Assembly: GCF_000214175.1 (NCBI RefSeq)
Contig: NC_015564.1
Span: 3,782,001 to 3,846,000 of the forward strand
Source of the DNA: Hoyosella subflava DQS3-9A1
GTDB taxonomy: Bacteria; Actinomycetota; Actinomycetes; Mycobacteriales; Mycobacteriaceae
Length of the DNA stretch: 64,000 nt
Direction: 5' to 3'
Under the pieces are notes generated by a model. It was given only the letters and a program-made list of their open reading frames with translations. It was not told the origin of the DNA and ran no database searches. Below are positions 1 to 64,000 of the stretch, in pieces. The position numbers and the translations under genes were made by a program. Each line of letters begins with the position of its first letter. Positions within the stretch are counted from its first letter, which is position 1.

Positions 1-168
1 GCGGATGGTGTTCGCGCCGACGAGGATCGCATCGCAGGATGCCCGAACATCGTCGACCCGGTCGAAGTCGGCGTCATTGGACAGCAGAAGGCGTGGAGCT
101 GTTGCGGTGTCGAGGTAGCCGTCGAGCGACATGCTGCAACTGAGCAGTGTGTAGGGACGTTCAGCCAT
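1..168 (-). CDS. RibD C-terminal/DHFR-like reductase, partial (cut by window edge)
   Basis: Only the first 56 codons are present; the gene runs off the left edge. The visible N-terminus has the RibD-C/dihydrofolate-reductase opening: a beta strand, then SMSLDGYLD, and later a DAILVGANTIR segment matching the NADPH-binding strand of that superfamily. Family members reduce pteridine or flavin precursors with NADPH. The ATG lies eight bases inside the end of the upstream flippase-like gene, so the two are translationally coupled. Its association with a pterin-synthase homologue two genes upstream suggests a pteridine substrate, which is inference. It could instead be a general RibD-C oxidoreductase, since the discriminating C-terminal half is outside the window. 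Confidence 0.8.
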   Translation of the reverse strand, partial: MAERPYTLLSCSMSLDGYLDTATAPRLLLSNDADFDRVDDVRASCDAILVGANTIR

Positions 169-1030
169 TCGCGGACGACCCTTCGAGGAGTTCACCAGAT
201 CTCTGCAGCCGTCGATGTGGGACCAACAACATGATCGCACCGGGAAGTGCTGCTGCGATGGTGAATACGCCAAATGCGGTGGAGACGGCAAGCCCTTGCG
301 CGCCGCCCAGCCCGGCCGCTCCGAACGCCCACACGGCCGCGCCCTCGCGCGGTCCCCAGCCGCCGACATTGACCGGAAGTGCCGCCACCACCAACACCAG
401 CAAGGTCAGGGGCAGAAGGTGCGCCATCGAGACGTCAACTCCAACGGTGTGGGCGGCGAGGACGAAGGTCGCGGCGTGACCCACCACGACGGCTATTGAA
501 GCAAGCACGATTCCCGGCCACGCGCGCGGTACGAGGCCGAACCGCCACACCACCGCAATCAGCCCGACGAGGACAACAGAGACTATGGCAAGCACCGCCA
601 CAGGCACCGGGGACGGCAGAACGGCAAGCGCCACGACGGTCAGCGAAATCAACACGAGTTGACCGGCGACGCGTTCCTCCACGACCGCTCGTCCCGCACG
701 CGGCACAGTGCCGACATCCAAACCATGCCGCACGGCGCGGTGAACGTCGCCGAGTACACCGCCGGGGAGCGCGATATTGAGGAACTGCGACTTGTAGTAG
801 GCGGCAACGGCATCCCGCATGGGAAGTTTGAGGGCGAGGCCGTCTGCCACGAGCCGCCACCGCCACGCTGAACACACCGTGGTGGCGAGGGCGATTGTCG
901 CCGCGATGGCGATCGACGGAATGCTGACCGCCTGAAAGCCCGCCACAAACGGTCCGGTACCGAACTGAACCACCAGTAGGACGAGGATCGCGACAGCGAC
1001 CGCGACCTGTAGGAAAACGCGCACTTTCAT
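161..1030 (-). CDS. Lysylphosphatidylglycerol synthase TM-region (UPF0104/YbhN-type) flippase-like membrane protein
   Basis: A 289-residue, very hydrophobic protein with about seven to eight predicted membrane segments, beginning with [16 protein letters not shown]. The middle carries the FLNIALPGGVLGD and GWGPREGA segments typical of the LPG_synthase_TM (UPF0104) family, which includes the flippase domain of MprF and many glycolipid-cluster proteins. The soluble aminoacyl-transferase domain of MprF is absent. The chosen ATG overlaps the stop of the upstream glycosyltransferase gene as ATGA; an in-frame extension of 14 residues is less likely. Position directly after a GT4 gene suggests it moves a glycosylated product across the membrane, but no substrate can be read from the sequence. 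Confidence 0.85.
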   Translation of the reverse strand: MKVRVFLQVAVAVAILVLLVVQFGTGPFVAGFQAVSIPSIAIAATIALATTVCSAWRWRLVADGLALKLPMRDAVAAYYKSQFLNIALPGGVLGDVHRAVRHGLDVGTVPRAGRAVVEERVAGQLVLISLTVVALAVLPSPVPVAVLAIVSVVLVGLIAVVWRFGLVPRAWPGIVLASIAVVVGHAATFVLAAHTVGVDVSMAHLLPLTLLVLVVAALPVNVGGWGPREGAAVWAFGAAGLGGAQGLAVSTAFGVFTIAAALPGAIMLLVPHRRLQRSGELLEGSSANG

Positions 1031-2040
1031 CCGGCGAGTACCTCGGCAACTCGCTCGGTGGTTGCCTGCCATGTGGGCAGCGACCTCCTGCGGTCCCGTG
1101 CCGCGCTGCGGAGCCGGTGACGGAGCTGAGAATCCTGCAACCAGCGAGCCAATTCTGCGGCCAGTGCGCCGGCGTCACCCAGCGGTACAAACAGGCCAGG
1201 CGAAGTACCGTCAGCGGCGGTACCGACGGCCTCGGGGATGCCGCCCACCTCGGACGCCACCACGGGAACGCCCCGGGCAAGCGCCTCGCAGATCACCATT
1301 CCGTACGTCTCGCTCCGCGATGCCAGCACGAGTAGATCGGCAGTGGCGTACTTCTTCGAAACGGCATCTGTGTCGAGAGCCCCGGTGAAGGTGACCCGAC
1401 CGGCGATCCGCGAGGTGTGCAACTGCTGCCGCAGACGATCGACGAAGACGGGTTCACGATCCAGCGGACCGGCGAGGGTGCAATGCCATGACAGTTCGGC
1501 GATGCGGTCCAGCGCGTCGAGCAGAAGGTCGTGACCCTTGTGTTCGGCGACTGTCGCCACGCACAACAGCTGTCGCCCCTCCGGACTTCCACATGCGAGT
1601 TCAGCGGAGTCCACGCCGGGATGGGCCACGTGCACGCAACCGGGCTCCAGACCGTACTCGGCCAGCAGCTTCTCCCGCGTCCAGCGGCTGGTAGTGACGA
1701 TTGAGTCGGCTACCCAAAGCACTTCGCGCTCAAGCTGGTTCTCGGGGAGCATGTGCACCAGCACAACCAGCCGAAGGCGTCTGGCCGCCGACACAAGAAC
1801 CTGCGGCATGGCAGAGACGATGATGCCGTCGACGAGCACCACCGAGTCGTCCGGAATCTCGGCCGTCACCTCGGTGACTTCAACACCCTCGGGCCGCGGC
1901 CAGCAGCCCGCGACCGGCTGGACGCATACCTGCCACCCCAGCCGGGTGAGCCCCTCCGCGATCCGACGGTCGTAGTAATTGCCGCCGCTCGGACGGGCTG
2001 GATCGTCGAAGCCCTCGGGCACCAGGAGATGAACGGTCAT
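1027..2040 (-). CDS. GT4 family glycosyltransferase (GT-B fold)
   Basis: 337 residues. The N-terminus starts [11 protein letters not shown] with a Gly-rich acceptor loop ([10 protein letters not shown]), as in GT-B enzymes. The C-terminal half has the nucleotide-sugar domain signatures: [17 protein letters not shown], an [13 protein letters not shown] segment with the donor-binding acidic region, and [10 protein letters not shown]. These are hallmarks of GT4 retaining transferases using NDP-sugars in the cytosol. The ATG overlaps the stop of the pterin-synthase homologue as ATGA, so it belongs to the same operon. The acceptor is unknown; the flanking pterin genes make a pteridine glycoside a testable idea, as known for cyanobacterial pterin glycosyltransferases, while a lipid acceptor is the main alternative. 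Confidence 0.9.
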
Positions 2041-2435
2041 GGTGTTCGTTCGTACGACGCCCACGCCACATGCGACTCACGAAGCGTCACCATGATCCCG
2101 GCAAGCCCGGAAGCACTTTCGCCGAGCTCGCCAGCATGAATGCGGTCCACCAGCCGGTCAGCTACGAGCTTCGCGAGCACCTCGGTGGTGGTGTTCGTGC
2201 CCGCCAGGGACGGATCGTCGTCGAGGTTCCGATAGTTCAGGTCCGAGAGCACCGAGTGCAATGCAGTAGTCGCAGCGCCGATATCGACGACGATGCCGTT
2301 CGGGTCGAGTTCGGTCCGGCGGAACGTCGCATCGACGACGTACGTGGCGCCATGCAACCTCTGTGCGGGCCCGAACACCTCGCCACGCAGGCTGTGCGCG
2401 ATCATCATGTGCTCACGCACCGTCACACTGAACAC
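2037..2435 (-). CDS. 6-pyruvoyl-tetrahydropterin synthase/QueD-like protein with altered metal site
   Basis: 132 residues, the usual size for a PTPS/QueD subunit. Recognisable parts are [17 protein letters not shown], the VVDIG strand and the NTTTE segment whose Glu matches the pterin-anchoring residue. Canonical enzymes bind zinc with His16, His31 and His33 (E. coli QueD numbering) in a CxxxHGH pattern. Here His14 and His28 are present, but the third ligand is Ala30 and the usual catalytic Cys position is Ala24. The pterin pocket therefore looks kept while the metal/catalytic site is changed. It overlaps the dehydrogenase gene upstream by 13 bases and the glycosyltransferase downstream by 4. 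It is likely a divergent pterin-processing enzyme rather than queuosine QueD; the exact reaction is unknown. Confidence 0.85.
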
Positions 2436-3418
2436 GGCTTTTCACTCCCTTCGTAGGTGATCACGTGGCACAGGCCTGGCAGCGAACCGAGCTTTGCCAT
2501 CGTTTCGGGCAACTGATCAAACGGCGACGTGCTGCTCAGCAATGCGTCAAAGGCCGGGTCTCGGAGAAGTTCCAGGGCAAGTTTGCGCCGGTCCGTGTTC
2601 GTTCGGCTCGTCCTCCGAACCGGAGCGACCAGGCCGACTTGGCTGGAACGGATTGCCAGCCGCCGCGAATGGAACGCTCCGCCAAACGGGACCTGGACGT
2701 CGGTATCGCCGTACCAGCTCACTTCGATCACTTCCCCCTCGGTGGCCAGCAGCTGCAAAGCCAACCGCAAACCTTCGGCCGTCGCAGTGGCGTGGATGAC
2801 GCGATCCTGTTCCCGAGGGGCGTCGCCGGCCTCCGCGAACTCGACACCCAGCGCTGCCGCGACCTCGGCACGTGAGGTGTCCACATCGACGAGCCTGACC
2901 GAAACTTCGGGAAACTTGGCGAGCAGCCGGGCCACGCAGCAGCCGATCATCCCGGCACCCACGACCGTGACCCGATCACCGATGAGCGGCGGCGCGTCCC
3001 AGAGCACGTTCACCGCCGTCTCCACTGCGCCGGTGAGTGCCGCCCGCGCGGGCGGCACGTCGTCCGGCACGACGACCACGGCGTCGGCGGGGACAACGTA
3101 GCGGGTCTGGTGTGGGTAGAGGCAGAACACCGTGCGACCTACCAGTTCCGCCGGCCCCTCCTCGACTTCCCCGACATTGAGGTAGCCGTACTTCACCGGC
3201 CCTGGGAAGTCCCCGTCCTGAAATGGTGCCCGCATCGCCTGATGCTGGTCGGCCGGGACGCCGCCGCGAAACACCAGCATCTCGGTACCGCGGCTGATCC
3301 CGCTGAACAGAGTTCGGACCAACACCTCGTCGGGATTCACGGGTGGCAGCCGAACGTCGCGGAGCTCGCCCAGCCCCGGGGCACGCACCCAGTAAGCACG
3401 TGCGTCACCCTCAGACAT
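2423..3418 (-). CDS. MDR-superfamily (zinc-type alcohol dehydrogenase-like) oxidoreductase
   Basis: 331 residues. The N-terminal domain carries SGISRGTE where classical zinc alcohol dehydrogenases have the catalytic Cys motif, as in BchC-like members, so a catalytic zinc is doubtful. The Rossmann part shows [15 protein letters not shown] followed by an acidic residue after the second strand (LVDVD), suggesting NAD(H). The start was set at the ATG preceded by GGAGG about five bases away; two upstream in-frame ATGs lack a ribosome site. The gene is 97 bases downstream of the sulfatase-like gene and overlaps the pterin-synthase homologue. It probably performs a redox step on the pathway intermediate; the substrate is not deducible. 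Confidence 0.85.
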
Positions 3419-3515
3419 CGGCCCTCCGAATAGCTTTCGTTCCATGGCCCGTGCACCGTGTATACCACGTCGGTAGGGCCGAAACGTGGGCATTGCTTCG
3501 ACTGAGCGAGCGGCC

Positions 3516-5162
3516 CTACTTGCTAAAAGCGGTCAGGAACCGGTCGCGGAAGGACTCCATCGGCCAGACCGGAGCGTGTGGGCTCGGCCGCAGCCCGGTC
3601 TCCCAACCCCAGTCCGCGATCTGGTCCAGCACGGCCTGGTCGCGGGTGACGATCGTGATCGGGACGTCCAAGCCCTTGTTCTCGCCAATGAGGTAGGTGG
3701 GCGGCTGGTGGTCACCGAGGAGAAAGAGCACCAGGTCGTCGTCGCCGTAGGTCTGCACATAGGAGACCAGCGTGGACAGCGAGTATTCGATGGCTCGGCG
3801 GTAACCGTCGCGCATACGGGCGTTATCGAGCATGACCACCTGCGCGGAAGCGCTTTGCCCGGCGTCGGGCTCGTCGAAGACGGCGCCGTCGCCGACGTCG
3901 TTCCAGTCGCGCAGGTAGGGAATCATATGCCACGGCCAGTGACTGGTCACGAGTGCGATCTCCGCCATCACCGGCTCCCGGCCCGCGCGCTCGCGTTCGG
4001 TGCGTTGGAAGAAGGACAGCGTGTACTGGTCTGGGGCTTGAAAGCCGAAGTAGGTTCGGGATCGGATGTCGAGGCTCTCCTCGTCGTAGATCTGGTCGAA
4101 GCCGTAGTAGTCTCCCGCCGGCCACGGGCCTCGGTTGGCCGGCATGACCGCGACGGTCCGCCAATCGGTGTTGAAGGCGCTCGTGAGCGTGAGCCGGTCG
4201 CTTTCGACGAGCTTGTCGAAGCTGTACTGGTTTGCCACCCGCAGCCCGGACTGCAACGTTGCGTGCGCCAGCCAACTGTCGCCGCCGGATACCGGCGAGG
4301 TGAGGTATCCACTGCGCGAGCCGAATCCGGCCGCATCGAGCTGGCGGGTTCCATCGTCGAGCACCGCCTTGACCGTTGGCGCGAACTCCGGGTCCTCGAG
4401 CGCGATCCGCCCGTAGCTCTCCACAAAGGCGAAGACGACGTCCTTCCCGCGTAGCGCGGCGAGCGGACCCACGACCGAAGTGTCGTCAGCGGCGCTCAAC
4501 TCAGCGTCGAATTGTCGCTGATTCTCAGCGCTCGTCCGCACCTGGTGGCCGGCCTGGTAGGCGAGCTCCACGACGCTCCGCGACGCCACCGGCAACGATG
4601 GCGCGAGCTGCACGGAGAATGTGAGGCACACCAGCCAGATGACGGCCAGTCCGGCGACCGTGCGTCCCGTCGTGCGCCGGTGATTGGTGGCGACGCGCGC
4701 AAGCCGCCCGACAGACAGCGCCAGGACCAGGACCACGGCAATTGCGAGGACGGCGGCCCCGCCCGCGACGGCGAACGCACCGAGCAAGCCGATCTCCCTT
4801 TCGAGCAGGGACACTCCGTTGCCGAGCTGAGGCCAGTCGAAGACCGGATCGAACTGCCTGCCCCGGATACCGGAAAAGGCCATCTGGATGATGCGCAGCA
4901 GGGTCAGCAAGCCGAGCAGGGAGCCTAGGGCGAGAGCCACAATCCGGCGTGGGCGTGCTGGCAGAACGAGCAGAAGCGCGGCAGCGAGCAGTCCCTCCAC
5001 GGGGATCCGCAGTATCGCCAGGGGGGTTAGGTGCTGGATGTCGGGAGGTGCGATGAGTGCGAGGAAGACCAGCAGGGCAGCGAGGGTGGTGAGGAGCCAT
5101 TCGGGGACACGACGGCGCGTGGTTCGCTCCCCCGCGTGCCGCACTGTCTGCGATCGATCCAT
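3516..5162 (-). CDS. Membrane-anchored sulfatase/LtaS-like alkaline phosphatase superfamily protein
   Basis: About 548 residues. Four to five hydrophobic helices occupy roughly residues 20-185, then a large extracytoplasmic catalytic domain follows. That domain has DVVFAFVESYGR (metal-binding Glu), SGGDSWLAHAT where the Ser/Thr nucleophile is expected, SHWPWHMIP and LLGDHQPP, the pattern of LtaS/OpgB-type phosphotransferases and sulfatases. No Cys/Ser formylglycine sulfatase signature (CxPxR) is visible, so a phospho-transfer or hydrolytic role on an exported molecule is more likely than sulfate release. The start codon is uncertain because no strong ribosome site is visible; a GTG two codons upstream is possible. 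It is the first gene of the pterin/glycosyl cassette. The 244 bases between it and the tRNA terminator hold no convincing gene. Confidence 0.8.
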   Translation of the reverse strand: MDRSQTVRHAGERTTRRRVPEWLLTTLAALLVFLALIAPPDIQHLTPLAILRIPVEGLLAAALLLVLPARPRRIVALALGSLLGLLTLLRIIQMAFSGIRGRQFDPVFDWPQLGNGVSLLEREIGLLGAFAVAGGAAVLAIAVVLVLALSVGRLARVATNHRRTTGRTVAGLAVIWLVCLTFSVQLAPSLPVASRSVVELAYQAGHQVRTSAENQRQFDAELSAADDTSVVGPLAALRGKDVVFAFVESYGRIALEDPEFAPTVKAVLDDGTRQLDAAGFGSRSGYLTSPVSGGDSWLAHATLQSGLRVANQYSFDKLVESDRLTLTSAFNTDWRTVAVMPANRGPWPAGDYYGFDQIYDEESLDIRSRTYFGFQAPDQYTLSFFQRTERERAGREPVMAEIALVTSHWPWHMIPYLRDWNDVGDGAVFDEPDAGQSASAQVVMLDNARMRDGYRRAIEYSLSTLVSYVQTYGDDDLVLFLLGDHQPPTYLIGENKGLDVPITIVTRDQAVLDQIADWGWETGLRPSPHAPVWPMESFRDRFLTAFSK

Positions 5163-5406
5163 GTGCACCCTGACCCCGAACGGACAATTACTGCGCGGCT
5201 CTAAAACGCGACGGCCTGATGATCCTCGCGCTGCGAACCCAGCCGAGAGTTCTGCCGACGACGAGCTCCACTTCGTCACCTTCGGTCAGCGTCCCCCACA
5301 ACTCGGGCTCGACACAAGGGAATTGCCGAGGACTACGGCGACTTCACGAGCATTGTCGGCAATGCGTCACCGGCGCTCGCGAGCGTCGAGAAGGCAATCG
5401 AGCACG

Positions 5407-5441
5407 AAAAAACCGCTGAGTGCCATTCGGACTCAGCGGTT
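5407..5441 (-). terminator. Intrinsic terminator after tRNA-Ala
   Basis: A perfect 11-bp stem (5411-5421 with 5431-5441, 9-nt loop) is followed on the minus strand by a run of T residues (5410-5407). It lies eight bases past the tRNA-Ala 3' end and separates it from the sulfatase gene. Confidence 0.9.
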
Positions 5442-5449
5442 ATCGAAAG

Positions 5450-5522
5450 TGGAGCTAAGGGGACTCGAACCCCTGACCCCCACACTGCCAGTGTGGTGCG
5501 CTACCAGCTGCGCCATAGCCCC
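5450..5522 (-). tRNA. tRNA-Ala (anticodon GGC)
   Basis: A 73-nt cloverleaf on the minus strand begins GGGGCTATGGCGCAG. The anticodon stem CCACA/TGTGG closes loop CTGGCAG, so the anticodon is GGC. The T arm reads GGGGTTCGAGTCCCC. The acceptor GGGGCTA pairs with TAGCTCC through one G-T pair, with discriminator A. CCA is not encoded. Confidence 0.97.
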
Positions 5523-5597
5523 GTTCACATCAGCCTATCGGGCCGGTGCTCGACCGAAATTACACCACGTCGAGCAGTTCCGGCAAATCTGCTGGGG

Positions 5598-6332
5598 TCA
5601 CTCGCCTATCAGGTTGTTCAGCCAGTGCCGGTTGTTCCAGTCGACGATTTCGCCGTCCGCGACCACGGTCGGCGTTCCCTGGCCGCCCGCGGCCTCCATG
5701 GCCGCGCGAGCTAGGTCGGCGTGCTCGCGGGCGGCGTCTTCCCGCGCCCCCGTCGTAATGCAGTCAACTGCGGCATCGTCGGCGCCCGCCTCGCGCGCGA
5801 CGTCCGCGAGTTCCGCATTCGTGCGGTCCTCTCCGCTTCGCGGCTTCGCCTCATAGAGCGCAGCGTGGAACGCGCTGAACGCTGCACCATTGCCCGTTTC
5901 GGCCACACATTCAGCTGCCGCCGCGGCGCGAGTGGAATACGTGCCGCTGCCCGATGCGGGGTCGAGGAAGTTCATCGTGTTGTACTCGACCAAGATTTCG
6001 CCCTCGTCGACCACCCGCGCGATGTGCTGGCCGAACAGCCGCTCGAAGGACTGGCACCCTTCACACATATGGTCTTCGAATATGGCGATCGAGCGGGGCG
6101 CGTCCGGGAAGCCGAGCACGATGACACCGTCGTCGGCGATCGCCACGGGCGCTTCACGGACTGTTCCATACCCCTCGTCTACGGGTTCACTTGTGCGCTG
6201 CTGCCACAGCACCATCCCGACTACAGCGATTGCGGCAATGACGACAGCGATCGCACCGAGGATGTACGTCGCTGAGTTGGAAGGTTTCTCGGGAGTGTAG
6301 GCGCTCTTGCTCGGCGTCTTCCTCGCGCTCAC
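5598..6332 (-). CDS. DsbA/thioredoxin-like membrane-anchored thiol-disulfide oxidoreductase
   Basis: 244 residues. An N-terminal signal anchor spans about residues 23-43, after a basic cytosolic tail. The extracytoplasmic part is a Thioredoxin_4/DsbA-like domain with the redox motif CEGC (about residue 91, in FEDHMCEGCQSF) and a cis-proline loop GTPTVVADG near the C-terminus. Such proteins, common in actinobacteria, introduce or isomerise disulfides in exported proteins. Two further cysteines (ECVAE and DCITT) sit in the helical insert as in DsbA homologues. It begins four bases before the reading frame of the neighbouring transporter ends, but the intact transporter frame ends 58 bases away. 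Confidence is high for the fold, moderate for the physiological partner. Confidence 0.9.
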   Translation of the reverse strand: MSARKTPSKSAYTPEKPSNSATYILGAIAVVIAAIAVVGMVLWQQRTSEPVDEGYGTVREAPVAIADDGVIVLGFPDAPRSIAIFEDHMCEGCQSFERLFGQHIARVVDEGEILVEYNTMNFLDPASGSGTYSTRAAAAAECVAETGNGAAFSAFHAALYEAKPRSGEDRTNAELADVAREAGADDAAVDCITTGAREDAAREHADLARAAMEAAGGQGTPTVVADGEIVDWNNRHWLNNLIGE

Positions 6333-6390
6333 TGTCGTCCTTCCGCTGTTCGTTGAGGGGCGGTACTAGCGTGCCATAGCGCACTGACAA

Positions 6391-7597
6391 TCAGATGAGG
6401 AGCCCGACCATCGTTGCGCTGATGAAGCTCACGAGCGTTGCACCGTACAGCAGCCGGAGACCGAATCTTGCGATCGTGTCGCCCTGCGCCAGCGCGAGCC
6501 CTTTGACCGCTCCCGCGATGATTCCGATGGACGCGAAGTTCGCGAACGAAACCAGGAACACTGCCACGATCGCGTAGGCGCGGTCCGACAACTCGTATTC
6601 CCCCGCCGCGATTTGTGTCATCGCCACGAACTCGTTCGTCACGAGTTTCGTTGCCATCAAACTCCCTGCGTCCACTATCTCCGATGGCGGAACCCCCGTC
6701 AGGAACGCCAGCGGCGCGAACACGTAGCCCATCACCTGCTGGAATGTCACACCGAAGATTCCGTTGAAGACACCGTTCACCATCGCGATCAGCGCGACGA
6801 AGCCGATCAGCATCGCAGCAACGGTGAATCGCCACGCGGAAACCGTCCCAGATGTATTCGGTGAGCATCTCGAAGAACGACCGGTGCCGCGCGTCGGAGA
6901 AGACGGCCACGTCCTCGGAGGGTTCGAGGTCATACGGATTGATCAGCGTCACCACGATGAAGATGCCGAAGAAGTTCAGCGCGATCGCCGTGACCACATA
7001 TTGCGGGTCGAGGAGCACCATGTACGAGCCCATGATCGAGGCGGAGACCGTCGACATTGCCGCGGCCGCCAGCGTGTAAAGCCGTCGTTCATTGAGGTGG
7101 TGCAGCTGGTTCTTCAGCGCAATGAAGACCTCAGACTGGCCTAGAAGCAAGGACGCCGATGCGCCGAATGATTCGAGCTTGCCAAGGCCGTTGATCTTTC
7201 CGACAGCGAGACCCAGATACCGGATCACGACATGCAAGAGCCTCGACCATTCGAGGATGCCGATAATCGCCGAGATGAACACGATCGGCATGAGCACTGC
7301 CATGAAGAACGCTGGGCTGAGGCCGTTCGTCGCGTCTGGATCACCAGCGAGGCCACCGAACACAAATGACGTTCCCTCGAACGCGAACTCGAGGAGCCGG
7401 CTGAAGCCACTGGCTATCCCGTCGACGACGGTCTGGCCAACTGCGGTTCGGATAAGGAAGAAACCGAGAACCACCTGGATCGCAAGCATGATGGCCACGT
7501 ATTTGAGCCGTTTGAGCGCCAGCTTCCGGTCATAGCTGGCAGCCCAGGCCAGCGTCATGAAAACGGCGAGACCAGCTATCCCTACGGCGTAGTGCAT
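6391..7597 (-). pseudogene. NupC-family concentrative nucleoside transporter, frameshifted
   Basis: The reading frame from the ATG at 7597 encodes the N-terminal two thirds of a CNT nucleoside transporter, through GQSEVFIALKNQL and MSTVSASIMGSY to TEYIWDGFRVA. It then passes out of frame near 6835. The rest (FTVAAMLIGFVALIAMVNG through VTNEFVAMTQI to VSFISATMVGLLI) is in the next frame and ends at 6391. The span is 1207 bases, 402 codons plus one, so a single extra base around the GCGATTC at about 6830-6838 explains it; 402 codons is the normal family length. CNT proteins import nucleosides with Na+ or H+. AAGGGG precedes the ATG. Since both halves are well preserved, a sequencing error is as likely as a recent mutation. 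Confidence 0.85.
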
Positions 7598-7702
7598 ACG
7601 ACCCCTTGAGGTTTGTGCTGCCTCGCGGTGGTGACACCGCGAAAAGATCACTTTCGCCAATGGTGGGGCAGCCCGCAACTCGAACGAGGGTGAACGGAGA
7701 TA

Positions 7703-7735
7703 ACAAAACGGCCCGGACCTTGTCGGTCCGGGCCG
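7703..7735 (-). terminator. Intrinsic terminator after tmRNA
   Basis: A perfect 11-bp GC-rich stem (7709-7719 with 7725-7735) with a 5-nt loop is followed on the minus strand by TTTTGTT. It lies directly past the tmRNA 3' end. Confidence 0.92.
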
Positions 7736-7739
7736 CTTC

Positions 7740-8119
7740 TGGTGGAGCTGCCGGGAATTGAACCCGGGTCCTCCGCAGTGTTGATGGGGCTTCTCCGTGC
7801 GCAGTCCGTTGTGTCTCTACTCGGATCTCACAGTCTCACGGACGAGCTGTGATGACGATCCCAGTCACTGTTTGATGTCCCATCTACCCCCGTGACCGGG
7901 GTAAACGGTTTGTCCCTCTAGTCGACGCCAGGGTCCGGGCCGAGGGCCTTCCCGGTCTGACGAGCCATCTGCCTAACTAAGCTGCGAGAGCGAAGTCAGA
8001 CTGGCTGCGCTGAGCATTGTCGGCGCTTATTGGTTTGCAACGACGCTTAACGGTGGTCTCTTGCCTGCACCGGCACGCTTCCCCCATCGCGACGAACAGA
8101 GTCGAAACCGATCAGCCCC
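7740..8119 (-). ncRNA. ssrA: tmRNA (ssrA)
   Basis: A 380-nt transcript whose ends form a tRNA-Ala-like domain: 5' GGGGCTG pairs with 3' CAGCTCC, followed by an encoded ACCA. The T arm reads GGGTTCAATTCCC. The internal message, near 7980-8030 on the minus strand, encodes the degradation tag ADNAQRSQSDFALAA followed by TAG, with the ALAA ending recognised by ClpXP in this phylum. It rescues ribosomes stalled on broken mRNAs together with SmpB, whose gene lies 1.2 kb upstream in the same orientation. The typical one-piece architecture is intact. The 179 bases between its 5' end and the DUF559 remnant hold its promoter and no gene that I can see. Confidence 0.97.
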
Positions 8120-8298
8120 TCGCGCCTGGGTTCTACAGGACTACCTACTCTAACGCCTCCCGGCGGCCCTGTCATTCCCGTTATCTGTTGTCAATTTCCT
8201 CGTGCACCGCACATTCGCGCAACATACTGCAGATCTACTCGGGAAACGTCCCGAGGAAATCCACAGTATCTTTAGGCAATCTGCGGTTCCTGAGGAGA

Positions 8299-9163
8299 TT
8301 AACACCGTGGCCGCTCAGACCATTCCCCGGATGGCGCTGGCCGGTGCTTCGCCTCAGCAAGTGCTTCCGAGATGCGGTGGAAAAGTTCATCAGGTCGCTC
8401 AAGGTCGGCCCACACCCAGCGCACCACCAGCCAGCCCAGCCTTCGCAGCGCGTCTTCGCGCTGTTTCTCGCGAAAGACGTCATCATCCCGGCTGTACTTC
8501 ATGCGCCCATCGAACTCTCCGACCACGCCGCACGGAAAGAGGAAGTCCACGCGCGCAAATCACCTTGCCGCGCTTGTCCCGGATAGACGCCTGGAGGCAC
8601 GGCATCTGAAGTCCGTATCGATGCATGAACACCCTGCTGCGTGATTCACCTGGGCTCTCGCTTCGCTCGTCGAGGAAAGCGATTGCCTTTTCTGCCTCCC
8701 GGATACCCGTGCAGTGGCGCGCTTCATCTAACTCGCTGCTCAACTGGTCTCTGGTAGCCAGACCTCGCTGGAGCGCAGCGTCACCAATCACGACGGCCTG
8801 CTCGAATGGCACCGTCCGGGCGATATCGACGACCGTTCGCGCGGGCGTCGTGACGGGCAGACCTGCGACCAGTCCCGAACCAGAAGCCGAACCGGAGTGC
8901 ACGTGCATGTCACCAGTTACCCGCCCCGCGGAGCGGTGACCACGCGTGACATGCACCCGTTTCTGGTCCAGACCCCATGTCGGCAGGCCATGCATGACCG
9001 CGGCCGATGAGTGGCTCAATACAGCATCGCCATGCCGTCGCGCGGCCGAAACTGCTGCGACGCGGAGGAGGTGGCGCTGTTCAGTAGACATTGCTGCCCA
9101 CTCTCGGCTGCGGACATAGCAATCGCGGCGCAACTTAAGCAGCTCCGACCCACCCCGTCGACG
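8299..9163 (-). pseudogene. DUF559 (AbiEi-like N-terminus plus Vsr-fold) protein, broken
   Basis: Two frames together encode one DUF559-type protein. The first (9133 downward, best start TTG) has the EWAAMSTEQRH region, LSHSSAAVMHGLP and RTVVDIART seen in abortive-infection AbiEi-like proteins. The second, ending at 8299, has the endonuclease-like domain: VDFLFPCGVVGEFDGRMKY followed by REDALRRLGW and WVWADL. They join near 8560, where one extra T in ATTTGCG moves the frame from KVICA to ARVDFLF. Upstream of the TTG, conserved-looking residues (SELLKLRRDCYV) continue back to a TAA at 9164-9166, so the normal N-terminus is also lost. Related proteins are thought to be nuclease or toxin-antitoxin-like, without firm function. 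Probably decayed. Confidence 0.7.
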
Positions 9164-9291
9164 TTACCTGGGCGGCAGATCCGTCAGCAGCAGCTTTCGG
9201 CAGGCCGCATATCTCTCAATCGTCACGCGGAGAGTGTGCCGCAAATCCAGCGAGCCACGAGAAATCTATCCACATCCCTGTGGATAACTTC

Positions 9292-9768
9292 CTATCCGCT
9301 CATTCCCTTGATACGACGGCCGAGTTCGCGTGTGGCTTCGCGTTCCGCGGTACGGCGAGCGAGGTCCTGGCGTTTGTCGTGCAACTGTTTGCCTCGCGCG
9401 AGCGCGAGTTCCACTTTCACTTTGCCATCGGAGAAGTACATGGAGAGCGGGACGAGCGTCAGTTGTCCTTCACGGGTCTTTCCCACGAGGTGCTCAATTT
9501 CGCGTTTATGGAGCAGCAACTTCCGTGTCCGCCGCGGTTCGTGATTCGTCCAACTGCCTTGCCCATATTCGGGGATGTGCAGGCCGCGCAGCCAGATTTC
9601 GCCGTCGTCGACCGTGGCATACGCGTCTACCAGCGATGCCTTACCTTCCCGCAGGGTCTTCACTTCGGTGCCGAGCAGCACGACGCCCGCTTCGTAGACG
9701 TCGATGATCGCGTAGTTGTGGCGCGCCTTCTTGTTGCTCGCGATGACCTTGCGGCCCTTCTCTTTCAC
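9292..9768 (-). CDS. smpB: SsrA-binding protein SmpB
   Basis: 158 residues from a GTG. The family signatures are all present: [13 protein letters not shown] at the N-terminus, the [14 protein letters not shown] strand-loop, the [17 protein letters not shown] region and a basic C-terminal tail (LGRRIKGM) that folds in the ribosome mRNA channel. SmpB binds the tRNA-like domain of tmRNA and delivers it to stalled ribosomes. The GTG with AAAGGG nine bases upstream gives the usual length of about 160; a GTG at 9828 would add 20 unusual residues and has no ribosome site. It follows ftsX by 67 bases, an arrangement conserved in mycobacteria. Confidence 0.96.
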
Positions 9769-9835
9769 GTCAGGGCCCTTTCTGGATTCCTTCTGATCAT
9801 GACCTTCCAACGATACGGGCACACGCAACTGGTTT

Positions 9836-10738
9836 TCACTCGCGCACGTACCACCGCAACGTCAAGTATCCCGTGATTGCGGACAGCACGGCCGCCGCTC
9901 CCACGAGCCATGGTGAGACCGAGGCGATCGCGGCGTTCGTTATCGGCGCGACAATGTTCGATTGGTAGACCTCACTGAGGACGTCGTCGAGGAATACATT
10001 CTTCGTAACGAAGAGACCACCCACCGCAACGAGCGCACCGGCAAGTGCGGCGACCACCGCTTCGAGCAGGAAAGGCAGCTGTGTGTACCAGCGTGTGGCA
10101 CCGACGAGCCGCATGATGCTGACTTCCGTACGGCGGGTGAAGGCAGCGATCTGAACCATATTCGCGATGAGCATGAGCGCCGCGAACGCCTGGAAGATCG
10201 CAATCGCGAACGCGCCGTTGCGAAGGCCGTCCAGAACGGAGAACAACCGCTGCACTAGTTCTTCCTGGTTCCGGACGGATTCGACTCCCGGGTACAGGTT
10301 GAAGTGCTCATAGATAGCGACGAACTGATCGGGGTCGTCGAGCCGGACCCGGAACGACGCGGGCAGCGCCTCAGGGCGAACCAGGTCGAGGATCTCCGGG
10401 TTGTTCTCGAACGTCTCCCGATAAATCTCGAGCGCTTCCTCACGACTGACATAGCGCACGTCTGTGACACCAGGGAACTCGCCGAGATCTTCCCGGAGCG
10501 TCGAACAGATGTCTGTCTCACATCCCGGGTCGGCGGTACTGATGTCGTCCGTCAGGAAAATCTCGACTTCAACGTTGTCGAGATAAAGCTGCTCCGTCTT
10601 GTTCGTCATGTCGACGACGAGCAGCCCTCCTCCGAAGAGGCCGAGCGATATCGCGGTCGTGATGATCATGGCGAGAGTCATCGTGATGTTGCGGGTGAGC
10701 CCCGCGAAGACCTCGCGGATGATAAGGGTGAGTCGCAT
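9836..10738 (-). CDS. ftsX: Cell-division ABC transporter permease FtsX
   Basis: 300 residues with one membrane segment near residues 20-45, an extracytoplasmic domain of about 130 residues containing [12 protein letters not shown], and three C-terminal segments, the classic FtsX topology. The [33 protein letters not shown] segment is the family core that couples to FtsE. FtsEX does not transport; it transmits ATP-driven changes across the membrane to activate peptidoglycan hydrolases (RipC in mycobacteria) during division. The ATG overlaps the ftsE stop by one base. The two Cys in the outer domain may form a disulfide, as in mycobacterial FtsX. Confidence 0.95.
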
Positions 10739-11427
10739 TACCGCCCTACTCCATAGATACCGCTCTTCTCATCACGGACGACTGCACCATGACTGAGTTC
10801 GACGACGCGCTTACGCATCGCATCGACGATGTGGTTGTCGTGCGTCGCCATCAGAACCGTCGTACCGGTCCGATTGATGCGTTCAAGCAGGAGCATGATG
10901 TCGTTGCTGGTATCCGGATCCAGGTTGCCTGTCGGCTCGTCCGCGAGCAGCACCTTCGGTTTGTTGACGAATGCGCGTGCCATCGCTACGCGCTGCTGTT
11001 CACCGCCCGAAAGCTCGTCCGGCAATCGATTGGCTTTACCCTCGAGGCCCACCAGCTGCAGCACCTCAGGCAGCGTCTCGCGAATCTCACTGCGCGACTT
11101 CCCTATCACCTGGAGCGCGAAAGCCACGTTCTCCTGGACCGTCTTCTTAGGCAGCAGCCGGAAATCCTGGAAGACGCAGCCGACGCTTTGGCGCAGCTTC
11201 GGCACTTTGCGCGCCGGAAGCTTGTTTACATGAAAGTCCGCGACGTGGATGTCGCCCGAAGTCGGCACATCGTCGCGGAGCAGAAGGCGCAGGAGCGTGG
11301 ACTTTCCCGATCCCGACGGCCCAATGAGAAAAGCGAACTCACCGGATTTGATCGAGACGGACACGTTGTCCAGCGCGGGGCGTGTCGAGGTCTTGTACGA
11401 CTTCGTCACGTTCTCGAGGCTGATCAC
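10738..11427 (-). CDS. ftsE: Cell-division ATP-binding protein FtsE
   Basis: 229 residues from a GTG. It has Walker [11 protein letters not shown]-loop FQDFRLLP, signature [14 protein letters not shown], Walker [13 protein letters not shown] and the switch His in MATHDN. It starts with [11 protein letters not shown], as in other FtsE proteins. It hydrolyses ATP in complex with FtsX at the division site. It sits 46 bases downstream of prfB, the order (prfB, ftsE, ftsX, smpB) conserved in Mycobacteriales. Confidence 0.96.
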
Positions 11428-11473
11428 GCCGCCGAGTGTATAGCGCTACACCGACAGCTAGCATTTTCGCGTC

Positions 11474-12586
11474 CTAGACCGTTTCGCTCTTGCGCCATCG
11501 AATGCCTGCTTCGATGAAACGATCGATCTCTCCGTCGAGCACTGTGGAGGGGTTGTTCACCTCGACTTCAGTCCGAAGGTCCTTGACCATTTGGTAAGGA
11601 TGCAGAACGTACGAGCGCATCTGGTTGCCCCATGAGCTGCCGCTTTCGCTCTTCAGCGCGTCCATCTCCGCGCGCTCTTCGTGGCGCTTGCGCTCGAGAA
11701 GCTTGGCCTGCAGGACGCGCATCGCGGCGGCCTTGTTCTGCAGCTGCGACTTCTCGTTCTGGCAGGACACCACGATGCCGGTCGGGAGGTGCGTGATGCG
11801 TACCGCGGAGTCGGTCGTGTTAACGGACTGTCCGCCAGGTCCTGAGGAACGGAAGACGTCCACTCGCAGCTCAGTTTCGGGGATATCAATGCTATCGGTC
11901 GTCTCGACCACAGGAAGGACCTCCACCTCAGCGAAGGACGTCTGGCGGCGCGCCTGATTGTCGAACGGACTGATCCGCACGAGCCGGTGGGTCCCCTGCT
12001 CGACGGAGAGCGTGCCGTACATGTAGGGCGCTTTGACGGCGAAGGTCGCGCTCTTGATGCCCGCCTCTTCGGCGTATGACGTGTCGTAGACCTCGACCGA
12101 GTACTTGTGTTTCTCGGCCCAGCGGATGTACATGCGCATCAGCATTTCCGCCCAGTCGGCAGCATCGATGCCACCCGCGCCGGACCGAATCGTGACGAGT
12201 GCTTCGCGCTGGTCGTATTCACCGGACAGGAGGGTGCGGACCTCGAGGAGCTCGATTTCTGCTCGGAGCGCCGTACGCTCATCGTCAGCTTCAGTCGTAG
12301 CTTCCTGCGCGGCAACGCCCTCCTCGGCTTCGGCGAGTTCGTACATCACGGGGAGGTCGTCGACGCGCTGACGCAGTTCCTCCAAGCGCCGCAGTTCGCC
12401 TTGCGCATACGAGAGCTGGCTGGTGACCTGCTGCGCATGCTCCTGGTCGTCCCAGAGATCGGGTGATGCCGCCTGGTCTTCGAGTTCGCGGATCCGCCGG
12501 CGCAACTCGTCGATGTCAACTACCGCCTCGACAGACTTCAGAGTGTTGTCGAGGTCGGCGATATCTGCGGAAACATCAGGATGCAC
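11474..12586 (-). CDS. prfB: Peptide chain release factor 2
   Basis: 370 residues. The stop-codon recognition tripeptide SPF is in [11 protein letters not shown], and the peptidyl-hydrolysis motif GGQ is in [18 protein letters not shown]2 terminates translation at UGA and UAA. The frame is continuous from the GTG start, so the autoregulatory +1 frameshift near codon 26 of many bacterial prfB genes is absent. Downstream lie ftsE, ftsX and smpB. Confidence 0.96.
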
Positions 12587-12649
12587 AATCCTCTAGCCTA
12601 CCCGCTTCCCCACCACGACGACGCCAGCCCCGGGACGCTTGGCGGCAGC

Positions 12650-13816
12650 TCAGTGCTGGTGGACAAGCTGCGCAACCTCCCACTGGGGGAACGGGTCAGC
12701 GTAACTCCGCCACTGTGCGGGTCCGGCCTTGAGTTCACGATCGGTCAGCAGCGCCCGTGCGAGCGCGAGCTGCGGTTTTGACTGGTCAAGCTTAAGACCG
12801 ATGAGGACGATCTCCTGGCCAGGCTGCACATCGACGTCCCTCCAGCGCTGGGCTGGATCGATCGTGAGATGCGGCCCCGCCTGCGACCACACCGCGGCGT
12901 AGGGGTGGCGACTTGCGAGCCAGCAGAACCCTTTACTGCGCAGCAGGCCTGTGAAGCCCTGGATTGCCTCCGCCAAGCGTTCCGGGTGGAACGGCCGATC
13001 GCTGCGAAAGGTCACGCTGCTGATTCCGTATTCTTCGGTTTCTGGAGTGTGACCCGCTGCGAGTTCTTCTGCCCATCCGGGGGCCTCCCATGCTTGCTCG
13101 CGGTCGAAGAGTCCAGTGGCGAGTACCTCGTCAAGCGCCACCATTCCATGCGAGGTCCGGAGGATCCGGGCGTGTGGATTGAGTCGCCGTACTGTGGCCT
13201 CGACTACACCCGTCACTGCCTCCGTGACCAGATCGGTCTTGTTCAGCAGGATGACATCCGCGAACTCCACTTGGTCAACGAGCAGATCAGAGATAGTCCG
13301 GGAATCTCCGTCCCCTGCTTCGAGATCTCGCTGCGCGAGATGTTCACCGCGGGCGAGTTCTGCCAGAAACGTCGACGAGTCGACAACTGTGACCATCGTG
13401 TCGAGCCGCGCCAGCGTGCCGAGCCGGAACCCCCCTTCGAATTCCCACTCGAAGGTCGCAGCCACGGGCATGGGTTCGGAGATGCCCGTGGACTCGATGA
13501 GGATCTGGTCGAATCTGCCTTCTCGCGCGAGCGTACCGACCGACTCGACGAGGTCTTCCCGAAGAGTGCAGCAGATGCAGCCATTGGTGAGCTCGACCAG
13601 CTTTTCTTCCGTCCTATCGAGGTGCGGCTCTTTCCCGAACGCGCCGCTGACGAGGCGGGCGTCGATGTTCACCTCGCTCATGTCATTGACGATGACAGCG
13701 ACGCGCCGGCCCTCGCGATTCGCGAGGACATGGTTGAGCAGCGTCGTCTTGCCGGCGCCGAGGAAACCAGACAGGACGGTGACAGGGATCAGGTCCCGTT
13801 CAGCAACTGAAGTCAT
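12650..13816 (-). CDS. CobW/COG0523 GTP-binding metallochaperone
   Basis: 388 residues. The N-terminal G3E GTPase has P-loop GFLGAGKTT, the metal-binding CICC motif ([13 protein letters not shown]), a switch region ESTGISEP and NKTD for guanine recognition. The C-terminal CobW_C domain spans about residues 270-350. Family members insert or allocate zinc (or other metals) to client proteins, mostly under zinc limitation. A TGAAAAC-containing AT-rich element directly upstream of the ATG resembles a Zur operator, supporting a zinc role over cobalamin; no cobalamin gene is nearby. Divergently transcribed from hisN. The precise client is unknown. Confidence 0.9.
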
Positions 13817-13820
13817 TTAT

Positions 13821-13838
13821 TAATAGTAACCGTTTTCA
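13821..13838 (-). promoter_or_regulatory. Possible Zur operator upstream of the cobW-like gene
   Basis: On the minus strand the element reads TGAAAACGGTTACTATTA, five bases before the ATG. The left arm TGAAAAC fits actinobacterial Zur boxes; the right arm matches only partly. The surroundings are unusually AT-rich for this window. Assignment rests on resemblance plus the downstream COG0523 gene. Confidence 0.4.
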
Positions 13839-13887
13839 ATAAGGGCATCCACGCACTCCCGTGAAGCGCACGAGTAGCGTTTCCCTC

Positions 13888-14670
13888 ATGACCGACTTCA
13901 CCGCGGACCTCGCTGTCGCCCGCGATATCGCCGATCGCGCTGACGCCATCACGCTCGCTCGCTTTGGTGCGCTTGACCTGGCTGTCGACGACAAACCCGA
14001 CCTGACGCCCGTCTCCGACGCTGACATCGCCGTCGAGAAGATGGCGCGTGAATACCTCGCCCGCCAGCGGCCCGGCGACCTTGTGCTCGGGGAAGAGTTC
14101 GGCGGTGACGCGACCTTAGAGGGGCGCCAATGGGTCATCGACCCGATCGACGGTACAAAGAACTTCGTGCGCGGAGTGCCGATCTGGGCCACGCTGATTT
14201 CGCTTCTCGATGACGGCATCCCCGTTGTCGGCGTGGTGAGCGCGCCCGCACTCAGTCGCCGCTGGTGGGCGGCCGCCCGCCAGGGAAGCTTCCGGCAACT
14301 GCACAGCGCGCAGCCGGAACGTATCTCAGTGTCGAAGGTCGGCGACCCCTCCGCCGCGAGCCTCAGCATCTCCAGCCTCTCTGGCTGGCAGGAGCGGGGC
14401 ATTCGCGACAAGCTCATCACTTTCACCGATCAGGTGTGGCGCCTGCGCGGCTACGGAGACTTCTTCTCTTATTGCCTCGTCGCCGAAGGAGCGGTCGACA
14501 TCGCGGCCGAGCCCGAGGTGTCGCTGTGGGATCTGGCGCCACTCGACATCCTCGTTCGCGAAGCGGGCGGCCACTTCACCTCTCTTGAGGGCGTCCCAGG
14601 GCCGCATGGAGGCAGCGCCGTCGCAACAAATGGCCTGCTCCAGGACATCACATTGAGCGCCCTGGGGTGA
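13888..14670 (+). CDS. hisN: Histidinol-phosphatase, inositol-monophosphatase family
   Basis: About 260 residues. Metal-binding IMPase motifs are in order: GEEFGG (Glu), [15 protein letters not shown] (the DPIDGT motif) and [15 protein letters not shown] near the C-terminus. HisN removes phosphate from histidinol-phosphate in actinobacterial histidine synthesis. The [16 protein letters not shown] stretch matches mycobacterial HisN better than SuhB or CysQ. The ATG ([19 protein letters not shown]) was chosen because it matches family N-termini; an in-frame GTG nine codons upstream is the alternative. It is isolated from other his genes and followed 109 bases later by fadE24. Confidence 0.88.
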
Positions 14671-14718
14671 CCCTCGCAACACACGCGCAACAAAATCGCC
14701 GGCCCCGCGCACTTCGAC

Positions 14719-14734
14719 CTTACCGGCGGGTAAG
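14719..14734. promoter_or_regulatory. Inverted-repeat operator upstream of fadE24
   Basis: CTTACC-GGCG-GGTAAG, two perfect 6-bp arms around four bases, 46 bases before the fadE24 ATG. The TTACC/GGTAA arms resemble sites of TetR-type regulators of acyl-CoA dehydrogenase genes. The regulator is not identified here. Confidence 0.55.
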
Positions 14735-14779
14735 ATAGCGACCACACAATGACCCTTCTCTCAGGAATAGCTGGAGATC

Positions 14780-16171
14780 ATGAGTAAGAAGAACTCCTCA
14801 GGCGGCGCGTCAAGGCGCTCCACCTCCGCTGTGGGCCTGAACCCGGTGAAGCGCGACGCGATCGGCACCGCAATGCGTGTCCTGACCTCGCTCACCGGTT
14901 CAGAGCTGGCAGAAAAGTACAACCTCCGCAAACCAATCGATCGGGTCGCATACGAAGCCACAAAGACCGGCTTCCGCACCCTCGGCACCGCAACTCGCAC
15001 CTTCAAGAAGGTCTCGGGCGGCGGCAAGCCGAAGCGCCTCCCCGATTCCGAGGCGAAGAAGAAGGGTCTCTACGACCTGACCTTCAGCGACGAACAACAG
15101 ATGATCGTCGAGACGGTTTCCGAGTTCGCGGAGGAAATCCTTCGCCCCGCCGCGTCCGACGCGGACAGCGCTTCGGAAGCACCAGCCGATCTCATCAAGC
15201 GTTCGGCCGAACTCGGGATCACGCTGATCAACGTGCCCGAAGACTTCGAAGGTGCTGCATCTGAGCGCGGGGCGATCACGAACGCACTGGTCGCCGAGGC
15301 GCTTGCGCATGGCGACATGGGGCTTGCCCTGCCGATTCTCGCGCCGAGCGGTTTTGCCGTGGCGCTCACTCAGTACGGCAACGATGCGCAGCAGCAGACT
15401 TACCTGCCGGCATTCGCCGGTGAGAACGTCCCCGGGGCAGTCGTCGCCGTGAACGAGCCACGAGCGCTGTTCAACCCGTTCGCACTCGAGACGAAGGCAA
15501 ACCGCGCTGCGGGCGGTTACACCCTGCAGGGTGTGAAGAGCCTGGTGCCCATCGCGTCGTCCGCCGAACTCTTCCTCGTCGCTGCCGAACTCGGCGGCAA
15601 GCCCGCATTCTTCATCGTGGAATCCGATGCGACCGGGCTGGTTGTCGAAGCTGACCCGAGCATGGGGCTGCGCGCCGCTGGTATCGGGCGCCTGAACCTC
15701 GATAACGTCGTGGTTCCGGAATCCGCGCTGCTAGGTGATGGTGACCCCGCGAGCCGCGCCAAGGACTATGAGGACATCATTCAGCTCTCACGCCTCGGCT
15801 GGTCATCACTCGCGTGCGGCACCAGCAAGGCCGTGCTTGACTACGTGATTCCTTACGTCAACGAGCGTGAGGCGTTTGGCGAGCCAATCAGCCACCGGCA
15901 GGGCGTCGCGTTCATGGTTGCGAATATCGGCATCGAACTTGATGGCATGCGGCTAGTGACCTGGCGCGGCGCGTCCCGCGCTGAGCAGGGCGTCTCGTTC
16001 GCCCGTGAAGCTGCCCTTGCTCGCCGACTCACGTCCGAAAAGGGCATGCAGATCGGCCTCGACGGTGTCCAGCTTCTCGGTGGCCACGGTTTCACCAAGG
16101 AACACCCCGTCGAACGCTGGTACCGCGACCTTCGGGCCGTTGGTATCGCTGAAGGCGTCGTCGTCATCTAG
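14780..16171 (+). CDS. fadE24: Acyl-CoA dehydrogenase, FadE24-like
   Basis: 463 residues. A basic N-terminal extension of about 95 residues (to KKGLYDLTFSDEQQMIVE) is followed by the acyl-CoA dehydrogenase fold: helical N-domain, beta domain around residues 200-310, and C-domain with the LLGGHGFTKEHPVERWYRDLR signature. It is FAD-dependent and oxidises acyl-CoA at the alpha-beta bond, probably as a hetero-oligomer with the product of fadE23, 28 bases downstream. The extension and tandem pairing are typical of FadE24 (Rv3139), a pair reported as isoniazid-induced in M. tuberculosis. GGAG stands a few bases before the ATG. Substrate unknown. Confidence 0.88.
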   Translation: MSKKNSSGGASRRSTSAVGLNPVKRDAIGTAMRVLTSLTGSELAEKYNLRKPIDRVAYEATKTGFRTLGTATRTFKKVSGGGKPKRLPDSEAKKKGLYDLTFSDEQQMIVETVSEFAEEILRPAASDADSASEAPADLIKRSAELGITLINVPEDFEGAASERGAITNALVAEALAHGDMGLALPILAPSGFAVALTQYGNDAQQQTYLPAFAGENVPGAVVAVNEPRALFNPFALETKANRAAGGYTLQGVKSLVPIASSAELFLVAAELGGKPAFFIVESDATGLVVEADPSMGLRAAGIGRLNLDNVVVPESALLGDGDPASRAKDYEDIIQLSRLGWSSLACGTSKAVLDYVIPYVNEREAFGEPISHRQGVAFMVANIGIELDGMRLVTWRGASRAEQGVSFAREAALARRLTSEKGMQIGLDGVQLLGGHGFTKEHPVERWYRDLRAVGIAEGVVVI

Positions 16172-16199
16172 TCCTCCCTCCTCAAGCCTGGAGATTTTC

Positions 16200-17402
16200 A
16201 TGATCAATCTCGAACTCCCCAAGAGGCTGGTGGCCGCGTCGAATCAGGCACACCAAGCCGCCGCGGAGATTTTCCGCCCAATCTCACGCAAATACGACCT
16301 GCTCGAGCACGAGCGTCCCGTTGAGCTCGACACCATGGCAAGCCTCGTCGAAGGCATGGCCGATGCTGGGCAGGCCGCGTCCGGTGCAACGCTGGGCCGC
16401 GGTGACAAAGCACGCGAAGGCAACATCAACGGTGGCAACATGTCCGCCCTACTCAACGTCATCGAGACGTGCTGGGGTGACGTGGGCCTGACCTTGGCGA
16501 TCCCTTTCCAGGGTTTGGGCAACTCGGCTATCGCCGCCGTCGCCACCGATGAACAACTCGAGCGCTTCGGCAAGGTGTGGGCCTCCATGGCAATCACCGA
16601 GCCCAGCTTCGGATCCGACTCCGCTGCCGTGACTGCCACCGCTGTCCTCGACGGTGAAGAGTGGGTGCTCAACGGTGAAAAGATCTTCGTGACGGCGGGT
16701 GACCGCTCCACGCACGTCGTGGTGTGGGCGTCGGTGGATAAGTCCGCCGGGCGTGCCGCAATCAAGTCCTTCGTTGTGCCTAAAGATGCGCCCGGCATCA
16801 CCGTTGCGCGTCTCGAGCACAAGCTGGGTATCCGCGCATCCGACACCGCAACGATCGTTCTCGACAATTGCCGGATCCCGAAAGACCACATCCTTGGCTC
16901 ACCTGAGGTTGACGTCAAAAAGGGCTTCGGCGGTGTTATGGCCACCTTCGACAACACTCGGCCACTCGTCGCCGGCATGGCCATCGGTGTCGCACGTGCC
17001 GCGCTCGAGGAATTGCGCAAGATCCTCAGCGAAGCCGGTGTCGAGATCGATTACAACGCGCCTGCGTTGACACAGCATGCCGCGGCTGCCGCCTACCTCG
17101 AACTTGAGGCGGACTGGGAATCGGCATACCAACTGGCTATGCGTGCCACCTGGATGGCGGACAACAAGAAGCCCAACTCACTCGAAGCTTCTATGTCGAA
17201 GGCGAAGGCCGGCCGGGTTGGCACGGCAATCACACTTCGCGCCGTCGAACTCGCTGGCTCCCTCGGCTACTCGGAGCGGCCGCTGCTCGAGAAGTGGGCG
17301 CGCGACTCAAAGATCCTCGACATCTTCGAAGGCACCCAGCAGATCCAGCAGCTCATCGTGGCTCGCCGCCTGCTGAACAAGTCCTCAGCAGAACTGAAGT
17401 AG
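16200..17402 (+). CDS. fadE23: Acyl-CoA dehydrogenase, FadE23-like
   Basis: 400 residues beginning MINLELPKRLVAASNQAHQ. It has the canonical acyl-CoA dehydrogenase signatures: ITEPSFGSDSAAV (FAD/substrate loop), the LNGEKIFVTAGDRSTH beta-domain and the C-terminal LEKWARDSKILDIFEGTQQIQQLIVARRLL, where EGTQQI follows the usual catalytic-glutamate region. A longer in-frame reading exists upstream but overlaps fadE24; the ATG immediately after fadE24 is far better. It probably forms one complex with FadE24, and a terminator follows its stop. The specific acyl-CoA chain is not deducible. Confidence 0.92.
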   Translation: MINLELPKRLVAASNQAHQAAAEIFRPISRKYDLLEHERPVELDTMASLVEGMADAGQAASGATLGRGDKAREGNINGGNMSALLNVIETCWGDVGLTLAIPFQGLGNSAIAAVATDEQLERFGKVWASMAITEPSFGSDSAAVTATAVLDGEEWVLNGEKIFVTAGDRSTHVVVWASVDKSAGRAAIKSFVVPKDAPGITVARLEHKLGIRASDTATIVLDNCRIPKDHILGSPEVDVKKGFGGVMATFDNTRPLVAGMAIGVARAALEELRKILSEAGVEIDYNAPALTQHAAAAAYLELEADWESAYQLAMRATWMADNKKPNSLEASMSKAKAGRVGTAITLRAVELAGSLGYSERPLLEKWARDSKILDIFEGTQQIQQLIVARRLLNKSSAELK

Positions 17403-17421
17403 GCCAGAGCATACCGTCGCC

Positions 17422-17467
17422 GTGGCCCTGGGGAACCTCTCCGTTCCTCAGGGCCACAGTGCTTTTC
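17422..17467 (+). terminator. Intrinsic terminator after fadE23
   Basis: A long, nearly perfect hairpin: GTGGCCCTGGGGAAC pairs with GTTCCTCAGGGCCAC around a 5-nt loop (17422-17456), followed by GCTTTTC. It lies 19 bases after the fadE23 stop. Confidence 0.75.
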
Positions 17468-17523
17468 AATCCGAATGAGCGAAGTTCCCACCGCCCGCTC
17501 GCTGTTCACACCACCAAATAGTC

Positions 17524-17551
17524 GCTCCCACCGGCCATAGCCAGTGGGAGC
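17524..17551 (-). terminator. Terminator-like hairpin after the M23 peptidase gene
   Basis: GCTCCCAC and GTGGGAGC form an 8-bp stem (17524-17531 with 17544-17551) just past the stop of the convergent M23 gene. There is no good U-run (GACTATTT follows on the minus strand), so efficiency is doubtful. Confidence 0.5.
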
Positions 17552-17584
17552 AACCTAAAAAGGTGGTGAAGACGGGCGGTGATG

Positions 17585-18433
17585 TCAGTTCAGCCAGACC
17601 CCGCGCAGCGCAAGCCAATGACGCGGGCTCATGGGCGTCCCGTCTGTCTTTCGCACCTCATAGTGCAGGTGCGGGCCCGTTGAGTGGCCCCGGCTGCCGA
17701 CAGTGGCGATCATCTCGCCTGCCTTAACGTGCTGCCCGGCCGTTACCAGCGACCGGTCGACGTGACCGTACACACCGATCGTGCCGTCATCCTGAGTCAC
17801 TCGCACCCACAGCCCGAATCCCTGCGCAGGACCCGATTCGAGCACGACGCCGTCAGTTACGGCCAGAACAGCAGCGCCGAGCGGCGCGGCAATGTCCAGT
17901 CCGTAGTGGAACTGCCCCCAACGTGGACCGAAGTCAGATGTCACTATCCCGCCGTACGTGGGCCCAATCGCGAAAGGACGCGCGACACTCTCTGGCAGGG
18001 CGATACTCCCCAACGGCTCGGCCGCAGGAACATCAGCGGGTTCATTGGGCGTAGGCGCCGCTTCTGCGACCGGTTCCTCGACTGTGCCGCTGGCCTGCTG
18101 CTCTGGTAGCTCCGGCGGCACCGCGGCTTGCTGAAGCGGCGACTGAGCGCCCGCGGTGCTGACGTCGTGGCGCGGCACTTCAGCTACGGCAGCACGCGCT
18201 TCTGTGGCGTCAGTCGAACTACCTGCGCTCACCTGTGCGGCGAGAGTCCCCGCAACGATGGTCGACGCGACGGCCACCAAAACTGTCAACGCACTATCAG
18301 GGATGCGCGCTCGCGCCTTGCCGAACGTCCGCGCTACCGCAGCGAACTTACCCGACTTCGCTGGTCGCTGGCTTGTGCTGCCACTTTCAGCTGCCGCGAC
18401 CACTGTGGATCCGTCGGTGGACTTCCCGGCCAA
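17585..18433 (-). CDS. Membrane-anchored M23 (LytM) family peptidoglycan endopeptidase
   Basis: 282 residues from a TTG supported by an AAGGGGG ribosome site six bases upstream. A signal anchor lies about residues 47-68, then a Pro/Ala/Glu-rich linker to about residue 150. The C-terminal M23 domain has zinc ligands in FHYGLDIA and GPHLHYEV and the GHVDRSLV strand. M23 enzymes cut peptide cross-links in the wall or act as amidase activators; all expected His/Asp ligands are present, so it is probably catalytic. Monocistronic, converging on fadE23. The 282 bases between its start and the SDR gene hold no convincing gene, only a weak plus-strand ORF (18510-18719). Confidence 0.9.
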   Translation of the reverse strand: MAGKSTDGSTVVAAAESGSTSQRPAKSGKFAAVARTFGKARARIPDSALTVLVAVASTIVAGTLAAQVSAGSSTDATEARAAVAEVPRHDVSTAGAQSPLQQAAVPPELPEQQASGTVEEPVAEAAPTPNEPADVPAAEPLGSIALPESVARPFAIGPTYGGIVTSDFGPRWGQFHYGLDIAAPLGAAVLAVTDGVVLESGPAQGFGLWVRVTQDDGTIGVYGHVDRSLVTAGQHVKAGEMIATVGSRGHSTGPHLHYEVRKTDGTPMSPRHWLALRGVWLN

Positions 18434-18715
18434 GAACCGCCCCCTTAAGCTATCTATAACGGCACGATAACGAACCCGGCCGTGTTACGCATCCAATTCC
18501 CAAAAACCCGTGGTGACGATGAGCCACCTCGCAGTTTGTGAGACCCCCGATGTAGCTCAGCTAGATGCGTATCGCGCCGCGCTACTGTGTGCTCTGTCAC
18601 GATACGGCATCGGAAAATACCAGACCGAGTCAGGTGGTGATATGCCCGAATTTGACCGTGCCTCGGCGAGGCAGATCCCGCAGGCAATGGAGCCAACGAC
18701 GTTCCGTTGCCACAG

Positions 18716-19594
18716 CTAGCTCGTAATCCGGCCACCGCGCGTGACTGCTCCGACGTGCTGCCGCATGCGGGACCGGTACTCGGCACGCTGTCCATCATCG
18801 ACAGCGGTGAGGACGCGATCTGCACGGAGGAGCCGCATCGCGGTGCGCAGCAGTGGCTCCGGAACAACTGCACGGAGGGCGTCCCACACGATTGCATACC
18901 CCGGGACCGCCACTTCTGCCTTACGAGTCGCACAGTTGCGCACGATAGCGGCCGCGACATCCTCAGGATTAACGGTGGGCAGCCCCTGACCGAGTGGGAT
19001 ACCTGAACTCAGCCCGGTTCTGACCGCGCATGGCAGCACCGTACTGATGCTGACGCCGGTGCCCGCGAACTCCGCACGAACGGCTGCTGAGAGCCCCACG
19101 GCTGCGTATTTGCTCGCGTTGTACACGGCAAGACCGGGGATCGGCACCTTCCCCGCCATGGACGCAACATTGATCACATGGCCACGGCCATGCTCGATCA
19201 TCGTCGGCAGGACTGCCCGCATTCCGAGCACGAGCCCCATTGTGTTGATATCGAGCGTCGCGAAACTATCGTCATCCGGCTCGTCAAGAAAGCCCCCGGC
19301 TGGCATGATTCCCGCGTTGTTGATCAGCACGTCGATATAGTCGTGCCGCTCGATGATCGTTTCTCTGAACTCCGCCCATGACTGTCTGGATGTCACGTCA
19401 AGTGGGAAAGCGAACGCTCCCGGACCAAGACAGTCTGCCGTCGCCTGGGCCTGCTCGAAGTCAATATCGCCGATCCAGACGATCGCTCCGATGTCGTGGA
19501 GAAGTTCAGCCGTAGCACGTCCAATCCCCCGCGCTCCGCCTGTGATGACCACTACCGAGCTATCGAGTGGGATCTGCGGGTAACGCCTCCTCAT
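18716..19594 (-). CDS. Short-chain dehydrogenase/reductase
   Basis: 292 residues. Classical SDR motifs are present: TGGARGIGRA cofactor-binding glycine motif, LDVTSRQSW, NNAGIMPAG, active-site Ser in NVASMAGK and catalytic YNASK. An Asp after the second strand (GDIDF) points to NAD(H). A C-terminal extension from residue 230 (PEPLLRTAMRLL) resembles the membrane-associated SDRs of mycobacteria. Divergent from a TetR regulator 244 bases away, which probably controls it. Substrate unknown, likely a lipid or steroid-type alcohol/ketone. Confidence 0.9.
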   Translation of the reverse strand: MRRRYPQIPLDSSVVVITGGARGIGRATAELLHDIGAIVWIGDIDFEQAQATADCLGPGAFAFPLDVTSRQSWAEFRETIIERHDYIDVLINNAGIMPAGGFLDEPDDDSFATLDINTMGLVLGMRAVLPTMIEHGRGHVINVASMAGKVPIPGLAVYNASKYAAVGLSAAVRAEFAGTGVSISTVLPCAVRTGLSSGIPLGQGLPTVNPEDVAAAIVRNCATRKAEVAVPGYAIVWDALRAVVPEPLLRTAMRLLRADRVLTAVDDGQRAEYRSRMRQHVGAVTRGGRITS

Positions 19595-19772
19595 AGGTCC
19601 AACTCCTTACGTGCCGCATCACCGATGGGACCGGGCGGCATGAAGCATCGTCCGGTCTCAACTGTCCGGCGCTTATGTGTCCCTTGTGCGTCTGCCCGCA
19701 GTCTCGACGCTACCGTTGCCTGTGAACAGCGTCTAACGAAGCGGCGCCACGAGCGACACCCAACTAGGTTAA

Positions 19773-19785
19773 ATACTAGCAGTAT
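19773..19785. promoter_or_regulatory. Inverted repeat between SDR and TetR genes
   Basis: ATACT-AGC-AGTAT, a perfect 5-bp inverted repeat in an AT-rich patch between the divergent SDR and TetR genes, 54 bases before the TetR ATG. Candidate operator for the adjacent TetR protein. Confidence 0.45.
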
Positions 19786-19838
19786 CTGAATTCCCCCAGT
19801 AGCTTAGTAGGCGGGGGTTGCTGGTCGAGGAGTCGAAT

Positions 19839-20444
19839 ATGGTCCGCATGAGCCGCGCAGAAAGTCAGGCGCAAACCCGAAAGCACCTGATCAGAACCGC
19901 TCAACGCATGCTGCTGGCCCAAGGTTATGCCGCAACCTCACTTGAGGCCATTGCCGACGAAGCCGGTTTCTCAAAAGGCGCTGTCTACTCGAACTTCAAG
20001 AATAAGGATGCGTTGTGCCGTGAGGTCCTCCGCCACATTCGGGCAGATCATGCCGCAGCGCTGGTCACGGAAGTCTCTTCGGCCACATCGTTTCAGGAGC
20101 TTCTGGACTCATTCGCTGCCTGGTCGGAACGCACCATTGGCGACCAGAAGTGGTCGACCCTGGAAGCAGAGTTCGCCGTTCGAGCCAGCGCGGACGAACT
20201 CTTGCGACAGCAACTCAGCAGCGACGCTGCCGAGATCCGCAGAGTGATCACTCAACTCGTCGCCGCAGCCGTGGAGTCCTACAACCTCGACCTCGACATG
20301 CCCGCTGAAGATGTGGCGACCGCACTCCTGAGCCTCGGAATTGGGCTCGGCTTACAGCGCGCTATCGATCCCACTGTGTCGGCGCAGATCTTGACCGACA
20401 CCATTCGCGCAATGCTGGTCCGGAAAATGTCGCCAGCATCCTGA
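19839..20444 (+). CDS. TetR/AcrR family transcriptional regulator
   Basis: About 201 residues. The N-terminal TetR helix-turn-helix spans roughly residues 15-55: AQRMLLAQGYAATSLEAIADEAG and the recognition helix FSKGAVYSNFKNKDAL. The C-terminal ligand domain is helical and includes a TetR_C-like QKWSTLEAEFAVRA. The start ATG (MVRMSRAESQ) has GAGGAG seven bases upstream; an in-frame TTG-type extension is unnecessary. It most likely represses the divergent SDR gene through the ATACT/AGTAT repeat. A bidirectional terminator follows. The ligand is unknown. Confidence 0.9.
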   Translation: MVRMSRAESQAQTRKHLIRTAQRMLLAQGYAATSLEAIADEAGFSKGAVYSNFKNKDALCREVLRHIRADHAAALVTEVSSATSFQELLDSFAAWSERTIGDQKWSTLEAEFAVRASADELLRQQLSSDAAEIRRVITQLVAAAVESYNLDLDMPAEDVATALLSLGIGLGLQRAIDPTVSAQILTDTIRAMLVRKMSPAS

Positions 20445-20467
20445 CGAGCAGCGGCTGGATACAAAGA

Positions 20468-20507
20468 AAAACCCCCTCCAAGTCGTGAGACTAGAAGGGG
20501 GTTTTTG
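20468..20507. terminator. Bidirectional terminator between TetR and tRNA-Met
   Basis: AAAAACCCCCT (20468-20478) pairs perfectly with AGGGGGTTTTT (20497-20507), giving a GC stem flanked by A and T runs that works in both directions for the convergent TetR gene and tRNA. Confidence 0.92.
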
Positions 20508-20512
20508 GTAGT

Positions 20513-20586
20513 AGCGGGGACAGGATTCGAACCTGCGACCTCTGGGTTATGAGCCCAGCGAGCTACCGAGCTGCTCCACCCCGCGT
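20513..20586 (-). tRNA. Initiator tRNA-Met (anticodon CAT)
   Basis: A 74-nt cloverleaf begins CGCGGGGTGGAGCAG. The anticodon stem CTGGG/CCCAG with loop CTCATAA contains the three consecutive G-C pairs diagnostic of initiator tRNA. Positions 1 and 72 are C and T, so the first pair is unpaired as initiators require. The T arm reads GCAGGTTCGAATCCTGT. CCA is not encoded. Confidence 0.95.
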
Positions 20587-20666
20587 TGGTGAACCCAAGG
20601 TTACAGGCACGCGTTCCGCGATTGCAAATCGACCGAATATGGCCAGGCCACAGGCAATTTCGCGGA

Positions 20667-20703
20667 CAAAACAAGAGGCGCCGCAGCAGGACTGCGGCGC
20701 CTC
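20667..20703 (-). terminator. Intrinsic terminator after the UPF0182 gene
   Basis: A perfect 12-bp stem (20675-20686 with 20692-20703) and 5-nt loop, followed on the minus strand by TTGTTTTG, lie 55 bases after the UPF0182 stop. Confidence 0.9.
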
Positions 20704-20758
20704 TCGGCTGATGCTGACTCGAACCCTCACGCGCGTGCGCCTGAGTCACACCTGGGTG

Positions 20759-23700
20759 CTAGTTCCCCCCGGTCTGCTCGTACGCCTGAACTGCTCGCTC
20801 GAGGCGGTCGAGTGCGGCGCCGTAGTCAGCGAAGTTGCCGTTGCGCTGAGCGTCTCGAAGCGCGGTAAGGGCCGCATCAAGTTCAGCAACGACGTCGTCG
20901 GAAGCACCGTCCACTGGTGGTGACGGAGCGGGAGGCGGAGTAACCGTCTCCTCCTCGACACCATCAGTGACGCCCGCTGCCTGTTCGTCGATCGGCAGTT
21001 CCGTTTCGATGTCGACGCCGGCTTCTTCGGCGGTTTCAGCCTCGACCGCATCCCCGCCAGGGGCGGTTGCCAGGCCAGCTGTCCGTGTATCGAAGACCTG
21101 GCGAAGTGCGCCAGCCAGCGTCGCGTGGTAGCCGATGCGCACTCGGCCGTCTTCGCCTCGGTAGCTCACGACTACGCGAGCGAGCTGCGGGAAGGCACTG
21201 TCTGCCGCACCACGACGCTCGGTGTAGATCGGTTCGACGTAGAGAATTCCGCCCTCGCCGACAGGGAGCGTCAGCACGTTACCGAAGTGCAGCCGGTTTG
21301 CGCGCTCGAGAAGGGTGATATCGGTCGCCACGCGAGTGTCGGTGACCATCGAGTTCTGAGCGAGCTGCGGACCCGGTGTCTGAGTGTCGGTTGGCAATCT
21401 CCGGATCGTGAACTGGCCGTAGTTCTCTGGGTCAGAATTCACCGAGATATGCGAGGCGAGGAACTCGCGGTTGAACACCACCATAGGGCTGGTGAGCTGG
21501 AATGTGGGGTCACCGGTCTCGGGGTCGCCCATCAGCATGTAGTACGGCGGCTGATCCGGCGGATTGTTCTCGACCGTCGGGTCCTTCGGCACGGACCAGA
21601 AAGCGTTCGTCGTGAAGAACTCACGTGGATCGTTGACGTGGTAGCGCGACAGCATTTCACGCTGGACCTTGAACAGATCCTCGGGATACCTGAAATGCGC
21701 CCGGAGATCGTCGTCGATAGAGTCCTTCGGCTCAACAGTATTCGGGAACACGCCCATCCACGCCTTGAGGACAGGGTCTTCCTCATCCCACTCGTAGAGA
21801 TTGACAGTTCCGTCGTAGGCGTCGACTGTCGCCTTCACGGAGTTACGGATGTAGGAAACCTCTTCGGGCGGCAGCGGACGGAGTGACTCCGTGCTGTCGG
21901 CGACGAGACTGTCGAGAGTCGAGCGCTGCGCGTAGGGATAGTTGTCCAGCGTGGTGTATGCGTCAACGATCCAGACAACGCGGCCGTTGACGACGGCGGG
22001 ATACGTGTTGCTGTCAGGGATCAGCCACGGGGCGACAGCCTCGACACGGTCACGCGGATCACGCTTGAAAAGGATCTTCGAGTCAGGCCCGACAGCATCG
22101 GAAAACAGAATGTTCCGCTCGGAGTATTTCGCGAAGAACGCCAGCCTGTTCGCCCAGCTGCCGATGGCTACACCACCAGCACCGGTGTAGGTGTACTGCT
22201 CGAGGTCGGTGTCGTACTCGCGAGCGCCAGCCTGCTCCGTCTCTCCAACGATCGCGTAGTCCGGATTCATCTGCGCGATGAGTTCGCCGAAGTAGATCCG
22301 GGGCTGGTCAACGGGAATGATGTCACTCTCGTTGAACAGGTCACTGACGGCGTAGATCGGGTACCCGCTATCTGACGCGTCAGCACCATCAACGTCGCCG
22401 ACCGCCGCGTTGACGCGGTTCGCCGGTGCCGCAACGAAGCCGTTGCCATGGGTGTACACCGTGTGCTTGTTCAGCCAATCCTGCTGATTGGCCGCAAGCC
22501 CACGCGGGTTGAGCTCGCGGACAGACACGATGTAGTCCTGCAAGGTTCCATTGATCGAATACCGGTCAATGTTGAGCTCTTCTGGGAAGCCGTAGAAGTT
22601 CTTCAGCTGCTGTTGCTGAGTGAAGGTTCGCGAGAGAATCGCGGGGTCCAGCAAGCGGATATTCTGAATCGTCGTGATATCCGCAGGATCATCGGCCGGT
22701 GAGCGGCTGCCCACGCCCGCCCAACTTTCGTAGTTGATCCGCTCCGGCTCGATGCCGTATGCGGCGCGCGTCGCGGCGATGTTCCGTTCGATGTACTGGC
22801 CCTCGCGGTCAACAGGGTTGGGGCGTACCGAGAACTGCTCCATCAGCATGGGCCATACTGCGCCGACAAGAATCGACGACAGCAAGAGCAACCCTGCTGA
22901 CAGTGCAGGTATACGCATGTCACGCAGGACAATCGCGGCGAAGAAGGCCACGGCACAGATGACCGCAATCGCGAGCAGGATGAGCTTTGCCGGAAGAACC
23001 GCGTTGATATCGGTGAAACCCGCACCGGTGAACGTCGGTTCCTTGCGGCTGCTCGTCAGGAGGCCATAACGGTCGAACCAATATGCGACAGCCTTCAGCA
23101 AGATGAACGTTCCGGCTAAAACAGCGAGCTGGATCCGAGCAGAATTGGTCAGCGCGCGGTCACGGTTGTCGAGACGGATACCGCCGAAGATGTAGTGCGT
23201 GATCAAGTTCAGGATGAAAGCAAGCACAACGGCGACGAACAGCCAGTTCAATACGAGTTCGTAGAACGGCAGCGCGAATGCGTAGAAGCCCACGTCGAGA
23301 CCGAACTGTGGGTCGTTTACTCCGAATTCCTGCCGGTTGAGGAATAGCTGCACTGTCTGCCAGTTGCCCTGGCCAACGAGACCGGCCAGGACGCCGATGA
23401 CGACCGGGACACCGATCGCGAAGACTTTGAGTCGGCTCGTCACCGCTATGCGATAACGCGCAACAGGATCATTCGGCGACGTGGGCGCAAAGATTGGACG
23501 GCTTCGGTACGCAAGGACAAGTGCGCCGAAGATGATCAGTCCGACGATCAAGCCGACCGCAACAAACAGTGCAAGCCGCGTAAAGATGACGGTGGTGAAT
23601 ACATTCCGGAAGCCGACTTCACCGAACCACAGCCAGTCGATATACGTATCGATCAGCCGTGGACCCACGGCCAGCAAAATGCCGCCGACAGCGGCGAGCA

Positions 23701-23761
23701 CGATAAGAATCCGGCTGCGACGGGACAGGGTTGGTACTCCAGCGGGGGGCCTTATGCCCAC
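20759..23761 (-). CDS. UPF0182 family large membrane protein
   Basis: 1000 residues. Seven membrane segments lie in the first 320 residues, including the family motifs RLIDTYIDWLWFGE and NDPQFGLDVGFYAFALPFY. An extracytoplasmic region of about 550 residues follows (HTVYTHGNGF, YIRNSVKATVDAYDGTV, YPEDLFKVQRE), then an acidic Pro-rich linker and a C-terminal helix (VVAELDAALTALRDAQ). Closely resembles M. tuberculosis Rv3193c as I recall it. The GTG was chosen for GGAGAGG upstream and the match to family N-termini (VGIRPP). Function is unknown across the family. It lies 136 bases downstream of the S16 protease gene in the same direction, a pairing conserved in actinobacteria, suggesting a joint envelope role. 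Confidence 0.93.
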   Translation of the reverse strand: MGIRPPAGVPTLSRRSRILIVLAAVGGILLAVGPRLIDTYIDWLWFGEVGFRNVFTTVIFTRLALFVAVGLIVGLIIFGALVLAYRSRPIFAPTSPNDPVARYRIAVTSRLKVFAIGVPVVIGVLAGLVGQGNWQTVQLFLNRQEFGVNDPQFGLDVGFYAFALPFYELVLNWLFVAVVLAFILNLITHYIFGGIRLDNRDRALTNSARIQLAVLAGTFILLKAVAYWFDRYGLLTSSRKEPTFTGAGFTDINAVLPAKLILLAIAVICAVAFFAAIVLRDMRIPALSAGLLLLSSILVGAVWPMLMEQFSVRPNPVDREGQYIERNIAATRAAYGIEPERINYESWAGVGSRSPADDPADITTIQNIRLLDPAILSRTFTQQQQLKNFYGFPEELNIDRYSINGTLQDYIVSVRELNPRGLAANQQDWLNKHTVYTHGNGFVAAPANRVNAAVGDVDGADASDSGYPIYAVSDLFNESDIIPVDQPRIYFGELIAQMNPDYAIVGETEQAGAREYDTDLEQYTYTGAGGVAIGSWANRLAFFAKYSERNILFSDAVGPDSKILFKRDPRDRVEAVAPWLIPDSNTYPAVVNGRVVWIVDAYTTLDNYPYAQRSTLDSLVADSTESLRPLPPEEVSYIRNSVKATVDAYDGTVNLYEWDEEDPVLKAWMGVFPNTVEPKDSIDDDLRAHFRYPEDLFKVQREMLSRYHVNDPREFFTTNAFWSVPKDPTVENNPPDQPPYYMLMGDPETGDPTFQLTSPMVVFNREFLASHISVNSDPENYGQFTIRRLPTDTQTPGPQLAQNSMVTDTRVATDITLLERANRLHFGNVLTLPVGEGGILYVEPIYTERRGAADSAFPQLARVVVSYRGEDGRVRIGYHATLAGALRQVFDTRTAGLATAPGGDAVEAETAEEAGVDIETELPIDEQAAGVTDGVEEETVTPPPAPSPPVDGASDDVVAELDAALTALRDAQRNGNFADYGAALDRLERAVQAYEQTGGN

Positions 23762-23897
23762 GAGGGCCTCTCCATACGTTCCTGGCGGCACTCTCGCACC
23801 GCTGCGATCAATTCAGTGTTCACTCTCAACTCTACGGAAATCCGGACGCTTTGCACGAAACCACTACCGCCACCGCTTCGGCTGAGAGTGAACGGCC

Positions 23898-24920
23898 TCA
23901 GCATGTCGGCGCCTCTTCACCCGTCGTGATGCTGGTTAGGGCGCTCACCGCATCGTCTAGGGTGTCGACACGCACCAGCGTCAAGCCGTCCGGAGCAAAG
24001 GTCAGAGCTTCGCGGCAATTTCCGCCGGGAACCAGGAACTCACTCGCGCCTTCTTCCTGGGCAGCAACCAGTTTGTAGCGAATACCGCCAATAGGTCCGA
24101 CCGCACCCTCGGCATCAATGGTCCCGGTTCCCGCAATGAACCTTCCGCCGGTCAGTTCCCCGGGGGTGAGCTTGTCGATCAGCGCCAGGGCGAGCATGAG
24201 GCCAGCCGAAGGCCCGCCAACCTGCTCAACATTGAAATCGACCTGGAAGTCCTTCTGAGGCTCATCGACAACGGCGATGCCCAGTATGCCGCGGTCTTCG
24301 TCGTCCGGGTGGGAGCCGAGCACGATCGTCACCGTGCCGGCTTCACCGTCACGGGTGAAGGTCACCTCGACACTGTCCCCTGGACGAAGACCGTCGAGCT
24401 GCGCGGGGACGTCGGCGGCGGAGAAGACTTCCACATCGTCGACGCGGGTGATCACATCGCCCGGCTCGAGGAAGCGGGCAGACGGGCTCGTTTCGCTGAC
24501 CTCCGCGACCTCAACCACCAACGGGAATTCAAGGTGCCGCAGCGCGGCGCGTTCGGCCTGCCGCTCCGACTGCTCGAAATCGAGCCGGTTCAGTTCCCGC
24601 ACCTCTTCATTGGTTCTGCCCGGTGGAATCACCTCATCCAGGGGGACGAGTCCGTTGCGCCCGCCGATCCAGAACCCGAGGGCGTCGAAGAGTGAAAGTT
24701 CACTGCGGACAGCAACAGTCGTCATGTTGAGGTTCCCGCCGAAGTCCTCAGGCTCAATGCCGGAAATCTCGATGATGTCGCGGCCAGACAGTGTTCCGAG
24801 GGTGTTGTAGGTCGGTCCGGGACCGACCGCCGCATACGGAACCTTCATGTTCGCGCCCAGTGATCCAAAGATCACTATCGGCACAAGAGCCGCTATTAGC
24901 GTCACGATCCGGCGATTCAC
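23898..24920 (-). CDS. PDZ-containing S16 (Lon-like) membrane serine protease
   Basis: 340 residues from a GTG. A single N-terminal membrane segment (about residues 5-25, VTLIAALVPIVIFGSL) is followed by a PDZ domain (FLEPGDVITRVDDVEVF) and a Lon-type protease domain with the catalytic Ser in VGGPSAGLMLAL and Lys in GIRYKLVAA. Unlike Lon it has no AAA ATPase; such proteins act outside the membrane on exported substrates. A longer frame exists but would overlap the divergent start of the next gene. Rv3194c-like and directly upstream of the UPF0182 gene. Confidence 0.92.
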   Translation of the reverse strand: MNRRIVTLIAALVPIVIFGSLGANMKVPYAAVGPGPTYNTLGTLSGRDIIEISGIEPEDFGGNLNMTTVAVRSELSLFDALGFWIGGRNGLVPLDEVIPPGRTNEEVRELNRLDFEQSERQAERAALRHLEFPLVVEVAEVSETSPSARFLEPGDVITRVDDVEVFSAADVPAQLDGLRPGDSVEVTFTRDGEAGTVTIVLGSHPDDEDRGILGIAVVDEPQKDFQVDFNVEQVGGPSAGLMLALALIDKLTPGELTGGRFIAGTGTIDAEGAVGPIGGIRYKLVAAQEEGASEFLVPGGNCREALTFAPDGLTLVRVDTLDDAVSALTSITTGEEAPTC

Positions 24921-25026
24921 TCCGCCCAGAGTAGATGGTTCTCTGGGCGAGTTCCCGGAGGGTTTGTTCGCCCAGGGCGTCACGACTGCCCGCCATCTCA
25001 CAAGGGCGGCCTTGTACCGTTGAGTC

Positions 25027-26517
25027 ATGAGCGATTCGCCCTTTGGTTTTTCCCATTCCGACGACGACCCCGATCGCCGCAAGAAGGACGAGGGGGGCGA
25101 GGGCGGTGGCCAGGGCAGCAGCTCGGGTGGACAAGGTTCCGGGCCTGGCGGACAGCCGCCCCACGAGGGTGGGCAGTTTGGCCCGGGGCAGTTCGGCTTC
25201 AGTTCGGGTGGCTTCGACCCCGCGGCTCTTGGCAAGATGCTGAGCCAATTTGGCCAGATGCTTTCTGGCATGGGTTCGTCGATGGGTCAGCAGGGGCAGC
25301 AAGGCCAGAGTCCCGTCAACTACCAGCTGGCAAAAAACATCGCACGGCAGCACATTGGCTCGTTCAGCCCCGTGAGCGAAAGCCAGCGCACTGCCGTCAA
25401 TGACGCGATCCACCTCGTGGATGTGTGGATCGACGGCGTGACTACCCTCCCCTCGGGCGCGAACCGCACGGCTGCCTGGACACCAAACGACTGGCTCGAA
25501 AATACGATCGGCACGTGGCCTCAACTCTGTGACCCCGTGGCCGAGCAGATGTCGGGCATGTGGATCAAAGGCCTGCCAGAGGAAGCGCGTGAAATCGCGG
25601 GTCCCATGATGGGGATAATTAGACAAATGGGTGGCGCGGCCTTTGGCTCGCAACTAGGGCAGGGCCTTGGACACCTCGCGAAGGAATTACTGACGTCCAC
25701 TGATATCGGACTGCCGCTCGGACCGGCCGGTACCGCTGCCCTCCTGCCGGAGGCCATCAGCAAGTTTGCGGAGGGCCTGGATCTCCCGCACCGCGAGGTT
25801 CTCGTCTTCCTCGCCGCGCGTGAGGCGGCACATCAGCGACTTTTCAGTCACGTGCCCTGGCTGCGCAGCAGGATCCTCGCCGCCGTCGAAGAGTACGCGC
25901 GGGGCATCCATATTGATTTCAGTTCGATCGAGGAAGCGGCACGGGGGATGGACCCGATGGCGCTCGCGAATCCCGCTGAGCTGGAGAAGCTGCTCCAGCA
26001 GGGCGCTTTCGAGCCGCAGAACACCCCCGAACAGAAGGCCGCGCTCGAGCGCCTCGAAACGATGCTGGCCCTTATTGAAGGCTGGGTCGAGTGCGTGGTG
26101 TCGCAGGCGCTCGCCGACCGTATCCCCTCGGCCTCCGCACTTACGGAGAACCTGCGTCGCCGCCGTGCGTCTGGGGGACCGGCCGAGCAGACGTTCGCGA
26201 ACCTGATTGGTCTCGAACTTCGGCCACGGCGCATCCGCGAGGCGACGCAAATGTGGTCCCAGATCGTCGCTTTCGGCGGAGTCGAACAGCGGGACAATGT
26301 GTGGGCGCATCCTGACTTGCTGCCTGACTCGTCGGACCTCGACAACCCGGCCGCGTTTGTTGACCGCGTCGTAGGCGGTGATACCTCGGCCTTCGAGGAC
26401 GACCCCATCGCACAGTTGCGCAGGACTGAAGAACAGGAACGTTCTGCAGCGGGACGCGGAGACGACGCCGAGCAGGGCGAGGACGACGAACGTCCTGGGG
26501 GCACTGCGGGTTCCTGA
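25027..26517 (+). CDS. DUF2342 zincin-like (putative zinc metallopeptidase) protein
   Basis: 496 residues. The first 95 are Gly/Gln/Ser-rich and disordered (repeats of GGQ and GQQG). A mainly helical DUF2342 domain follows, with PNDWLENT near residue 155 and the candidate zinc motif AAREAAHQRLF about residue 260. The strict HExxH order is not kept (REAAH), so metalloprotease activity is inferred from the family, not shown. The acidic C-terminal tail is low in complexity. Divergent from the S16 protease gene with about 106 bases between, and convergent with the M48-like gene 11 bases away. Similar to Rv3195. Confidence 0.85.
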   Translation: MSDSPFGFSHSDDDPDRRKKDEGGEGGGQGSSSGGQGSGPGGQPPHEGGQFGPGQFGFSSGGFDPAALGKMLSQFGQMLSGMGSSMGQQGQQGQSPVNYQLAKNIARQHIGSFSPVSESQRTAVNDAIHLVDVWIDGVTTLPSGANRTAAWTPNDWLENTIGTWPQLCDPVAEQMSGMWIKGLPEEAREIAGPMMGIIRQMGGAAFGSQLGQGLGHLAKELLTSTDIGLPLGPAGTAALLPEAISKFAEGLDLPHREVLVFLAAREAAHQRLFSHVPWLRSRILAAVEEYARGIHIDFSSIEEAARGMDPMALANPAELEKLLQQGAFEPQNTPEQKAALERLETMLALIEGWVECVVSQALADRIPSASALTENLRRRRASGGPAEQTFANLIGLELRPRRIREATQMWSQIVAFGGVEQRDNVWAHPDLLPDSSDLDNPAAFVDRVVGGDTSAFEDDPIAQLRRTEEQERSAAGRGDDAEQGEDDERPGGTAGS

Positions 26518-26528
26518 CCCGGTTCCCT

Positions 26529-27218
26529 CTAGCGCTCCGCCGCCACCGCGCGATCATCGTCGCGGCACTCGCCGATCTCATTGTTGCCATCGGGATTGAC
26601 CGTGCTCATCCGTGAGTACGCCTCAAGAAAGCCGACCGCGCGTTCGGTCCGAGGGAACCTGTAGACATGTTCCCAGAATTCCGGTGGGTGCCCGCCCGGA
26701 ACGATGAGGTGGACAAGTTCGTGGACGAGGACGTAGTCGAGCACATAGTCGGGCACTGCGCGGAGAAGCGTACTGACGCGGATCGTCCCATCCTCGGGGG
26801 TGCAGGACGCCCACCGAGTACGCATCGCTGGCACCCAACGCACGGACTTCGGCTCCGCCGCGCCGTCGAGCCACCGCCACGAAAGCTGGCGCGCTCGTTC
26901 TTCGAGCCGCTCGTTGTCTCCCCCGCGCTCCGCATCGCGTCGCTGATCCGCCTTTCGGATTTTCGTCACCATACGCTCCACCAGTTCAGCCTCGGTGGAT
27001 TCAGACAGACCACTTGGAACAAGGACAACAATGCGATCGCCCTCGCGCCGGGCACTGATCGTTTTTCGCCGCCGCGGACTTCGGCGAATCTCAACCTTGC
27101 TGAGTGAATCCTCTGTGGCTGGTTCCGGACGCGATGTCCGACTCACTGATTGTTCAAGAATCCCCGCATTGACGGGAGATGGGGCGGCCTTGCGGCCCCG
27201 CCGCGATCCGTCGCTCAT
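26529..27218 (-). CDS. YgjP/DUF45 (M48-like) zinc metallopeptidase
   Basis: 229 residues. The signature HELVHLIVPGGHPPEFW, an HExxH motif with a third His, is the hallmark of the YgjP/WLM (DUF45) metalloproteases, preceded by MRTRWASCTPEDGTIRVS. The N-terminus is basic and Ser/Arg-rich (RRSPRRRKTISARREG). Cytosolic, no signal peptide. Start at ATG 27218; an upstream GTG would add 29 atypical residues. Function is unproven; related genes often sit near helicase/nuclease genes in actinobacteria. It converges on the DUF2342 gene and is divergent from the ThiF-like gene. Confidence 0.88.
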   Translation of the reverse strand: MSDGSRRGRKAAPSPVNAGILEQSVSRTSRPEPATEDSLSKVEIRRSPRRRKTISARREGDRIVVLVPSGLSESTEAELVERMVTKIRKADQRRDAERGGDNERLEERARQLSWRWLDGAAEPKSVRWVPAMRTRWASCTPEDGTIRVSTLLRAVPDYVLDYVLVHELVHLIVPGGHPPEFWEHVYRFPRTERAVGFLEAYSRMSTVNPDGNNEIGECRDDDRAVAAER

Positions 27219-27368
27219 GATGAGAAGGATAGCGATGTACCGGCTAGCCGTCCGCCCCAGCGTCACTTCCGCGCGTCCGTCTGTGGATAAATCGCGATTT
27301 ACCACACCTTGCTTGCGCCCTGTGGATAACTTCGGCGGGCCACCCGTGCTTCATGCAAAGCTGGGACG

Positions 27369-28310
27369 GTGACGCACGAGATCCAGCCCCCGTGGACGGC
27401 TGACCGCAATGGCCGACAGAATCCGCTTGTCGACCGGAACAGGCCTGTACTGGTGCGCCCGTGTGGTGATGTCCAGATCGGCTGGGACCCTGAGACCGCT
27501 CTACTCATCTCACCGCCACGGGGGTGCAGTGCGGACGCTCTCGCCCGGATACTCCGTTCTCTGGACGGCACTGTCTCTATCGACGCGGCACTGCGGGCCG
27601 GTGAGCGCGCGGGCGCGACCCGGACGTCTTTCCTGACGCTCCTTAGTCACCTGCGGGACGCTGGCGTGCTTACAGGGGCCGGGCAGGCGTCCACACAGGG
27701 AATGCCCGCCGTTGCGCTGGCGGGACGGGGTCCTCTGGCGGATGTCCTCGCAGGCGCGCTCCCTGACCTCGGAGTGCGGTTAACACAGTTCACTACACCG
27801 AACCAGCAACGGTCGCAAGGGTGTATCGCGCGGACGCGCCCGCTCCTCGTCGTACTCACAGATTCTGCGCTTGTCAGCCCTGTCCTCAATGACTTCCTCA
27901 TCCGCGAGCAACTTCCCCATCTCGCCGTACGTGTGCGTGACGGGCGCGGACTAGTCGGTCCGCTTGTCCTCCCCGGTGCGACCAGTTGTCTCAGGTGTGC
28001 GGACCTGTACCGGGCCGATCGCGACCCTGAGTGGCCGCATATCGCCGCGCAGCTCACCGGCAGTGTCCCCCATGCGTCACCAGCGACGGTCCACGCGGCG
28101 GCGGGATATGCCCTCAGCCAGGTCGAACTTGTTCTCGCTGCGGCACGGAGGCCGAACAATACGGGCCCACCCGGACCGCCCGCGACGCTGGGAGCAACTG
28201 TGGAGATCGACCCGTTGATGGTCACCATGACGACACGGGACTGGCCGCGTCATCCCCTTTGTGCGTGCTGGACTGGCTCGCCTGACGGTGCCGGAAATTC
28301 GGCTGCCTGA
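27369..28310 (+). CDS. Orphan TOMM/cyclodehydratase-like (ThiF-family, SagC-type) protein
   Basis: 313 residues from GTG. The layout matches the Ocin-ThiF/leader-binding proteins that accompany YcaO enzymes: an N-terminal winged-helix RRE-like part to about residue 110 (VQIGWDPETALLISPP, LLSHLRDAGVL), a Rossmann-like middle (AVALAGRGPLADVLAGALPDLG) and zinc-type cysteine pairs CLRC (about residue 217) and CACW near the C-terminus. The middle domain lacks an obvious ATP-binding GxGxxG and adenylating Arg, so it is probably not an active E1. No YcaO, dehydrogenase or precursor peptide is within the window. Similar to M. tuberculosis Rv3196; function unknown. The ABC1 kinase follows 67 bases later. 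Confidence 0.75.
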   Translation: MTHEIQPPWTADRNGRQNPLVDRNRPVLVRPCGDVQIGWDPETALLISPPRGCSADALARILRSLDGTVSIDAALRAGERAGATRTSFLTLLSHLRDAGVLTGAGQASTQGMPAVALAGRGPLADVLAGALPDLGVRLTQFTTPNQQRSQGCIARTRPLLVVLTDSALVSPVLNDFLIREQLPHLAVRVRDGRGLVGPLVLPGATSCLRCADLYRADRDPEWPHIAAQLTGSVPHASPATVHAAAGYALSQVELVLAAARRPNNTGPPGPPATLGATVEIDPLMVTMTTRDWPRHPLCACWTGSPDGAGNSAA

Positions 28311-28377
28311 TGTACGGTTTCAGACACGACTGTCAGGGGAGTTGGGCACAGCCAGCAATTTCAGTAATGATGTTGGG

Positions 28378-29691
28378 GTGACTGCTATCCCACGAGGCCG
28401 CGCTGCCCGCACCGCAAAACTCGCCAGACTGCCGCTTGGCTACGCTGGCCGGGCGGCGGCGGGACTAGGCCGCCGGATCGCGGGGCAGAGCAGCGAAGAA
28501 GTAAGCGCCGAAATGGCTGCACGAGCCGCGGAGCAGCTCTTCAACGTCCTTGGTGAACTCAAGGGCGGCGCCATGAAGCTCGGCCAGGCGATGAGCGTTT
28601 TCGAAGCTGCCGTGCCAGAGCATCTATCCGCGCCGTACAGGGAGGCGCTGACTAAGCTGCAGCGGGACGCTCCGCCGATGCGCCCGCAGCAAGTCCATAG
28701 GGTTCTCGATCAACAACTCGGCACCTCCTGGCGGGATCACGTCTCCGAGTTCAATGAAGTACCGGCAGCCGCGGCGAGCATCGGTCAGGTACACAAAGCA
28801 AGATGGGCAGACGGCCGAGAGGTTGCTGTCAAGATCCAGTATCCAGGGGCGGATGAGGCGCTGCGTTCGGACCTGCGCCAGATCGGACGGCTCGCTCCCC
28901 TGTTCAAGCCGCTGGCACCAGGGACTGATATCCGCGCCCTCGTTGACGAACTCACCGCGAGGTCTGTCGAGGAACTGGACTATCGGCTCGAGGCTGACAA
29001 CCAGCGCACTTTCGCTGAGGCGTATGCGGATAGTCCGTACATCCGAGTCCCGAAGGTGGTGGCAAGCGCGCCGAAAGTCATCGTGACCGAGTGGATCGAG
29101 GGTCTGCCGCTGTCCCGTGTGATCGCCGGCGGCAGCGCGGTGCAGCGCAGTCACGCAGCGCAAATGCTCACAGAATTCGCTCTGTCGTCACCAGCGCTCA
29201 CGTCGATGGTTCACACGGACGCGCATCCGGGGAACTTCATGATCCTCGATGATGGACGGCTCGGCGTCATCGACTTCGGCGCGATCGTTTCGCTGAGCGG
29301 CGGCTTCCCGCCGGAACTGACGAAAATGATTCGGCTTGCTGTTGGGGAACACTACGGCGAATTGCTCGATCACATGCTGGAAGCGGGCTATCTAGTCGCG
29401 GAACGCTCCCCGGAGACCGAGGACCTAGCGGAGTTTTTGCATCCGCTGCTTGAACCACTTCGGACTGAATCGTTTACTTTCTCCAGGGAATGGATGCAGC
29501 GCGTCGCCGCTCAATACTCGGACTGGCGGGGTAACGAGTTCCGGACTGCGCGAACCTTCACGATGCCCGCGCAGTACATGATGCTGCATCGGGTGCTGCT
29601 CAGCACCGTGGCCGTGCTGTGCCAGCTCGACGCGCACGTACCTTTTGGCCAGATAGTTCGCCAGTGGGTGCCTGAGGCTGTTGCAGACTAG
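28378..29691 (+). CDS. ABC1/UbiB-family atypical kinase
   Basis: 437 residues from GTG 28378, chosen because VTAIPRGRAARTAKLARLP lines up with Rv3197-type N-termini. ABC1 hallmarks: ELKGGAMKLGQAMS (the KxGQ motif), AAAASIGQVHKA (Ala-rich loop replacing the P-loop), VAVKIQYPG (catalytic Lys), MVHTDAHPGNFM and VIDFGAIV (metal-binding Asp). UbiB-like kinases act in isoprenoid-quinone or lipid homeostasis as ATPases; mycobacteria use menaquinone, and the Rv3197 homologue has been linked to macrolide resistance, fitting its neighbour whiB7. A longer start at 28261 would overlap the previous gene. Cytosolic, perhaps peripheral to the membrane. Confidence 0.88.
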   Translation: MTAIPRGRAARTAKLARLPLGYAGRAAAGLGRRIAGQSSEEVSAEMAARAAEQLFNVLGELKGGAMKLGQAMSVFEAAVPEHLSAPYREALTKLQRDAPPMRPQQVHRVLDQQLGTSWRDHVSEFNEVPAAAASIGQVHKARWADGREVAVKIQYPGADEALRSDLRQIGRLAPLFKPLAPGTDIRALVDELTARSVEELDYRLEADNQRTFAEAYADSPYIRVPKVVASAPKVIVTEWIEGLPLSRVIAGGSAVQRSHAAQMLTEFALSSPALTSMVHTDAHPGNFMILDDGRLGVIDFGAIVSLSGGFPPELTKMIRLAVGEHYGELLDHMLEAGYLVAERSPETEDLAEFLHPLLEPLRTESFTFSREWMQRVAAQYSDWRGNEFRTARTFTMPAQYMMLHRVLLSTVAVLCQLDAHVPFGQIVRQWVPEAVAD

Positions 29692-29724
29692 CCCAACAAA
29701 CCCCCGGCACAGCGGGCCGGCTCC

Positions 29725-30036
29725 TCATGCGGCCGGTGATGCTTTCGGCGGGCGACCGCGCGGTCTTTTTCGCGCGACGATCGCGCCGTGATCAAGAATC
29801 TCGCCACCCCACACGCCCCAGGGTTCTTGCCGGTCGAGCGCAAGTTCGAGGCACCTCGCACGGACCGGGCACGCTGCGCACAGTGTTTTCGCGTATTCCA
29901 GGTCGGCGGGACTATCAGCGAACCACAGGTCAGGGTCCTCACGTCGGCACGGGAGTGCGCGAAGACGGTCCGGCAGAACGTGGACCACGGATGGGGATAG
30001 CGCGACACCGGTTCTGTGTCCAATGTCGATAGTCAC
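29725..30036 (-). CDS. whiB7: WhiB7 transcriptional regulator
   Basis: 103 residues from GTG with GAGGAG about eight bases upstream. The four iron-sulfur cysteines occur as LPCRRED then LCAACPVRARC. The WGVWGGE turn follows, and an AT-hook RKRPRGRPPK near the C-terminus separates WhiB7 from other WhiB proteins. WhiB7 binds SigA and activates intrinsic antibiotic-resistance genes (efflux, ribosome protection, erm) when translation stalls. It follows convergently on the ABC1 kinase gene. Regulation is expected from a leader of about 500 nt: a WhiB7-type promoter, a 71-codon upstream ORF and a hairpin are annotated separately. Confidence 0.96.
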   Translation of the reverse strand: MTIDIGHRTGVALSPSVVHVLPDRLRALPCRREDPDLWFADSPADLEYAKTLCAACPVRARCLELALDRQEPWGVWGGEILDHGAIVARKRPRGRPPKASPAA

Positions 30037-30159
30037 GGTAGTGCTCCTCGGGCTCAGGTGAAGGTTTGACTTAGTGCATTCCTTGACCAGCGGACCGGGG
30101 CCTCAGCTAATTGAGCGTCGTGACAGATGTTTTGGGCTGTCATGCGACGAGATGCCGAA

Positions 30160-30187
30160 GCCACGGATCCGACTGGCGGTCCGTGGC
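30160..30187 (-). promoter_or_regulatory. Leader hairpin between uORF and whiB7 (possible attenuator)
   Basis: GCCACGGA and TCCGTGGC form a perfect 8-bp stem with an inner CCG/CGG extension, 23 bases after the uORF stop. No U-run follows, so it may act with other structures or block ribosome access rather than be a simple terminator. Confidence 0.5.
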
Positions 30188-30210
30188 CTCGTGCGGCGGT
30201 AATCCCTCGG

Positions 30211-30426
30211 CTACGCCGTTCTGGGATTCGCTGTGAGACCTTGAACGGACCCTGGTGCGATCTGGCTGATGGGCTGCATGGCCGCTAGTTCTACGGCGGT
30301 TGCCGTGTCGCGGCGGCGCGCAGTCGCTACGTCGCCTGCAGTAGCGAGGAAAGCGGGGGCAGCAGCCGTCGCGCCCCATGCATTGACACCAATGCCATGG
30401 ATCGCACCTACGATTGCGTTGTCCAC
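30211..30426 (-). CDS. Upstream ORF (71 codons) in the whiB7 leader
   Basis: GTG start preceded by the strong ribosome site GAGGAGGAGCGAG. It encodes 71 residues, starting VDNAIVGAIHGIG and Ala/Thr-rich in the middle (TATAVELAAMQ), ending LTANPRTA. No known family is recognised; codon use is consistent with translation. It starts about 100 bases below the predicted whiB7 transcription start and ends 174 bases before whiB7. In Mycobacterium the whiB7 leader carries an uORF whose stalled translation controls read-through; this ORF is in the right place to do the same. It could alternatively be an independent small protein. A second short ORF (30054-30143) follows but has no ribosome site. Confidence 0.6.
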   Translation of the reverse strand: MDNAIVGAIHGIGVNAWGATAAAPAFLATAGDVATARRRDTATAVELAAMQPISQIAPGSVQGLTANPRTA

Positions 30427-30533
30427 CTCGCTCCTCCTCAGTCAGATCGGGAGGCACCTAAGAGTGAGCCCTGCCCGAGTTGTGACACGCGCGACGCCAG
30501 CAGTAGCCGGCCCCTCGCGTGTCGGGTGTTTTC

Positions 30534-30571
30534 AGAGTAATCCGTGACCTACAGAAGGCACAACCTATTTT
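30534..30571 (-). promoter_or_regulatory. WhiB7-type promoter of whiB7
   Basis: On the minus strand AAAAT (30571-30567) precedes GGTTGTG (30565-30559), then, after about 19 bases, TACTCT (30539-30534) as a -10. The A-rich element just upstream of a GGTTG-type -35 is the recognised signature of WhiB7/SigA-activated promoters, indicating positive autoregulation. Predicted transcription starts near 30527. Confidence 0.7.
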
Positions 30572-30605
30572 CTAGCTGCACAAACACATTCCGGTGTACC
30601 CATTC

Positions 30606-32696
30606 TCAGCGCCCTCCCGCGCCGTTGACGACCGCGAGAACATCCGCGCCGAACCGCTCGAGCTTCGCGGCGCCTATACCGGGGATCTTCACGAGTGCTG
30701 CCCCGTCGGCTGGCTGTTTCTCAGCAATTGCAGTGAGCGTTGCGTCGGTGAACACCACGAACGCGGGGACATCAAGGTCACGTGCGGTTGCGAGGCGCCA
30801 CGTCTTCAAACGTTCGAAGAGTTCCTCCCCCGCCGGATCGAGAGGGTTCCGCGTGGCTTTAGACCGCTTACCTGCCGATCCACTAGCGGCGCGCTGGGCG
30901 GAAGAACCCGCTGGCAGAAACGGAGCGAGGAAACGCGAGGGCTTGCGCGTCTTGCGGCCGCCTTCTCCGCGCGCAAGCGCCCAGGTAAGCGTCAGATGTT
31001 CACGCGCACGCGTCACGCCGACATAGAAGAGACGGCGTTCCTCTTCGATCGCGGTCTCCGCGCCCGTCCCATCACGGTCACCGAGAGCATGCGAAATGGG
31101 CAACGTCCCGTCGGTCAGGCCAGCGAGGAAAACGGCATCCCATTCGAGGCCCTTTGCAGCATGAAGCGAAGCGAGGGTCACACCATCCACCACTGGTGGC
31201 TGGCGAGACGCGGCTCTCTCCTGCAATTCACTGACAAGTTCCTTAATCGTCAGAGTCGGCTGCATCGCGACCAGGTCCGCGGCTAGTCGCTCCAGCGCGA
31301 CGAGCGACTCCCACCGTTCCCGTGCCTGCTGTCCCGGGGGCGCAGCATCACCAAGGCCATGCGGCACCAGCACTGCTCGCACCAATCGGTCCATCGGCAC
31401 GTCCTCAGGCAAATCAGTCCGTTCCGCCGCTGCGCGCAGCGCCCCCATTGCCTGTTTCACCTCTGTCCGTGAGAAAAACCCTTCACCACCTCGCACCTGA
31501 AAAGGGATCTTCGCTTCCGTCAGTGCCTGCTCATACACCTCTGACTGGGCATTGATCCGAAACAAGATAGCCATTTCAGACGCAGGAACCCCGCGCTTCT
31601 GAAGCTTCTTGATGCGCGCAGCGATCCCCGCGGCTTCAGTCGCTTCATCATCGAACTGAGTGAACTCCGGGTCGGGCCCGTTCGCTCGCTGTCCAACAAG
31701 TTCGAGCCGCATACCCGCGATCCGGCCACGAGCGGCACCGATCACATCATTCGCCAGCCCTACCACCTGCGGGGTCGAACGATAGTCGCGGACGAGACGG
31801 ACCACGGTAGCTTCGGGGAAGCGGCGGGAGAAGTTCAATAGGTACGCAGGCGTTGCGCCTGTGAAGGAGTAAATGGTCTGGTTCGCATCACCGACGACCG
31901 TCAGATCGTCCCGTTCACCGAGCCACGCATCGAGTACGCGCTGCTGTAGCGGAGTCACATCCTGGTACTCGTCGACGAGGAACGAGCGGTAGCGATCGCG
32001 AAACTCATCGGCGACGACCGCATTCTCCTCCAGTGCGGCGGCGGTGAACATCAGAAGGTCGTCAAAGTCGAGCATCATCGTGTCACCGGAGACTTTGAGC
32101 TGCTCGTAGTTCTGGTAGACACGGGTAAAAATCTCAGGCGGAGCAGGTGAGTCACGGCCCTCTTCCACGACCGCGGCGGCGTAATCGTCCGGCGCGATCA
32201 GGCGCGACTTCGCCCATTCAATCTCTGCAGTGAGGTCACGTACGCTGTCCGGATCCGTCGATGCGCGAGCAGCCTGGGCCGCCTGCCGAACAGCGGGGAA
32301 CTTCCGATCCATCAGCTGCCACGATGTGTCGCCAATGACGCGCGGCCAGAAGTATCTGAGCTGGCGCATTGCTGCAGCGTGAAAGGTCCTGGCCTGCACG
32401 GTTCCGCATGACGGATCCGCGGCCCCAGTGGCGGCAAGCTCGCGCAACCGCGTCCGCATTTCCCCCGCAGCCCTCGTCGTGAACGTGACGGCAAGGACCT
32501 GCCCCGCCGCCACGTGGCCGGAGGAGACCAGATGCGCGATTCGGCGCGTGACGGTCCGTGTCTTTCCGGTGCCCGCTCCCGCTAACACACACACAGGACC
32601 ACGAGGCGCGAGGACAGCAGCGCGCTGTTCCGGGTCGAGACCGTCCAGCAAGTCCGTAGCGGAGATAAGGGTTTTGGTCGCGGAAGGTCGGGACAT
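30606..32696 (-). CDS. uvrD2: ATP-dependent DNA helicase UvrD2
   Basis: About 696 residues. Superfamily 1A helicase motifs in order: GAGTGKTRT (Walker A), [11 protein letters not shown] (Ia), [11 protein letters not shown] (II), [15 protein letters not shown] (III), [10 protein letters not shown] (IV), [13 protein letters not shown] (V) and [11 protein letters not shown] (VI). A C-terminal HRDC domain ([23 protein letters not shown]) defines UvrD2, the actinobacterial helicase involved in replication and repair and needed for viability in mycobacteria. Start ATG 32696 (MSRPSATKT), though the ATG three codons earlier is equally possible. Divergent from mrx1. No tetracysteine linker is visible between the motor and HRDC regions, unlike some UvrD2 orthologues. 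Confidence 0.95.
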
Positions 32697-32791
32697 GGGT
32701 CCCATCATGGCAGGTGGGTACGACAGTGAAGAATCCCACACCCCGGCCATCATCCGGAATGTCCGGGCTTGACGAGTGGTTCACTCTCAGC

Positions 32792-33055
32792 GTGACAGAT
32801 GTAGCGATTTCTCAGAACAGCCCGATCACGGTGTATTCCACGACATGGTGCGGATATTGCATTCGCCTCAAGAAGCAGCTCAGTGCAGCGGGGATTGCGT
32901 ACGAGGAGGTCGATATTGAATTCGACCAGCATGCCGCTGATTTCGTTGGCAGAGTGAACAACGGCAATCACGTGGTGCCCACTGTGAAGTTCCCCAACGG
33001 TGCGACCGCCACGAACCCGTCCCTCGCGCAGGTCAAGCAGATTCTGGCGAACTAA
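32792..33055 (+). CDS. mrx1: Mycoredoxin-1 (glutaredoxin-like)
   Basis: 87 residues from GTG. The thioredoxin fold holds the redox motif WCGYC in YSTTWCGYCIRLK, followed by NGNHVVPTVKFPNGA with the cis-Pro and thiol-cofactor-binding region. Mycoredoxin reduces mixed disulfides formed with mycothiol, the actinobacterial glutathione substitute. Alternative starts at 32759 (ATG) and further upstream exist; the GTG gives a length near that of Rv3198A. Its stop overlaps the convergent nudC stop by four bases. Confidence 0.9.
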   Translation: MTDVAISQNSPITVYSTTWCGYCIRLKKQLSAAGIAYEEVDIEFDQHAADFVGRVNNGNHVVPTVKFPNGATATNPSLAQVKQILAN

Positions 33056-34005
33056 GATCGCGCGCGCCGGGCCTGTACCCAGGCCGTCAGAATGCCGTGG
33101 GCGATAGAAACAGCCCCTGGCGGGGTGAATGTGGCAGCCGCGGTCAGAGTCCGGCTACGGGTTGTGCGTGCGGCGGCAGCCATGGTGGCCACCGCGGATT
33201 CGACCTCGGTGAGACTGAACCATCGCGCTTCCTCAATTTCCCCGGGTTCAGGAATGATGGGTTGGGCCGGATCTGCGAGCGCGTGGTAGCCGAGCATCAG
33301 TGACCGAGGGAAAGGCCACGGCTGGCTGCCCAGGTAGCGGATGTCGCGCACTGCAACTCCCACTTCTTCTCCGACTTCACGATGCACGCACGCCTCAGCG
33401 GATTCTCCTGCCTCGACGAAGCCCGCGAGCAGCGAGTACCGGCCCGACGGCCAAGATGGCTGTCGAGCGAGCAGAACGCGGTCTCCCCCGTCGTGCACAA
33501 GGCAAATGACCGCAGGGTCGGTTCGGGGATAGTCCTCACGGCCACACGACTGGCATCGGCGCGCCCATCCCGCCGAGATGGCGGCTGTCGGGCCGCCACA
33601 CACAGCGCAGTAGCGGGCCGCGTCATGCCAGTTCAGGACGGCCTGAGCCGTGGTGAAGAGACCAGCATCACGAGGGCTGAGAAGTGAGCCCGCCTCACGC
33701 AGCGTCGTGACCGGCCCTGGTGGCAGCGACCCGCGCACCGCCCAGACGTGACGCCCGGATTCTTCTTCCCCTTCAATGGCGATCAGAATCGCGTTCGATG
33801 GCGGCGCCTTCGCTACGTCCGGCCCCGCGAGAAGGTGCAGCCGGGTGGCCGTACCGAACGCATGATTCTGCTCGTTGAGCAGGAGCAACTTTGCGTGCTT
33901 CCAGCCTGCTTCTAGGACATCTGGAGCGTCCCGGAGCTCGGCTGCGCGTTCTAGCGCGGATCTAGAGAGCGCCGGGGTGTTCGCGAGCTCAAATGCATTA
34001 ATCAC
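33052..34005 (-). CDS. nudC: NAD(+) diphosphatase NudC (Nudix, zinc-binding)
   Basis: 317 residues. The zinc ribbon has CAVCGG and CQSCGRE (about residues 132-152). The Nudix box is GFVEAGESAEACVHREVGEEVG, with metal-binding REVGEE, followed by the NADH-pyrophosphatase signature SQPWPFPRS. It hydrolyses NAD(H) to NMN(H) and AMP and in other bacteria also removes 5' NAD caps from RNA. Its ATG overlaps the stop of the potassium-channel gene as ATGA, so the two form an operon. Convergent with mrx1. Matches Rv3199c in context. Confidence 0.95.
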   Translation of the reverse strand: MINAFELANTPALSRSALERAAELRDAPDVLEAGWKHAKLLLLNEQNHAFGTATRLHLLAGPDVAKAPPSNAILIAIEGEEESGRHVWAVRGSLPPGPVTTLREAGSLLSPRDAGLFTTAQAVLNWHDAARYCAVCGGPTAAISAGWARRCQSCGREDYPRTDPAVICLVHDGGDRVLLARQPSWPSGRYSLLAGFVEAGESAEACVHREVGEEVGVAVRDIRYLGSQPWPFPRSLMLGYHALADPAQPIIPEPGEIEEARWFSLTEVESAVATMAAAARTTRSRTLTAAATFTPPGAVSIAHGILTAWVQARRARS

Positions 34006-35093
34006 TGTCGTCTGTCATCGTGTGCACGGCGGATATAGAGAAGCCGATCGTTCTTTTCGACAGTACCCACGGATGGGTCATCCACTCGAGTCAAGCGCCC
34101 CTCCCGCACCACGCCCAGCACGATATCGCGGAGTTGACGAGGCGAACCGCCGACCTCATCCCTGGCGACTGGCCGTTCCGCGATCGCGAAACCCACTTCG
34201 GGCGTGAGCAGATCCTCAATCATTTCGACGACGTTCGGGGTTGTTGTCGCGATCCCGAGTAGACGTCCCGCAGTTTCTGACGACACGACGACTGAGTCAG
34301 CTCCTGACTGCTTGAGCAGGTGCGTATTCTCCGCTTCTCTGATCGATGCGACGATCTTCGCGCGCGGCGCGAGTTCGCGGGCCGTCAGGGTTGCCAGCAC
34401 GGCTGAGTCATCTCGATTGGTCGCGACCACAATCGCTGCCGCGTGCGGGGCCCCGGCCAGTTTCAGCACATCCGACCGTGTCGCAGAGCCGTGAACCGTA
34501 ACGAGCCCACGCGTTTGTGCGTGGTCGAGCACAGATTGTTCCGTGTCGACCACGACGATCTCGGACGGCCGCACGCCGTCTCCGATCATTGCGTCAACTG
34601 CGGTGCGGCCTTTGGTTCCGTAACCCACAACTATGGTGTGATTGCGCACCTGCTGCCTCCAGCGCTGAATTCTCCAGGCCTGCCTGGAAGTCTCCGTGAG
34701 GACCTCTAGCGTCGTGCCGATAAGCAAGATGAAGAACATCACCCGGAGCGGCGTGATGATGAAAATGTTGGTAGCTCGCGCGAACGGCGTCAGCGGAGCG
34801 ATATCTCCATAGCCCGTCGTGGACAGGCTGACCGTGGCGTAGTACAAGCAGTCCAGATAGGTCAACGGTGCATCGGTCGAGTTGCTGTAACCGTCTCGGT
34901 CGAAATACACCAGCGTAGACGTCAGAACTAGCGCCACGATCGCCCCGACGATGCGCCTCGTTATCGCTTGGACGGGACTCCGCTTGAGCTTCGGCATCGT
35001 GACTACGCCGACCAGCGCGTAGAGTGGCCGCTCCGTCAGCGGTTCTGCGGGCTCCCCGCCCTTCCGCACAAGACTTCGCACCCGCGGAAGCAT
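34002..35093 (-). CDS. Potassium channel with RCK/TrkA domain
   Basis: 363 residues from ATG 35093. Two membrane helices (about residues 45-65 and 110-132) flank the selectivity filter in STTGYGDI. An RCK domain follows: VVGYGTKGRTAVDAMI Rossmann motif, VVVDTEQ acidic cofactor residue, VHGSATRSDVL and VVATNRDD, then a TrkA_C domain at the end. It is a tetrameric 2TM K+ channel gated by ligand or redox state in the membrane. It forms an operon with nudC, so NAD(H) sensing by the RCK Rossmann fold is conceivable. A long upstream extension rich in Cys and Arg is unlikely to be translated. Confidence 0.92.
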   Translation of the reverse strand: MLPRVRSLVRKGGEPAEPLTERPLYALVGVVTMPKLKRSPVQAITRRIVGAIVALVLTSTLVYFDRDGYSNSTDAPLTYLDCLYYATVSLSTTGYGDIAPLTPFARATNIFIITPLRVMFFILLIGTTLEVLTETSRQAWRIQRWRQQVRNHTIVVGYGTKGRTAVDAMIGDGVRPSEIVVVDTEQSVLDHAQTRGLVTVHGSATRSDVLKLAGAPHAAAIVVATNRDDSAVLATLTARELAPRAKIVASIREAENTHLLKQSGADSVVVSSETAGRLLGIATTTPNVVEMIEDLLTPEVGFAIAERPVARDEVGGSPRQLRDIVLGVVREGRLTRVDDPSVGTVEKNDRLLYIRRAHDDRRQ

Positions 35094-35166
35094 ATCGCCA
35101 GCACCCGGGTTGTGCTGACGAGTCAGGGCTACCGAGCCCGAGCCGTAACAAGTGGCGGTGCAGTGG

Positions 35167-36312
35167 CTAGGCCGACACGACGGCCGACTCCACTTCACGC
35201 ACGTCAAGATGCAGACACGTATCGCGCACAACACCTAGGCCGTAGGCCTGAATTGCGCCAAGTACCCCGGTACGGCGGTGCACCGAACGTGTGCTGGCGT
35301 GCGACTCCACAGTGGCAGCCCACGCCATCAACGAAGCCGTGAGTTCGTACCCGTTCGGCCCGGCGAGCGTTATTTCGCTGAGCTTGTGTTTCGACTTCGA
35401 GAAGACCCGCGCAGAAACAAGCACTCCTGAGCGGTCGCGCTCATGTGATTCCGGTCCGTCCTTGCCAAAACCGCCTAAACGCGCCCCAACGGTCGAGACG
35501 ACGCGTTTCGCTCCGGGCAGTCGACGGATCAGTGGGCCCGCGAGGCTCGCGGTCGCGAGCAGCGGAGATGCCTTACCGAACCAGCCGAGGTACACATCGA
35601 GTTCCTGCAGGCTCGGCGACACTTCCGGAAGCGTCAGGTGTTCAGTTGTCCCAATACTGAATCCCGAGTACTTGCGGCCACCAATCCGGAATGAACTGCT
35701 TCGCGCACCGGGCCGTTCCGCACGGATTCCGTTCCGGTACGTGTACGAGCGTTCAAGACTCGATCCGGCGAGAGATGCGATAGTTCCGCGACTCAGCGAA
35801 CACAACGACCCGCCAGTGCTGAAGTACCCGATCTCCAAACGATGCGGCACCCCCATCTCGGCCGCCCGCTCTAGCGCCCAAGCTCCGGCGAGCTGTCCTG
35901 TCACATATTCGTTGCCGAAACCTGGCAGGATGCGCGCACCCCGGTTCGCCGCGCGGGTGCCGAGCTTCTCGAACGTCCACCGGATAAACGGAGGCTCACC
36001 CGCTGAGTCGATGTAGGAGGCACCCGCTTCAGCGGCAGCTTCCGCCACCGTGCGACCGTGGCTGTGGAATGGCCCGACGGTGGTGACGATGACATCATCC
36101 GCCGAGATGGTGCGGCGCAGTGTCCCGACGTCGTGCACGTCGAGAACCATCGTGTACGGCGGGTCCGAGGGGCGAATCTCCGCGGCACGCCTGTCGAGCG
36201 CCGCGCGGTCGCGTCCCACGAGGACAGGGACTTCGCCGCGTTCAAGAAGCGCTCGCGCGACCAGTCCCCCGGTGTATCCGGTTGCGCCAAAGAGCAGGAT
36301 TCTTCTCGTCAT
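35167..36312 (-). CDS. Saccharopine dehydrogenase-like NAD(P)-binding reductase
   Basis: 381 residues. N-terminal Rossmann motif LFGATGYTGGLVARALL, LVGRDRAALD, then VVTTVGPFHSHG and ASYIDSAGEPPFIR, as in the Sacchrp_dh_NADP family that includes the trans-acting enoyl reductase of phthiocerol lipids and uncharacterised lipid reductases. No transmembrane segment is clear. It ends 73 bases before the K+-channel gene and starts 11 bases after the adnB stop, in the same direction. This gene is not, as far as I recall, at this position in M. tuberculosis, so it is an insertion in an otherwise conserved order. True lysine-pathway activity is unlikely. Confidence 0.85.
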   Translation of the reverse strand: MTRRILLFGATGYTGGLVARALLERGEVPVLVGRDRAALDRRAAEIRPSDPPYTMVLDVHDVGTLRRTISADDVIVTTVGPFHSHGRTVAEAAAEAGASYIDSAGEPPFIRWTFEKLGTRAANRGARILPGFGNEYVTGQLAGAWALERAAEMGVPHRLEIGYFSTGGSLCSLSRGTIASLAGSSLERSYTYRNGIRAERPGARSSSFRIGGRKYSGFSIGTTEHLTLPEVSPSLQELDVYLGWFGKASPLLATASLAGPLIRRLPGAKRVVSTVGARLGGFGKDGPESHERDRSGVLVSARVFSKSKHKLSEITLAGPNGYELTASLMAWAATVESHASTRSVHRRTGVLGAIQAYGLGVVRDTCLHLDVREVESAVVSA

Positions 36313-36323
36313 ATTGTCCGAGC

Positions 36324-39300
36324 CTAATCGCCTCGCGTCTGCTCGCTCGATCCGGCACCGTCGGTATGGTGCGTGTCACCCGGGTTCGCCAGGAGCGTGC
36401 GAAGACCATCCTTGTCTGGAAGGTCCTGCGGCGCAATGGTTCTCCCAGACCGGACGTAGTGGAATGCCGCGCGCACTTTTTCCAGTGAGACTGGAGTCCC
36501 TCGCGCTGCCATGAGGTCAGCCCACGCGATCCTGTACGCGGCTAGCTGCATACTCACAGCGGCGCGATCACGCGGCCCCGGTTCAGCGCCCGTTTTCCAG
36601 TCAACGACGCTGTAGCCGCCGTCATCGTCCCGGAAAACAGCATCGATCCGCCCGCGCAGAACTGTGCCGCCGATTGTCGTCTCGAACGGCACCTCAACTT
36701 CTGCTGGACTTCGGAGCGCCCATTCGGACGCGAGAAATGCTTCTTGTAGCTGCTCGAGATCAGCGTCTGGGCTCGCGCCAGTATCAGCGGCTCCGGGGAG
36801 CTCATCGAGGTCGAGCAGACGCGTTGCGCCATATCTGCGCTCCAGCCAGGCGTGGAAAGCGGTTCCGCGCCTCGCGAGCGGATTCGGCGGGAAAGGCAGC
36901 GGCCGACGCAAACGCAACGCAAGTTCCATAGGGTCGCCCGCGAGGGCGACAAGGTTGCTCACCGAAAGGTGCTGGGGCATCTCTACGAGCACTTCGCTGG
37001 TACGCCGGCGCTCTCGCTCCGCGAGCAGGACATCGACATCGGCTGCCCACGCTAGGCCGTCACAGGTTTCTGCCTGATCGTCATCCTCGTGCGCGGAGCT
37101 ACTCTTACGACGCTTGAGCGCGGTGAACACCAGTGACGCTCCAGCTTCGATGTCTGCGCGCCGTTGCCCCAGCGGATCGATGGGCCATTGGACGATTCGT
37201 GTGGCGGTGGCAAGTGGGTTGACATCGCCTGGGCCTGGAGTTTGTGCCCATTCACAGATCGAGATGCCGCCGGATTCGCCGAGGTCACGAAGCTCCTCAA
37301 GGAATAGCGAAGGGCCTTTTGGCTTGTCACCCGTCTCGCCCCACTGGTGGCCCGAGATGCACAGCACGCGTTCTGTCCTGGTCAGCGCAACGTAGAGCAA
37401 ACGGCGTTCTTCATCGAGCCCGCGAGCTTTGAAGGCATCCTGGTGCCGGGTTATCACTTCCTCGAGTTGCTTGCGGTCGTTCAGGTTCTCGAGTTTCAGC
37501 ACCGGCACACCGTCTGAGCCTTCCCCATCGGACCCGTCTTGGCGATCGCCCCGCAGCGCTGACGGAATCTGCCCAATGGACGTCAGCCAAGTCTCTGCTG
37601 AGGTGGACGAGGGGAAGACTCCTTCGACCAGGTGCGGGATTGCGACGACTTCCCATTCGAGGCCTTTGGCTGAGTGCACGGTGAGGATCTGCACTCGGTC
37701 CGGTGCAACCTGTGTTTCACCCGGCGCGAGGCCATTCTCAATCACTGCGGCAGCGTCGAGGAAGGCAAGCAGCCCCGTCAGCGATGCTGCGGGGTGGCGC
37801 GCGTAACCAGCGACGACATCGGCGAATGCGTCAAGGTGCTCGCGTCCGGCCCCAGGTGCGTTCTCGGCGAGGAAGAAACCGCGCGCCTCAGTTTCGATGC
37901 CCAGCGCGACGGTGCGTTCCACGTCAGCGACGAGTTCAGTGAGCGGCTGGCCCAATCGCTCACGAAGTGCCGCCAGTTCACGACCCAGTTCAGTGATTCG
38001 CGCGAAACCCGCCGATGAGTACCGGTCCGCCGCGCCCGGATCGGCAAGTGCATCAGAGATGCCAGGCTGTTCGGCAGCTTCGCCCGGTATCGCCTCATCG
38101 AGCGCATTATCGAGTTCCTCACGGGTGGACACCGCTGATTGGTTCTGGCCACTGGCGATTGCGAGCTCCCGCGCACGCTGCCACAGCGAAGCAAGGTCTG
38201 CCGCCCCGAGCCTCCAGCGGGCTCCTGTGAGCACGCGCACGGCTGCCGTGCCCGCCATGGGGTCGGCGATCAGGCGGAGCATTGCCACCAGATCCTGCAC
38301 TTCCGGTGTCTCCAGCAGCCCGCCGAGCCCCACCACCTCCACCGGTATGCCTAATTCGTGCATAGCCTCTGCGAGCGGTGCGGCGTCACGGTTGCGCCGC
38401 ACCAGAACGGCCGCAGTAGGTGGCGGCTCCCCCCGCTCACGCGCCGCGTCGTACTCCAGGAACATCTGCTGCGCCACCCATCTGCGCTCAGCCGCGACAT
38501 CTCCGCATAACGCGAGCTGAACCTCGCCTTCGGCTGCTTCGGGCCGCGGTTTGAGGGTGCTAACGGGTACGCCACGACACCGCAACGGCTCCGAAACCTT
38601 GTTCGCGATCGAAAGTGCCGTCACTGGATTGCGCCAGCTCGTCAGCAATTCGAGGCGCGGCGCAGGGCTACCGTCACCGCATGGGAAGTCCATCGCGAAC
38701 CGTGGAAGGTTGGCCGCGGACGCGCCGCGCCACCCATAGATCGACTGGATGGGATCACCCACCGCGGTGACCGCGAGCGCTGGATCAGTGCCGTTGCCGA
38801 AAAGCCCGGCGAGGAGGATTCGCTGCGCGTGCCCCGTGTCCTGGTACTCGTCGAGCAGCACCACACGGTAGCGCTCCCGCTCGCCCTGCCCCGCTTCAGG
38901 GTGATTAGCCGCCAGCCGGGCAGCGAGCGACATCTGGCTGCCGTAATCGAGTGCACCTTCTTCTCGCAGCACTGTCCGTAACTGCTGCACGAGCGGGAGC
39001 AACTGCAACCGCTGATGCTGGGTCGCGAGCAATGACAACAGGCGCTGGTTGGGCTCCTGCCGCTGCCGCGAGCCGGGAGGCAGGTAATGCACCAGCTTCT
39101 CCAGTTCGAGGTGCGCGGAGGAGAGGTCGTCGATATCGATCATGTGCTCATCGAGCGCTGCGGAGAGCGCCAGCACCGCGCTCGTCACCGACGCGGGTGT
39201 CCGTTCGAGGTCGAGGTCACCGTCCCAGGCGCTGACCACACGATGGGCGATCTGCCACAGCTCGGTTTCGCTGAGGAGCGTCGCGGAGGGCTCTATCGGC

Positions 39301-39758
39301 AGCCGCAGTGCATGTTCGGCCAGCAACTTTCCAGCGTAGGCGTGATATGTGCTGACCTCCGGCTCACTCATACTCAGGCGGGCACAAAGTTCTCCTGAAG
39401 GATCAGCACTGTGCAGAAGCTGAGTTCCTGCGAGCCGCGCCAGCCTGCTGCGGATACGAGTCGTGAGCTGATGCGCGGCCTTGCGTGTGAACGTAAGGCC
39501 CAGAACATTCTCTGGGTGGACGAAGGCGTTGGCTACCAGCCACACGACTCGGGCGGCCATCGTTTCCGTTTTACCCGCGCCAGCACCCGCCACAACGAGC
39601 AGCGGACCGGCGGGAGCTGTGATGACGGCCTGCTGTTCAGGAGTGGGCTGCGGCTGTCCGAGCGCCTGAGCCAGTTGGGAGGGTGTAAAACGGGGCCGGG
39701 AGAAATCAGGGCCCGAAGACTTCCTGCGGCGTCCGCTGCGCACCGAATTCGTACTCAC
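36324..39758 (-). CDS. adnB: AdnB subunit of the AdnAB helicase-nuclease
   Basis: 1144 residues. UvrD-like motor: Q-motif PTPEQQAVI, Walker A GAGAGKTE, motif II LLDEYQDTGHAQR, AVGDPIQSIYGWRGA, motif V TVHSAKGLEWEVVAIPHL and VI YVALTRTERVLC. A C-terminal RecB-type nuclease domain has GTAFHAWLERRYG and SVVDWKTGA with the catalytic Asp and Lys. AdnB is the lead motor of the heterodimer that resects DNA double-strand ends in mycobacteria, in place of RecBCD. The GTG shares a base with the adnA TAG stop, so production is coupled. All active residues are visible, so it should be functional. Confidence 0.95.
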   Translation of the reverse strand: MSTNSVRSGRRRKSSGPDFSRPRFTPSQLAQALGQPQPTPEQQAVITAPAGPLLVVAGAGAGKTETMAARVVWLVANAFVHPENVLGLTFTRKAAHQLTTRIRSRLARLAGTQLLHSADPSGELCARLSMSEPEVSTYHAYAGKLLAEHALRLPIEPSATLLSETELWQIAHRVVSAWDGDLDLERTPASVTSAVLALSAALDEHMIDIDDLSSAHLELEKLVHYLPPGSRQRQEPNQRLLSLLATQHQRLQLLPLVQQLRTVLREEGALDYGSQMSLAARLAANHPEAGQGERERYRVVLLDEYQDTGHAQRILLAGLFGNGTDPALAVTAVGDPIQSIYGWRGASAANLPRFAMDFPCGDGSPAPRLELLTSWRNPVTALSIANKVSEPLRCRGVPVSTLKPRPEAAEGEVQLALCGDVAAERRWVAQQMFLEYDAARERGEPPPTAAVLVRRNRDAAPLAEAMHELGIPVEVVGLGGLLETPEVQDLVAMLRLIADPMAGTAAVRVLTGARWRLGAADLASLWQRARELAIASGQNQSAVSTREELDNALDEAIPGEAAEQPGISDALADPGAADRYSSAGFARITELGRELAALRERLGQPLTELVADVERTVALGIETEARGFFLAENAPGAGREHLDAFADVVAGYARHPAASLTGLLAFLDAAAVIENGLAPGETQVAPDRVQILTVHSAKGLEWEVVAIPHLVEGVFPSSTSAETWLTSIGQIPSALRGDRQDGSDGEGSDGVPVLKLENLNDRKQLEEVITRHQDAFKARGLDEERRLLYVALTRTERVLCISGHQWGETGDKPKGPSLFLEELRDLGESGGISICEWAQTPGPGDVNPLATATRIVQWPIDPLGQRRADIEAGASLVFTALKRRKSSSAHEDDDQAETCDGLAWAADVDVLLAERERRRTSEVLVEMPQHLSVSNLVALAGDPMELALRLRRPLPFPPNPLARRGTAFHAWLERRYGATRLLDLDELPGAADTGASPDADLEQLQEAFLASEWALRSPAEVEVPFETTIGGTVLRGRIDAVFRDDDGGYSVVDWKTGAEPGPRDRAAVSMQLAAYRIAWADLMAARGTPVSLEKVRAAFHYVRSGRTIAPQDLPDKDGLRTLLANPGDTHHTDGAGSSEQTRGD

Positions 39759-42700
39759 TACTGGGTCACCTGCCTTCCCACATCCTGGGCAGGGCAACTG
39801 GAGCGAACAGGGCAGTGGCTGCAGCCGTCATTGATCCGCGCCTCGAAGGCCGGTCCCCGTGTCGCCTTCGCGGCGTCACGAATCAGGCTGATCCATTGCT
39901 GAACCTGCTCCGCGGTCAATGCTGGCTGACTCCGCTCCGCCGCACCCGTATTCTTGTGCGGTTTGGCGACGAACACGAGCCGCGCGCCGCCGGGCTCGGC
40001 CGCGGGCTCCCCGTCGATCAAGCCGGATGCCGCGGCAACTTGATACGTAGCTAACTGAGCGTGGTCGAGCGCGGAGGTTGCACTCACTGGCGTGCGTGCC
40101 GTCTTCACGTCCACGATCACGGGCCGCCCCTCAGTGTCATGTTCGAGCCGATCAATCCGGCCGCGCAACCGAACGTCAGGGCCTTCCCCGGTCGGGTCGG
40201 CCAGCACGCCATCGACGGCGACCTCGACGCCCGCCTCGGTCAGCTCGGTGCGCGAACGTCGCAGCCACTCGTCGAAGTGCGAGAGCATGTTCTCGATCCG
40301 TGCACGCTCATGCCGCGCGTACCACGGGGACCCTAGATCCACTTTGTCCCAGGCCTGAACGAGCGCCTCGCGGACCTGCGCATCGGAGATGTTTCCCGCA
40401 ATTGCCTGCGTGAGCGTGTGAACGAGCACTCCTTTGACCGCACTTGCGTCGTTGCCATCCGAGCCCCCGTGACGTTCCAGAAGCCACCTAAGCGGACATT
40501 TCGAAAGCTGATCCACTGTCGAGGGTGACATGCGCACTGGGCCGTCTTCGGCGGTCCACATCGCGCGATCAGTGGTGATGGAGCGCAACCCATACCACTC
40601 TTGAGGATGCGCGCCCGGAACACCCGCTTCCGCCAGCCGGCCAAGCTGGACCGCAGCGTCAGACTTCCGCCCTTCGGACTCGCACGGGGAACACACCACA
40701 GCGCGGAGCTTCGCGACGAGCGCTGGCAGCGCGAGCACTGTTTCGGGCTCCTCACTGCGCTCAGATCGCGGCGCCTCTTCCTGGCCCGCGCTGGCCCCGA
40801 GACCGAGTTCGTCGATGAAGCGTGAGGGTACGAGATCTGATTGGCCAGATACCGACTGCGCGGCGGTCACGAGGAGTTGCCGGCGTGCGCGCGAACATGC
40901 GACAAGAAATAGCTTGCGCTCGTCCGCGAGCAGCGGCGCGAGCCGGGAAACAGGTGTCGCCGACTCCCCTGTCATGTCCCGTCGCATCACATCATCGATG
41001 TCGCCGGCGTTAAGCACACTTCCCCGCCCCCGCAGAGATGGCCACACGCCTTCCTGAACACCGGCGACAGCGACGACATCCCACTCGTTACCCGCCGCCG
41101 CGTGCGCACTCAGCAAAGTGACCGAATCCGCGCGTGTTACGTTGCGGACCACTGGCTCAGCGGGGAGCTCTTGATGGGCGATATAGTCGGCGAACCCGGC
41201 GATCGACGCCGCGGGCAGCCGGTCCACATAGTTGGCTGCGGCGTCAAACAATGCCACCACCGCATCGAGATCACGGTCTGCTTGCGCGCCAGCGGGTCCA
41301 CCACGCAGCGCCTGCCGCACCCACTGACGTTCGCGTCCCGCTGCGCGCCACACCTCCCAGAGCACCGCTTCGAGGCCGCGATGTCGTTCACGGACCTTTC
41401 GGGCGCGGCGGAGTACCTTCCTTAGCCGCTCGACTGGCGCGGCTTCCACAGGTGTCAGCGCACCCAGGATTCCGGAGTCAGCGGATGTTTCGGGCGAACA
41501 GATCAGCCGCGTCAAAACAACTGCCGAATCCCTGTCACCGCCGCGGGCCACCTCAGCGCGCCGGATTCCGCGGCGCATACGACGCAGTGTCAGTGGGTCT
41601 GCACCACCGATCGGGCCGGCTAGAAGTTCTAGTACCTCCTCCGCTGTCAGACTCGACTCTTGGCCAGGTGGCCCCGCCACCGCTTTCAGAACAAGCAGCA
41701 GAGACCTCGACGCCCTTTGTCTCCCGAGCGGCAGTTCCGGGACCGGGGTGTTGACTGGCACTCCCGCAGCCAGCAGGGCGCGCCGCAGCGGCGCTGAAAG
41801 CTGCGGAACCGAGCGGACAATCACCGCCATCCTCGACCACGGGACTTCGTCATGGAGGTGGGCGCGGCGAAGTGTGTCGGCGACGGCCGCCGCTTCGCGT
41901 GCCGGCGTGCTGAGCACACGCACCATCGCCCGGCCAGTCTCCTTTGCTGGGCTGACAGTGAAGACCTTCCGCTGCGGCTGCATGCCTGGGAGCTTCGCGG
42001 CCACCCGCGCCACGGCCGCAACGATCTCGGGGGCACTCCGATGATTCTCCGCGAAAACAATCCGTGCGGCCGTTTCATTGTCCGCAAGGCGCTCGAGGAA
42101 TGCCGGCTCAGCACCCCGGAAACGGAAAACTGACTGGTCGCTGTCCCCGGCTATCACAGTGAGCTCTGTCCCTGTTCCCAGCAGCTCGATCAGCCAGGCA
42201 GCTTGAGGGTCGAGATGCTGAGCATCGTCAACGAGTAGATAACGTACGCGCTGGCGTTCACGCTGAAGCAGATCTGGATCGATTGACAGCGCGGTCACTG
42301 CCGAACTCACAAGCTCAGCCGCATCGAGGGCGGGTGCAGTGGCCTGCGGGACCTCCATGCCAACGGACCCTCGAAGAAGCGTGCTTTGTTCGTACACCGC
42401 GGCGAACCGGCCCGCAGCGACCCACTCCGCCTTGCGGTGTTTCCGGCCTAGCTTCACAAGATCCTCCGGCCCTAGCCCCCGCTCGGCGGAGCGCCGAAGG
42501 AGGCCCCTAAGTTCGGAGGCGAACCCAGCCAGGCCCAATGCGGGACGTAACTCGGTGGGCCAGTAGTCGGCACCGTCTTCGATGTCGCCGTGGAGCATCT
42601 CCCTGAACACAGCATCCTGTTCGGAACTGGTGATGAGGCGGGGCGGCGGGTTGCCGTACTGCGCGGCTTGCAGCCGCAGAACAGCAAACGCGTAGGAGTG

Positions 42701-43102
42701 CACCGTCCGCACCAGTGGCTCACGTGTTGCTTGCGGCGCGCTGCCTCCCTCGGCCAGCAGCGCAGAGGTGATGACTTCACGCATGGACGTGGAGGCTGCA
42801 CGTGAGTGAGTAAGCACAAGAATCGACTCGGGATCCACCCCCGCCGCCATCATTGCCACGGCCAGGTCGGCGAGGTAAGCGGTCTTTCCGGTGCCGGGGC
42901 CACCGAGAAGCTGCACAGGGGCCCACCCGGACGGAGCCGGATTGGACGATGCCGAGCGCGAAACGTCCCCGCCCGCAACACGGTGAAGGAGTGCCGCCGC
43001 CGCACCGGACCACGTCCGGACATGCTGCTGAGGCGCTACCGCGCCAACTAACCTGACTCTGACGTCATCCGTCAGCCCCCGCCGTGCCGTCATGCGATAC
43101 AT
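39758..43102 (-). CDS. adnA: AdnA subunit of the AdnAB helicase-nuclease (Fe-S)
   Basis: 1114 residues. The N-terminal ATPase-like part has GGPGTGKTAYL, VLTHSRAASTSM, YLLVDDAQHLDPQA and LLSAHAAAGNEWDVVAV. The DEAQ-type motif II reads DDAQ, compatible with the weaker motor role of AdnA. The C-terminal nuclease domain has VIVDVKTAR and a four-cysteine iron-sulfur frame: KCPLRW upstream and CSHCPVRSSC at the end. Works with AdnB in end resection. ATG 43102 or ATG 43093 could be the start. It begins 23 bases after the condensation-domain gene stop, in the same orientation. Confidence 0.94.
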   Translation of the reverse strand: MYRMTARRGLTDDVRVRLVGAVAPQQHVRTWSGAAAALLHRVAGGDVSRSASSNPAPSGWAPVQLLGGPGTGKTAYLADLAVAMMAAGVDPESILVLTHSRAASTSMREVITSALLAEGGSAPQATREPLVRTVHSYAFAVLRLQAAQYGNPPPRLITSSEQDAVFREMLHGDIEDGADYWPTELRPALGLAGFASELRGLLRRSAERGLGPEDLVKLGRKHRKAEWVAAGRFAAVYEQSTLLRGSVGMEVPQATAPALDAAELVSSAVTALSIDPDLLQRERQRVRYLLVDDAQHLDPQAAWLIELLGTGTELTVIAGDSDQSVFRFRGAEPAFLERLADNETAARIVFAENHRSAPEIVAAVARVAAKLPGMQPQRKVFTVSPAKETGRAMVRVLSTPAREAAAVADTLRRAHLHDEVPWSRMAVIVRSVPQLSAPLRRALLAAGVPVNTPVPELPLGRQRASRSLLLVLKAVAGPPGQESSLTAEEVLELLAGPIGGADPLTLRRMRRGIRRAEVARGGDRDSAVVLTRLICSPETSADSGILGALTPVEAAPVERLRKVLRRARKVRERHRGLEAVLWEVWRAAGRERQWVRQALRGGPAGAQADRDLDAVVALFDAAANYVDRLPAASIAGFADYIAHQELPAEPVVRNVTRADSVTLLSAHAAAGNEWDVVAVAGVQEGVWPSLRGRGSVLNAGDIDDVMRRDMTGESATPVSRLAPLLADERKLFLVACSRARRQLLVTAAQSVSGQSDLVPSRFIDELGLGASAGQEEAPRSERSEEPETVLALPALVAKLRAVVCSPCESEGRKSDAAVQLGRLAEAGVPGAHPQEWYGLRSITTDRAMWTAEDGPVRMSPSTVDQLSKCPLRWLLERHGGSDGNDASAVKGVLVHTLTQAIAGNISDAQVREALVQAWDKVDLGSPWYARHERARIENMLSHFDEWLRRSRTELTEAGVEVAVDGVLADPTGEGPDVRLRGRIDRLEHDTEGRPVIVDVKTARTPVSATSALDHAQLATYQVAAASGLIDGEPAAEPGGARLVFVAKPHKNTGAAERSQPALTAEQVQQWISLIRDAAKATRGPAFEARINDGCSHCPVRSSCPAQDVGRQVTQ

Positions 43103-43125
43103 GACATCACGGAGGTGTGACAGAT

Positions 43126-44916
43126 TTACGCGCTCAACTCCCGGGTGTCGCGGGGAGGCCGATTCTGGGCGCCTTTGTCGAGCGTTGGCAGCACGGTGTC
43201 CGCGAGCCGTTGCGCCGCTGTGACGTCCATCTTTCCGGCCGCATATGTGAGCAAGGCTAGAGCCAGGTCGCTGCCGGCCCCGAGCGTCGAACCGGTCGCG
43301 CGTGAGGCGACCTGACCGACACGTCCCGCGAGTTCAGCGTAACCGCCCTCGGTCCCTGGCAAGAGTGCCGTCCCGTGACTCGCTGCATAGCCAACGAGGC
43401 GATCGAGTGAGCTGCGCGATTTGCGATGCGGCAGCAACAGCCCCCGCTCCCGATCTGTCAGCACATCGATGTCGCTGACCGGTAACTCCGGGTGCGCCGC
43501 GATCGCGGTCAGCAGACGCTGGAACCGCTGCACAATTCCGATAATCGTCGCCTCGTCGAACAATTCCACCGCATACACCATCGACCCGGTGATTCCGGCG
43601 GGCTCACCGTCATGGCCGAAACTCTCGGTCAGGACAAGCTCGAGGTCACAGTCGGCGGCTTTGGCTTCCAGGCCACCGATCGCCACATCGAGGCCAGCGA
43701 TAGAGGTCATCTGCTGCTCCTCGTCGTGCAGCGAGATCATTACCTGGAATACCGGATGGAAGGACGGCGAGCGCGGAATTCCGAGGACTTCCACGAGACG
43801 CTCGAATGGCGTCTCTGCGTGACTGAAGGCTTCGACACTGCGCTCGCGTGACCGCGTGAGCAGGTCGCAGAAACGCTCCGACTCGATGACGCGATGCCGC
43901 AGCGCCAGCGTGTTGCCGAACATTCCGACGATCGGATCGAGCGAGTCATCAGCCCGCTTATCCACTGGTGTACCAAGCACAATGTCATCGGAGCCGCACA
44001 GCTTGAAGAGCAGTACGGCGAAGGCAGATTCAAGGACCGTGAACGCTGGCACGCTGTATCGCTCTGCAATGCTCTTCAGGCTCGAGTGGACCTGCGGGCC
44101 GAGGTAGAAGTCCACAGCCTTCCCGCACAGCGACTGGAAAGCTGGGCGAGGCCGATCCAGCGGAAGATTGAGCACATCGGGCAGGCCGTCGAGTTCGGCC
44201 CGCCAGAACTCGATCTCACGTGCGATCACACTCTCCGGGTCGGATTCCTCACCGAGAAGTTCACGCTGCCACAGCGCGTAGTCCGCGTACTGCAGAGGGA
44301 GCGCCGACCAGTCTGGAGCGGCACCTGAACAACGGGACTCATACGCCTGAAAGAGATCCCTCAAGAGGTGACGCAGAGATGCCCGATCCGCCGCGATGTG
44401 ATGCACCACGAGAGTCAGAATGTATTCGCTGTCCGCCATCCGGAACAGGCGCGCACGGAAAGGGACCTCGCTGGTTAGGTCGAAGCCTTCCCGCGCGAAC
44501 GCGAGTATGGCCCCTGCCGGATCTTCAGCATCACCAAAATCTAGGTCCGCGGGCGTCATGTCAACGGTGATCTCACTCGCGGGCACAATCGTCTGGTATG
44601 GCCCATCCGCGGATGCGGGGAAAATCGTCCGCAGGACCTCGTGCCGCTCGATGAGATCCTGGACCGCTGCGGTGAGCGAGGCACCATCGAGGTCGCCCAT
44701 CAATTCGACAGAGATCGGGACGTTGTGAACGGGCGAGTAAGGATCGAATCGATTGATGAGCCACAGTCGCTGCTCACCGAGTGACAGAGGAATGCGCTCC
44801 GGTCGCTCGCGTCCCGACAGCGCGGGACGCTGACCGGCATTTCCGGGAGCCTTCGGATGCTCATTTTCCTGGCTGCGTACGGGCACGGAGGCAACGGTAT
44901 CTGGTGCGTCGCTCAT
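43126..44916 (-). CDS. Stand-alone NRPS-type condensation domain protein with vestigial A-domain start
   Basis: 596 residues. An NRPS condensation fold covers about residues 40-485 with motifs C1 (SLGEQRLWLINRFDPYSP), C2 (RHEVLRTIF), C3 (HHIAADR), C4 (YADYALWQRE), C5 (GMFGNTLALR), C6 (HAETPFERL) and C7 (SPSFHPVFQV). C3 keeps the catalytic second His and Asp, but the usual Gly is Arg. After about residue 485 the linker and first 60-80 residues of an adenylation domain are recognisable (VLTDRERGLLL, GGYAELAGRVGQVA, DLALALLTYAAGK), then the protein ends; no A core or carrier domain follows. AGGAG precedes the ATG. No partner NRPS gene is nearby. It could be a domesticated acyltransferase or a remnant. 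Confidence 0.85.
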   Translation of the reverse strand: MSDAPDTVASVPVRSQENEHPKAPGNAGQRPALSGRERPERIPLSLGEQRLWLINRFDPYSPVHNVPISVELMGDLDGASLTAAVQDLIERHEVLRTIFPASADGPYQTIVPASEITVDMTPADLDFGDAEDPAGAILAFAREGFDLTSEVPFRARLFRMADSEYILTLVVHHIAADRASLRHLLRDLFQAYESRCSGAAPDWSALPLQYADYALWQRELLGEESDPESVIAREIEFWRAELDGLPDVLNLPLDRPRPAFQSLCGKAVDFYLGPQVHSSLKSIAERYSVPAFTVLESAFAVLLFKLCGSDDIVLGTPVDKRADDSLDPIVGMFGNTLALRHRVIESERFCDLLTRSRERSVEAFSHAETPFERLVEVLGIPRSPSFHPVFQVMISLHDEEQQMTSIAGLDVAIGGLEAKAADCDLELVLTESFGHDGEPAGITGSMVYAVELFDEATIIGIVQRFQRLLTAIAAHPELPVSDIDVLTDRERGLLLPHRKSRSSLDRLVGYAASHGTALLPGTEGGYAELAGRVGQVASRATGSTLGAGSDLALALLTYAAGKMDVTAAQRLADTVLPTLDKGAQNRPPRDTRELSA

Positions 44917-44918
44917 AT

Positions 44919-45176
44919 TCAGGCGCTCCTTGCATTGTGTCCGCTGCTGCCAGTGATGCAGCTAGCTGGGTTCTCGATCACAGTGAGCCCGTGATCGTGT
45001 AACGACACGGTGGCACGCACCGATGACGTCACCATGGCAGGATTAAAAGCCATCGACGTGGCCGCGATAAGTGATGCTGGGGCCGCGCGCGATGCCGCAC
45101 CGTCGAGCAGCCAGTGCTCGCGCCGCTGCGTCGCGCCGCAGACCGGGCGCGCGTTCATTCCGGCGTTGTGACCCAT
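44919..45176 (-). CDS. Small hypothetical protein coupled to the condensation-domain gene
   Basis: 85 codons with normal high-GC codon use, ending two bases before the ATG of the condensation gene, so translation would be coupled. It contains two cysteines (PVCGATQ and PASCITG), an Ala/Ser-rich centre and no membrane helix. I recognise no family. No clear ribosome site precedes the ATG; a GTG inside is possible. A perfect inverted repeat lies 20 bases upstream. A small partner or substrate peptide of the condensation protein is possible; a chance frame cannot be excluded. Confidence 0.4.
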   Translation of the reverse strand: MGHNAGMNARPVCGATQRREHWLLDGAASRAAPASLIAATSMAFNPAMVTSSVRATVSLHDHGLTVIENPASCITGSSGHNARSA

Positions 45177-45195
45177 TGCTTAACTACTCCACTCG

Positions 45196-45217
45196 AACCT
45201 TCGTAATCTCGAAGGTT
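45196..45217. promoter_or_regulatory. Perfect inverted repeat upstream of the condensation locus
   Basis: AACCTTCG-TAATCT-CGAAGGTT, two 8-bp arms with no mismatch around six bases, between the divergent condensation locus and lipV. Typical size for an operator of a dimeric regulator; a 5'-leader hairpin is the alternative. Confidence 0.55.
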
Positions 45218-45366
45218 AGCATTGCGTGACCCACGTGTGATCAGCGTACAGTCCCTGCTATTTCAACCGGGTTAATTCCCCATGCCCGAAGGAAAAGAGT
45301 CGCGGCACCCCCGTCGCTGCATCCCTCAGTGGGGCTAACTGTACCTGCTAACAGGCCGAGATCACT

Positions 45367-46224
45367 ATGGTGAATTTAAGTAGAGAACTGCACGTTCACA
45401 GGTTCGGATGCTCCGTACCATCCGCAGATATTCGCCCGCGCGATCCTGTGCTCCTCGCGCTGCACGGACTTACCGGCCATGGGCAGCGCTGGGAGGACCT
45501 CGCACGCAGGCACTTCCCCGAGTTTCAGGTTTTCGCCCCGGATCTACGCGGCCACGGCAGGTCACCGTGGGAACCACCGTGGACGATCGAGAAACACGTG
45601 GACGATCTTCAGCAGATTCTTGGCCAACTCGATCGTGCGGTCGTTGTCGGCCACTCGTTTGGCGGGAACTTAGCGATCCATCTGGCTCGCGCAATGCCTG
45701 ATCGCGTCGCCGCGCTGGTACTACTTGACCCTGCCGCCCAACTCGACCCGGCATGGATGCTTCGCCTCGCCGATGCCACCACGGCGTCACCGGACTACAC
45801 CGACAGGGAGGAAGCGCGCAGTGACAAAGTCAATGGGGCCTGGCGTGACGTCGACCCTGATGTACTCGAGCGGGAACTCACCGAACACCTTGTTGTTCTG
45901 CCCAACGGCCGCGTCAATTGGCGCATCTCAATGCCGGGAGTGATCACCACTTTCAGCGAACTTGCTCGCCCAGCGGCGCTGCCGCCACGAAACACCCCAA
46001 CCGTCCTCGTGGTGGCGAGAAGGTCGAGCCCACCGTTCGTTACCGCTGAGTTCCGCGCCATGCTCGAAAACCATCTCGGCCCCGCGCTCACGGTGGTCGA
46101 GGCCGAAACTGACCATATGGTGGCACAAGAAGACCCCGGCCTCGTGGGCGCAATCGTTCGAGATGCCCTCATCAACGCAAGGGACAGCGCCAGCGATCGC
46201 GGTGTCACGGGAACTGAGCAGTGA
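45367..46224 (+). CDS. lipV: Alpha/beta-hydrolase, LipV-like
   Basis: 285 residues. Alpha/beta-hydrolase fold: oxyanion-hole HGLTGHGQRW, DLRGHGRSPW, the nucleophile elbow GHSFGGN (Ser about 102), and a late His in ETDHMVAQED with the acid residue upstream. No signal peptide, so intracellular. LipV (Rv3203) hydrolyses short-chain esters in vitro. Its stop overlaps the GTG of the alkyltransferase-like gene by four bases, as in M. tuberculosis. The ATG is weakly supported; a GTG immediately after is an alternative. Confidence 0.88.
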   Translation: MVNLSRELHVHRFGCSVPSADIRPRDPVLLALHGLTGHGQRWEDLARRHFPEFQVFAPDLRGHGRSPWEPPWTIEKHVDDLQQILGQLDRAVVVGHSFGGNLAIHLARAMPDRVAALVLLDPAAQLDPAWMLRLADATTASPDYTDREEARSDKVNGAWRDVDPDVLERELTEHLVVLPNGRVNWRISMPGVITTFSELARPAALPPRNTPTVLVVARRSSPPFVTAEFRAMLENHLGPALTVVEAETDHMVAQEDPGLVGAIVRDALINARDSASDRGVTGTEQ

Positions 46225-46526
46225 CGCCGGCGATCTCAGACGAGACGGTGGAGCACGTGCGTGAACTCGTGTCCGGCATTGCGCCCGGATGTGTCGCCAC
46301 CTACGGCGACATTGCGACGGCAGCTGGGCTTCCTTCTGCACGCATTGTCGGCTGGATTCTGAAGACAGACGGAGCCGATATCCCCTGGCATCGTGTTGTA
46401 CGCGCTGACGGTATTCTCCCTGGCCACCTCGCTGACAAACAGGCTGGGTTGCTCACCAGCGAGGGAGTTCACATCGTTGATGGACGGGTTCGCGTCGCTA
46501 CGTACAGACACGATTTCAGTAGGTGA
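46221..46526 (+). CDS. Alkyltransferase-like protein (ATL, MGMT-type without Cys)
   Basis: 101 residues from GTG overlapping the lipV stop. MGMT DNA-binding domain: VATYGDIATAAGLPSARIVGWIL and the active-site loop PWHRVV, where the alkyl-accepting Cys of PCHR is Trp. Such ATL proteins bind O6-alkylguanine and hand it to nucleotide excision repair instead of repairing it. NGRV-type C-terminal pocket reads DGRVRVATYRH. Matches Rv3204 in context. Confidence 0.9.
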   Translation: MTPAISDETVEHVRELVSGIAPGCVATYGDIATAAGLPSARIVGWILKTDGADIPWHRVVRADGILPGHLADKQAGLLTSEGVHIVDGRVRVATYRHDFSR

Positions 46527-46540
46527 CGCACGAACTCGAT

Positions 46541-47239
46541 TCAGCGGCGCAACGTCGGCGCGGGCCAGCAGCGGGCGGCCGCGAACCTCGAACTGATCAG
46601 GCCCACGAGGTCGGGATGCACGCCGATCGGCGCGGCGACGCCATCGGCCCCGAGTTCATGGAGCCGGTTGTGGAAGAGACCGTGAGCCAGCAGGTAGGAG
46701 GCGATGAAAACGCGTTTCCCCGTCTTACGCCGCACCTCGCTTACCACGTCACCGATCCGGGGCACGGCAGTCGCGATGTAACCCACGTCCACCGGCGTCC
46801 GCATACGGTCAGCGAGCAGCACCGCTGAACGACGCACATCTCGCAAAGCACGTGTGTCCGATGATCCCGCCGCCGCGAGAACGACTGCATCTCCGGGAGC
46901 CCACCCCGCCTCGACCAGCCGATCGGCGAGGATGGCGGCGAGCGCCGGGTCAGGACCTATCGCTTGCGTTATACGGACTCGACTGTGCCCTGACGCCTCG
47001 ACCTCCCGGGGAATATCGGTCCGTACGTGATAACCCGACGCGAGGAACGCTGGCACCAGCGTCGCCGGTCCCGGCATCTGCGCTAATACTTCGGACGGAG
47101 AGGGGCCCAAGACATCAACGAAAGCGACTCGGGTTGGGCCGGCCTGCTCGGACACCGCATCCGCGACAGCAGCGATCATGGACACGCCCCGGGGGTTCCG
47201 CGTGCCGTGCGCAACGAGCACTTGCCCGCGTGTCTCCAT
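46541..47239 (-). CDS. CbiX-type sirohydrochlorin chelatase
   Basis: About 232 residues. Two CbiX half-domains: LVAHGTRNPRG at the N-terminus with the metal-binding His, PAFLASGYHVRTDIP, and the second-half strand VVLAAAGSSDTRA followed by YLLAHGLFHNRL. Long CbiX proteins of this size insert iron or cobalt into sirohydrochlorin. Next to nirB, iron insertion to make siroheme for nitrite reductase is the likely job. The ATG shares a base with the nnaR stop; GTG 47242 is an alternative. Similar to Rv0259c. Confidence 0.85.
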   Translation of the reverse strand: METRGQVLVAHGTRNPRGVSMIAAVADAVSEQAGPTRVAFVDVLGPSPSEVLAQMPGPATLVPAFLASGYHVRTDIPREVEASGHSRVRITQAIGPDPALAAILADRLVEAGWAPGDAVVLAAAGSSDTRALRDVRRSAVLLADRMRTPVDVGYIATAVPRIGDVVSEVRRKTGKRVFIASYLLAHGLFHNRLHELGADGVAAPIGVHPDLVGLISSRFAAARCWPAPTLRR

Positions 47240-48426
47240 CACCGGTCTCCCTTCGGATCCGACTCGACGGGGTCGAGCGCCAGCCTGTAGCCGCGCTTCA
47301 CCACTGTTTGCACCACCTTTGGTGCGCCAAGGGCCGCCCGCAAGCGGGCCACCGCAGTTTCCACCGCATGGGTGTCACCACCCGCACCTGGCAGAACCGC
47401 CAGCAAATCTTCCCGCGATACAACCGCGCCGGGACGCCTCGCCAGCGCGCGCATGATCGAAAGTGAGGCGGGCGGCACCTGCTTCACTTCCCGATCCACG
47501 ACGATGCAGCTGCCCCTGATACTTAAATGGCTCCCACCAGCTTGCAGGTGGTTCGCCCTGCGAGGCAACTCTTCCGCGATATGGCGAGCAAGGGCACCCA
47601 GTCGTGCGCGATGCGGTTGCGTCGTCGCAACACCGAGCGCTTCTAGCGGGGCGGCGGTCACCGGCCCCACGCTGAACGGGACAACACGCCCGCGCAGCGC
47701 ATTGAGCAGAGACTCGAGCACACGTGTCTCTTTCGCTCGGCCAAGCAGCGACGCGACGGCCGGCGCACTGGTGAAGGTGATGGCGTCGAGTTCTCCGTTG
47801 ATTGACATTTCGATCATTCGGTCGAGCTGAGAACGATCGTCCGGCGGGACCCAGCGGTAGACGGGAACCGGTACTACCTCCGCTCCAGCGCTGCGCATGA
47901 CCTCACAAAAGTCGGGAATCGGCTCCCACTCTGTGGTTGCGCCGTGAAGCTGCACGGCGATCCGCTTACCTTCGACCCCTTCCTCGAGAAGGTGATCCAG
48001 TACCTCGGCAGAGGATTCCGAGTCGGGAGACCATTCCTCCCGCAGGCCCGCGGCGCGCATCGCACCCTTGGCTTTCGGCCCGCGAGCGAGCAGTCTGGAC
48101 GAAGTCAGCGCGTTGAGAAGTGGCTCCGCGAGACCCCAGTTGTCGGCAGCTTCGACCCAGCCCCGGAATCCGATTCCCGTCGTTGCCACGGCGATATCTG
48201 GTGGGGACGCGATCACCGACTCGGTCGCCTTGCGTAACTCCGTGTCGTCGACGAGCGAGATGATCCGGATGGCTGGTGCATGCACTAGAGTTGCTCCCCG
48301 CCTGCTCAGGAGGGTGGCGAACTCCTCAGCCCGGCGCGCAGCGGTGATACCAATCGTGAAGCCGGCGAGCGCCGCTGGACTGTCCTCGTCGGACCTTACC
48401 GGCACAGTCCTCTCCTTCGCTCCCAT
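47239..48426 (-). CDS. nnaR: HemD-winged-helix nitrate/nitrite assimilation regulator (NnaR-like)
   Basis: About 395 residues. The N-terminal two thirds are a uroporphyrinogen-III synthase (HemD) fold: TIGITAARRAEEFATLL, VATTGIGFRGWVEAA, VQLHGATTEW, AITFTSAPAV. The C-terminal 95 residues are an OmpR/PhoB-type winged helix (ASLSIMRALARRPGAVVSREDLL, VVQTVVKRGYRL). Such HemD-wHTH proteins are NnaR regulators that activate nitrate/nitrite assimilation genes in Streptomyces and M. smegmatis, often with GlnR. It lies between nirD and the chelatase. Whether the HemD part still binds tetrapyrrole intermediates is unknown; sensing siroheme status is plausible. Start ATG 48426 has no clear ribosome site. 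Confidence 0.85.
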   Translation of the reverse strand: MGAKERTVPVRSDEDSPAALAGFTIGITAARRAEEFATLLSRRGATLVHAPAIRIISLVDDTELRKATESVIASPPDIAVATTGIGFRGWVEAADNWGLAEPLLNALTSSRLLARGPKAKGAMRAAGLREEWSPDSESSAEVLDHLLEEGVEGKRIAVQLHGATTEWEPIPDFCEVMRSAGAEVVPVPVYRWVPPDDRSQLDRMIEMSINGELDAITFTSAPAVASLLGRAKETRVLESLLNALRGRVVPFSVGPVTAAPLEALGVATTQPHRARLGALARHIAEELPRRANHLQAGGSHLSIRGSCIVVDREVKQVPPASLSIMRALARRPGAVVSREDLLAVLPGAGGDTHAVETAVARLRAALGAPKVVQTVVKRGYRLALDPVESDPKGDR

Positions 48427-48522
48427 AGTGTTCACGCTACTGGCTTCCCATGTACTGATGTGTCGCGCACGGTGTGCGGTCGTAGTTCGCTTGATAACTG
48501 CTCCTGGCACCTGTCGTGTCGG

Positions 48523-48915
48523 TCACTCCCCGGCTGCGGCGCGTACCTGAACAAGACCCTCGACAACCCGAGTTTGATACACGGGCAGCGAGTGGCCTGC
48601 GTCATCGAGGCATATGCCGCTTTCCAGCGAGAACACCTGCTTCAGCAGCGGCGACGCCACAGTGGGCTCCCCTTTACGGTCCCCGACGATCCCGCGTGAC
48701 ATGACCGCCGCGTGAGCGAACGGGTCGATGTTGCCCACTGCACGCAGCGATCCATCATCGAGGCGGAACAGCGCTGCCTGGTCATTACCAGGCAGCAGGA
48801 CCGCAACACCACGATTCGGCAGCAGAAAATCGTAGGCGCACGCAGTCGTCCAGCCATCGGAGCCGTTCAACTCTGGGGCCTCACTGGCCTCACGGACATC
48901 GAGTGCCGTCATCAT
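48523..48915 (-). CDS. nirD: Nitrite reductase small subunit NirD
   Basis: 130 residues. Rieske-like beta fold (LNGSDGWTTACAYDFLLPNRGVAVLL, FRLDDGSLRAVGNIDPF, SPLLKQVFSLESG), but the CxH/CxxH ligands of true Rieske proteins are absent, as usual for NirD. It pairs with NirB in NADH-dependent reduction of nitrite to ammonium. Its start overlaps the nirB stop by four bases. Similar to Rv0253. Confidence 0.93.
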   Translation of the reverse strand: MMTALDVREASEAPELNGSDGWTTACAYDFLLPNRGVAVLLPGNDQAALFRLDDGSLRAVGNIDPFAHAAVMSRGIVGDRKGEPTVASPLLKQVFSLESGICLDDAGHSLPVYQTRVVEGLVQVRAAAGE

Positions 48916-51446
48916 TTCACCCCTGTTGTCGCAGTTTCGGGCATTGCTGGCATCCCCAAAGTCACGGGAATCTTGCGTCCATCAGACTCGGCGAACTGAA
49001 CCAGGGGATCTGGCTCAGCTGGCGCGTTGACGAACGATACGAAGCGCGAGAGTTTCTGCGGGTCTTCCAGTACGCCGGCCCACTCGTCCTTGTAACCAGC
49101 CACGTGCCTCTCCATCGCCGCTTCGAGTTCGTCGGCAATACCGAGGCTGTCCTCGCAGATGACCTTCTTGAGGTAATCCAATCCGCCCTCGAGACTCTCC
49201 TGCCAGGGCGCCGTGCGCTGCAAACGATCGGCGGTGCGGATATAGAACATCAGGTACCGATCGATGTATCTCACCAGCGTGGCGTCGTCGAGGTCCCCTG
49301 CCAGCAGTTCGGCGTGCCTCGGCGTTTGACCGCCGTTGCCGCCTACGTAGAGATTCCACCCCTTCTCCGTTGCGATCACTCCCACATCCTTGCCGCGGGC
49401 TTCGGCGCACTCACGCGCGCAGCCGGAGACCGCTAGCTTCAATTTGTGCGGAGAGCGCAGACCGCGGTAGCGCTTCTCGAGGTCAACGGCCATTTTCACG
49501 GAGTCCTGCTGACCATATCGGCACCACGAGGAACCCACGCAACTCTTTACCGTGCGCAGCGACTTCCCGTAGGCGTGGCCGGATTCCATGCCTGCTTCCA
49601 CGAGGCGCTTCCAGATCGCGGGCAACTGCTCAACGCGAGCACCGAACATATCGATCCGCTGACCACCAGTGACCTTGACATAGAGGTCAAATTCCTTCGC
49701 TACCTGCCCGATGACGATCAGCTGGTCTGCCGTCACCTCTCCGCCTGGCATGCGCGGGACTACGGAGTACGTACCGTTCTTCTGCAGGTTCGCGAGGAAG
49801 TGATCGTTGGTGTCCTGAAGTGAGGCTTGCTCCCCCTCAAGGATATGATCGCTGCTGGTGGAGGCCAGGATCGAGGCCACAGTCGGCTTGCAGATGTCAC
49901 AGCCTCTGCTGCCGTCGCCGTGCTTGTCGATGAGCTTCGAGAACGTGCGGATTCCAGTGCTCTGCACGATCTGGAACAACTCAGCACGTGAATGCGCGAA
50001 ACACTCACACAACGCCTTCGACAGCTCCACTCCGGAGTCAGCAAGCAGCTTTTTGACGAGCGGGAGACAGCCTCCGCATGAGGTGCCCGCGTTGGTGCAG
50101 CCTTTCACAGCCGCGATGTCGCACGCGCCGTCCGCGATGGCACCGCAGATGTCGCCTTTAGTGACGGCGTTGCACGAGCAGATCTGGGCGTCATCGGGAA
50201 GCGCGCCCGCGCCGATCTCTACACTGCCACCGGCTGGCGCGATCATTGCCGCAGGGTCACCTGGCAGTTCGCGGCCGACCATCGGACGGAGAGTGGCGTA
50301 GGAGCTCGCGTCACCGACAAGAATGCCGCCAAGAAGCGTTTTCGCGTCATCTGAGACGACGATTTTCGCGTAGGTTCCGGCAGCAGGGTTGCTGAAAACA
50401 ACCTCGAGAGCACCCGGCGTCTGAGCGAAGGCGTCGCCGAAACTCGCCACATCGACGCCCAGCAGTTTGAGTTTCGTCGAGAGGTCCGCGCCGGGGAATT
50501 CCGCCTCCCCACCGAGCAATCGGTCGGCAACAACCTCTGCGGACGCGTAACCGGGGCCGACAAGCCCGTAGCAGCGGCCCTCAATCGCCGCGACCTCGCC
50601 GATCGCGTACACATCCGGATCCGATGTTTGGCACTCAAGCCCGGTGATCACGCCGCCGCGTTCACCGACGTCAAGCCCTGCGGTGCGGGCCAGTTCGTCG
50701 CGGGGGCGCACACCGGCCGAGAACACCAGCAGTGCTGCGTCGATTGTTTCACCGTTGGACAACTCGACCGTGAGGGAGCCGTCTTCTTTCTCGTTGATGG
50801 CAGCGGTGGATACCCCGGTGTGAATTGTGAGGCCCAGATCCGTTACCAGATTCTTCAGCAGCGCGCCGCCACCCTCGTCGACCTGAAGCGGCATCAGCCT
50901 GGGCGCAAGTTCGACGACGTGTGGCGTGAGTCCGAGCAGTTTGAGTGCGTTCGCCGCTTCGAGACCGAGCAGGCCACCACCGACGACGACACCAACACCA
51001 TTGCCGGCAGCAGCTGTCTCCGCGGCTGCCTTGATCTTGTCCAGGTCGTCGAGCGTGCGGTACACGAAGCAGTTTCGCGAGTCCTTGCCCGGTACCGGGG
51101 GAACGAAGGCGTAGGACCCGGTTGCGAGGACGAGCTTGTCGTAGCTGAGGGTTTCGCCCGTGCTCGTGGTCACCGTACGTGCGGTGCGGTCGATCTTGAC
51201 GCCAGTTGCGCTGAGACGCACATCGACGTTCACATCGTCCGGATAGTCATTACCGGCGAGAGCGAGTTCCTTCGGATCCCAGGTGTTCACATAGGACGAC
51301 AGCGCTACACGGTCATACGCCGCTTCCTTCTCTTCACAGAGAACCGTGACTGCCCACTCGCCCCGATCATCACGTGCCCGGAGCGCCTCGACGAATCGGT
51401 GTCCGACCATTCCATGGCCGACAACAACGACCTTCTTCTGCATCAT
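48912..51446 (-). CDS. nirB: NADH-dependent assimilatory nitrite reductase large subunit NirB
   Basis: 844 residues. An N-terminal FAD/NADH part (VVVVGHGMVGHRF, GLLGLEAANAL, DVYAIGEVAAIEG) is followed by a BFD-like [2Fe-2S] domain (ICSCNAVTKGDI, CGGCLPLV), a second Cys pair (CDICKP), and the sulfite/nitrite reductase hemoprotein part with the siroheme/[4Fe-4S] cysteines CVGSSWCRYG and SGCARECAEARGKD. Makes ammonium from nitrite in the cytosol with NADH and siroheme. GGAG stands six bases before the ATG, and a GlnR-type box lies 45 bases above the start. All expected cofactor residues are present. Confidence 0.96.
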   Translation of the reverse strand: MMQKKVVVVGHGMVGHRFVEALRARDDRGEWAVTVLCEEKEAAYDRVALSSYVNTWDPKELALAGNDYPDDVNVDVRLSATGVKIDRTARTVTTSTGETLSYDKLVLATGSYAFVPPVPGKDSRNCFVYRTLDDLDKIKAAAETAAAGNGVGVVVGGGLLGLEAANALKLLGLTPHVVELAPRLMPLQVDEGGGALLKNLVTDLGLTIHTGVSTAAINEKEDGSLTVELSNGETIDAALLVFSAGVRPRDELARTAGLDVGERGGVITGLECQTSDPDVYAIGEVAAIEGRCYGLVGPGYASAEVVADRLLGGEAEFPGADLSTKLKLLGVDVASFGDAFAQTPGALEVVFSNPAAGTYAKIVVSDDAKTLLGGILVGDASSYATLRPMVGRELPGDPAAMIAPAGGSVEIGAGALPDDAQICSCNAVTKGDICGAIADGACDIAAVKGCTNAGTSCGGCLPLVKKLLADSGVELSKALCECFAHSRAELFQIVQSTGIRTFSKLIDKHGDGSRGCDICKPTVASILASTSSDHILEGEQASLQDTNDHFLANLQKNGTYSVVPRMPGGEVTADQLIVIGQVAKEFDLYVKVTGGQRIDMFGARVEQLPAIWKRLVEAGMESGHAYGKSLRTVKSCVGSSWCRYGQQDSVKMAVDLEKRYRGLRSPHKLKLAVSGCARECAEARGKDVGVIATEKGWNLYVGGNGGQTPRHAELLAGDLDDATLVRYIDRYLMFYIRTADRLQRTAPWQESLEGGLDYLKKVICEDSLGIADELEAAMERHVAGYKDEWAGVLEDPQKLSRFVSFVNAPAEPDPLVQFAESDGRKIPVTLGMPAMPETATTGVK

Positions 51447-51490
51447 GCCGCTCCTTCTTGGTGCTGATGTTTTAACGGTATGGACGCTTC

Positions 51491-51506
51491 GTTACCTCCC
51501 TGTTTC
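51491..51506. promoter_or_regulatory. GlnR-type box upstream of nirB
   Basis: Minus strand GAAAC-AGGGAG-GTAAC, matching the actinobacterial GlnR pattern of GTnAC and GAAAC half sites six bases apart. It lies 45 bases above the nirB ATG. GlnR activates nirBD and narK in related genera under nitrogen limitation. Confidence 0.6.
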
Positions 51507-51715
51507 GCGTCCGGGTCGCCCTTTTTAAGCCATCCGCACGGGCTGTACGACACCGCAGGGAGCCGGCGTCTCACGGGAACTGATCTCGTTGCGGGAATCG
51601 TCATGGGCTGCACCTCCAAATCCGGCATCTGGGTGCACGAGAGCGCGAGGAGCCACTCCCACGCTGCGCCCAGATACCGGATCCTCATACCGATAGGGAG
51701 TTGCGCGACGCCGAG

Positions 51716-53191
51716 TTAGACGTTGGCGTGAGCCAGGCTCGGAGCCCGCGAAATTGCGAACGACGTGCGCAGGTAGTACCACCACGTCACGCTGGCCATG
51801 ACCAGGAACACCACCGCGTAGATCCAGAAGGCCGGAGCCATCGTCCCGAGGTGCACATTGGACAAGCGAAGCGCCTGCTGCAGTACGAACCCACCGAAAG
51901 CGCCAACAGCTCCAATGACGCCGATTGCTGCCCCAGCCTGGCGCTTTGCTGATGCGAGCGCCTTCTCCATGCTGATGCCCTCTGATTCCGCACGATGCCG
52001 CACGCTTGCGCTGAAGATCATGGGAATCATCCGGTAGGTCGAACCGTTGCCAACGCCGGTGATGATGAAGAGCCCGATGAAAGAGATGAGGTACAGCGGG
52101 AAGCTCTCCAGGGCGAGTGATCCCATCACGGCCGCGATGCTCGCAGAGAGTCCCACGAAAACGAAGAAGGTAAGCTTCGCGCCACCCACTTTGTCAGCGA
52201 ACCAGCCGCCTGCTGGACGCGCGAATGACCCGACCAGCGCACCGATAAAGGCGAGATTGCCTAGTGCGACCATCCATCCCACGTTCTGCAGTTCGGGGAA
52301 GTAGGCACGGAGCAGAGTTGGGAATGCGAAGGAGAAGCCAACGAACGAGCCGAAAGTCCCGATGTAGAGGAAGGCCATGATCCAGGTGTGCTTGTTCTTC
52401 ATCGCCCGGGGGTATGAGTCACCGTCCGGCTTTGCACCGCTGATGCTGTCCATGCGAGTCCACGCACCAAATGCGGCGATGAGAATGAATGGCACCCAGA
52501 AAAGCGCAGCGACTGTGAGGGCGAACCGGTAGCCGGCCTCGTCTTGCGCGGTGAAAAGGAGCGCCCCTGCGATCACAAGCGGCATTGCAAGCTGCGTAAC
52601 AGCAACACCAAGGTTGCCACCGGCGGCATTGATGCCTAGAGCGGCGCCCTTCTTACTCTCCGGGAAAAAGAAGGAGATGTTGGCCATCGACGACGAGAAG
52701 TTGCCGCCACCGAAACCGGTGAGAGCGGCGAGGACCACGAACACCCACATGGGGGTCGATGGCTGGCTGAACGCGATAGCCAGGCCAATCGTCGGAACGA
52801 GCAGCATGCCTGCACTGAAGGTCGTGAAACCACGCCCACCAAACCTCGAAACAGCGAAGGTATATGGGATTCGGAGAATCGCGCCAACAATGACCGGGAC
52901 CGAGATCAGGATGAGGGCATTGTTGACAGCCGCGTCGCCCTGCATAAATGCGAACCCTGCACTGCCCATCTGCGTGACAAGGATGCTGTACAGCACCCAC
53001 ACGTTGAAGCCGAGGTGCTCGGCGAAGACCGAGAACATCAGGTTGCGCTTGGCAACCTTTTTGCCTTTCTTCTCCCAGAAATCGGGATTCTCCGGCTCCC
53101 AGTGGTCGATCCAGCGTCCTTTGCGGTGAGCCGCTGCGGCGGTGTCTTCCGCTCCTGGCTCTGGTGCGGGTCGTTCGCTCACGAGCGTCAT
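51716..53191 (-). CDS. narK: NarK-type nitrate/nitrite MFS transporter
   Basis: 491 residues with about 12 membrane segments after a cytosolic tail of about 50 residues. The nitrate signatures are present: GFGGGNFSSSMANISFFFP and GVGNGSTYRMIPMIF, with the membrane Arg residues expected for nitrate coordination. It imports nitrate or exchanges nitrate and nitrite. Upstream of nirB in the same direction with 269 intervening bases. No nitrate reductase gene is in the window. Two spurious-looking ORFs occupy the gap; I find no support for them. Confidence 0.94.
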   Translation of the reverse strand: MTLVSERPAPEPGAEDTAAAAHRKGRWIDHWEPENPDFWEKKGKKVAKRNLMFSVFAEHLGFNVWVLYSILVTQMGSAGFAFMQGDAAVNNALILISVPVIVGAILRIPYTFAVSRFGGRGFTTFSAGMLLVPTIGLAIAFSQPSTPMWVFVVLAALTGFGGGNFSSSMANISFFFPESKKGAALGINAAGGNLGVAVTQLAMPLVIAGALLFTAQDEAGYRFALTVAALFWVPFILIAAFGAWTRMDSISGAKPDGDSYPRAMKNKHTWIMAFLYIGTFGSFVGFSFAFPTLLRAYFPELQNVGWMVALGNLAFIGALVGSFARPAGGWFADKVGGAKLTFFVFVGLSASIAAVMGSLALESFPLYLISFIGLFIITGVGNGSTYRMIPMIFSASVRHRAESEGISMEKALASAKRQAGAAIGVIGAVGAFGGFVLQQALRLSNVHLGTMAPAFWIYAVVFLVMASVTWWYYLRTSFAISRAPSLAHANV

Positions 53192-53308
53192 CGCGGTCCC
53201 CTTTCTAGTGTGGAGACCTCAATGTAGGAATTGGGTGTTGCGACTGTGCTGCCCTACATGACTGCACCGTCAAAATCTCCTCACCTGGACAAATCGTGCC
53301 CCGTGAGG

Positions 53309-53324
53309 GTTTCTTCCGTGTTTC
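53309..53324. promoter_or_regulatory. Possible GlnR half-site pair upstream of narK
   Basis: Minus strand GAAAC-ACGGAA-GAAAC, two GAAAC half sites six bases apart, 118 bases above the narK start. The GTnAC partner is missing, so this is weaker than the nirB box. It sits just past the stop of the CynX-type gene. Confidence 0.35.
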
Positions 53325-53333
53325 GCCGCTGTG

Positions 53334-54620
53334 TCAGTGGGTGAAGTTCGGGCGTTTCCATGTGTCTTCGATCACGCGTGGTGGGCACACGTGACGCGCA
53401 GCTATGAGAGTGATCACAACAATCCCCGCGAGCACTGCGAAGGGTACCGCCCATCCCCCGGTCAGTTCGTGCAGAACTCCGACACCGAATGGTCCGGTGC
53501 ACGCCAGCGCGTAACCAAACCCCTGCGCAAATCCGGACAGCTTGGCTGCACCCGCGTCTGTTCGGGACCGCAGGTTGATCAGCGTCAGTGACATGGGGAA
53601 CGTGGAAGGCCCCAGCCCGAGCAGCACGATCCAGACAATTGTGCCGTGCAGTGGCGCGAAGTGGAGCCCCGCCATTCCCACAACGATGACGCTCATGCAT
53701 CCAGCGACCAATGGATACGGATTGGTCATCCGTGTCGTCAGGCCCGGCATGACCAACACACCAACTAGTCCGGAGAGGATGAAGATGCCAAAGAGCGTTC
53801 CCGCGTTACCCCGGCTGATTCCGAAATCCATGAGCATCGTCGGAAGCCAGGTCAGGAAGGTGTACGTCATGAGCGCCGTCATTCCGAACATGACGGCGAG
53901 GCCCCACCCGAGCGGCGACCGCCAGACCTGGCCGTCCGCGCTCGCGGCCTGTGTGGCAGCCGCGCGGTGAGCCCGCGTGCGGCGCGTGAGGCCGATCCAG
54001 GGAAAAACTGCAGCCGCGGCCACCACAGCCCACATGCCCAGCGAGAACCGCCAGCCGACCGCATCCGCGATTGGGATCGCCATGATCGCCGGAATGACTG
54101 TGCCAAGTTGCACAAAACTGATGTAAAGCGTGGACATGAGCGCGATGCGATCGGAGAAGTAGCGCTTCACCAACGGCGGCAGGACGACATTACCGATACC
54201 CATCCCCATCAGCGCTATCGCTGTCAGTAAGAGCATCGGGGTGACATGCCCGGCGAGGGGCCGGACAGCGAGCCCCAGCGTGGAGAGCACCACTGAAAGC
54301 AGGGCTGTCCGCTCGAGACCGATCCGCACCATCACCGCTGGGGTCAGTAGACCCGCTACCGCGAACATGGCGGGTGGCATCATTCCGAACACCCCGGCCA
54401 TCACCGCGCCAAAACCCACTGCCGATCCGATATCGGCGAGCAAGGGCGTCAGTGACGTCACTGCTAGGCGGAGGGTGAAAGCCGCGAGTAGGAGACCAGC
54501 GAATACCAGCAGTCGTCCACGCCACAGATGCTCGCGCACTCCACGCACGATCGCCGCGTCGGCAACCTCAATGCGGGAAGCGTCGCTCGCAACTGCTTCA
54601 GCCGGAACGAACGGAGGCAC
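53334..54620 (-). CDS. CynX/NimT-type MFS transporter
   Basis: 428 residues from GTG with GGAG seven bases upstream. Twelve predicted membrane segments, with the family features FTLRLAVTSLTPLLADIG at the first helix and the long middle loop TRRTRAHRAAATQAASADG. CynX/NimT members handle cyanate or nitroimidazoles, but substrates are mostly unproven. Divergent from a FadR-type regulator that probably controls it. Lies next to the nitrate block but does not share its reading direction start: it ends 142 bases above narK. Confidence 0.87.
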   Translation of the reverse strand: MPPFVPAEAVASDASRIEVADAAIVRGVREHLWRGRLLVFAGLLLAAFTLRLAVTSLTPLLADIGSAVGFGAVMAGVFGMMPPAMFAVAGLLTPAVMVRIGLERTALLSVVLSTLGLAVRPLAGHVTPMLLLTAIALMGMGIGNVVLPPLVKRYFSDRIALMSTLYISFVQLGTVIPAIMAIPIADAVGWRFSLGMWAVVAAAAVFPWIGLTRRTRAHRAAATQAASADGQVWRSPLGWGLAVMFGMTALMTYTFLTWLPTMLMDFGISRGNAGTLFGIFILSGLVGVLVMPGLTTRMTNPYPLVAGCMSVIVVGMAGLHFAPLHGTIVWIVLLGLGPSTFPMSLTLINLRSRTDAGAAKLSGFAQGFGYALACTGPFGVGVLHELTGGWAVPFAVLAGIVVITLIAARHVCPPRVIEDTWKRPNFTH

Positions 54621-54658
54621 AGATCTCTCCTTCAAGACACGAAGATGGGTTCATCAAA

Positions 54659-54669
54659 TCATAGGATGA
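54659..54669. promoter_or_regulatory. Candidate GntR/FadR operator
   Basis: TCAT-AGG-ATGA, a perfect short inverted repeat between the divergent CynX-type and FadR-type genes, 58 bases before the regulator start. FadR-family sites are compact palindromes of this kind. Confidence 0.45.
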
Positions 54670-54726
54670 CCCTACGAACATCGGCAACGTATTCTGAGCC
54701 ACACAGCACACCGTCAGGAGGCACCG

Positions 54727-55401
54727 GTGCGACACGTGCAGCGACAAAGCCTGATTTCGCAAGTAACCGACATGCTCCGCGAGCAGATCACCTCCGGGGC
54801 GTGGCCGGTCGGCAGGCGCATCCCTACTGAACCCGAACTGTCTGAACTGACCGGAACTGGGCGGAACACGGTTCGTGAAGCTGTACAGGCGCTTGTCCAT
54901 GCGGGGATGCTGCAGCGACGGCAGGGCTCGGGGACCTACGTTCTCTCCGCTTCCGATATGACTGGCGCACTGTCGAAACACCTAGCGGACGCGGCGGAAC
55001 GCGACGTCCTCGAGTTGCGGCAGGCCCTGGACGTGACCGCCGCGGCCCTCGCCGCGATACGCCGGGATGACCACGACATCGCTACTTTGCAGCGGTTATT
55101 AGACGAGCGCACACGACTTAACGCCGCGGGCGACTTCGATCGCGCGATCGAGGTCGACGTCGATCTGCACCGCGCGATCGTGGCCGCCAGCCATAACGCC
55201 CTCTACCTGGAGTTTTACGACTCACTCGTCCCGATTATCAAGTCGTCGATTCACTATCACCTCGAGTACCACGGTCTGGCCGAGACCCATTACGACCAGG
55301 AACATGTCCGGCTGGTCCGGGCAATCATCGCGGGCGATCCGGCAGAGGCGAGCCGGGAGGCTCAGCAGTTCCTCGCCAGTGTGCTGAAGAACATCGGGTA
55401 G
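54727..55401 (+). CDS. GntR/FadR-family transcriptional regulator
   Basis: 224 residues from GTG with AGGAGG upstream. N-terminal winged helix of the GntR type: DMLREQITSGAWPVGRRIPTEPELSELTGTGRNTVREAVQALVHAGML. FCD ligand domain after about residue 90 with metal-binding pattern (DVDLHRAIVAAS, HYHLEY, HVRLVRAI). Probably governs the divergent MFS gene through the TCAT/ATGA repeat. Effector unknown, commonly a carboxylate with metal. The next gene (TIGR02569) converges, four bases away. Confidence 0.92.
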   Translation: MRHVQRQSLISQVTDMLREQITSGAWPVGRRIPTEPELSELTGTGRNTVREAVQALVHAGMLQRRQGSGTYVLSASDMTGALSKHLADAAERDVLELRQALDVTAAALAAIRRDDHDIATLQRLLDERTRLNAAGDFDRAIEVDVDLHRAIVAASHNALYLEFYDSLVPIIKSSIHYHLEYHGLAETHYDQEHVRLVRAIIAGDPAEASREAQQFLASVLKNIG

Positions 55402-55405
55402 CGAA

Positions 55406-56260
55406 CTAGAGGGTTCCGAGGATCTGCTCGGCGGTCCGTTCTATCGCGGCGAGCGCTGGCGGCGTCGACCTCGGGTGCAGCGCGTGGACGGCGACTCGGA
55501 ACATCAGTGCGCGAAGCAGCATCTGGGGCCACTCCTGCATCGCATCCCACCGTTCGACAAGACCTTCGTCCGCACCACCCCAGGACAAGGCGTCAACCAC
55601 GACAACCGCAGCTGCCCACGAAATCGGCCGCCAGTACGGGGTGATATCCGTGATTCCCGGGGCCTCGGTCTCAGCGAACAGCACCGTCCCGAACAAGTCA
55701 CCGTGAACCAGCTGAGTCGGCAGCTCGACCGGTTTGCGCTGCTCAGCTAAATGCTTCAGCAGTGCAAGGCTCCCCTCCACGCCTTCTTTCGACATGTCGA
55801 GCAGGCCCGTACGCCGCGGATCACGTAACGGCACCGGCTCCCACGCAGCACGGTCTGCGGCAACAAAAACGTCGATATCTGAGAAGGGTGCTACTGGAGG
55901 CTGGGTCAGGAATCGGGGCTTTTCAAGCCGCGACGTCGCTGCATGCAACCGAACTGAGAGCGACACCACTTCGTCATGCCGAGGTTCGGGAGAACCTTCG
56001 ATGAAGGTATCCGCGCGCCATCCCGAGACCACGTATCGCCCATCTGTGGCGCGCACAGGCTTGGCTACGCGCGCGCCGTCGACCATCAAGGTCTCGCGAA
56101 CTTTCGCGGACCACGCTGCGCGCGCATGATCTCCGACCGGGGACAACACAACGTCGCCGAAACGCCAGCCACCGTCCCAGTCCGCACCCAATGACACGGG
56201 TTCTTTTTCTCGCAAGCCGAAAGTCGAGCGCACATGGTCTGGAGGCGGGGCGGAACTCAC
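55406..56260 (-). CDS. TIGR02569 family aminoglycoside-phosphotransferase-fold protein
   Basis: 284 residues. Family traits: GADWDGGWRFGDVVLSPV at the N-terminus, VVSGWRADTFIEG, and the kinase-like LVHGDLFGTVLF catalytic loop with ITDITPYWRP where a DxD motif of the APH fold is expected. The loop keeps HGDL, but the second metal Asp is only approximately placed. Known only from actinobacteria, substrate unknown; matches Rv3205c beside moeZ. The start ATG is 72 bases past the moeZ stop, and all genes to fasR run in this direction. Confidence 0.8.
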   Translation of the reverse strand: MSSAPPPDHVRSTFGLREKEPVSLGADWDGGWRFGDVVLSPVGDHARAAWSAKVRETLMVDGARVAKPVRATDGRYVVSGWRADTFIEGSPEPRHDEVVSLSVRLHAATSRLEKPRFLTQPPVAPFSDIDVFVAADRAAWEPVPLRDPRRTGLLDMSKEGVEGSLALLKHLAEQRKPVELPTQLVHGDLFGTVLFAETEAPGITDITPYWRPISWAAAVVVVDALSWGGADEGLVERWDAMQEWPQMLLRALMFRVAVHALHPRSTPPALAAIERTAEQILGTL

Positions 56261-56332
56261 GACCGTAACCTACTCCTCTGAACAGTGGATACCCGGTAGG
56301 ACCACGGCCGTGTCGGCTCTCGCTGCCGCACA

Positions 56333-57499
56333 TCAGTACATCGGCAGCGAACGATCCACCTGCTTCACCCACGCGGCCAGACCTCCACGAAGGTGTAGCG
56401 CATTCTTCAGCCCAGCCCTATGCAGCGCTTCGAGGGCCTCGGCGGACCTCACACCAGTCTTGCAATAGAGCACGACTTGCCGGTCTTGCGGCAGCTGACT
56501 CAGCGCCGCGCCTGAGTCGAACTCAGAGTGCGGCACCAAGGTTGCTCCTTCGATGCGGACGATCTCCCATTCGGTGCGCTCCCGGACATCGATGAGAGCC
56601 GGCGGAGCTGCTGACGAGAGCAAATCCGCGAGCTCAGCGGGAGCGATCGAGCTGTCCCCCGTTGGAGGCGCGACCGCAGTTCCGCAGAACTCCTCGTAAT
56701 CCGTCAGTTCCGTTATCCTCGGCGCGTCTGCTGCACGGCGCAGTCCGAGTGAGCGGAACGACATCGCGAGCGCGTCATAGACGAGGACGCGCCCGAGCAG
56801 CGGATCACCGGTCCCGGTAATGAGCTTGATCGCCTCTGTCGCCATCAAAGAGCCGATCGTCGCGCAGAGCGCACCGAACACTCCCCCTTCGGCACAAGAG
56901 GGCACTGTGCCCGGTGCGGGTGGATCGGGAAACAGGTCGCGGTAGGTCACACCGCGCCCATCCGGAGCGTCTTCCCAGAAGACTGAGACTTGCCCTTCGA
57001 ACCGGAAGATCGACCCCCATACGTAGGGCTTTCCGGCGAGCGCAGCCGCATCATTCACCAGGTACCGGGTTGCAAAGTTGTCTGTTCCATCGACGATCAG
57101 GTCGTACTGCTTGAAGATGTTCACCGCGTTGCGGTTCTCGAGGCGCAGGTTATGCCAGCGCACCTCGACGTGCGGATTGATATTCCGGATCGAATCGCGG
57201 GCGCTCTCCCCCTTCGGCCGCCCCAGATCGGACTCACCATGAATAACCTGGCGCTGCAGATTCGACATCTCAACGCAGTCGAACTCAACGATGCCGATCG
57301 TGCCCGCGCCCGCAGCTGCTAGATACATCAGGACCGGTGATCCCAGCCCGCCTGCTCCGATCACCAGTACGCGCGCGTTTTTCAGCCTGCGCTGACCCTC
57401 GACACCAATCCCAGGGATGAGAAGATGCCGCGAGTACCGGGCTATGTCATCGCGGGTGAGTTCGCCAGCCGGGGCTACCAGCGGAGGTAAAGGACTCAT
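56333..57499 (-). CDS. moeZ: MoeZ adenylyltransferase/sulfurtransferase
   Basis: 388 residues. E1/MoeB domain: VIGAGGLGSPV nucleotide loop, RQVIHGESDLG, DGTDNFATRY and PSCAEGGVFG with the Cys. Rhodanese domain after residue 280 with the persulfide Cys in CKTGVRS. MoeZ adenylates and thiocarboxylates MoaD- and CysO-type sulfur carriers for molybdopterin and, in mycobacteria, cysteine synthesis. Similar to Rv3206c; ends 72 bases before TIGR02569 starts and lies 12 bases after DUF3152. Molybdopterin also serves nitrate reductase, but the pairing is not functional proof. Confidence 0.94.
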   Translation of the reverse strand: MSPLPPLVAPAGELTRDDIARYSRHLLIPGIGVEGQRRLKNARVLVIGAGGLGSPVLMYLAAAGAGTIGIVEFDCVEMSNLQRQVIHGESDLGRPKGESARDSIRNINPHVEVRWHNLRLENRNAVNIFKQYDLIVDGTDNFATRYLVNDAAALAGKPYVWGSIFRFEGQVSVFWEDAPDGRGVTYRDLFPDPPAPGTVPSCAEGGVFGALCATIGSLMATEAIKLITGTGDPLLGRVLVYDALAMSFRSLGLRRAADAPRITELTDYEEFCGTAVAPPTGDSSIAPAELADLLSSAAPPALIDVRERTEWEIVRIEGATLVPHSEFDSGAALSQLPQDRQVVLYCKTGVRSAEALEALHRAGLKNALHLRGGLAAWVKQVDRSLPMY

Positions 57500-57511
57500 G
57501 CCGACACTGAC

Positions 57512-59646
<2,135 letters not shown>

Positions 59647-59663
59647 TCTGAGTTAGACAAACA

Positions 59664-59696
59664 TTGGGCGCGGCAGCCTTCCGCTGCCGCGCCCAA
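59664..59696. terminator. Terminator between fasR and DUF3107
   Basis: A 13-bp perfect stem (59664-59676 with 59684-59696) of nearly all GC closes a 7-nt loop; A/T runs flank both sides weakly. It separates the convergent fasR and DUF3107 genes. Confidence 0.7.
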
Positions 59697-59708
59697 ATTT
59701 GTGCTCAA

Positions 59709-59939
59709 TCAGCTGGGTGCGAACCCAACCTTGCGTGAATCGGCCGGACCGATCTCCACGTAAGTGATCTTGCTGGACTGAATCAGATACTTCCGGCCCT
59801 TCTCGTCCGTCAATGTGAACGTCGCACTATTGCCCTTCTCGAAGGCAGAGCGAGCCTGCTCCTCTACCTCCTCAACGGACTGGGTGCTATTAACGATCAG
59901 CTCCCGACTGCTGTCGGCGATCCCGATCTTGACCTCCAC
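59709..59939 (-). CDS. DUF3107 small conserved protein
   Basis: 76 residues from GTG. The family pattern: MEVKIGIADSSRELIV, EVEEQARSAFEKG and VEIGPADSRKVGF. Ubiquitous in actinobacteria (Rv3208A-like), of unknown function, with a ubiquitin-like or MoaD-like size. No signal peptide. It faces fasR across a terminator and ends the string of minus-strand genes. Confidence 0.9.
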   Translation of the reverse strand: MEVKIGIADSSRELIVNSTQSVEEVEEQARSAFEKGNSATFTLTDEKGRKYLIQSSKITYVEIGPADSRKVGFAPS

Positions 59940-60068
59940 GCTGTCCTCCGATCCACATAAAATGGCGTGCTGCTGAACACGATCCAGTCATCCTGATGTC
60001 AGGCTATCGAAACGGCGGGCCAGGGGGCCGCCGTTACCCTGCGCTGTAAGCGAACGGCCCCAGACCCC

Positions 60069-60719
60069 CTACAGACCGAGGAGCTTCATCCGCTCGTCGT
60101 GTTTTGCCTGCATGCTGTCGAACAGCGTGGCGATGTGGTTGAGGTCCCCGCTGGCTGAGAGGACAAGTTCTGCAAGGTCGTCACGCTGCCCCAGCACAAA
60201 TTGTGCTTGCGTGAGCGCCTCACCAAACAGACGCCGTGCCCACAGGCGCAGCCGGTCCGCAGCGATGGTGTCGCCGTCGACGATCGAGCGCACCTCATCC
60301 TTCACGAACTCGGAATGGTGTGTCTCAGCGAGCACACCTTGGACCACCGCGGCGACGTCAGGGGGGAATGCGCTCGAGATTTCGAGATAGAAGTCCGCCG
60401 CGATCCCGTCGCCGATGTATGCCTTGACCAAGGTTTCCGGCCATGTACTCGGTGTGGTCGAGCGGTGATAAGCATCCAGGACGTCGATGAAGGGTGCCAT
60501 CACTTCGAACGGATCCCTGCCCTGTTCCTTGATGGCTGAATGCAATAGTTCGTAATGACGCATCTCGGAACCGGCCATGCGCGCGATCGCGACCCGGCCG
60601 TACAGATGCGGAGCGAATTTCGCCTCGTCAGCTAGTCGGTAAAACGCCGTGATCTCGCCGCACGCCAGCGCGCCATACAGTTCGATGATTCCTGGGTGAT
60701 CGCTACTCACAGATCCCAT
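60069..60719 (-). CDS. Ferritin-like fold protein
   Basis: 216 residues, almost wholly helical. Possible di-iron ligands are Glu in CGEITAFYR, EMRHYE (ExxH), FYLEISS and ETHHSEFVKDE, in the pattern of ferritin-like/MiaE-type four-helix bundles. Matches the Rv3210c protein before rhlE. MiaE-like tRNA hydroxylation is one possibility, oxidative-stress iron handling another; no activity is established. Start ATG 60719 or the GTG three codons later. Divergent from the rhlE leader. Confidence 0.85.
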   Translation of the reverse strand: MGSVSSDHPGIIELYGALACGEITAFYRLADEAKFAPHLYGRVAIARMAGSEMRHYELLHSAIKEQGRDPFEVMAPFIDVLDAYHRSTTPSTWPETLVKAYIGDGIAADFYLEISSAFPPDVAAVVQGVLAETHHSEFVKDEVRSIVDGDTIAADRLRLWARRLFGEALTQAQFVLGQRDDLAELVLSASGDLNHIATLFDSMQAKHDERMKLLGL

Positions 60720-61043
60720 AGTGGAGAGCCTATTCCACCGATCGGATCACCCGCGCGCCTACCGTCAATCAGTTGCTTATCCCGACACGGGTTTTCTCGT
60801 GCCCCGATCAGAGGCGAGCCGACATGCCTGCCGCTGACATGCGATTTTCCTCTTCGACGCGCGGTGGCCGGTACCATGGCTGCAAGCCCTTGGCAACGAG
60901 CGGTTGCTCACCTTTCGTTTGGGTGGTCAGTCCGCAGCGGATTTCGACGACACCGCGCCGGCTTTTGAACTCGCGCCGCGCTTACGAAGCCGCGGCGAAC
61001 AACAGAAAGGCACATCCTGAGCAAGTTCACGAAAGACACGGGT
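60720..61043. other. Intergenic region, rhlE leader (324 bases, no gene seen)
   Basis: Between the divergent ferritin-like and rhlE genes. No supported coding frame. It probably holds both promoters and a long rhlE 5' leader; a small hairpin-like stretch occurs around 60890-60920. DEAD-box helicase genes often have structured, cold-responsive leaders, but no known RNA motif is recognised here. Confidence 0.4.
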
Positions 61044-62648
61044 ATGGCAGGGCCGCCTGGAAATGCGTCCGCTACGGAGAAGACCGTACTTGCGGACGCT
61101 CGCGCCCTCACCGAACCCCATGAATCACCGAGCTTCGCGGAGTTGGGCGTCAACGACAACATCGTTCGCGCCCTGAATGAACAGGGCATCGAGCGGACGT
61201 TCGCGATCCAGGAACTCACGCTTCCGCTCGCGCTCGCCGGCGAAGATCTGATTGGACAAGCTCGCACCGGCATGGGCAAGACCTTCGGTTTCGGTGTCCC
61301 GCTTCTGCACCGCATCGTTACTGGCAGTGCCCCACTCGACGGCACTCCGCGTGCCCTCGTTGTGGTCCCAACGCGCGAGCTGTGCATTCAGGTGACCAAG
61401 GATCTGACGGCTGCTGGGCGGTACCTCAGCGCCGGGGCCAACGGGAGTTCCCGCAAGCTCAGCGTGTCCGCGATTTATGGCGGTCGGCCTTACGAGGAGC
61501 AGACGTCGGCGCTCAGCGCTGGGGTCGACGTTGTTGTCGGCACCCCCGGCCGGTTGCTGGACTTGGCTAATCAGAAGTATCTGAAGCTCGACGGGATTTC
61601 GATCGTCGTGCTCGACGAGGCCGACGAGATGCTCGATCTGGGCTTCCTTCCCGACATCGAAAAGATTCTCAGCCGCGTGCCTGATGTGCGGCAGACGATG
61701 TTGTTCTCCGCAACGATGCCTGGCCCGATCATCACGCTCGCGCGAACATTCTTGACTCAGCCCACGCACGTCCGCGCAGAGGAAACCGACTCATCAGCGG
61801 TTCATGACCGCACTCGCCAGTTCGTCTACCGCGCACACGCGCTCGACAAACTGGAACTCGTCAGCAAGGTTCTCCAGGCCCGCGAACGTGGCGCTGCCAT
61901 GGTCTTCACCCGGACCAAGCGGCAGGCCGACCAGCTTTCCCGAGACCTCGAGCAGCGCGGCTTCGCGGTGTGCGCCATCCACGGTGACCTCGGCCAGGGC
62001 GCTCGGGAAAAGGCATTGCGCTCGTTCCGGTCAGGAAAAGCCAATGTGCTGGTTGCAACCGATGTCGCTGCCCGCGGCATTGACATCGACGACGTCACGC
62101 ATGTGGTCAACTTCCACTGTCCCGACGACGAGAACACGTACGTTCACCGCGTGGGGCGTACCGGTCGCGCTGGACGCACCGGAATAGCCGTCACCCTTGT
62201 GGATTGGGAAGATCTCGAGCGCTGGAAGCACATTAGCCAGACTCTAGACCTGAAGATCGATGCGCCGGTCGAGACTTACTCCACGTCCGACCATCTCTTC
62301 AAGGACCTTGATATCCCGGACGACGCAAGCGGACGTATCTCTGTGCCGGCGCGCGACGCTTCGCCGCAATCCGAAGACGTCACGGCAAGCGACGAGAAAA
62401 AGCGCACGACGTCCCGGCGGCGACGTACACGGGGAGCGCGGCGCGATACCGATACGCAGGGTGGGACGAACGCGCCGGGAGATGCGGCCTCTACCTCTCC
62501 TGAATCTCCAGGCACCCCATCCTCCCCTGATGGCCCGAAGCGGCGGCGCACGCGCACGCGCGGACGCAAACCCGCTATGGAAAGCGCATCTGACGGTGCA
62601 CCGTCAGATGCGAAGAAGGGCGCCCCGGAAAACGCCTCAGCAGAATGA
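61044..62648 (+). CDS. rhlE: DEAD-box RNA helicase RhlE
   Basis: 534 residues. Motifs in order: Q motif (ERTFAIQELTLP), GQARTGMGKT (motif I), PTRELCIQ, GTPGRLLDL, DEAD box VLDEADEMLD, SATMPG (III), VFTRTKRQADQL, ATDVAARGIDI and HRVGRTGRAGR (VI). A basic RG/Thr-rich C-terminal tail (about 120 residues, SRRRRTRGARRD) should bind RNA. Remodels RNA in the cytosol; in M. tuberculosis Rv3211. The ATG has no strong ribosome site, so a start a few codons off is possible. The PQQ-repeat gene follows 30 bases later. Confidence 0.95.
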   Translation: MAGPPGNASATEKTVLADARALTEPHESPSFAELGVNDNIVRALNEQGIERTFAIQELTLPLALAGEDLIGQARTGMGKTFGFGVPLLHRIVTGSAPLDGTPRALVVVPTRELCIQVTKDLTAAGRYLSAGANGSSRKLSVSAIYGGRPYEEQTSALSAGVDVVVGTPGRLLDLANQKYLKLDGISIVVLDEADEMLDLGFLPDIEKILSRVPDVRQTMLFSATMPGPIITLARTFLTQPTHVRAEETDSSAVHDRTRQFVYRAHALDKLELVSKVLQARERGAAMVFTRTKRQADQLSRDLEQRGFAVCAIHGDLGQGAREKALRSFRSGKANVLVATDVAARGIDIDDVTHVVNFHCPDDENTYVHRVGRTGRAGRTGIAVTLVDWEDLERWKHISQTLDLKIDAPVETYSTSDHLFKDLDIPDDASGRISVPARDASPQSEDVTASDEKKRTTSRRRRTRGARRDTDTQGGTNAPGDAASTSPESPGTPSSPDGPKRRRTRTRGRKPAMESASDGAPSDAKKGAPENASAE

Positions 62649-62678
62649 GCAACCGCGCACAGGGTGCGGGGAGCGGTC

Positions 62679-63965
62679 GTGATCGCACCTGAGCGCCGGA
62701 GCCGGGCAGATGTGGTCGCCACCGTTGCGATCATCATGCTTGTCGTCGTTGCGACGTTCACGATCTGGTGGCGCAGCGACTACCGGCAAACACAATCCGC
62801 CCCCGCCGAGCGGCCCATCGAAGCAGTCACCGGGGCACTAGCAACACCCACCTCCGTACGCGAGGTGTGGCGCGCGCCCAGTGAAGCATCGACCGTTCCC
62901 ATAACGTCCGGCGGCACGGTCGTGAGCACGCGCGCCGGCGAGGTTGCTGGTCATGACGTCGCCACGGGCACCCTGCGCTGGCGGTATGAACGCCAGCGCG
63001 AACTGTGCGCGGTGACAGGACAAGAGCACCAGGTGGTCGCCGTGTACAGGACCCCGCGCGGCTGCACGCAGGTGACTGCCCTCGAAAGCGCGACGGGTGT
63101 ACGTGGGGAGCAGCGAACGAGCGACGCTGATACTTCCGTGACCCTGACCGCCGACGGACCCCACATTATGTCGCAAGGGCCGCAACGGCTCGAGGTATGG
63201 CGCTCCGACTTGGTCCGGACGCTCGAGTTCGGCAGGGTTGCCGCGCCCGTGAATCCGGACCGCCAGCAGCGCGGTGGCTGCGACATTCTCGACGCACACA
63301 TCACCCGGTCCCGTGTAGCGGCGGTTCTGCAGTGCCCGGAAGAAGCGGGTGAACGACTCGTCCTGCTGGACAGCACTCCCGAGCGGAACAACGAGCCCGA
63401 AGAGCACGGAAGTGCGCTCATCACTACTAACGATGCCGGCCTGGGTGAGATTCCGGGAGCTGAGGGCACGTCACTGGCCGCGATTTCTGCGCAGCTGACT
63501 GCGATCTTCGTCCCGGGAGACACAGACGAGGTCGCTGTTTATGGCCAGGAGGGCACAGCGATCCATCGGTGGTCGCTCGCGGATGTACCCGCCGCTCCTG
63601 GCATCTCCGATGATGACCCCCCAATCGGGTTCATTCCGGAGCGAAGGTCCACTGGCACCGTCAGCGCTCCCACGGACTTGGCGTACTGGTTCACCGGCAC
63701 CGATGTGGTCAGCCTGTCTGGACGGGACTTTCGTCCGTTATGGCGCGTCCCCGCCGCGGGGCCCCCGGCCGTGATGGCTGGCCAGCTGCTTGTTCCCACC
63801 GCTGCCGGAATCAGCGTCCACAATGCGCGCACGGGAGCACTGGAGCGCACCATTGCCCTCGATCGCAACGGCGAGGACGTGACGGGCCTTGCAGTCCTGG
63901 GTGACTTCATTCTCGAGCAACGAAACGGCAGCACTGGGACTGTCGTCGTACTAGGCCCCAGCTAA
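62679..63965 (+). CDS. Membrane-anchored PQQ-like beta-propeller protein
   Basis: 428 residues from GTG preceded by GGGGAG. One N-terminal membrane anchor (about residues 13-30, VVATVAIIMLVVVATF), then an extracytoplasmic beta-propeller with WD/PQQ-like repeats (EVAGHDVATGTLRWRYE, LVVLSGRDFRPLWRVP type). Cysteines in LCAVTG, GCTQV, GGCDIL and QCPEEAG suggest disulfides in the outer domain. Matches Rv3212, a conserved envelope protein of unknown function (linked to PQQ-like quinoprotein folds without proof of cofactor). Ends 35 bases before the window edge. Confidence 0.85.
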   Translation: MIAPERRSRADVVATVAIIMLVVVATFTIWWRSDYRQTQSAPAERPIEAVTGALATPTSVREVWRAPSEASTVPITSGGTVVSTRAGEVAGHDVATGTLRWRYERQRELCAVTGQEHQVVAVYRTPRGCTQVTALESATGVRGEQRTSDADTSVTLTADGPHIMSQGPQRLEVWRSDLVRTLEFGRVAAPVNPDRQQRGGCDILDAHITRSRVAAVLQCPEEAGERLVLLDSTPERNNEPEEHGSALITTNDAGLGEIPGAEGTSLAAISAQLTAIFVPGDTDEVAVYGQEGTAIHRWSLADVPAAPGISDDDPPIGFIPERRSTGTVSAPTDLAYWFTGTDVVSLSGRDFRPLWRVPAAGPPAVMAGQLLVPTAAGISVHNARTGALERTIALDRNGEDVTGLAVLGDFILEQRNGSTGTVVVLGPS

Positions 63966-64000
63966 CTGCACCCTATTCGTAGGACGCGAAAGTGTTGAGC

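Follow-up and report, generated by a model that had tools for sequence, protein, structure and literature searches.

At the left edge of a 64,000-nucleotide stretch of Hoyosella subflava DQS3-9A1 DNA (NC_015564.1, positions 3,782,001-3,846,000; hereafter the window), pterin-type enzymes are encoded beside a glycosyltransferase and membrane proteins, which raises the question of what such a gene set would make.

Gene layout and distribution of the cluster

The initial annotation had described six closely packed genes on the minus strand, and all six open reading frames were confirmed. As called, adjacent frames overlap by 8 to 46 bases; only the LtaS-like and MDR genes are set apart, by 22 bases. 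Coordinates below refer to the window, or, where so marked, to locus L002, whose base 15001 is window base 1.

3516..5279, minus strand: membrane enzyme of the LtaS/alkaline-phosphatase superfamily (sulfatase-like), 587 aa (548 aa counted from ATG 5162); transferase predicted to act outside the cytoplasm
2423..3493, minus strand: BchC-like MDR dehydrogenase, 356 aa, with catalytic zinc apparently absent
2037..2435, minus strand: PTPS-IV T-fold protein, 132 aa, with the FGPAQ signature; homologue of SCO6650, whose structure is solved (PDB 3D7J)
1027..2064, minus strand: GT4 glycosyltransferase, 345 aa (Pfam glycosyltransferase group 1, 4e-30)
161..1072, minus strand: UPF0104/LPG_synthase_TM flippase-like membrane protein, 303 aa (Pfam LPG_synthase_TM, 3e-24)
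1..168, minus strand: start of the RibD_C reductase gene, cut by the left edge and ending at L002:14479, 522 bases left of the window; the protein has 229 aa from its ATG and the reductase domain only (Pfam RibD_C, 7e-41)
L002:13751-14575, minus strand, as for RibD_C: methyltransferase gene, left of the window
L002:12852-13754, minus strand, as for RibD_C: methyltransferase gene, left of the window
L002:12196-12897, plus strand: convergent CDP-alcohol phosphatidyltransferase gene, left of the window (Pfam, 1e-16)

The cluster extends past the window edge to the two methyltransferase genes and then to the convergent CDP-alcohol phosphatidyltransferase gene. Methyltransferase and GTP cyclohydrolase genes had both been suggested as possible finds beyond the edge, but only the former turned up; neither a GTP cyclohydrolase nor a creatininase gene is present in the cluster, the genes left of the edge included.

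All ten genes, one of them for a DUF1905 protein, occur in identical order in the two closest genomes examined. Values of dN/dS lay between 0.11 and 0.40 in 20 of 20 comparisons, at low divergence (dS down to 0.01, for PTPS). In locus L141, the aligned MDR stretch contains one stop codon, and its open frame starts a few residues further in. All six window genes are genuine and intact, and purifying selection acts on them.

A genome scan returned at least 545 relatives of the PTPS protein, and neighbourhoods were analysed for the best 80, of which 52 loci have a length of at least 20 kb. The neighbours were MDR in 79 of the 80 loci (51 of the 52 long ones), GT4 in 77 (50), UPF0104 in 71 (51), the CDP-alcohol transferase in 69 (50) and GTP cyclohydrolase II (GCHII) in 63 (44). 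Recurrence of the families in other genomes, on which the original proposal had been staked, was observed: MDR, PTPS, GT4 and UPF0104 occur together in 70 loci (50 of the long ones), and the exact six-family set in 20 (17). An unrelated chance neighbourhood, for which nothing speaks beyond the odd mix of families, was rejected and is given practically no credence, as MDR lies next to PTPS in 79 of the 80 loci and the sole exception (L083) holds an orphan PTPS.

The cluster is widespread in chromosomes and plasmids of several phyla. Three Rhizobiaceae plasmids carry the whole set, including the LtaS-like 'sulfatase', UPF0104, the CDP-alcohol transferase and GCHII, and no lumazine synthase is annotated in the plasmid regions examined. 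The cluster lies on a plasmid in one Agrobacterium tumefaciens strain and adjoins a cytochrome b561-type gene in alphaproteobacteria, and haloarchaea have a distant version of the gene set.

A recurring methyltransferase family (MTx) was found in 68 of the 80 loci and in 46 of the 52 long ones. Both methyltransferases of the window cluster fall outside it, MT2 being remotely alike (14.5 bits) and MT1 not at all. A relative of MT1 occurs in one of the 80 loci, and the nearest non-congeneric clusters (L025 and L026) gave no methyltransferase match at 100 bits.

Soluble enzymes and their probable starting compound

The PTPS homologue of the window matches Pfam PTPS at 8e-25 and SCO6650 with 197 bits. 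Across 87 aligned rows, the substrate-anchoring Glu (E120) and the first two zinc His are kept throughout, the third zinc His is Ala in 86, and no catalytic Cys stands before HGH in the CxxxHGH or CxxxxxHGH arrangement of PTPS/QueD (PMC5445326). With neither the catalytic Cys nor the third His of the zinc site, the initial annotation's divergent PTPS/QueD homologue is not an ordinary active PTPS/QueD, an identity that was rejected. The window protein and 85 of the 87 rows (exceptions L021 and L076) carry FGPAQ, the signature of the PTPS-IV subfamily (PMC5445326), and by its sequence the homologue is assigned to this published subfamily, for which the relevant passages propose no function.

In the AGeNNT passages (PMC5445326), FGPAQ sequences form cluster-node 62 (561 sequences) with PF00925, there called cyclohydrolase I, and PF01872 as neighbours, as here, where GCHII was found in 63 and RibD in 38 of the 80 loci. 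The subfamily and its GCHII/RibD neighbourhood are already in print; MDR, GT4, CDP-alcohol transferase, UPF0104, LtaS-like and creatininase proteins are not among the partners mentioned in the same passages. The cluster's earlier label of uncharacterised holds for the product (literature searches found no product, mutant or assay of the pathway) but not for this neighbourhood. In the window genome, RibD belongs to the PTPS-IV neighbourhood and GCHII occurs only elsewhere, the host's best RibD_C and GCHII matches lying at C3:1948694-1951121.

A deaminase domain was absent from RibD in all three proteins scanned (window, L037 and L043), and with RibD_C only, riboflavin biosynthesis was rejected as the role of the cluster. 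Since the deaminase domain is missing, the 2-amino group of guanine should survive in the product, in contrast to flavin and F420.

The window RibD is nearest to an archaeal model of the reductase for DARPP (2,5-diamino-6-ribosylamino-4(3H)-pyrimidinone 5'-phosphate), and its best PDB match is 5xv5. Where the locus itself has no RibD, 10 of 11 genomes searched have one cassette-type match elsewhere (at least 236 bits), and the remaining one has such a match elsewhere in two pieces. Among relatives, RibD was matched at 1e-50 in 10 of 11 genomes with PTPS-IV versus 4 of 50 without.

RibD_C and DHFR share a common fold, and the DHFR-like Rv2671, a parallel for a dihydropterin reductase, is among the PDB matches of the window RibD (weaker, 67 bits). 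The RibD homologue could in that case reduce dihydropterins, with PTPS-IV acting on GTP cyclohydrolase I products and GCHII as a mere helper. This is unlikely in view of the DARPP-reductase model, the frequency of GCHII in the loci, three Rhizobiaceae annotations with GCHII only and no GTP cyclohydrolase I annotated, and a GCHII-RibD_C fusion in four loci (both domains confirmed by Pfam in L043, the sole one checked). The fusion links steps within the soluble half of the pathway.

The active-site Tyr of GCHII is kept in 31 of 32 loci without creatininase in the examined stretch and missing in 36 of 36 creatininase loci, where Met (20), His (15) or Cys (1) is found; conversely, 36 of 37 Tyr-less GCHII are accompanied by creatininase. 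On the tree this match represents only 2-3 independent pairs, a number that does not suffice for a sign test, and some pairings include one pair without a difference. The Creatininase domain scored 218 bits in the L017 protein, the only one scanned.

An inability of Tyr-less GCHII to deformylate is reported for SCO6655 only, a GCHII variant reportedly described by Spoonamore and Bandarian (2006/2008). Across the loci, with few independent events, creatininase appears as if supplying the deformylation missing from Tyr-less GCHII; a creatininase-family enzyme is described as deformylating the formyl intermediate to DARPP (PMC9478397). To judge by the relatives, the source is GCHII or its equivalents, a point on which the initial annotation had not committed itself.

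GCHII- and RibD-type steps are also common to the F420 precursor pathway, and a published aside citing unpublished data mentions PTPS-IV in archaeal F420 biosynthesis (PMC5041015). A role in F420 is nevertheless highly improbable; the aside concerns archaea. Among 61 relatives, CofH scored above the cut-off in 9 of the 11 that have PTPS-IV versus 38 of the 50 without; in the PTPS-IV genomes below it, G056 (100% complete) gave 8.6e-5 only and G059 (97%) no match. Moreover, F420 requires a deaminated pyrimidine, and the cluster RibD has no deaminase domain.

The MDR protein had no MDR family match in Pfam at 0.01, and its best NCBIfam match was BchC (5e-15, below cut-off). In an alignment of 85 rows, SGxSRGTE and KYGY reach at least 90% conservation. 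The window protein apparently lacks the usual zinc-ligand pattern; that a zinc-less MDR enzyme would oxidise an alcohol is proposed on the precedent of BchC, which weakens this step.

In the proposed route, a GCHII encoded in the cluster, or Tyr-less GCHII together with a creatininase-family deformylase, would convert GTP to DARPP, activities suggested by family membership; in the window genome, where neither enzyme lies in the cluster, RibAB would serve. The deaminase-less RibD_C would reduce the ribosyl to a ribityl chain, with the 2-amino group kept. In the third and least certain step, the BchC-like MDR enzyme would oxidise a side-chain hydroxyl while PTPS-IV, with its anchoring Glu kept and its zinc site not, would hold the pyrimidine; oxidation at C2' and ring closure by the 5-amino group would give 7,8-dihydroneopterin 3'-phosphate, the monophosphate of the GTP cyclohydrolase I product.

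As these three steps would yield dihydroneopterin 3'-phosphate, the cluster could instead stand in for GTP cyclohydrolase I in the supply of folate or ordinary pterins. We consider this very unlikely: the window genome, the only one checked, has GTP cyclohydrolase I (251 bits), and the glycosyl- and lipid-type genes are not needed for folate; the type IB family PF02649 was found in 1 of 11 PTPS-IV genomes. The tests disfavour both F420 and folate.

Membrane half and predicted product

In 19 aligned rows of the CDP-alcohol transferase, D104, D107, G108, A111, R112, G121, D125 and D129 are invariant, DGxxAR...G...D...D being the catalytic motif of CDP-alcohol phosphatidyltransferases. Family matches, with 4e-7 as the best E value, are weak and for the most part concern lipid head-group synthases, with archaetidylinositol phosphate synthase matched in 19 of 19 and the serine type in 17 of 19. 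The presence of this gene in the cluster points to a lipid-linked product.

The LtaS-like gene was found in only 24 of the 80 loci; besides the Rhizobiaceae plasmids, Thiodictyon has it. Pfam Sulfatase was matched at 0.01 in 14 of 16 aligned members (best 2e-9), the window protein being one of the 16; its own match is weak (0.006, below cut-off), and the LtaS-like protein gave no PDB match by profile. E287, H447 and S335 are invariant and D523 and H524 conserved at 90% or more in the 16-row alignment; position 330 is Thr in at least 90% of 26 rows but Val in the window protein. The metal-site E, D and H are kept, and the nucleophile may be Ser335, not Thr. In two loci the CDP-alcohol transferase and the LtaS-like protein are fused, which links steps within the membrane half.

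Methylation and GT4 glycosylation would follow ring closure; the CDP-alcohol phosphatidyltransferase would then couple the polyol phosphate to a lipid, UPF0104 would flip the lipid-linked product, and the LtaS-like enzyme would modify it outside. The polyol phosphate would carry as its core either a 2-amino pyrimidine or a pterin. The earlier picture of a pterin that is made, glycosylated, moved and modified outside agrees with the gene content, although only families are established. We hold it to be an even call that the product of the cluster is a pterin-type compound built from DARPP, glycosylated, methylated and exported, probably in lipid-linked form. Membrane genes are missing from the examined stretch of L019 and L023, and GT4 in L023 and L080; lipid linkage and glycosylation are therefore not universal.

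That the same pathway ends in a soluble pterin glycoside for export, of the limipterin or cyanopterin kind, is possible but rather doubtful; the CDP-alcohol transferase and LtaS-like enzyme would here add a phospho-alcohol, with no lipid anchor. Both pterin glycosides and a pteridine glycosyltransferase have bacterial precedents (PMC5683033, PMC13259868), and Rhodobacteraceae SC52 has a soluble core of MDR, PTPS, methyltransferase and RibD, with no membrane genes in the examined stretch. The CDP-alcohol transferase nonetheless argues for a lipid, through its presence in 50 of the 52 long loci, its resemblance to lipid head-group synthases and its fusions.

An extended form of the lipid-linked reading is likewise tentative and on balance doubtful: a new membrane lipid class, in which a redox-active pterin, made from GTP through GCHII by a reduce-oxidise-cyclise route by-passing GTP cyclohydrolase I, would be joined to a phospholipid via its side-chain phosphate, glycosylated, flipped and finished outside, in actinobacteria, alphaproteobacteria and, as a related version, haloarchaea. 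If true, a redox-active pterin lipid would imply a new pathway to pterins and, at the same time, a route for their export. A 2026 review (PMC13259868) notes that pterin efflux systems have yet to be identified and pterin passage through the membrane to be explained, and it describes a periplasmic pterin signal for Agrobacterium tumefaciens. In this cluster a flippase-like protein is encoded together with enzymes of pterin type, as it is on the plasmid of the A. tumefaciens strain.

Comparison with known systems

The early riboflavin/F420 pathway leads from GTP to DARPP in one- and two-enzyme versions (GCHII, or ArfA with ArfB/BrbF) and has RibD-type reduction in common with the cluster (PMC9478397). 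In contrast, the cluster RibD is without deaminase and is followed by MDR, PTPS-IV, methyltransferase, GT4 and membrane enzymes; window cluster genes other than RibD gave no match to riboflavin or F420 families.

Bacterial pterin glycosides (Chlorobium CtPGT, cyanopterin) are of the product type proposed here (PMC5683033, PMC13259868). For a gene set so widespread, with no product in the literature searches, the question is one of primary or specialised metabolism. The route to glycosides of the CtPGT/cyanopterin type begins with GTP cyclohydrolase I and an active PTPS, and we know of no flippase, CDP-alcohol transferase or LtaS-like partner in those systems.

The Streptomyces coelicolor SCO6650-SCO6655 region has in common with the clusters described here the PTPS-IV homologue and FGPAQ, together with the Tyr-less GCHII of Streptomyces clusters; the work of Spoonamore and Bandarian on this region is said to have characterised single proteins, not a pathway. 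RibD, two methyltransferases and the LtaS-like enzyme distinguish the window cluster from that region, as does its lack of GCHII and creatininase. New here are the pairing of Tyr-less GCHII with creatininase, a RibD free of the deaminase domain and natural fusions of two kinds, which make the chemistry testable stepwise.

Gene content and integrity of the cluster

At the left edge of the window (C3:3782001-3846000, where C3 is contig NC_015564.1 of the 4.86 Mb genome, actinobacterial judging from its relatives), six minus-strand genes had been described in the initial annotation as a candidate uncharacterised pteridine-glycoside/export cassette (1..5162). The six-gene observation was correct, and the cluster proved to be larger and far more widespread than was visible from the window alone. 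Its genes are as follows.

5279 to the left edge, minus strand: six genes, encoding an LtaS/sulfatase-like protein, an MDR dehydrogenase, a PTPS homologue, a GT4 protein, a UPF0104 protein and the start of a RibD_C protein
Left of the window, minus strand, continuing the cluster strand: two class I methyltransferase genes (MT1 and MT2)
Left of the window, convergent: CDP-alcohol phosphatidyltransferase gene, with a 46-base overlap with the end of the second methyltransferase gene
Beyond the CDP-alcohol phosphatidyltransferase gene: small DUF1905 gene

The same ten genes were found in the same order in the two nearest genomes examined, and dN/dS values ranged from 0.11 to 0.40 in all 20 comparisons of cluster genes with these genomes; judged by both features, the cluster genes look like working genes. 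In one of the two loci (L141), the MDR gene contained one stop codon within the aligned stretch, its open frame starting a few residues further in. A promoter and terminator scan of window 3400-5600 yielded one promoter-like match only, located inside the LtaS-like gene.

Several neighbouring genes were also recorded. A short distance upstream of the cluster are tmRNA and tRNA-Ala genes (window 7740-8119 and 5449-5522, respectively). Two separate frames at window 6329-7678 (minus strand) make up a gene judged by eye to be nucleoside-transporter-like; in L140 and L141, from the two closest relatives, the corresponding parts form one continuous frame, so that the split reflects either a frameshift or a sequencing error. 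Adjoining the cluster on the stretch with the left flank (L002:9600-11213) are genes for nitrile-hydratase-like alpha and beta subunits, recognized by eye from translation.

Recurrence of the partner families

Genome contigs were scanned with the PTPS protein, yielding at least 545 relatives, of which the best 80 were analyzed. As the best-scoring loci, these are biased towards close relatives (PTPS identity 71-89%), and genes at the ends of the 28 loci shorter than 20 kb may be missed. Because ORFs were called mechanically, certain genes begin too far upstream and a number of weak scores come from shadow frames. Family models were built from the same loci as those counted; the first count was made at 40 bits, and the counts reported here at 100 bits or more. 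RibD in four GCHII-RibD fusion loci and the CDP-alcohol transferase in its two fusion loci were added by hand.

Loci containing each family (at least 100 bits) among the best 80 of at least 545 PTPS relatives, followed by the 52 of these loci of at least 20 kb
MDR: 79; 51
GT4: 77; 50
UPF0104: 71; 51
CDP-alcohol transferase: 69; 50
MTx (methyltransferase family recurrent among the relatives' clusters): 68; 46
GTP cyclohydrolase II (GCHII): 63; 44
RibD: 38; 25
Creatininase: 36; 27
LtaS-like: 24; 19

Recurrence of the partner families across the best 80 of at least 545 loci rules out a chance neighbourhood. The exact six-family set initially named was present in other genomes, in 20 of these 80 loci and in 17 of the 52 loci of at least 20 kb. 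Nine further neighbour groups occurred in at least eight of the 80 best loci each, but none was a general partner; by eye, several were probable shadow frames, and others corresponded to an ABC ATPase, a LacI-type regulator and an inositol-monophosphatase-like protein.

MTx is not the methyltransferase family of the window cluster, MT2 being only remotely similar to it (14.5 bits) and MT1 without similarity; the methylation step is thus common, while the enzyme varies. A relative of MT1 was found in one of the best 80 of at least 545 loci (L063), and a relative of MT2 with 42% identity in Haloarcula.

The distribution of the cluster is patchy. PTPS-IV was detected in 11 of the 61 nearest relatives. 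Of 396 genomes sampled from the phylum, 36 had a match to the MDR protein at E ≤1e-40, a threshold chosen by us, and nine of these reached ≤1e-100. Three Rhizobiaceae plasmids carry the sulfatase, UPF0104, CDP-alcohol transferase, GCHII, MDR, PTPS, GT4, methyltransferase and RibD. The sets of Thiodictyon, Methylosinus, Microbacterium, Rhodobacteraceae SC52 and Palleronia differ from this one or are shorter. Haloarcula has a related set, in which the cyclohydrolase is GTP cyclohydrolase IIa and HSHH takes the place of HGA in the PTPS. Orphan PTPS-IV-like genes, 61-72% identical and without MDR or any other partner in the stretch, were observed in one of the 80 loci (L083) and on two Streptomyces plasmids (L022, L024), where genes for a sigma factor, a BTAD-type regulator and a cupin lie close by.

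Pterin-type enzymes and proposed supply of the pyrimidine

The best solved relative of the window PTPS was Streptomyces coelicolor SCO6650 (3D7J, 197 bits), which reportedly lacks zinc, the catalytic triad and PTPS activity but keeps the residues for a pterin-like ligand. An alignment of 87 PTPS rows agreed with these features: the catalytic Cys was absent, the third zinc His was replaced by Ala in 86 rows, and Glu85 and Glu120, the latter at the position that normally anchors the pterin, were present in all 87. The absent Cys and the lost third zinc His rule out an ordinary PTPS/QueD identity. The motif FGPAQ was present in 85 of the 87 rows. In PMC5445326, this motif is the PTPS-IV signature, with 561 such sequences having GCHII and RibD_C neighbours.

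The window RibD and two other cluster proteins scanned contained the reductase domain only. The best model for the window RibD was the archaeal reductase of 2,5-diamino-6-ribosylamino-4(3H)-pyrimidinone 5'-phosphate (DARPP), at 132 bits, below that model's cut-off. The best PDB match, at 115 bits, was 5xv5 ("Conserved protein"), presumably an archaeal reductase, compared with at most 45 bits for bacterial bifunctional RibD. Since no deaminase domain accompanies the reductase, the 2-amino group should be retained in the product, which would set the cluster pathway apart from the riboflavin and F420 pathways. RibD was detected at E ≤1e-50 (a threshold chosen by us) in 10 of 11 relatives with PTPS-IV versus 4 of 50 without (Fisher 1.1e-7, kinship ignored). 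Cassette-type RibD occurred as a single match of at least 236 bits in 14 of 16 searched genomes, three of which (those of L025, L026 and L063) had contributed rows to the model. Ten of the 11 searched genomes without RibD in the locus had such a match, the eleventh (G453, locus L100) giving two pieces of 139 and 96 bits; another genome (G458, L074), with a weak RibD within its locus, gave a best match of 111 bits. GCHII-RibD_C fusions were found in three Pseudonocardia loci and one Mycobacterium MAG, in the latter about 5 kb from its PTPS cluster, and the fusion domains were confirmed by Pfam for L043.

Among 68 cluster GCHII proteins, the active-site position corresponding to E. coli Tyr105 was occupied by Tyr in 31, Met in 20, His in 15, and Cys and Ser in one each. 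All 31 Tyr-type proteins came from loci without creatininase within the available stretch, and all Met-, His- and Cys-type proteins from loci with it; the Ser-type protein is one diverged fusion protein (L057), without creatininase. The Met-type enzyme SCO6655 is said, from the work of Spoonamore in 2006, to halt at the formylated pyrimidine. According to PMC9478397, a creatininase-family enzyme of Sinorhizobium deformylates exactly this intermediate. Together, these points suggest one-enzyme and two-enzyme versions of a single supply line to DARPP. On the PTPS+MDR tree there were three creatininase changes and four residue changes, giving two to three independent pairs, none opposite in direction and one without difference in some pairings; although the raw count looks decisive, a sign test on so few pairs cannot reach significance. 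SCO6655 is listed in a table of PMC2853524 and SCO6652 in an expression table of PMC3610822.

The window cluster contains neither GCHII nor creatininase. The RibAB of the host (L105) has a Tyr-type GCHII and could supply DARPP; the sole creatininase-family match in the host genome lies outside the cluster. A second GCHII-like protein of the host (L106; G000:C3:2394293-2394724) has 841 aa and combines GTP_CH_N and DUF1688 with a GTP cyclohydrolase II domain that scores 60 bits.

Membrane enzymes and the proposed pathway

The CDP-alcohol transferase keeps its full catalytic motif. Its family's NCBIfam matches were weak (best E 4e-7) and mainly to lipid head-group synthases: archaetidylinositol phosphate synthase in 19 of 19, pssA in 17, pgsA in 6 and PIPSynth in 3. 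The host protein scored 39 bits against pgsA (cut-off 109), and a profile search of the PDB gave short, weak matches of mixed type only. In two loci (L063, L066) the transferase is fused to the LtaS-like protein, so that a common substrate is probable for the pair. In the LtaS-like protein the metal-site residues are retained and Ser335 is invariant; position 330 is Thr in most relatives and Val in the window protein. The profile of the LtaS-like family had no match in the PDB.

From the observed families and their conserved neighbourhood, we infer every reaction of the following scheme. RibD would reduce C1' of DARPP, and MDR would oxidise one of the hydroxyls on the ribityl chain. Should oxidation take place at C2', the 5-amino group could close the ring to 7,8-dihydroneopterin 3'-phosphate, with the pyrimidine held by PTPS-IV. 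The resulting side chain would resemble glycerol 3-phosphate and so suit a PgsA/AIPS-like transferase as acceptor; methylation, glycosylation, flipping and modification outside would follow. Rhodobacteraceae SC52, whose small set comprises MDR, PTPS, methyltransferase and RibD, fits the order reduce, oxidise, cyclise, methylate. The cluster product may alternatively be a soluble glycoside rather than a lipid.

The pathway is a variant of GTP-cyclohydrolase-II-based biosynthesis. The PTPS-IV subfamily and two of its neighbours (GCHII and RibD_C) are already in print; no description of the whole cluster or of its product was found in searches of open-licence PMC literature. Other assignments were considered. 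An involvement of PTPS-IV in archaeal F420 is mentioned, as unpublished data, in PMC5041015. A role in F420 was rejected here, with CofH above cut-off in 9 of 11 PTPS-IV genomes versus 38 of 50 others, and two genomes (G056, G059) having PTPS-IV without CofH over the cut-off. Folate replacement was rejected because the host has its own GTP cyclohydrolase I, and a 7-deazapurine pathway because no QueE/QueC-type gene was annotated within the plasmid regions examined.

A gene annotated as cytochrome b lies beside RibD in all three Rhizobiaceae loci (L116:10991-11530, L117:10011-10544, L120:10055-10582) and in Thiodictyon. The one scanned, that of L117, was assigned to b561 by Pfam, and its product is a possible redox partner of the cluster product.
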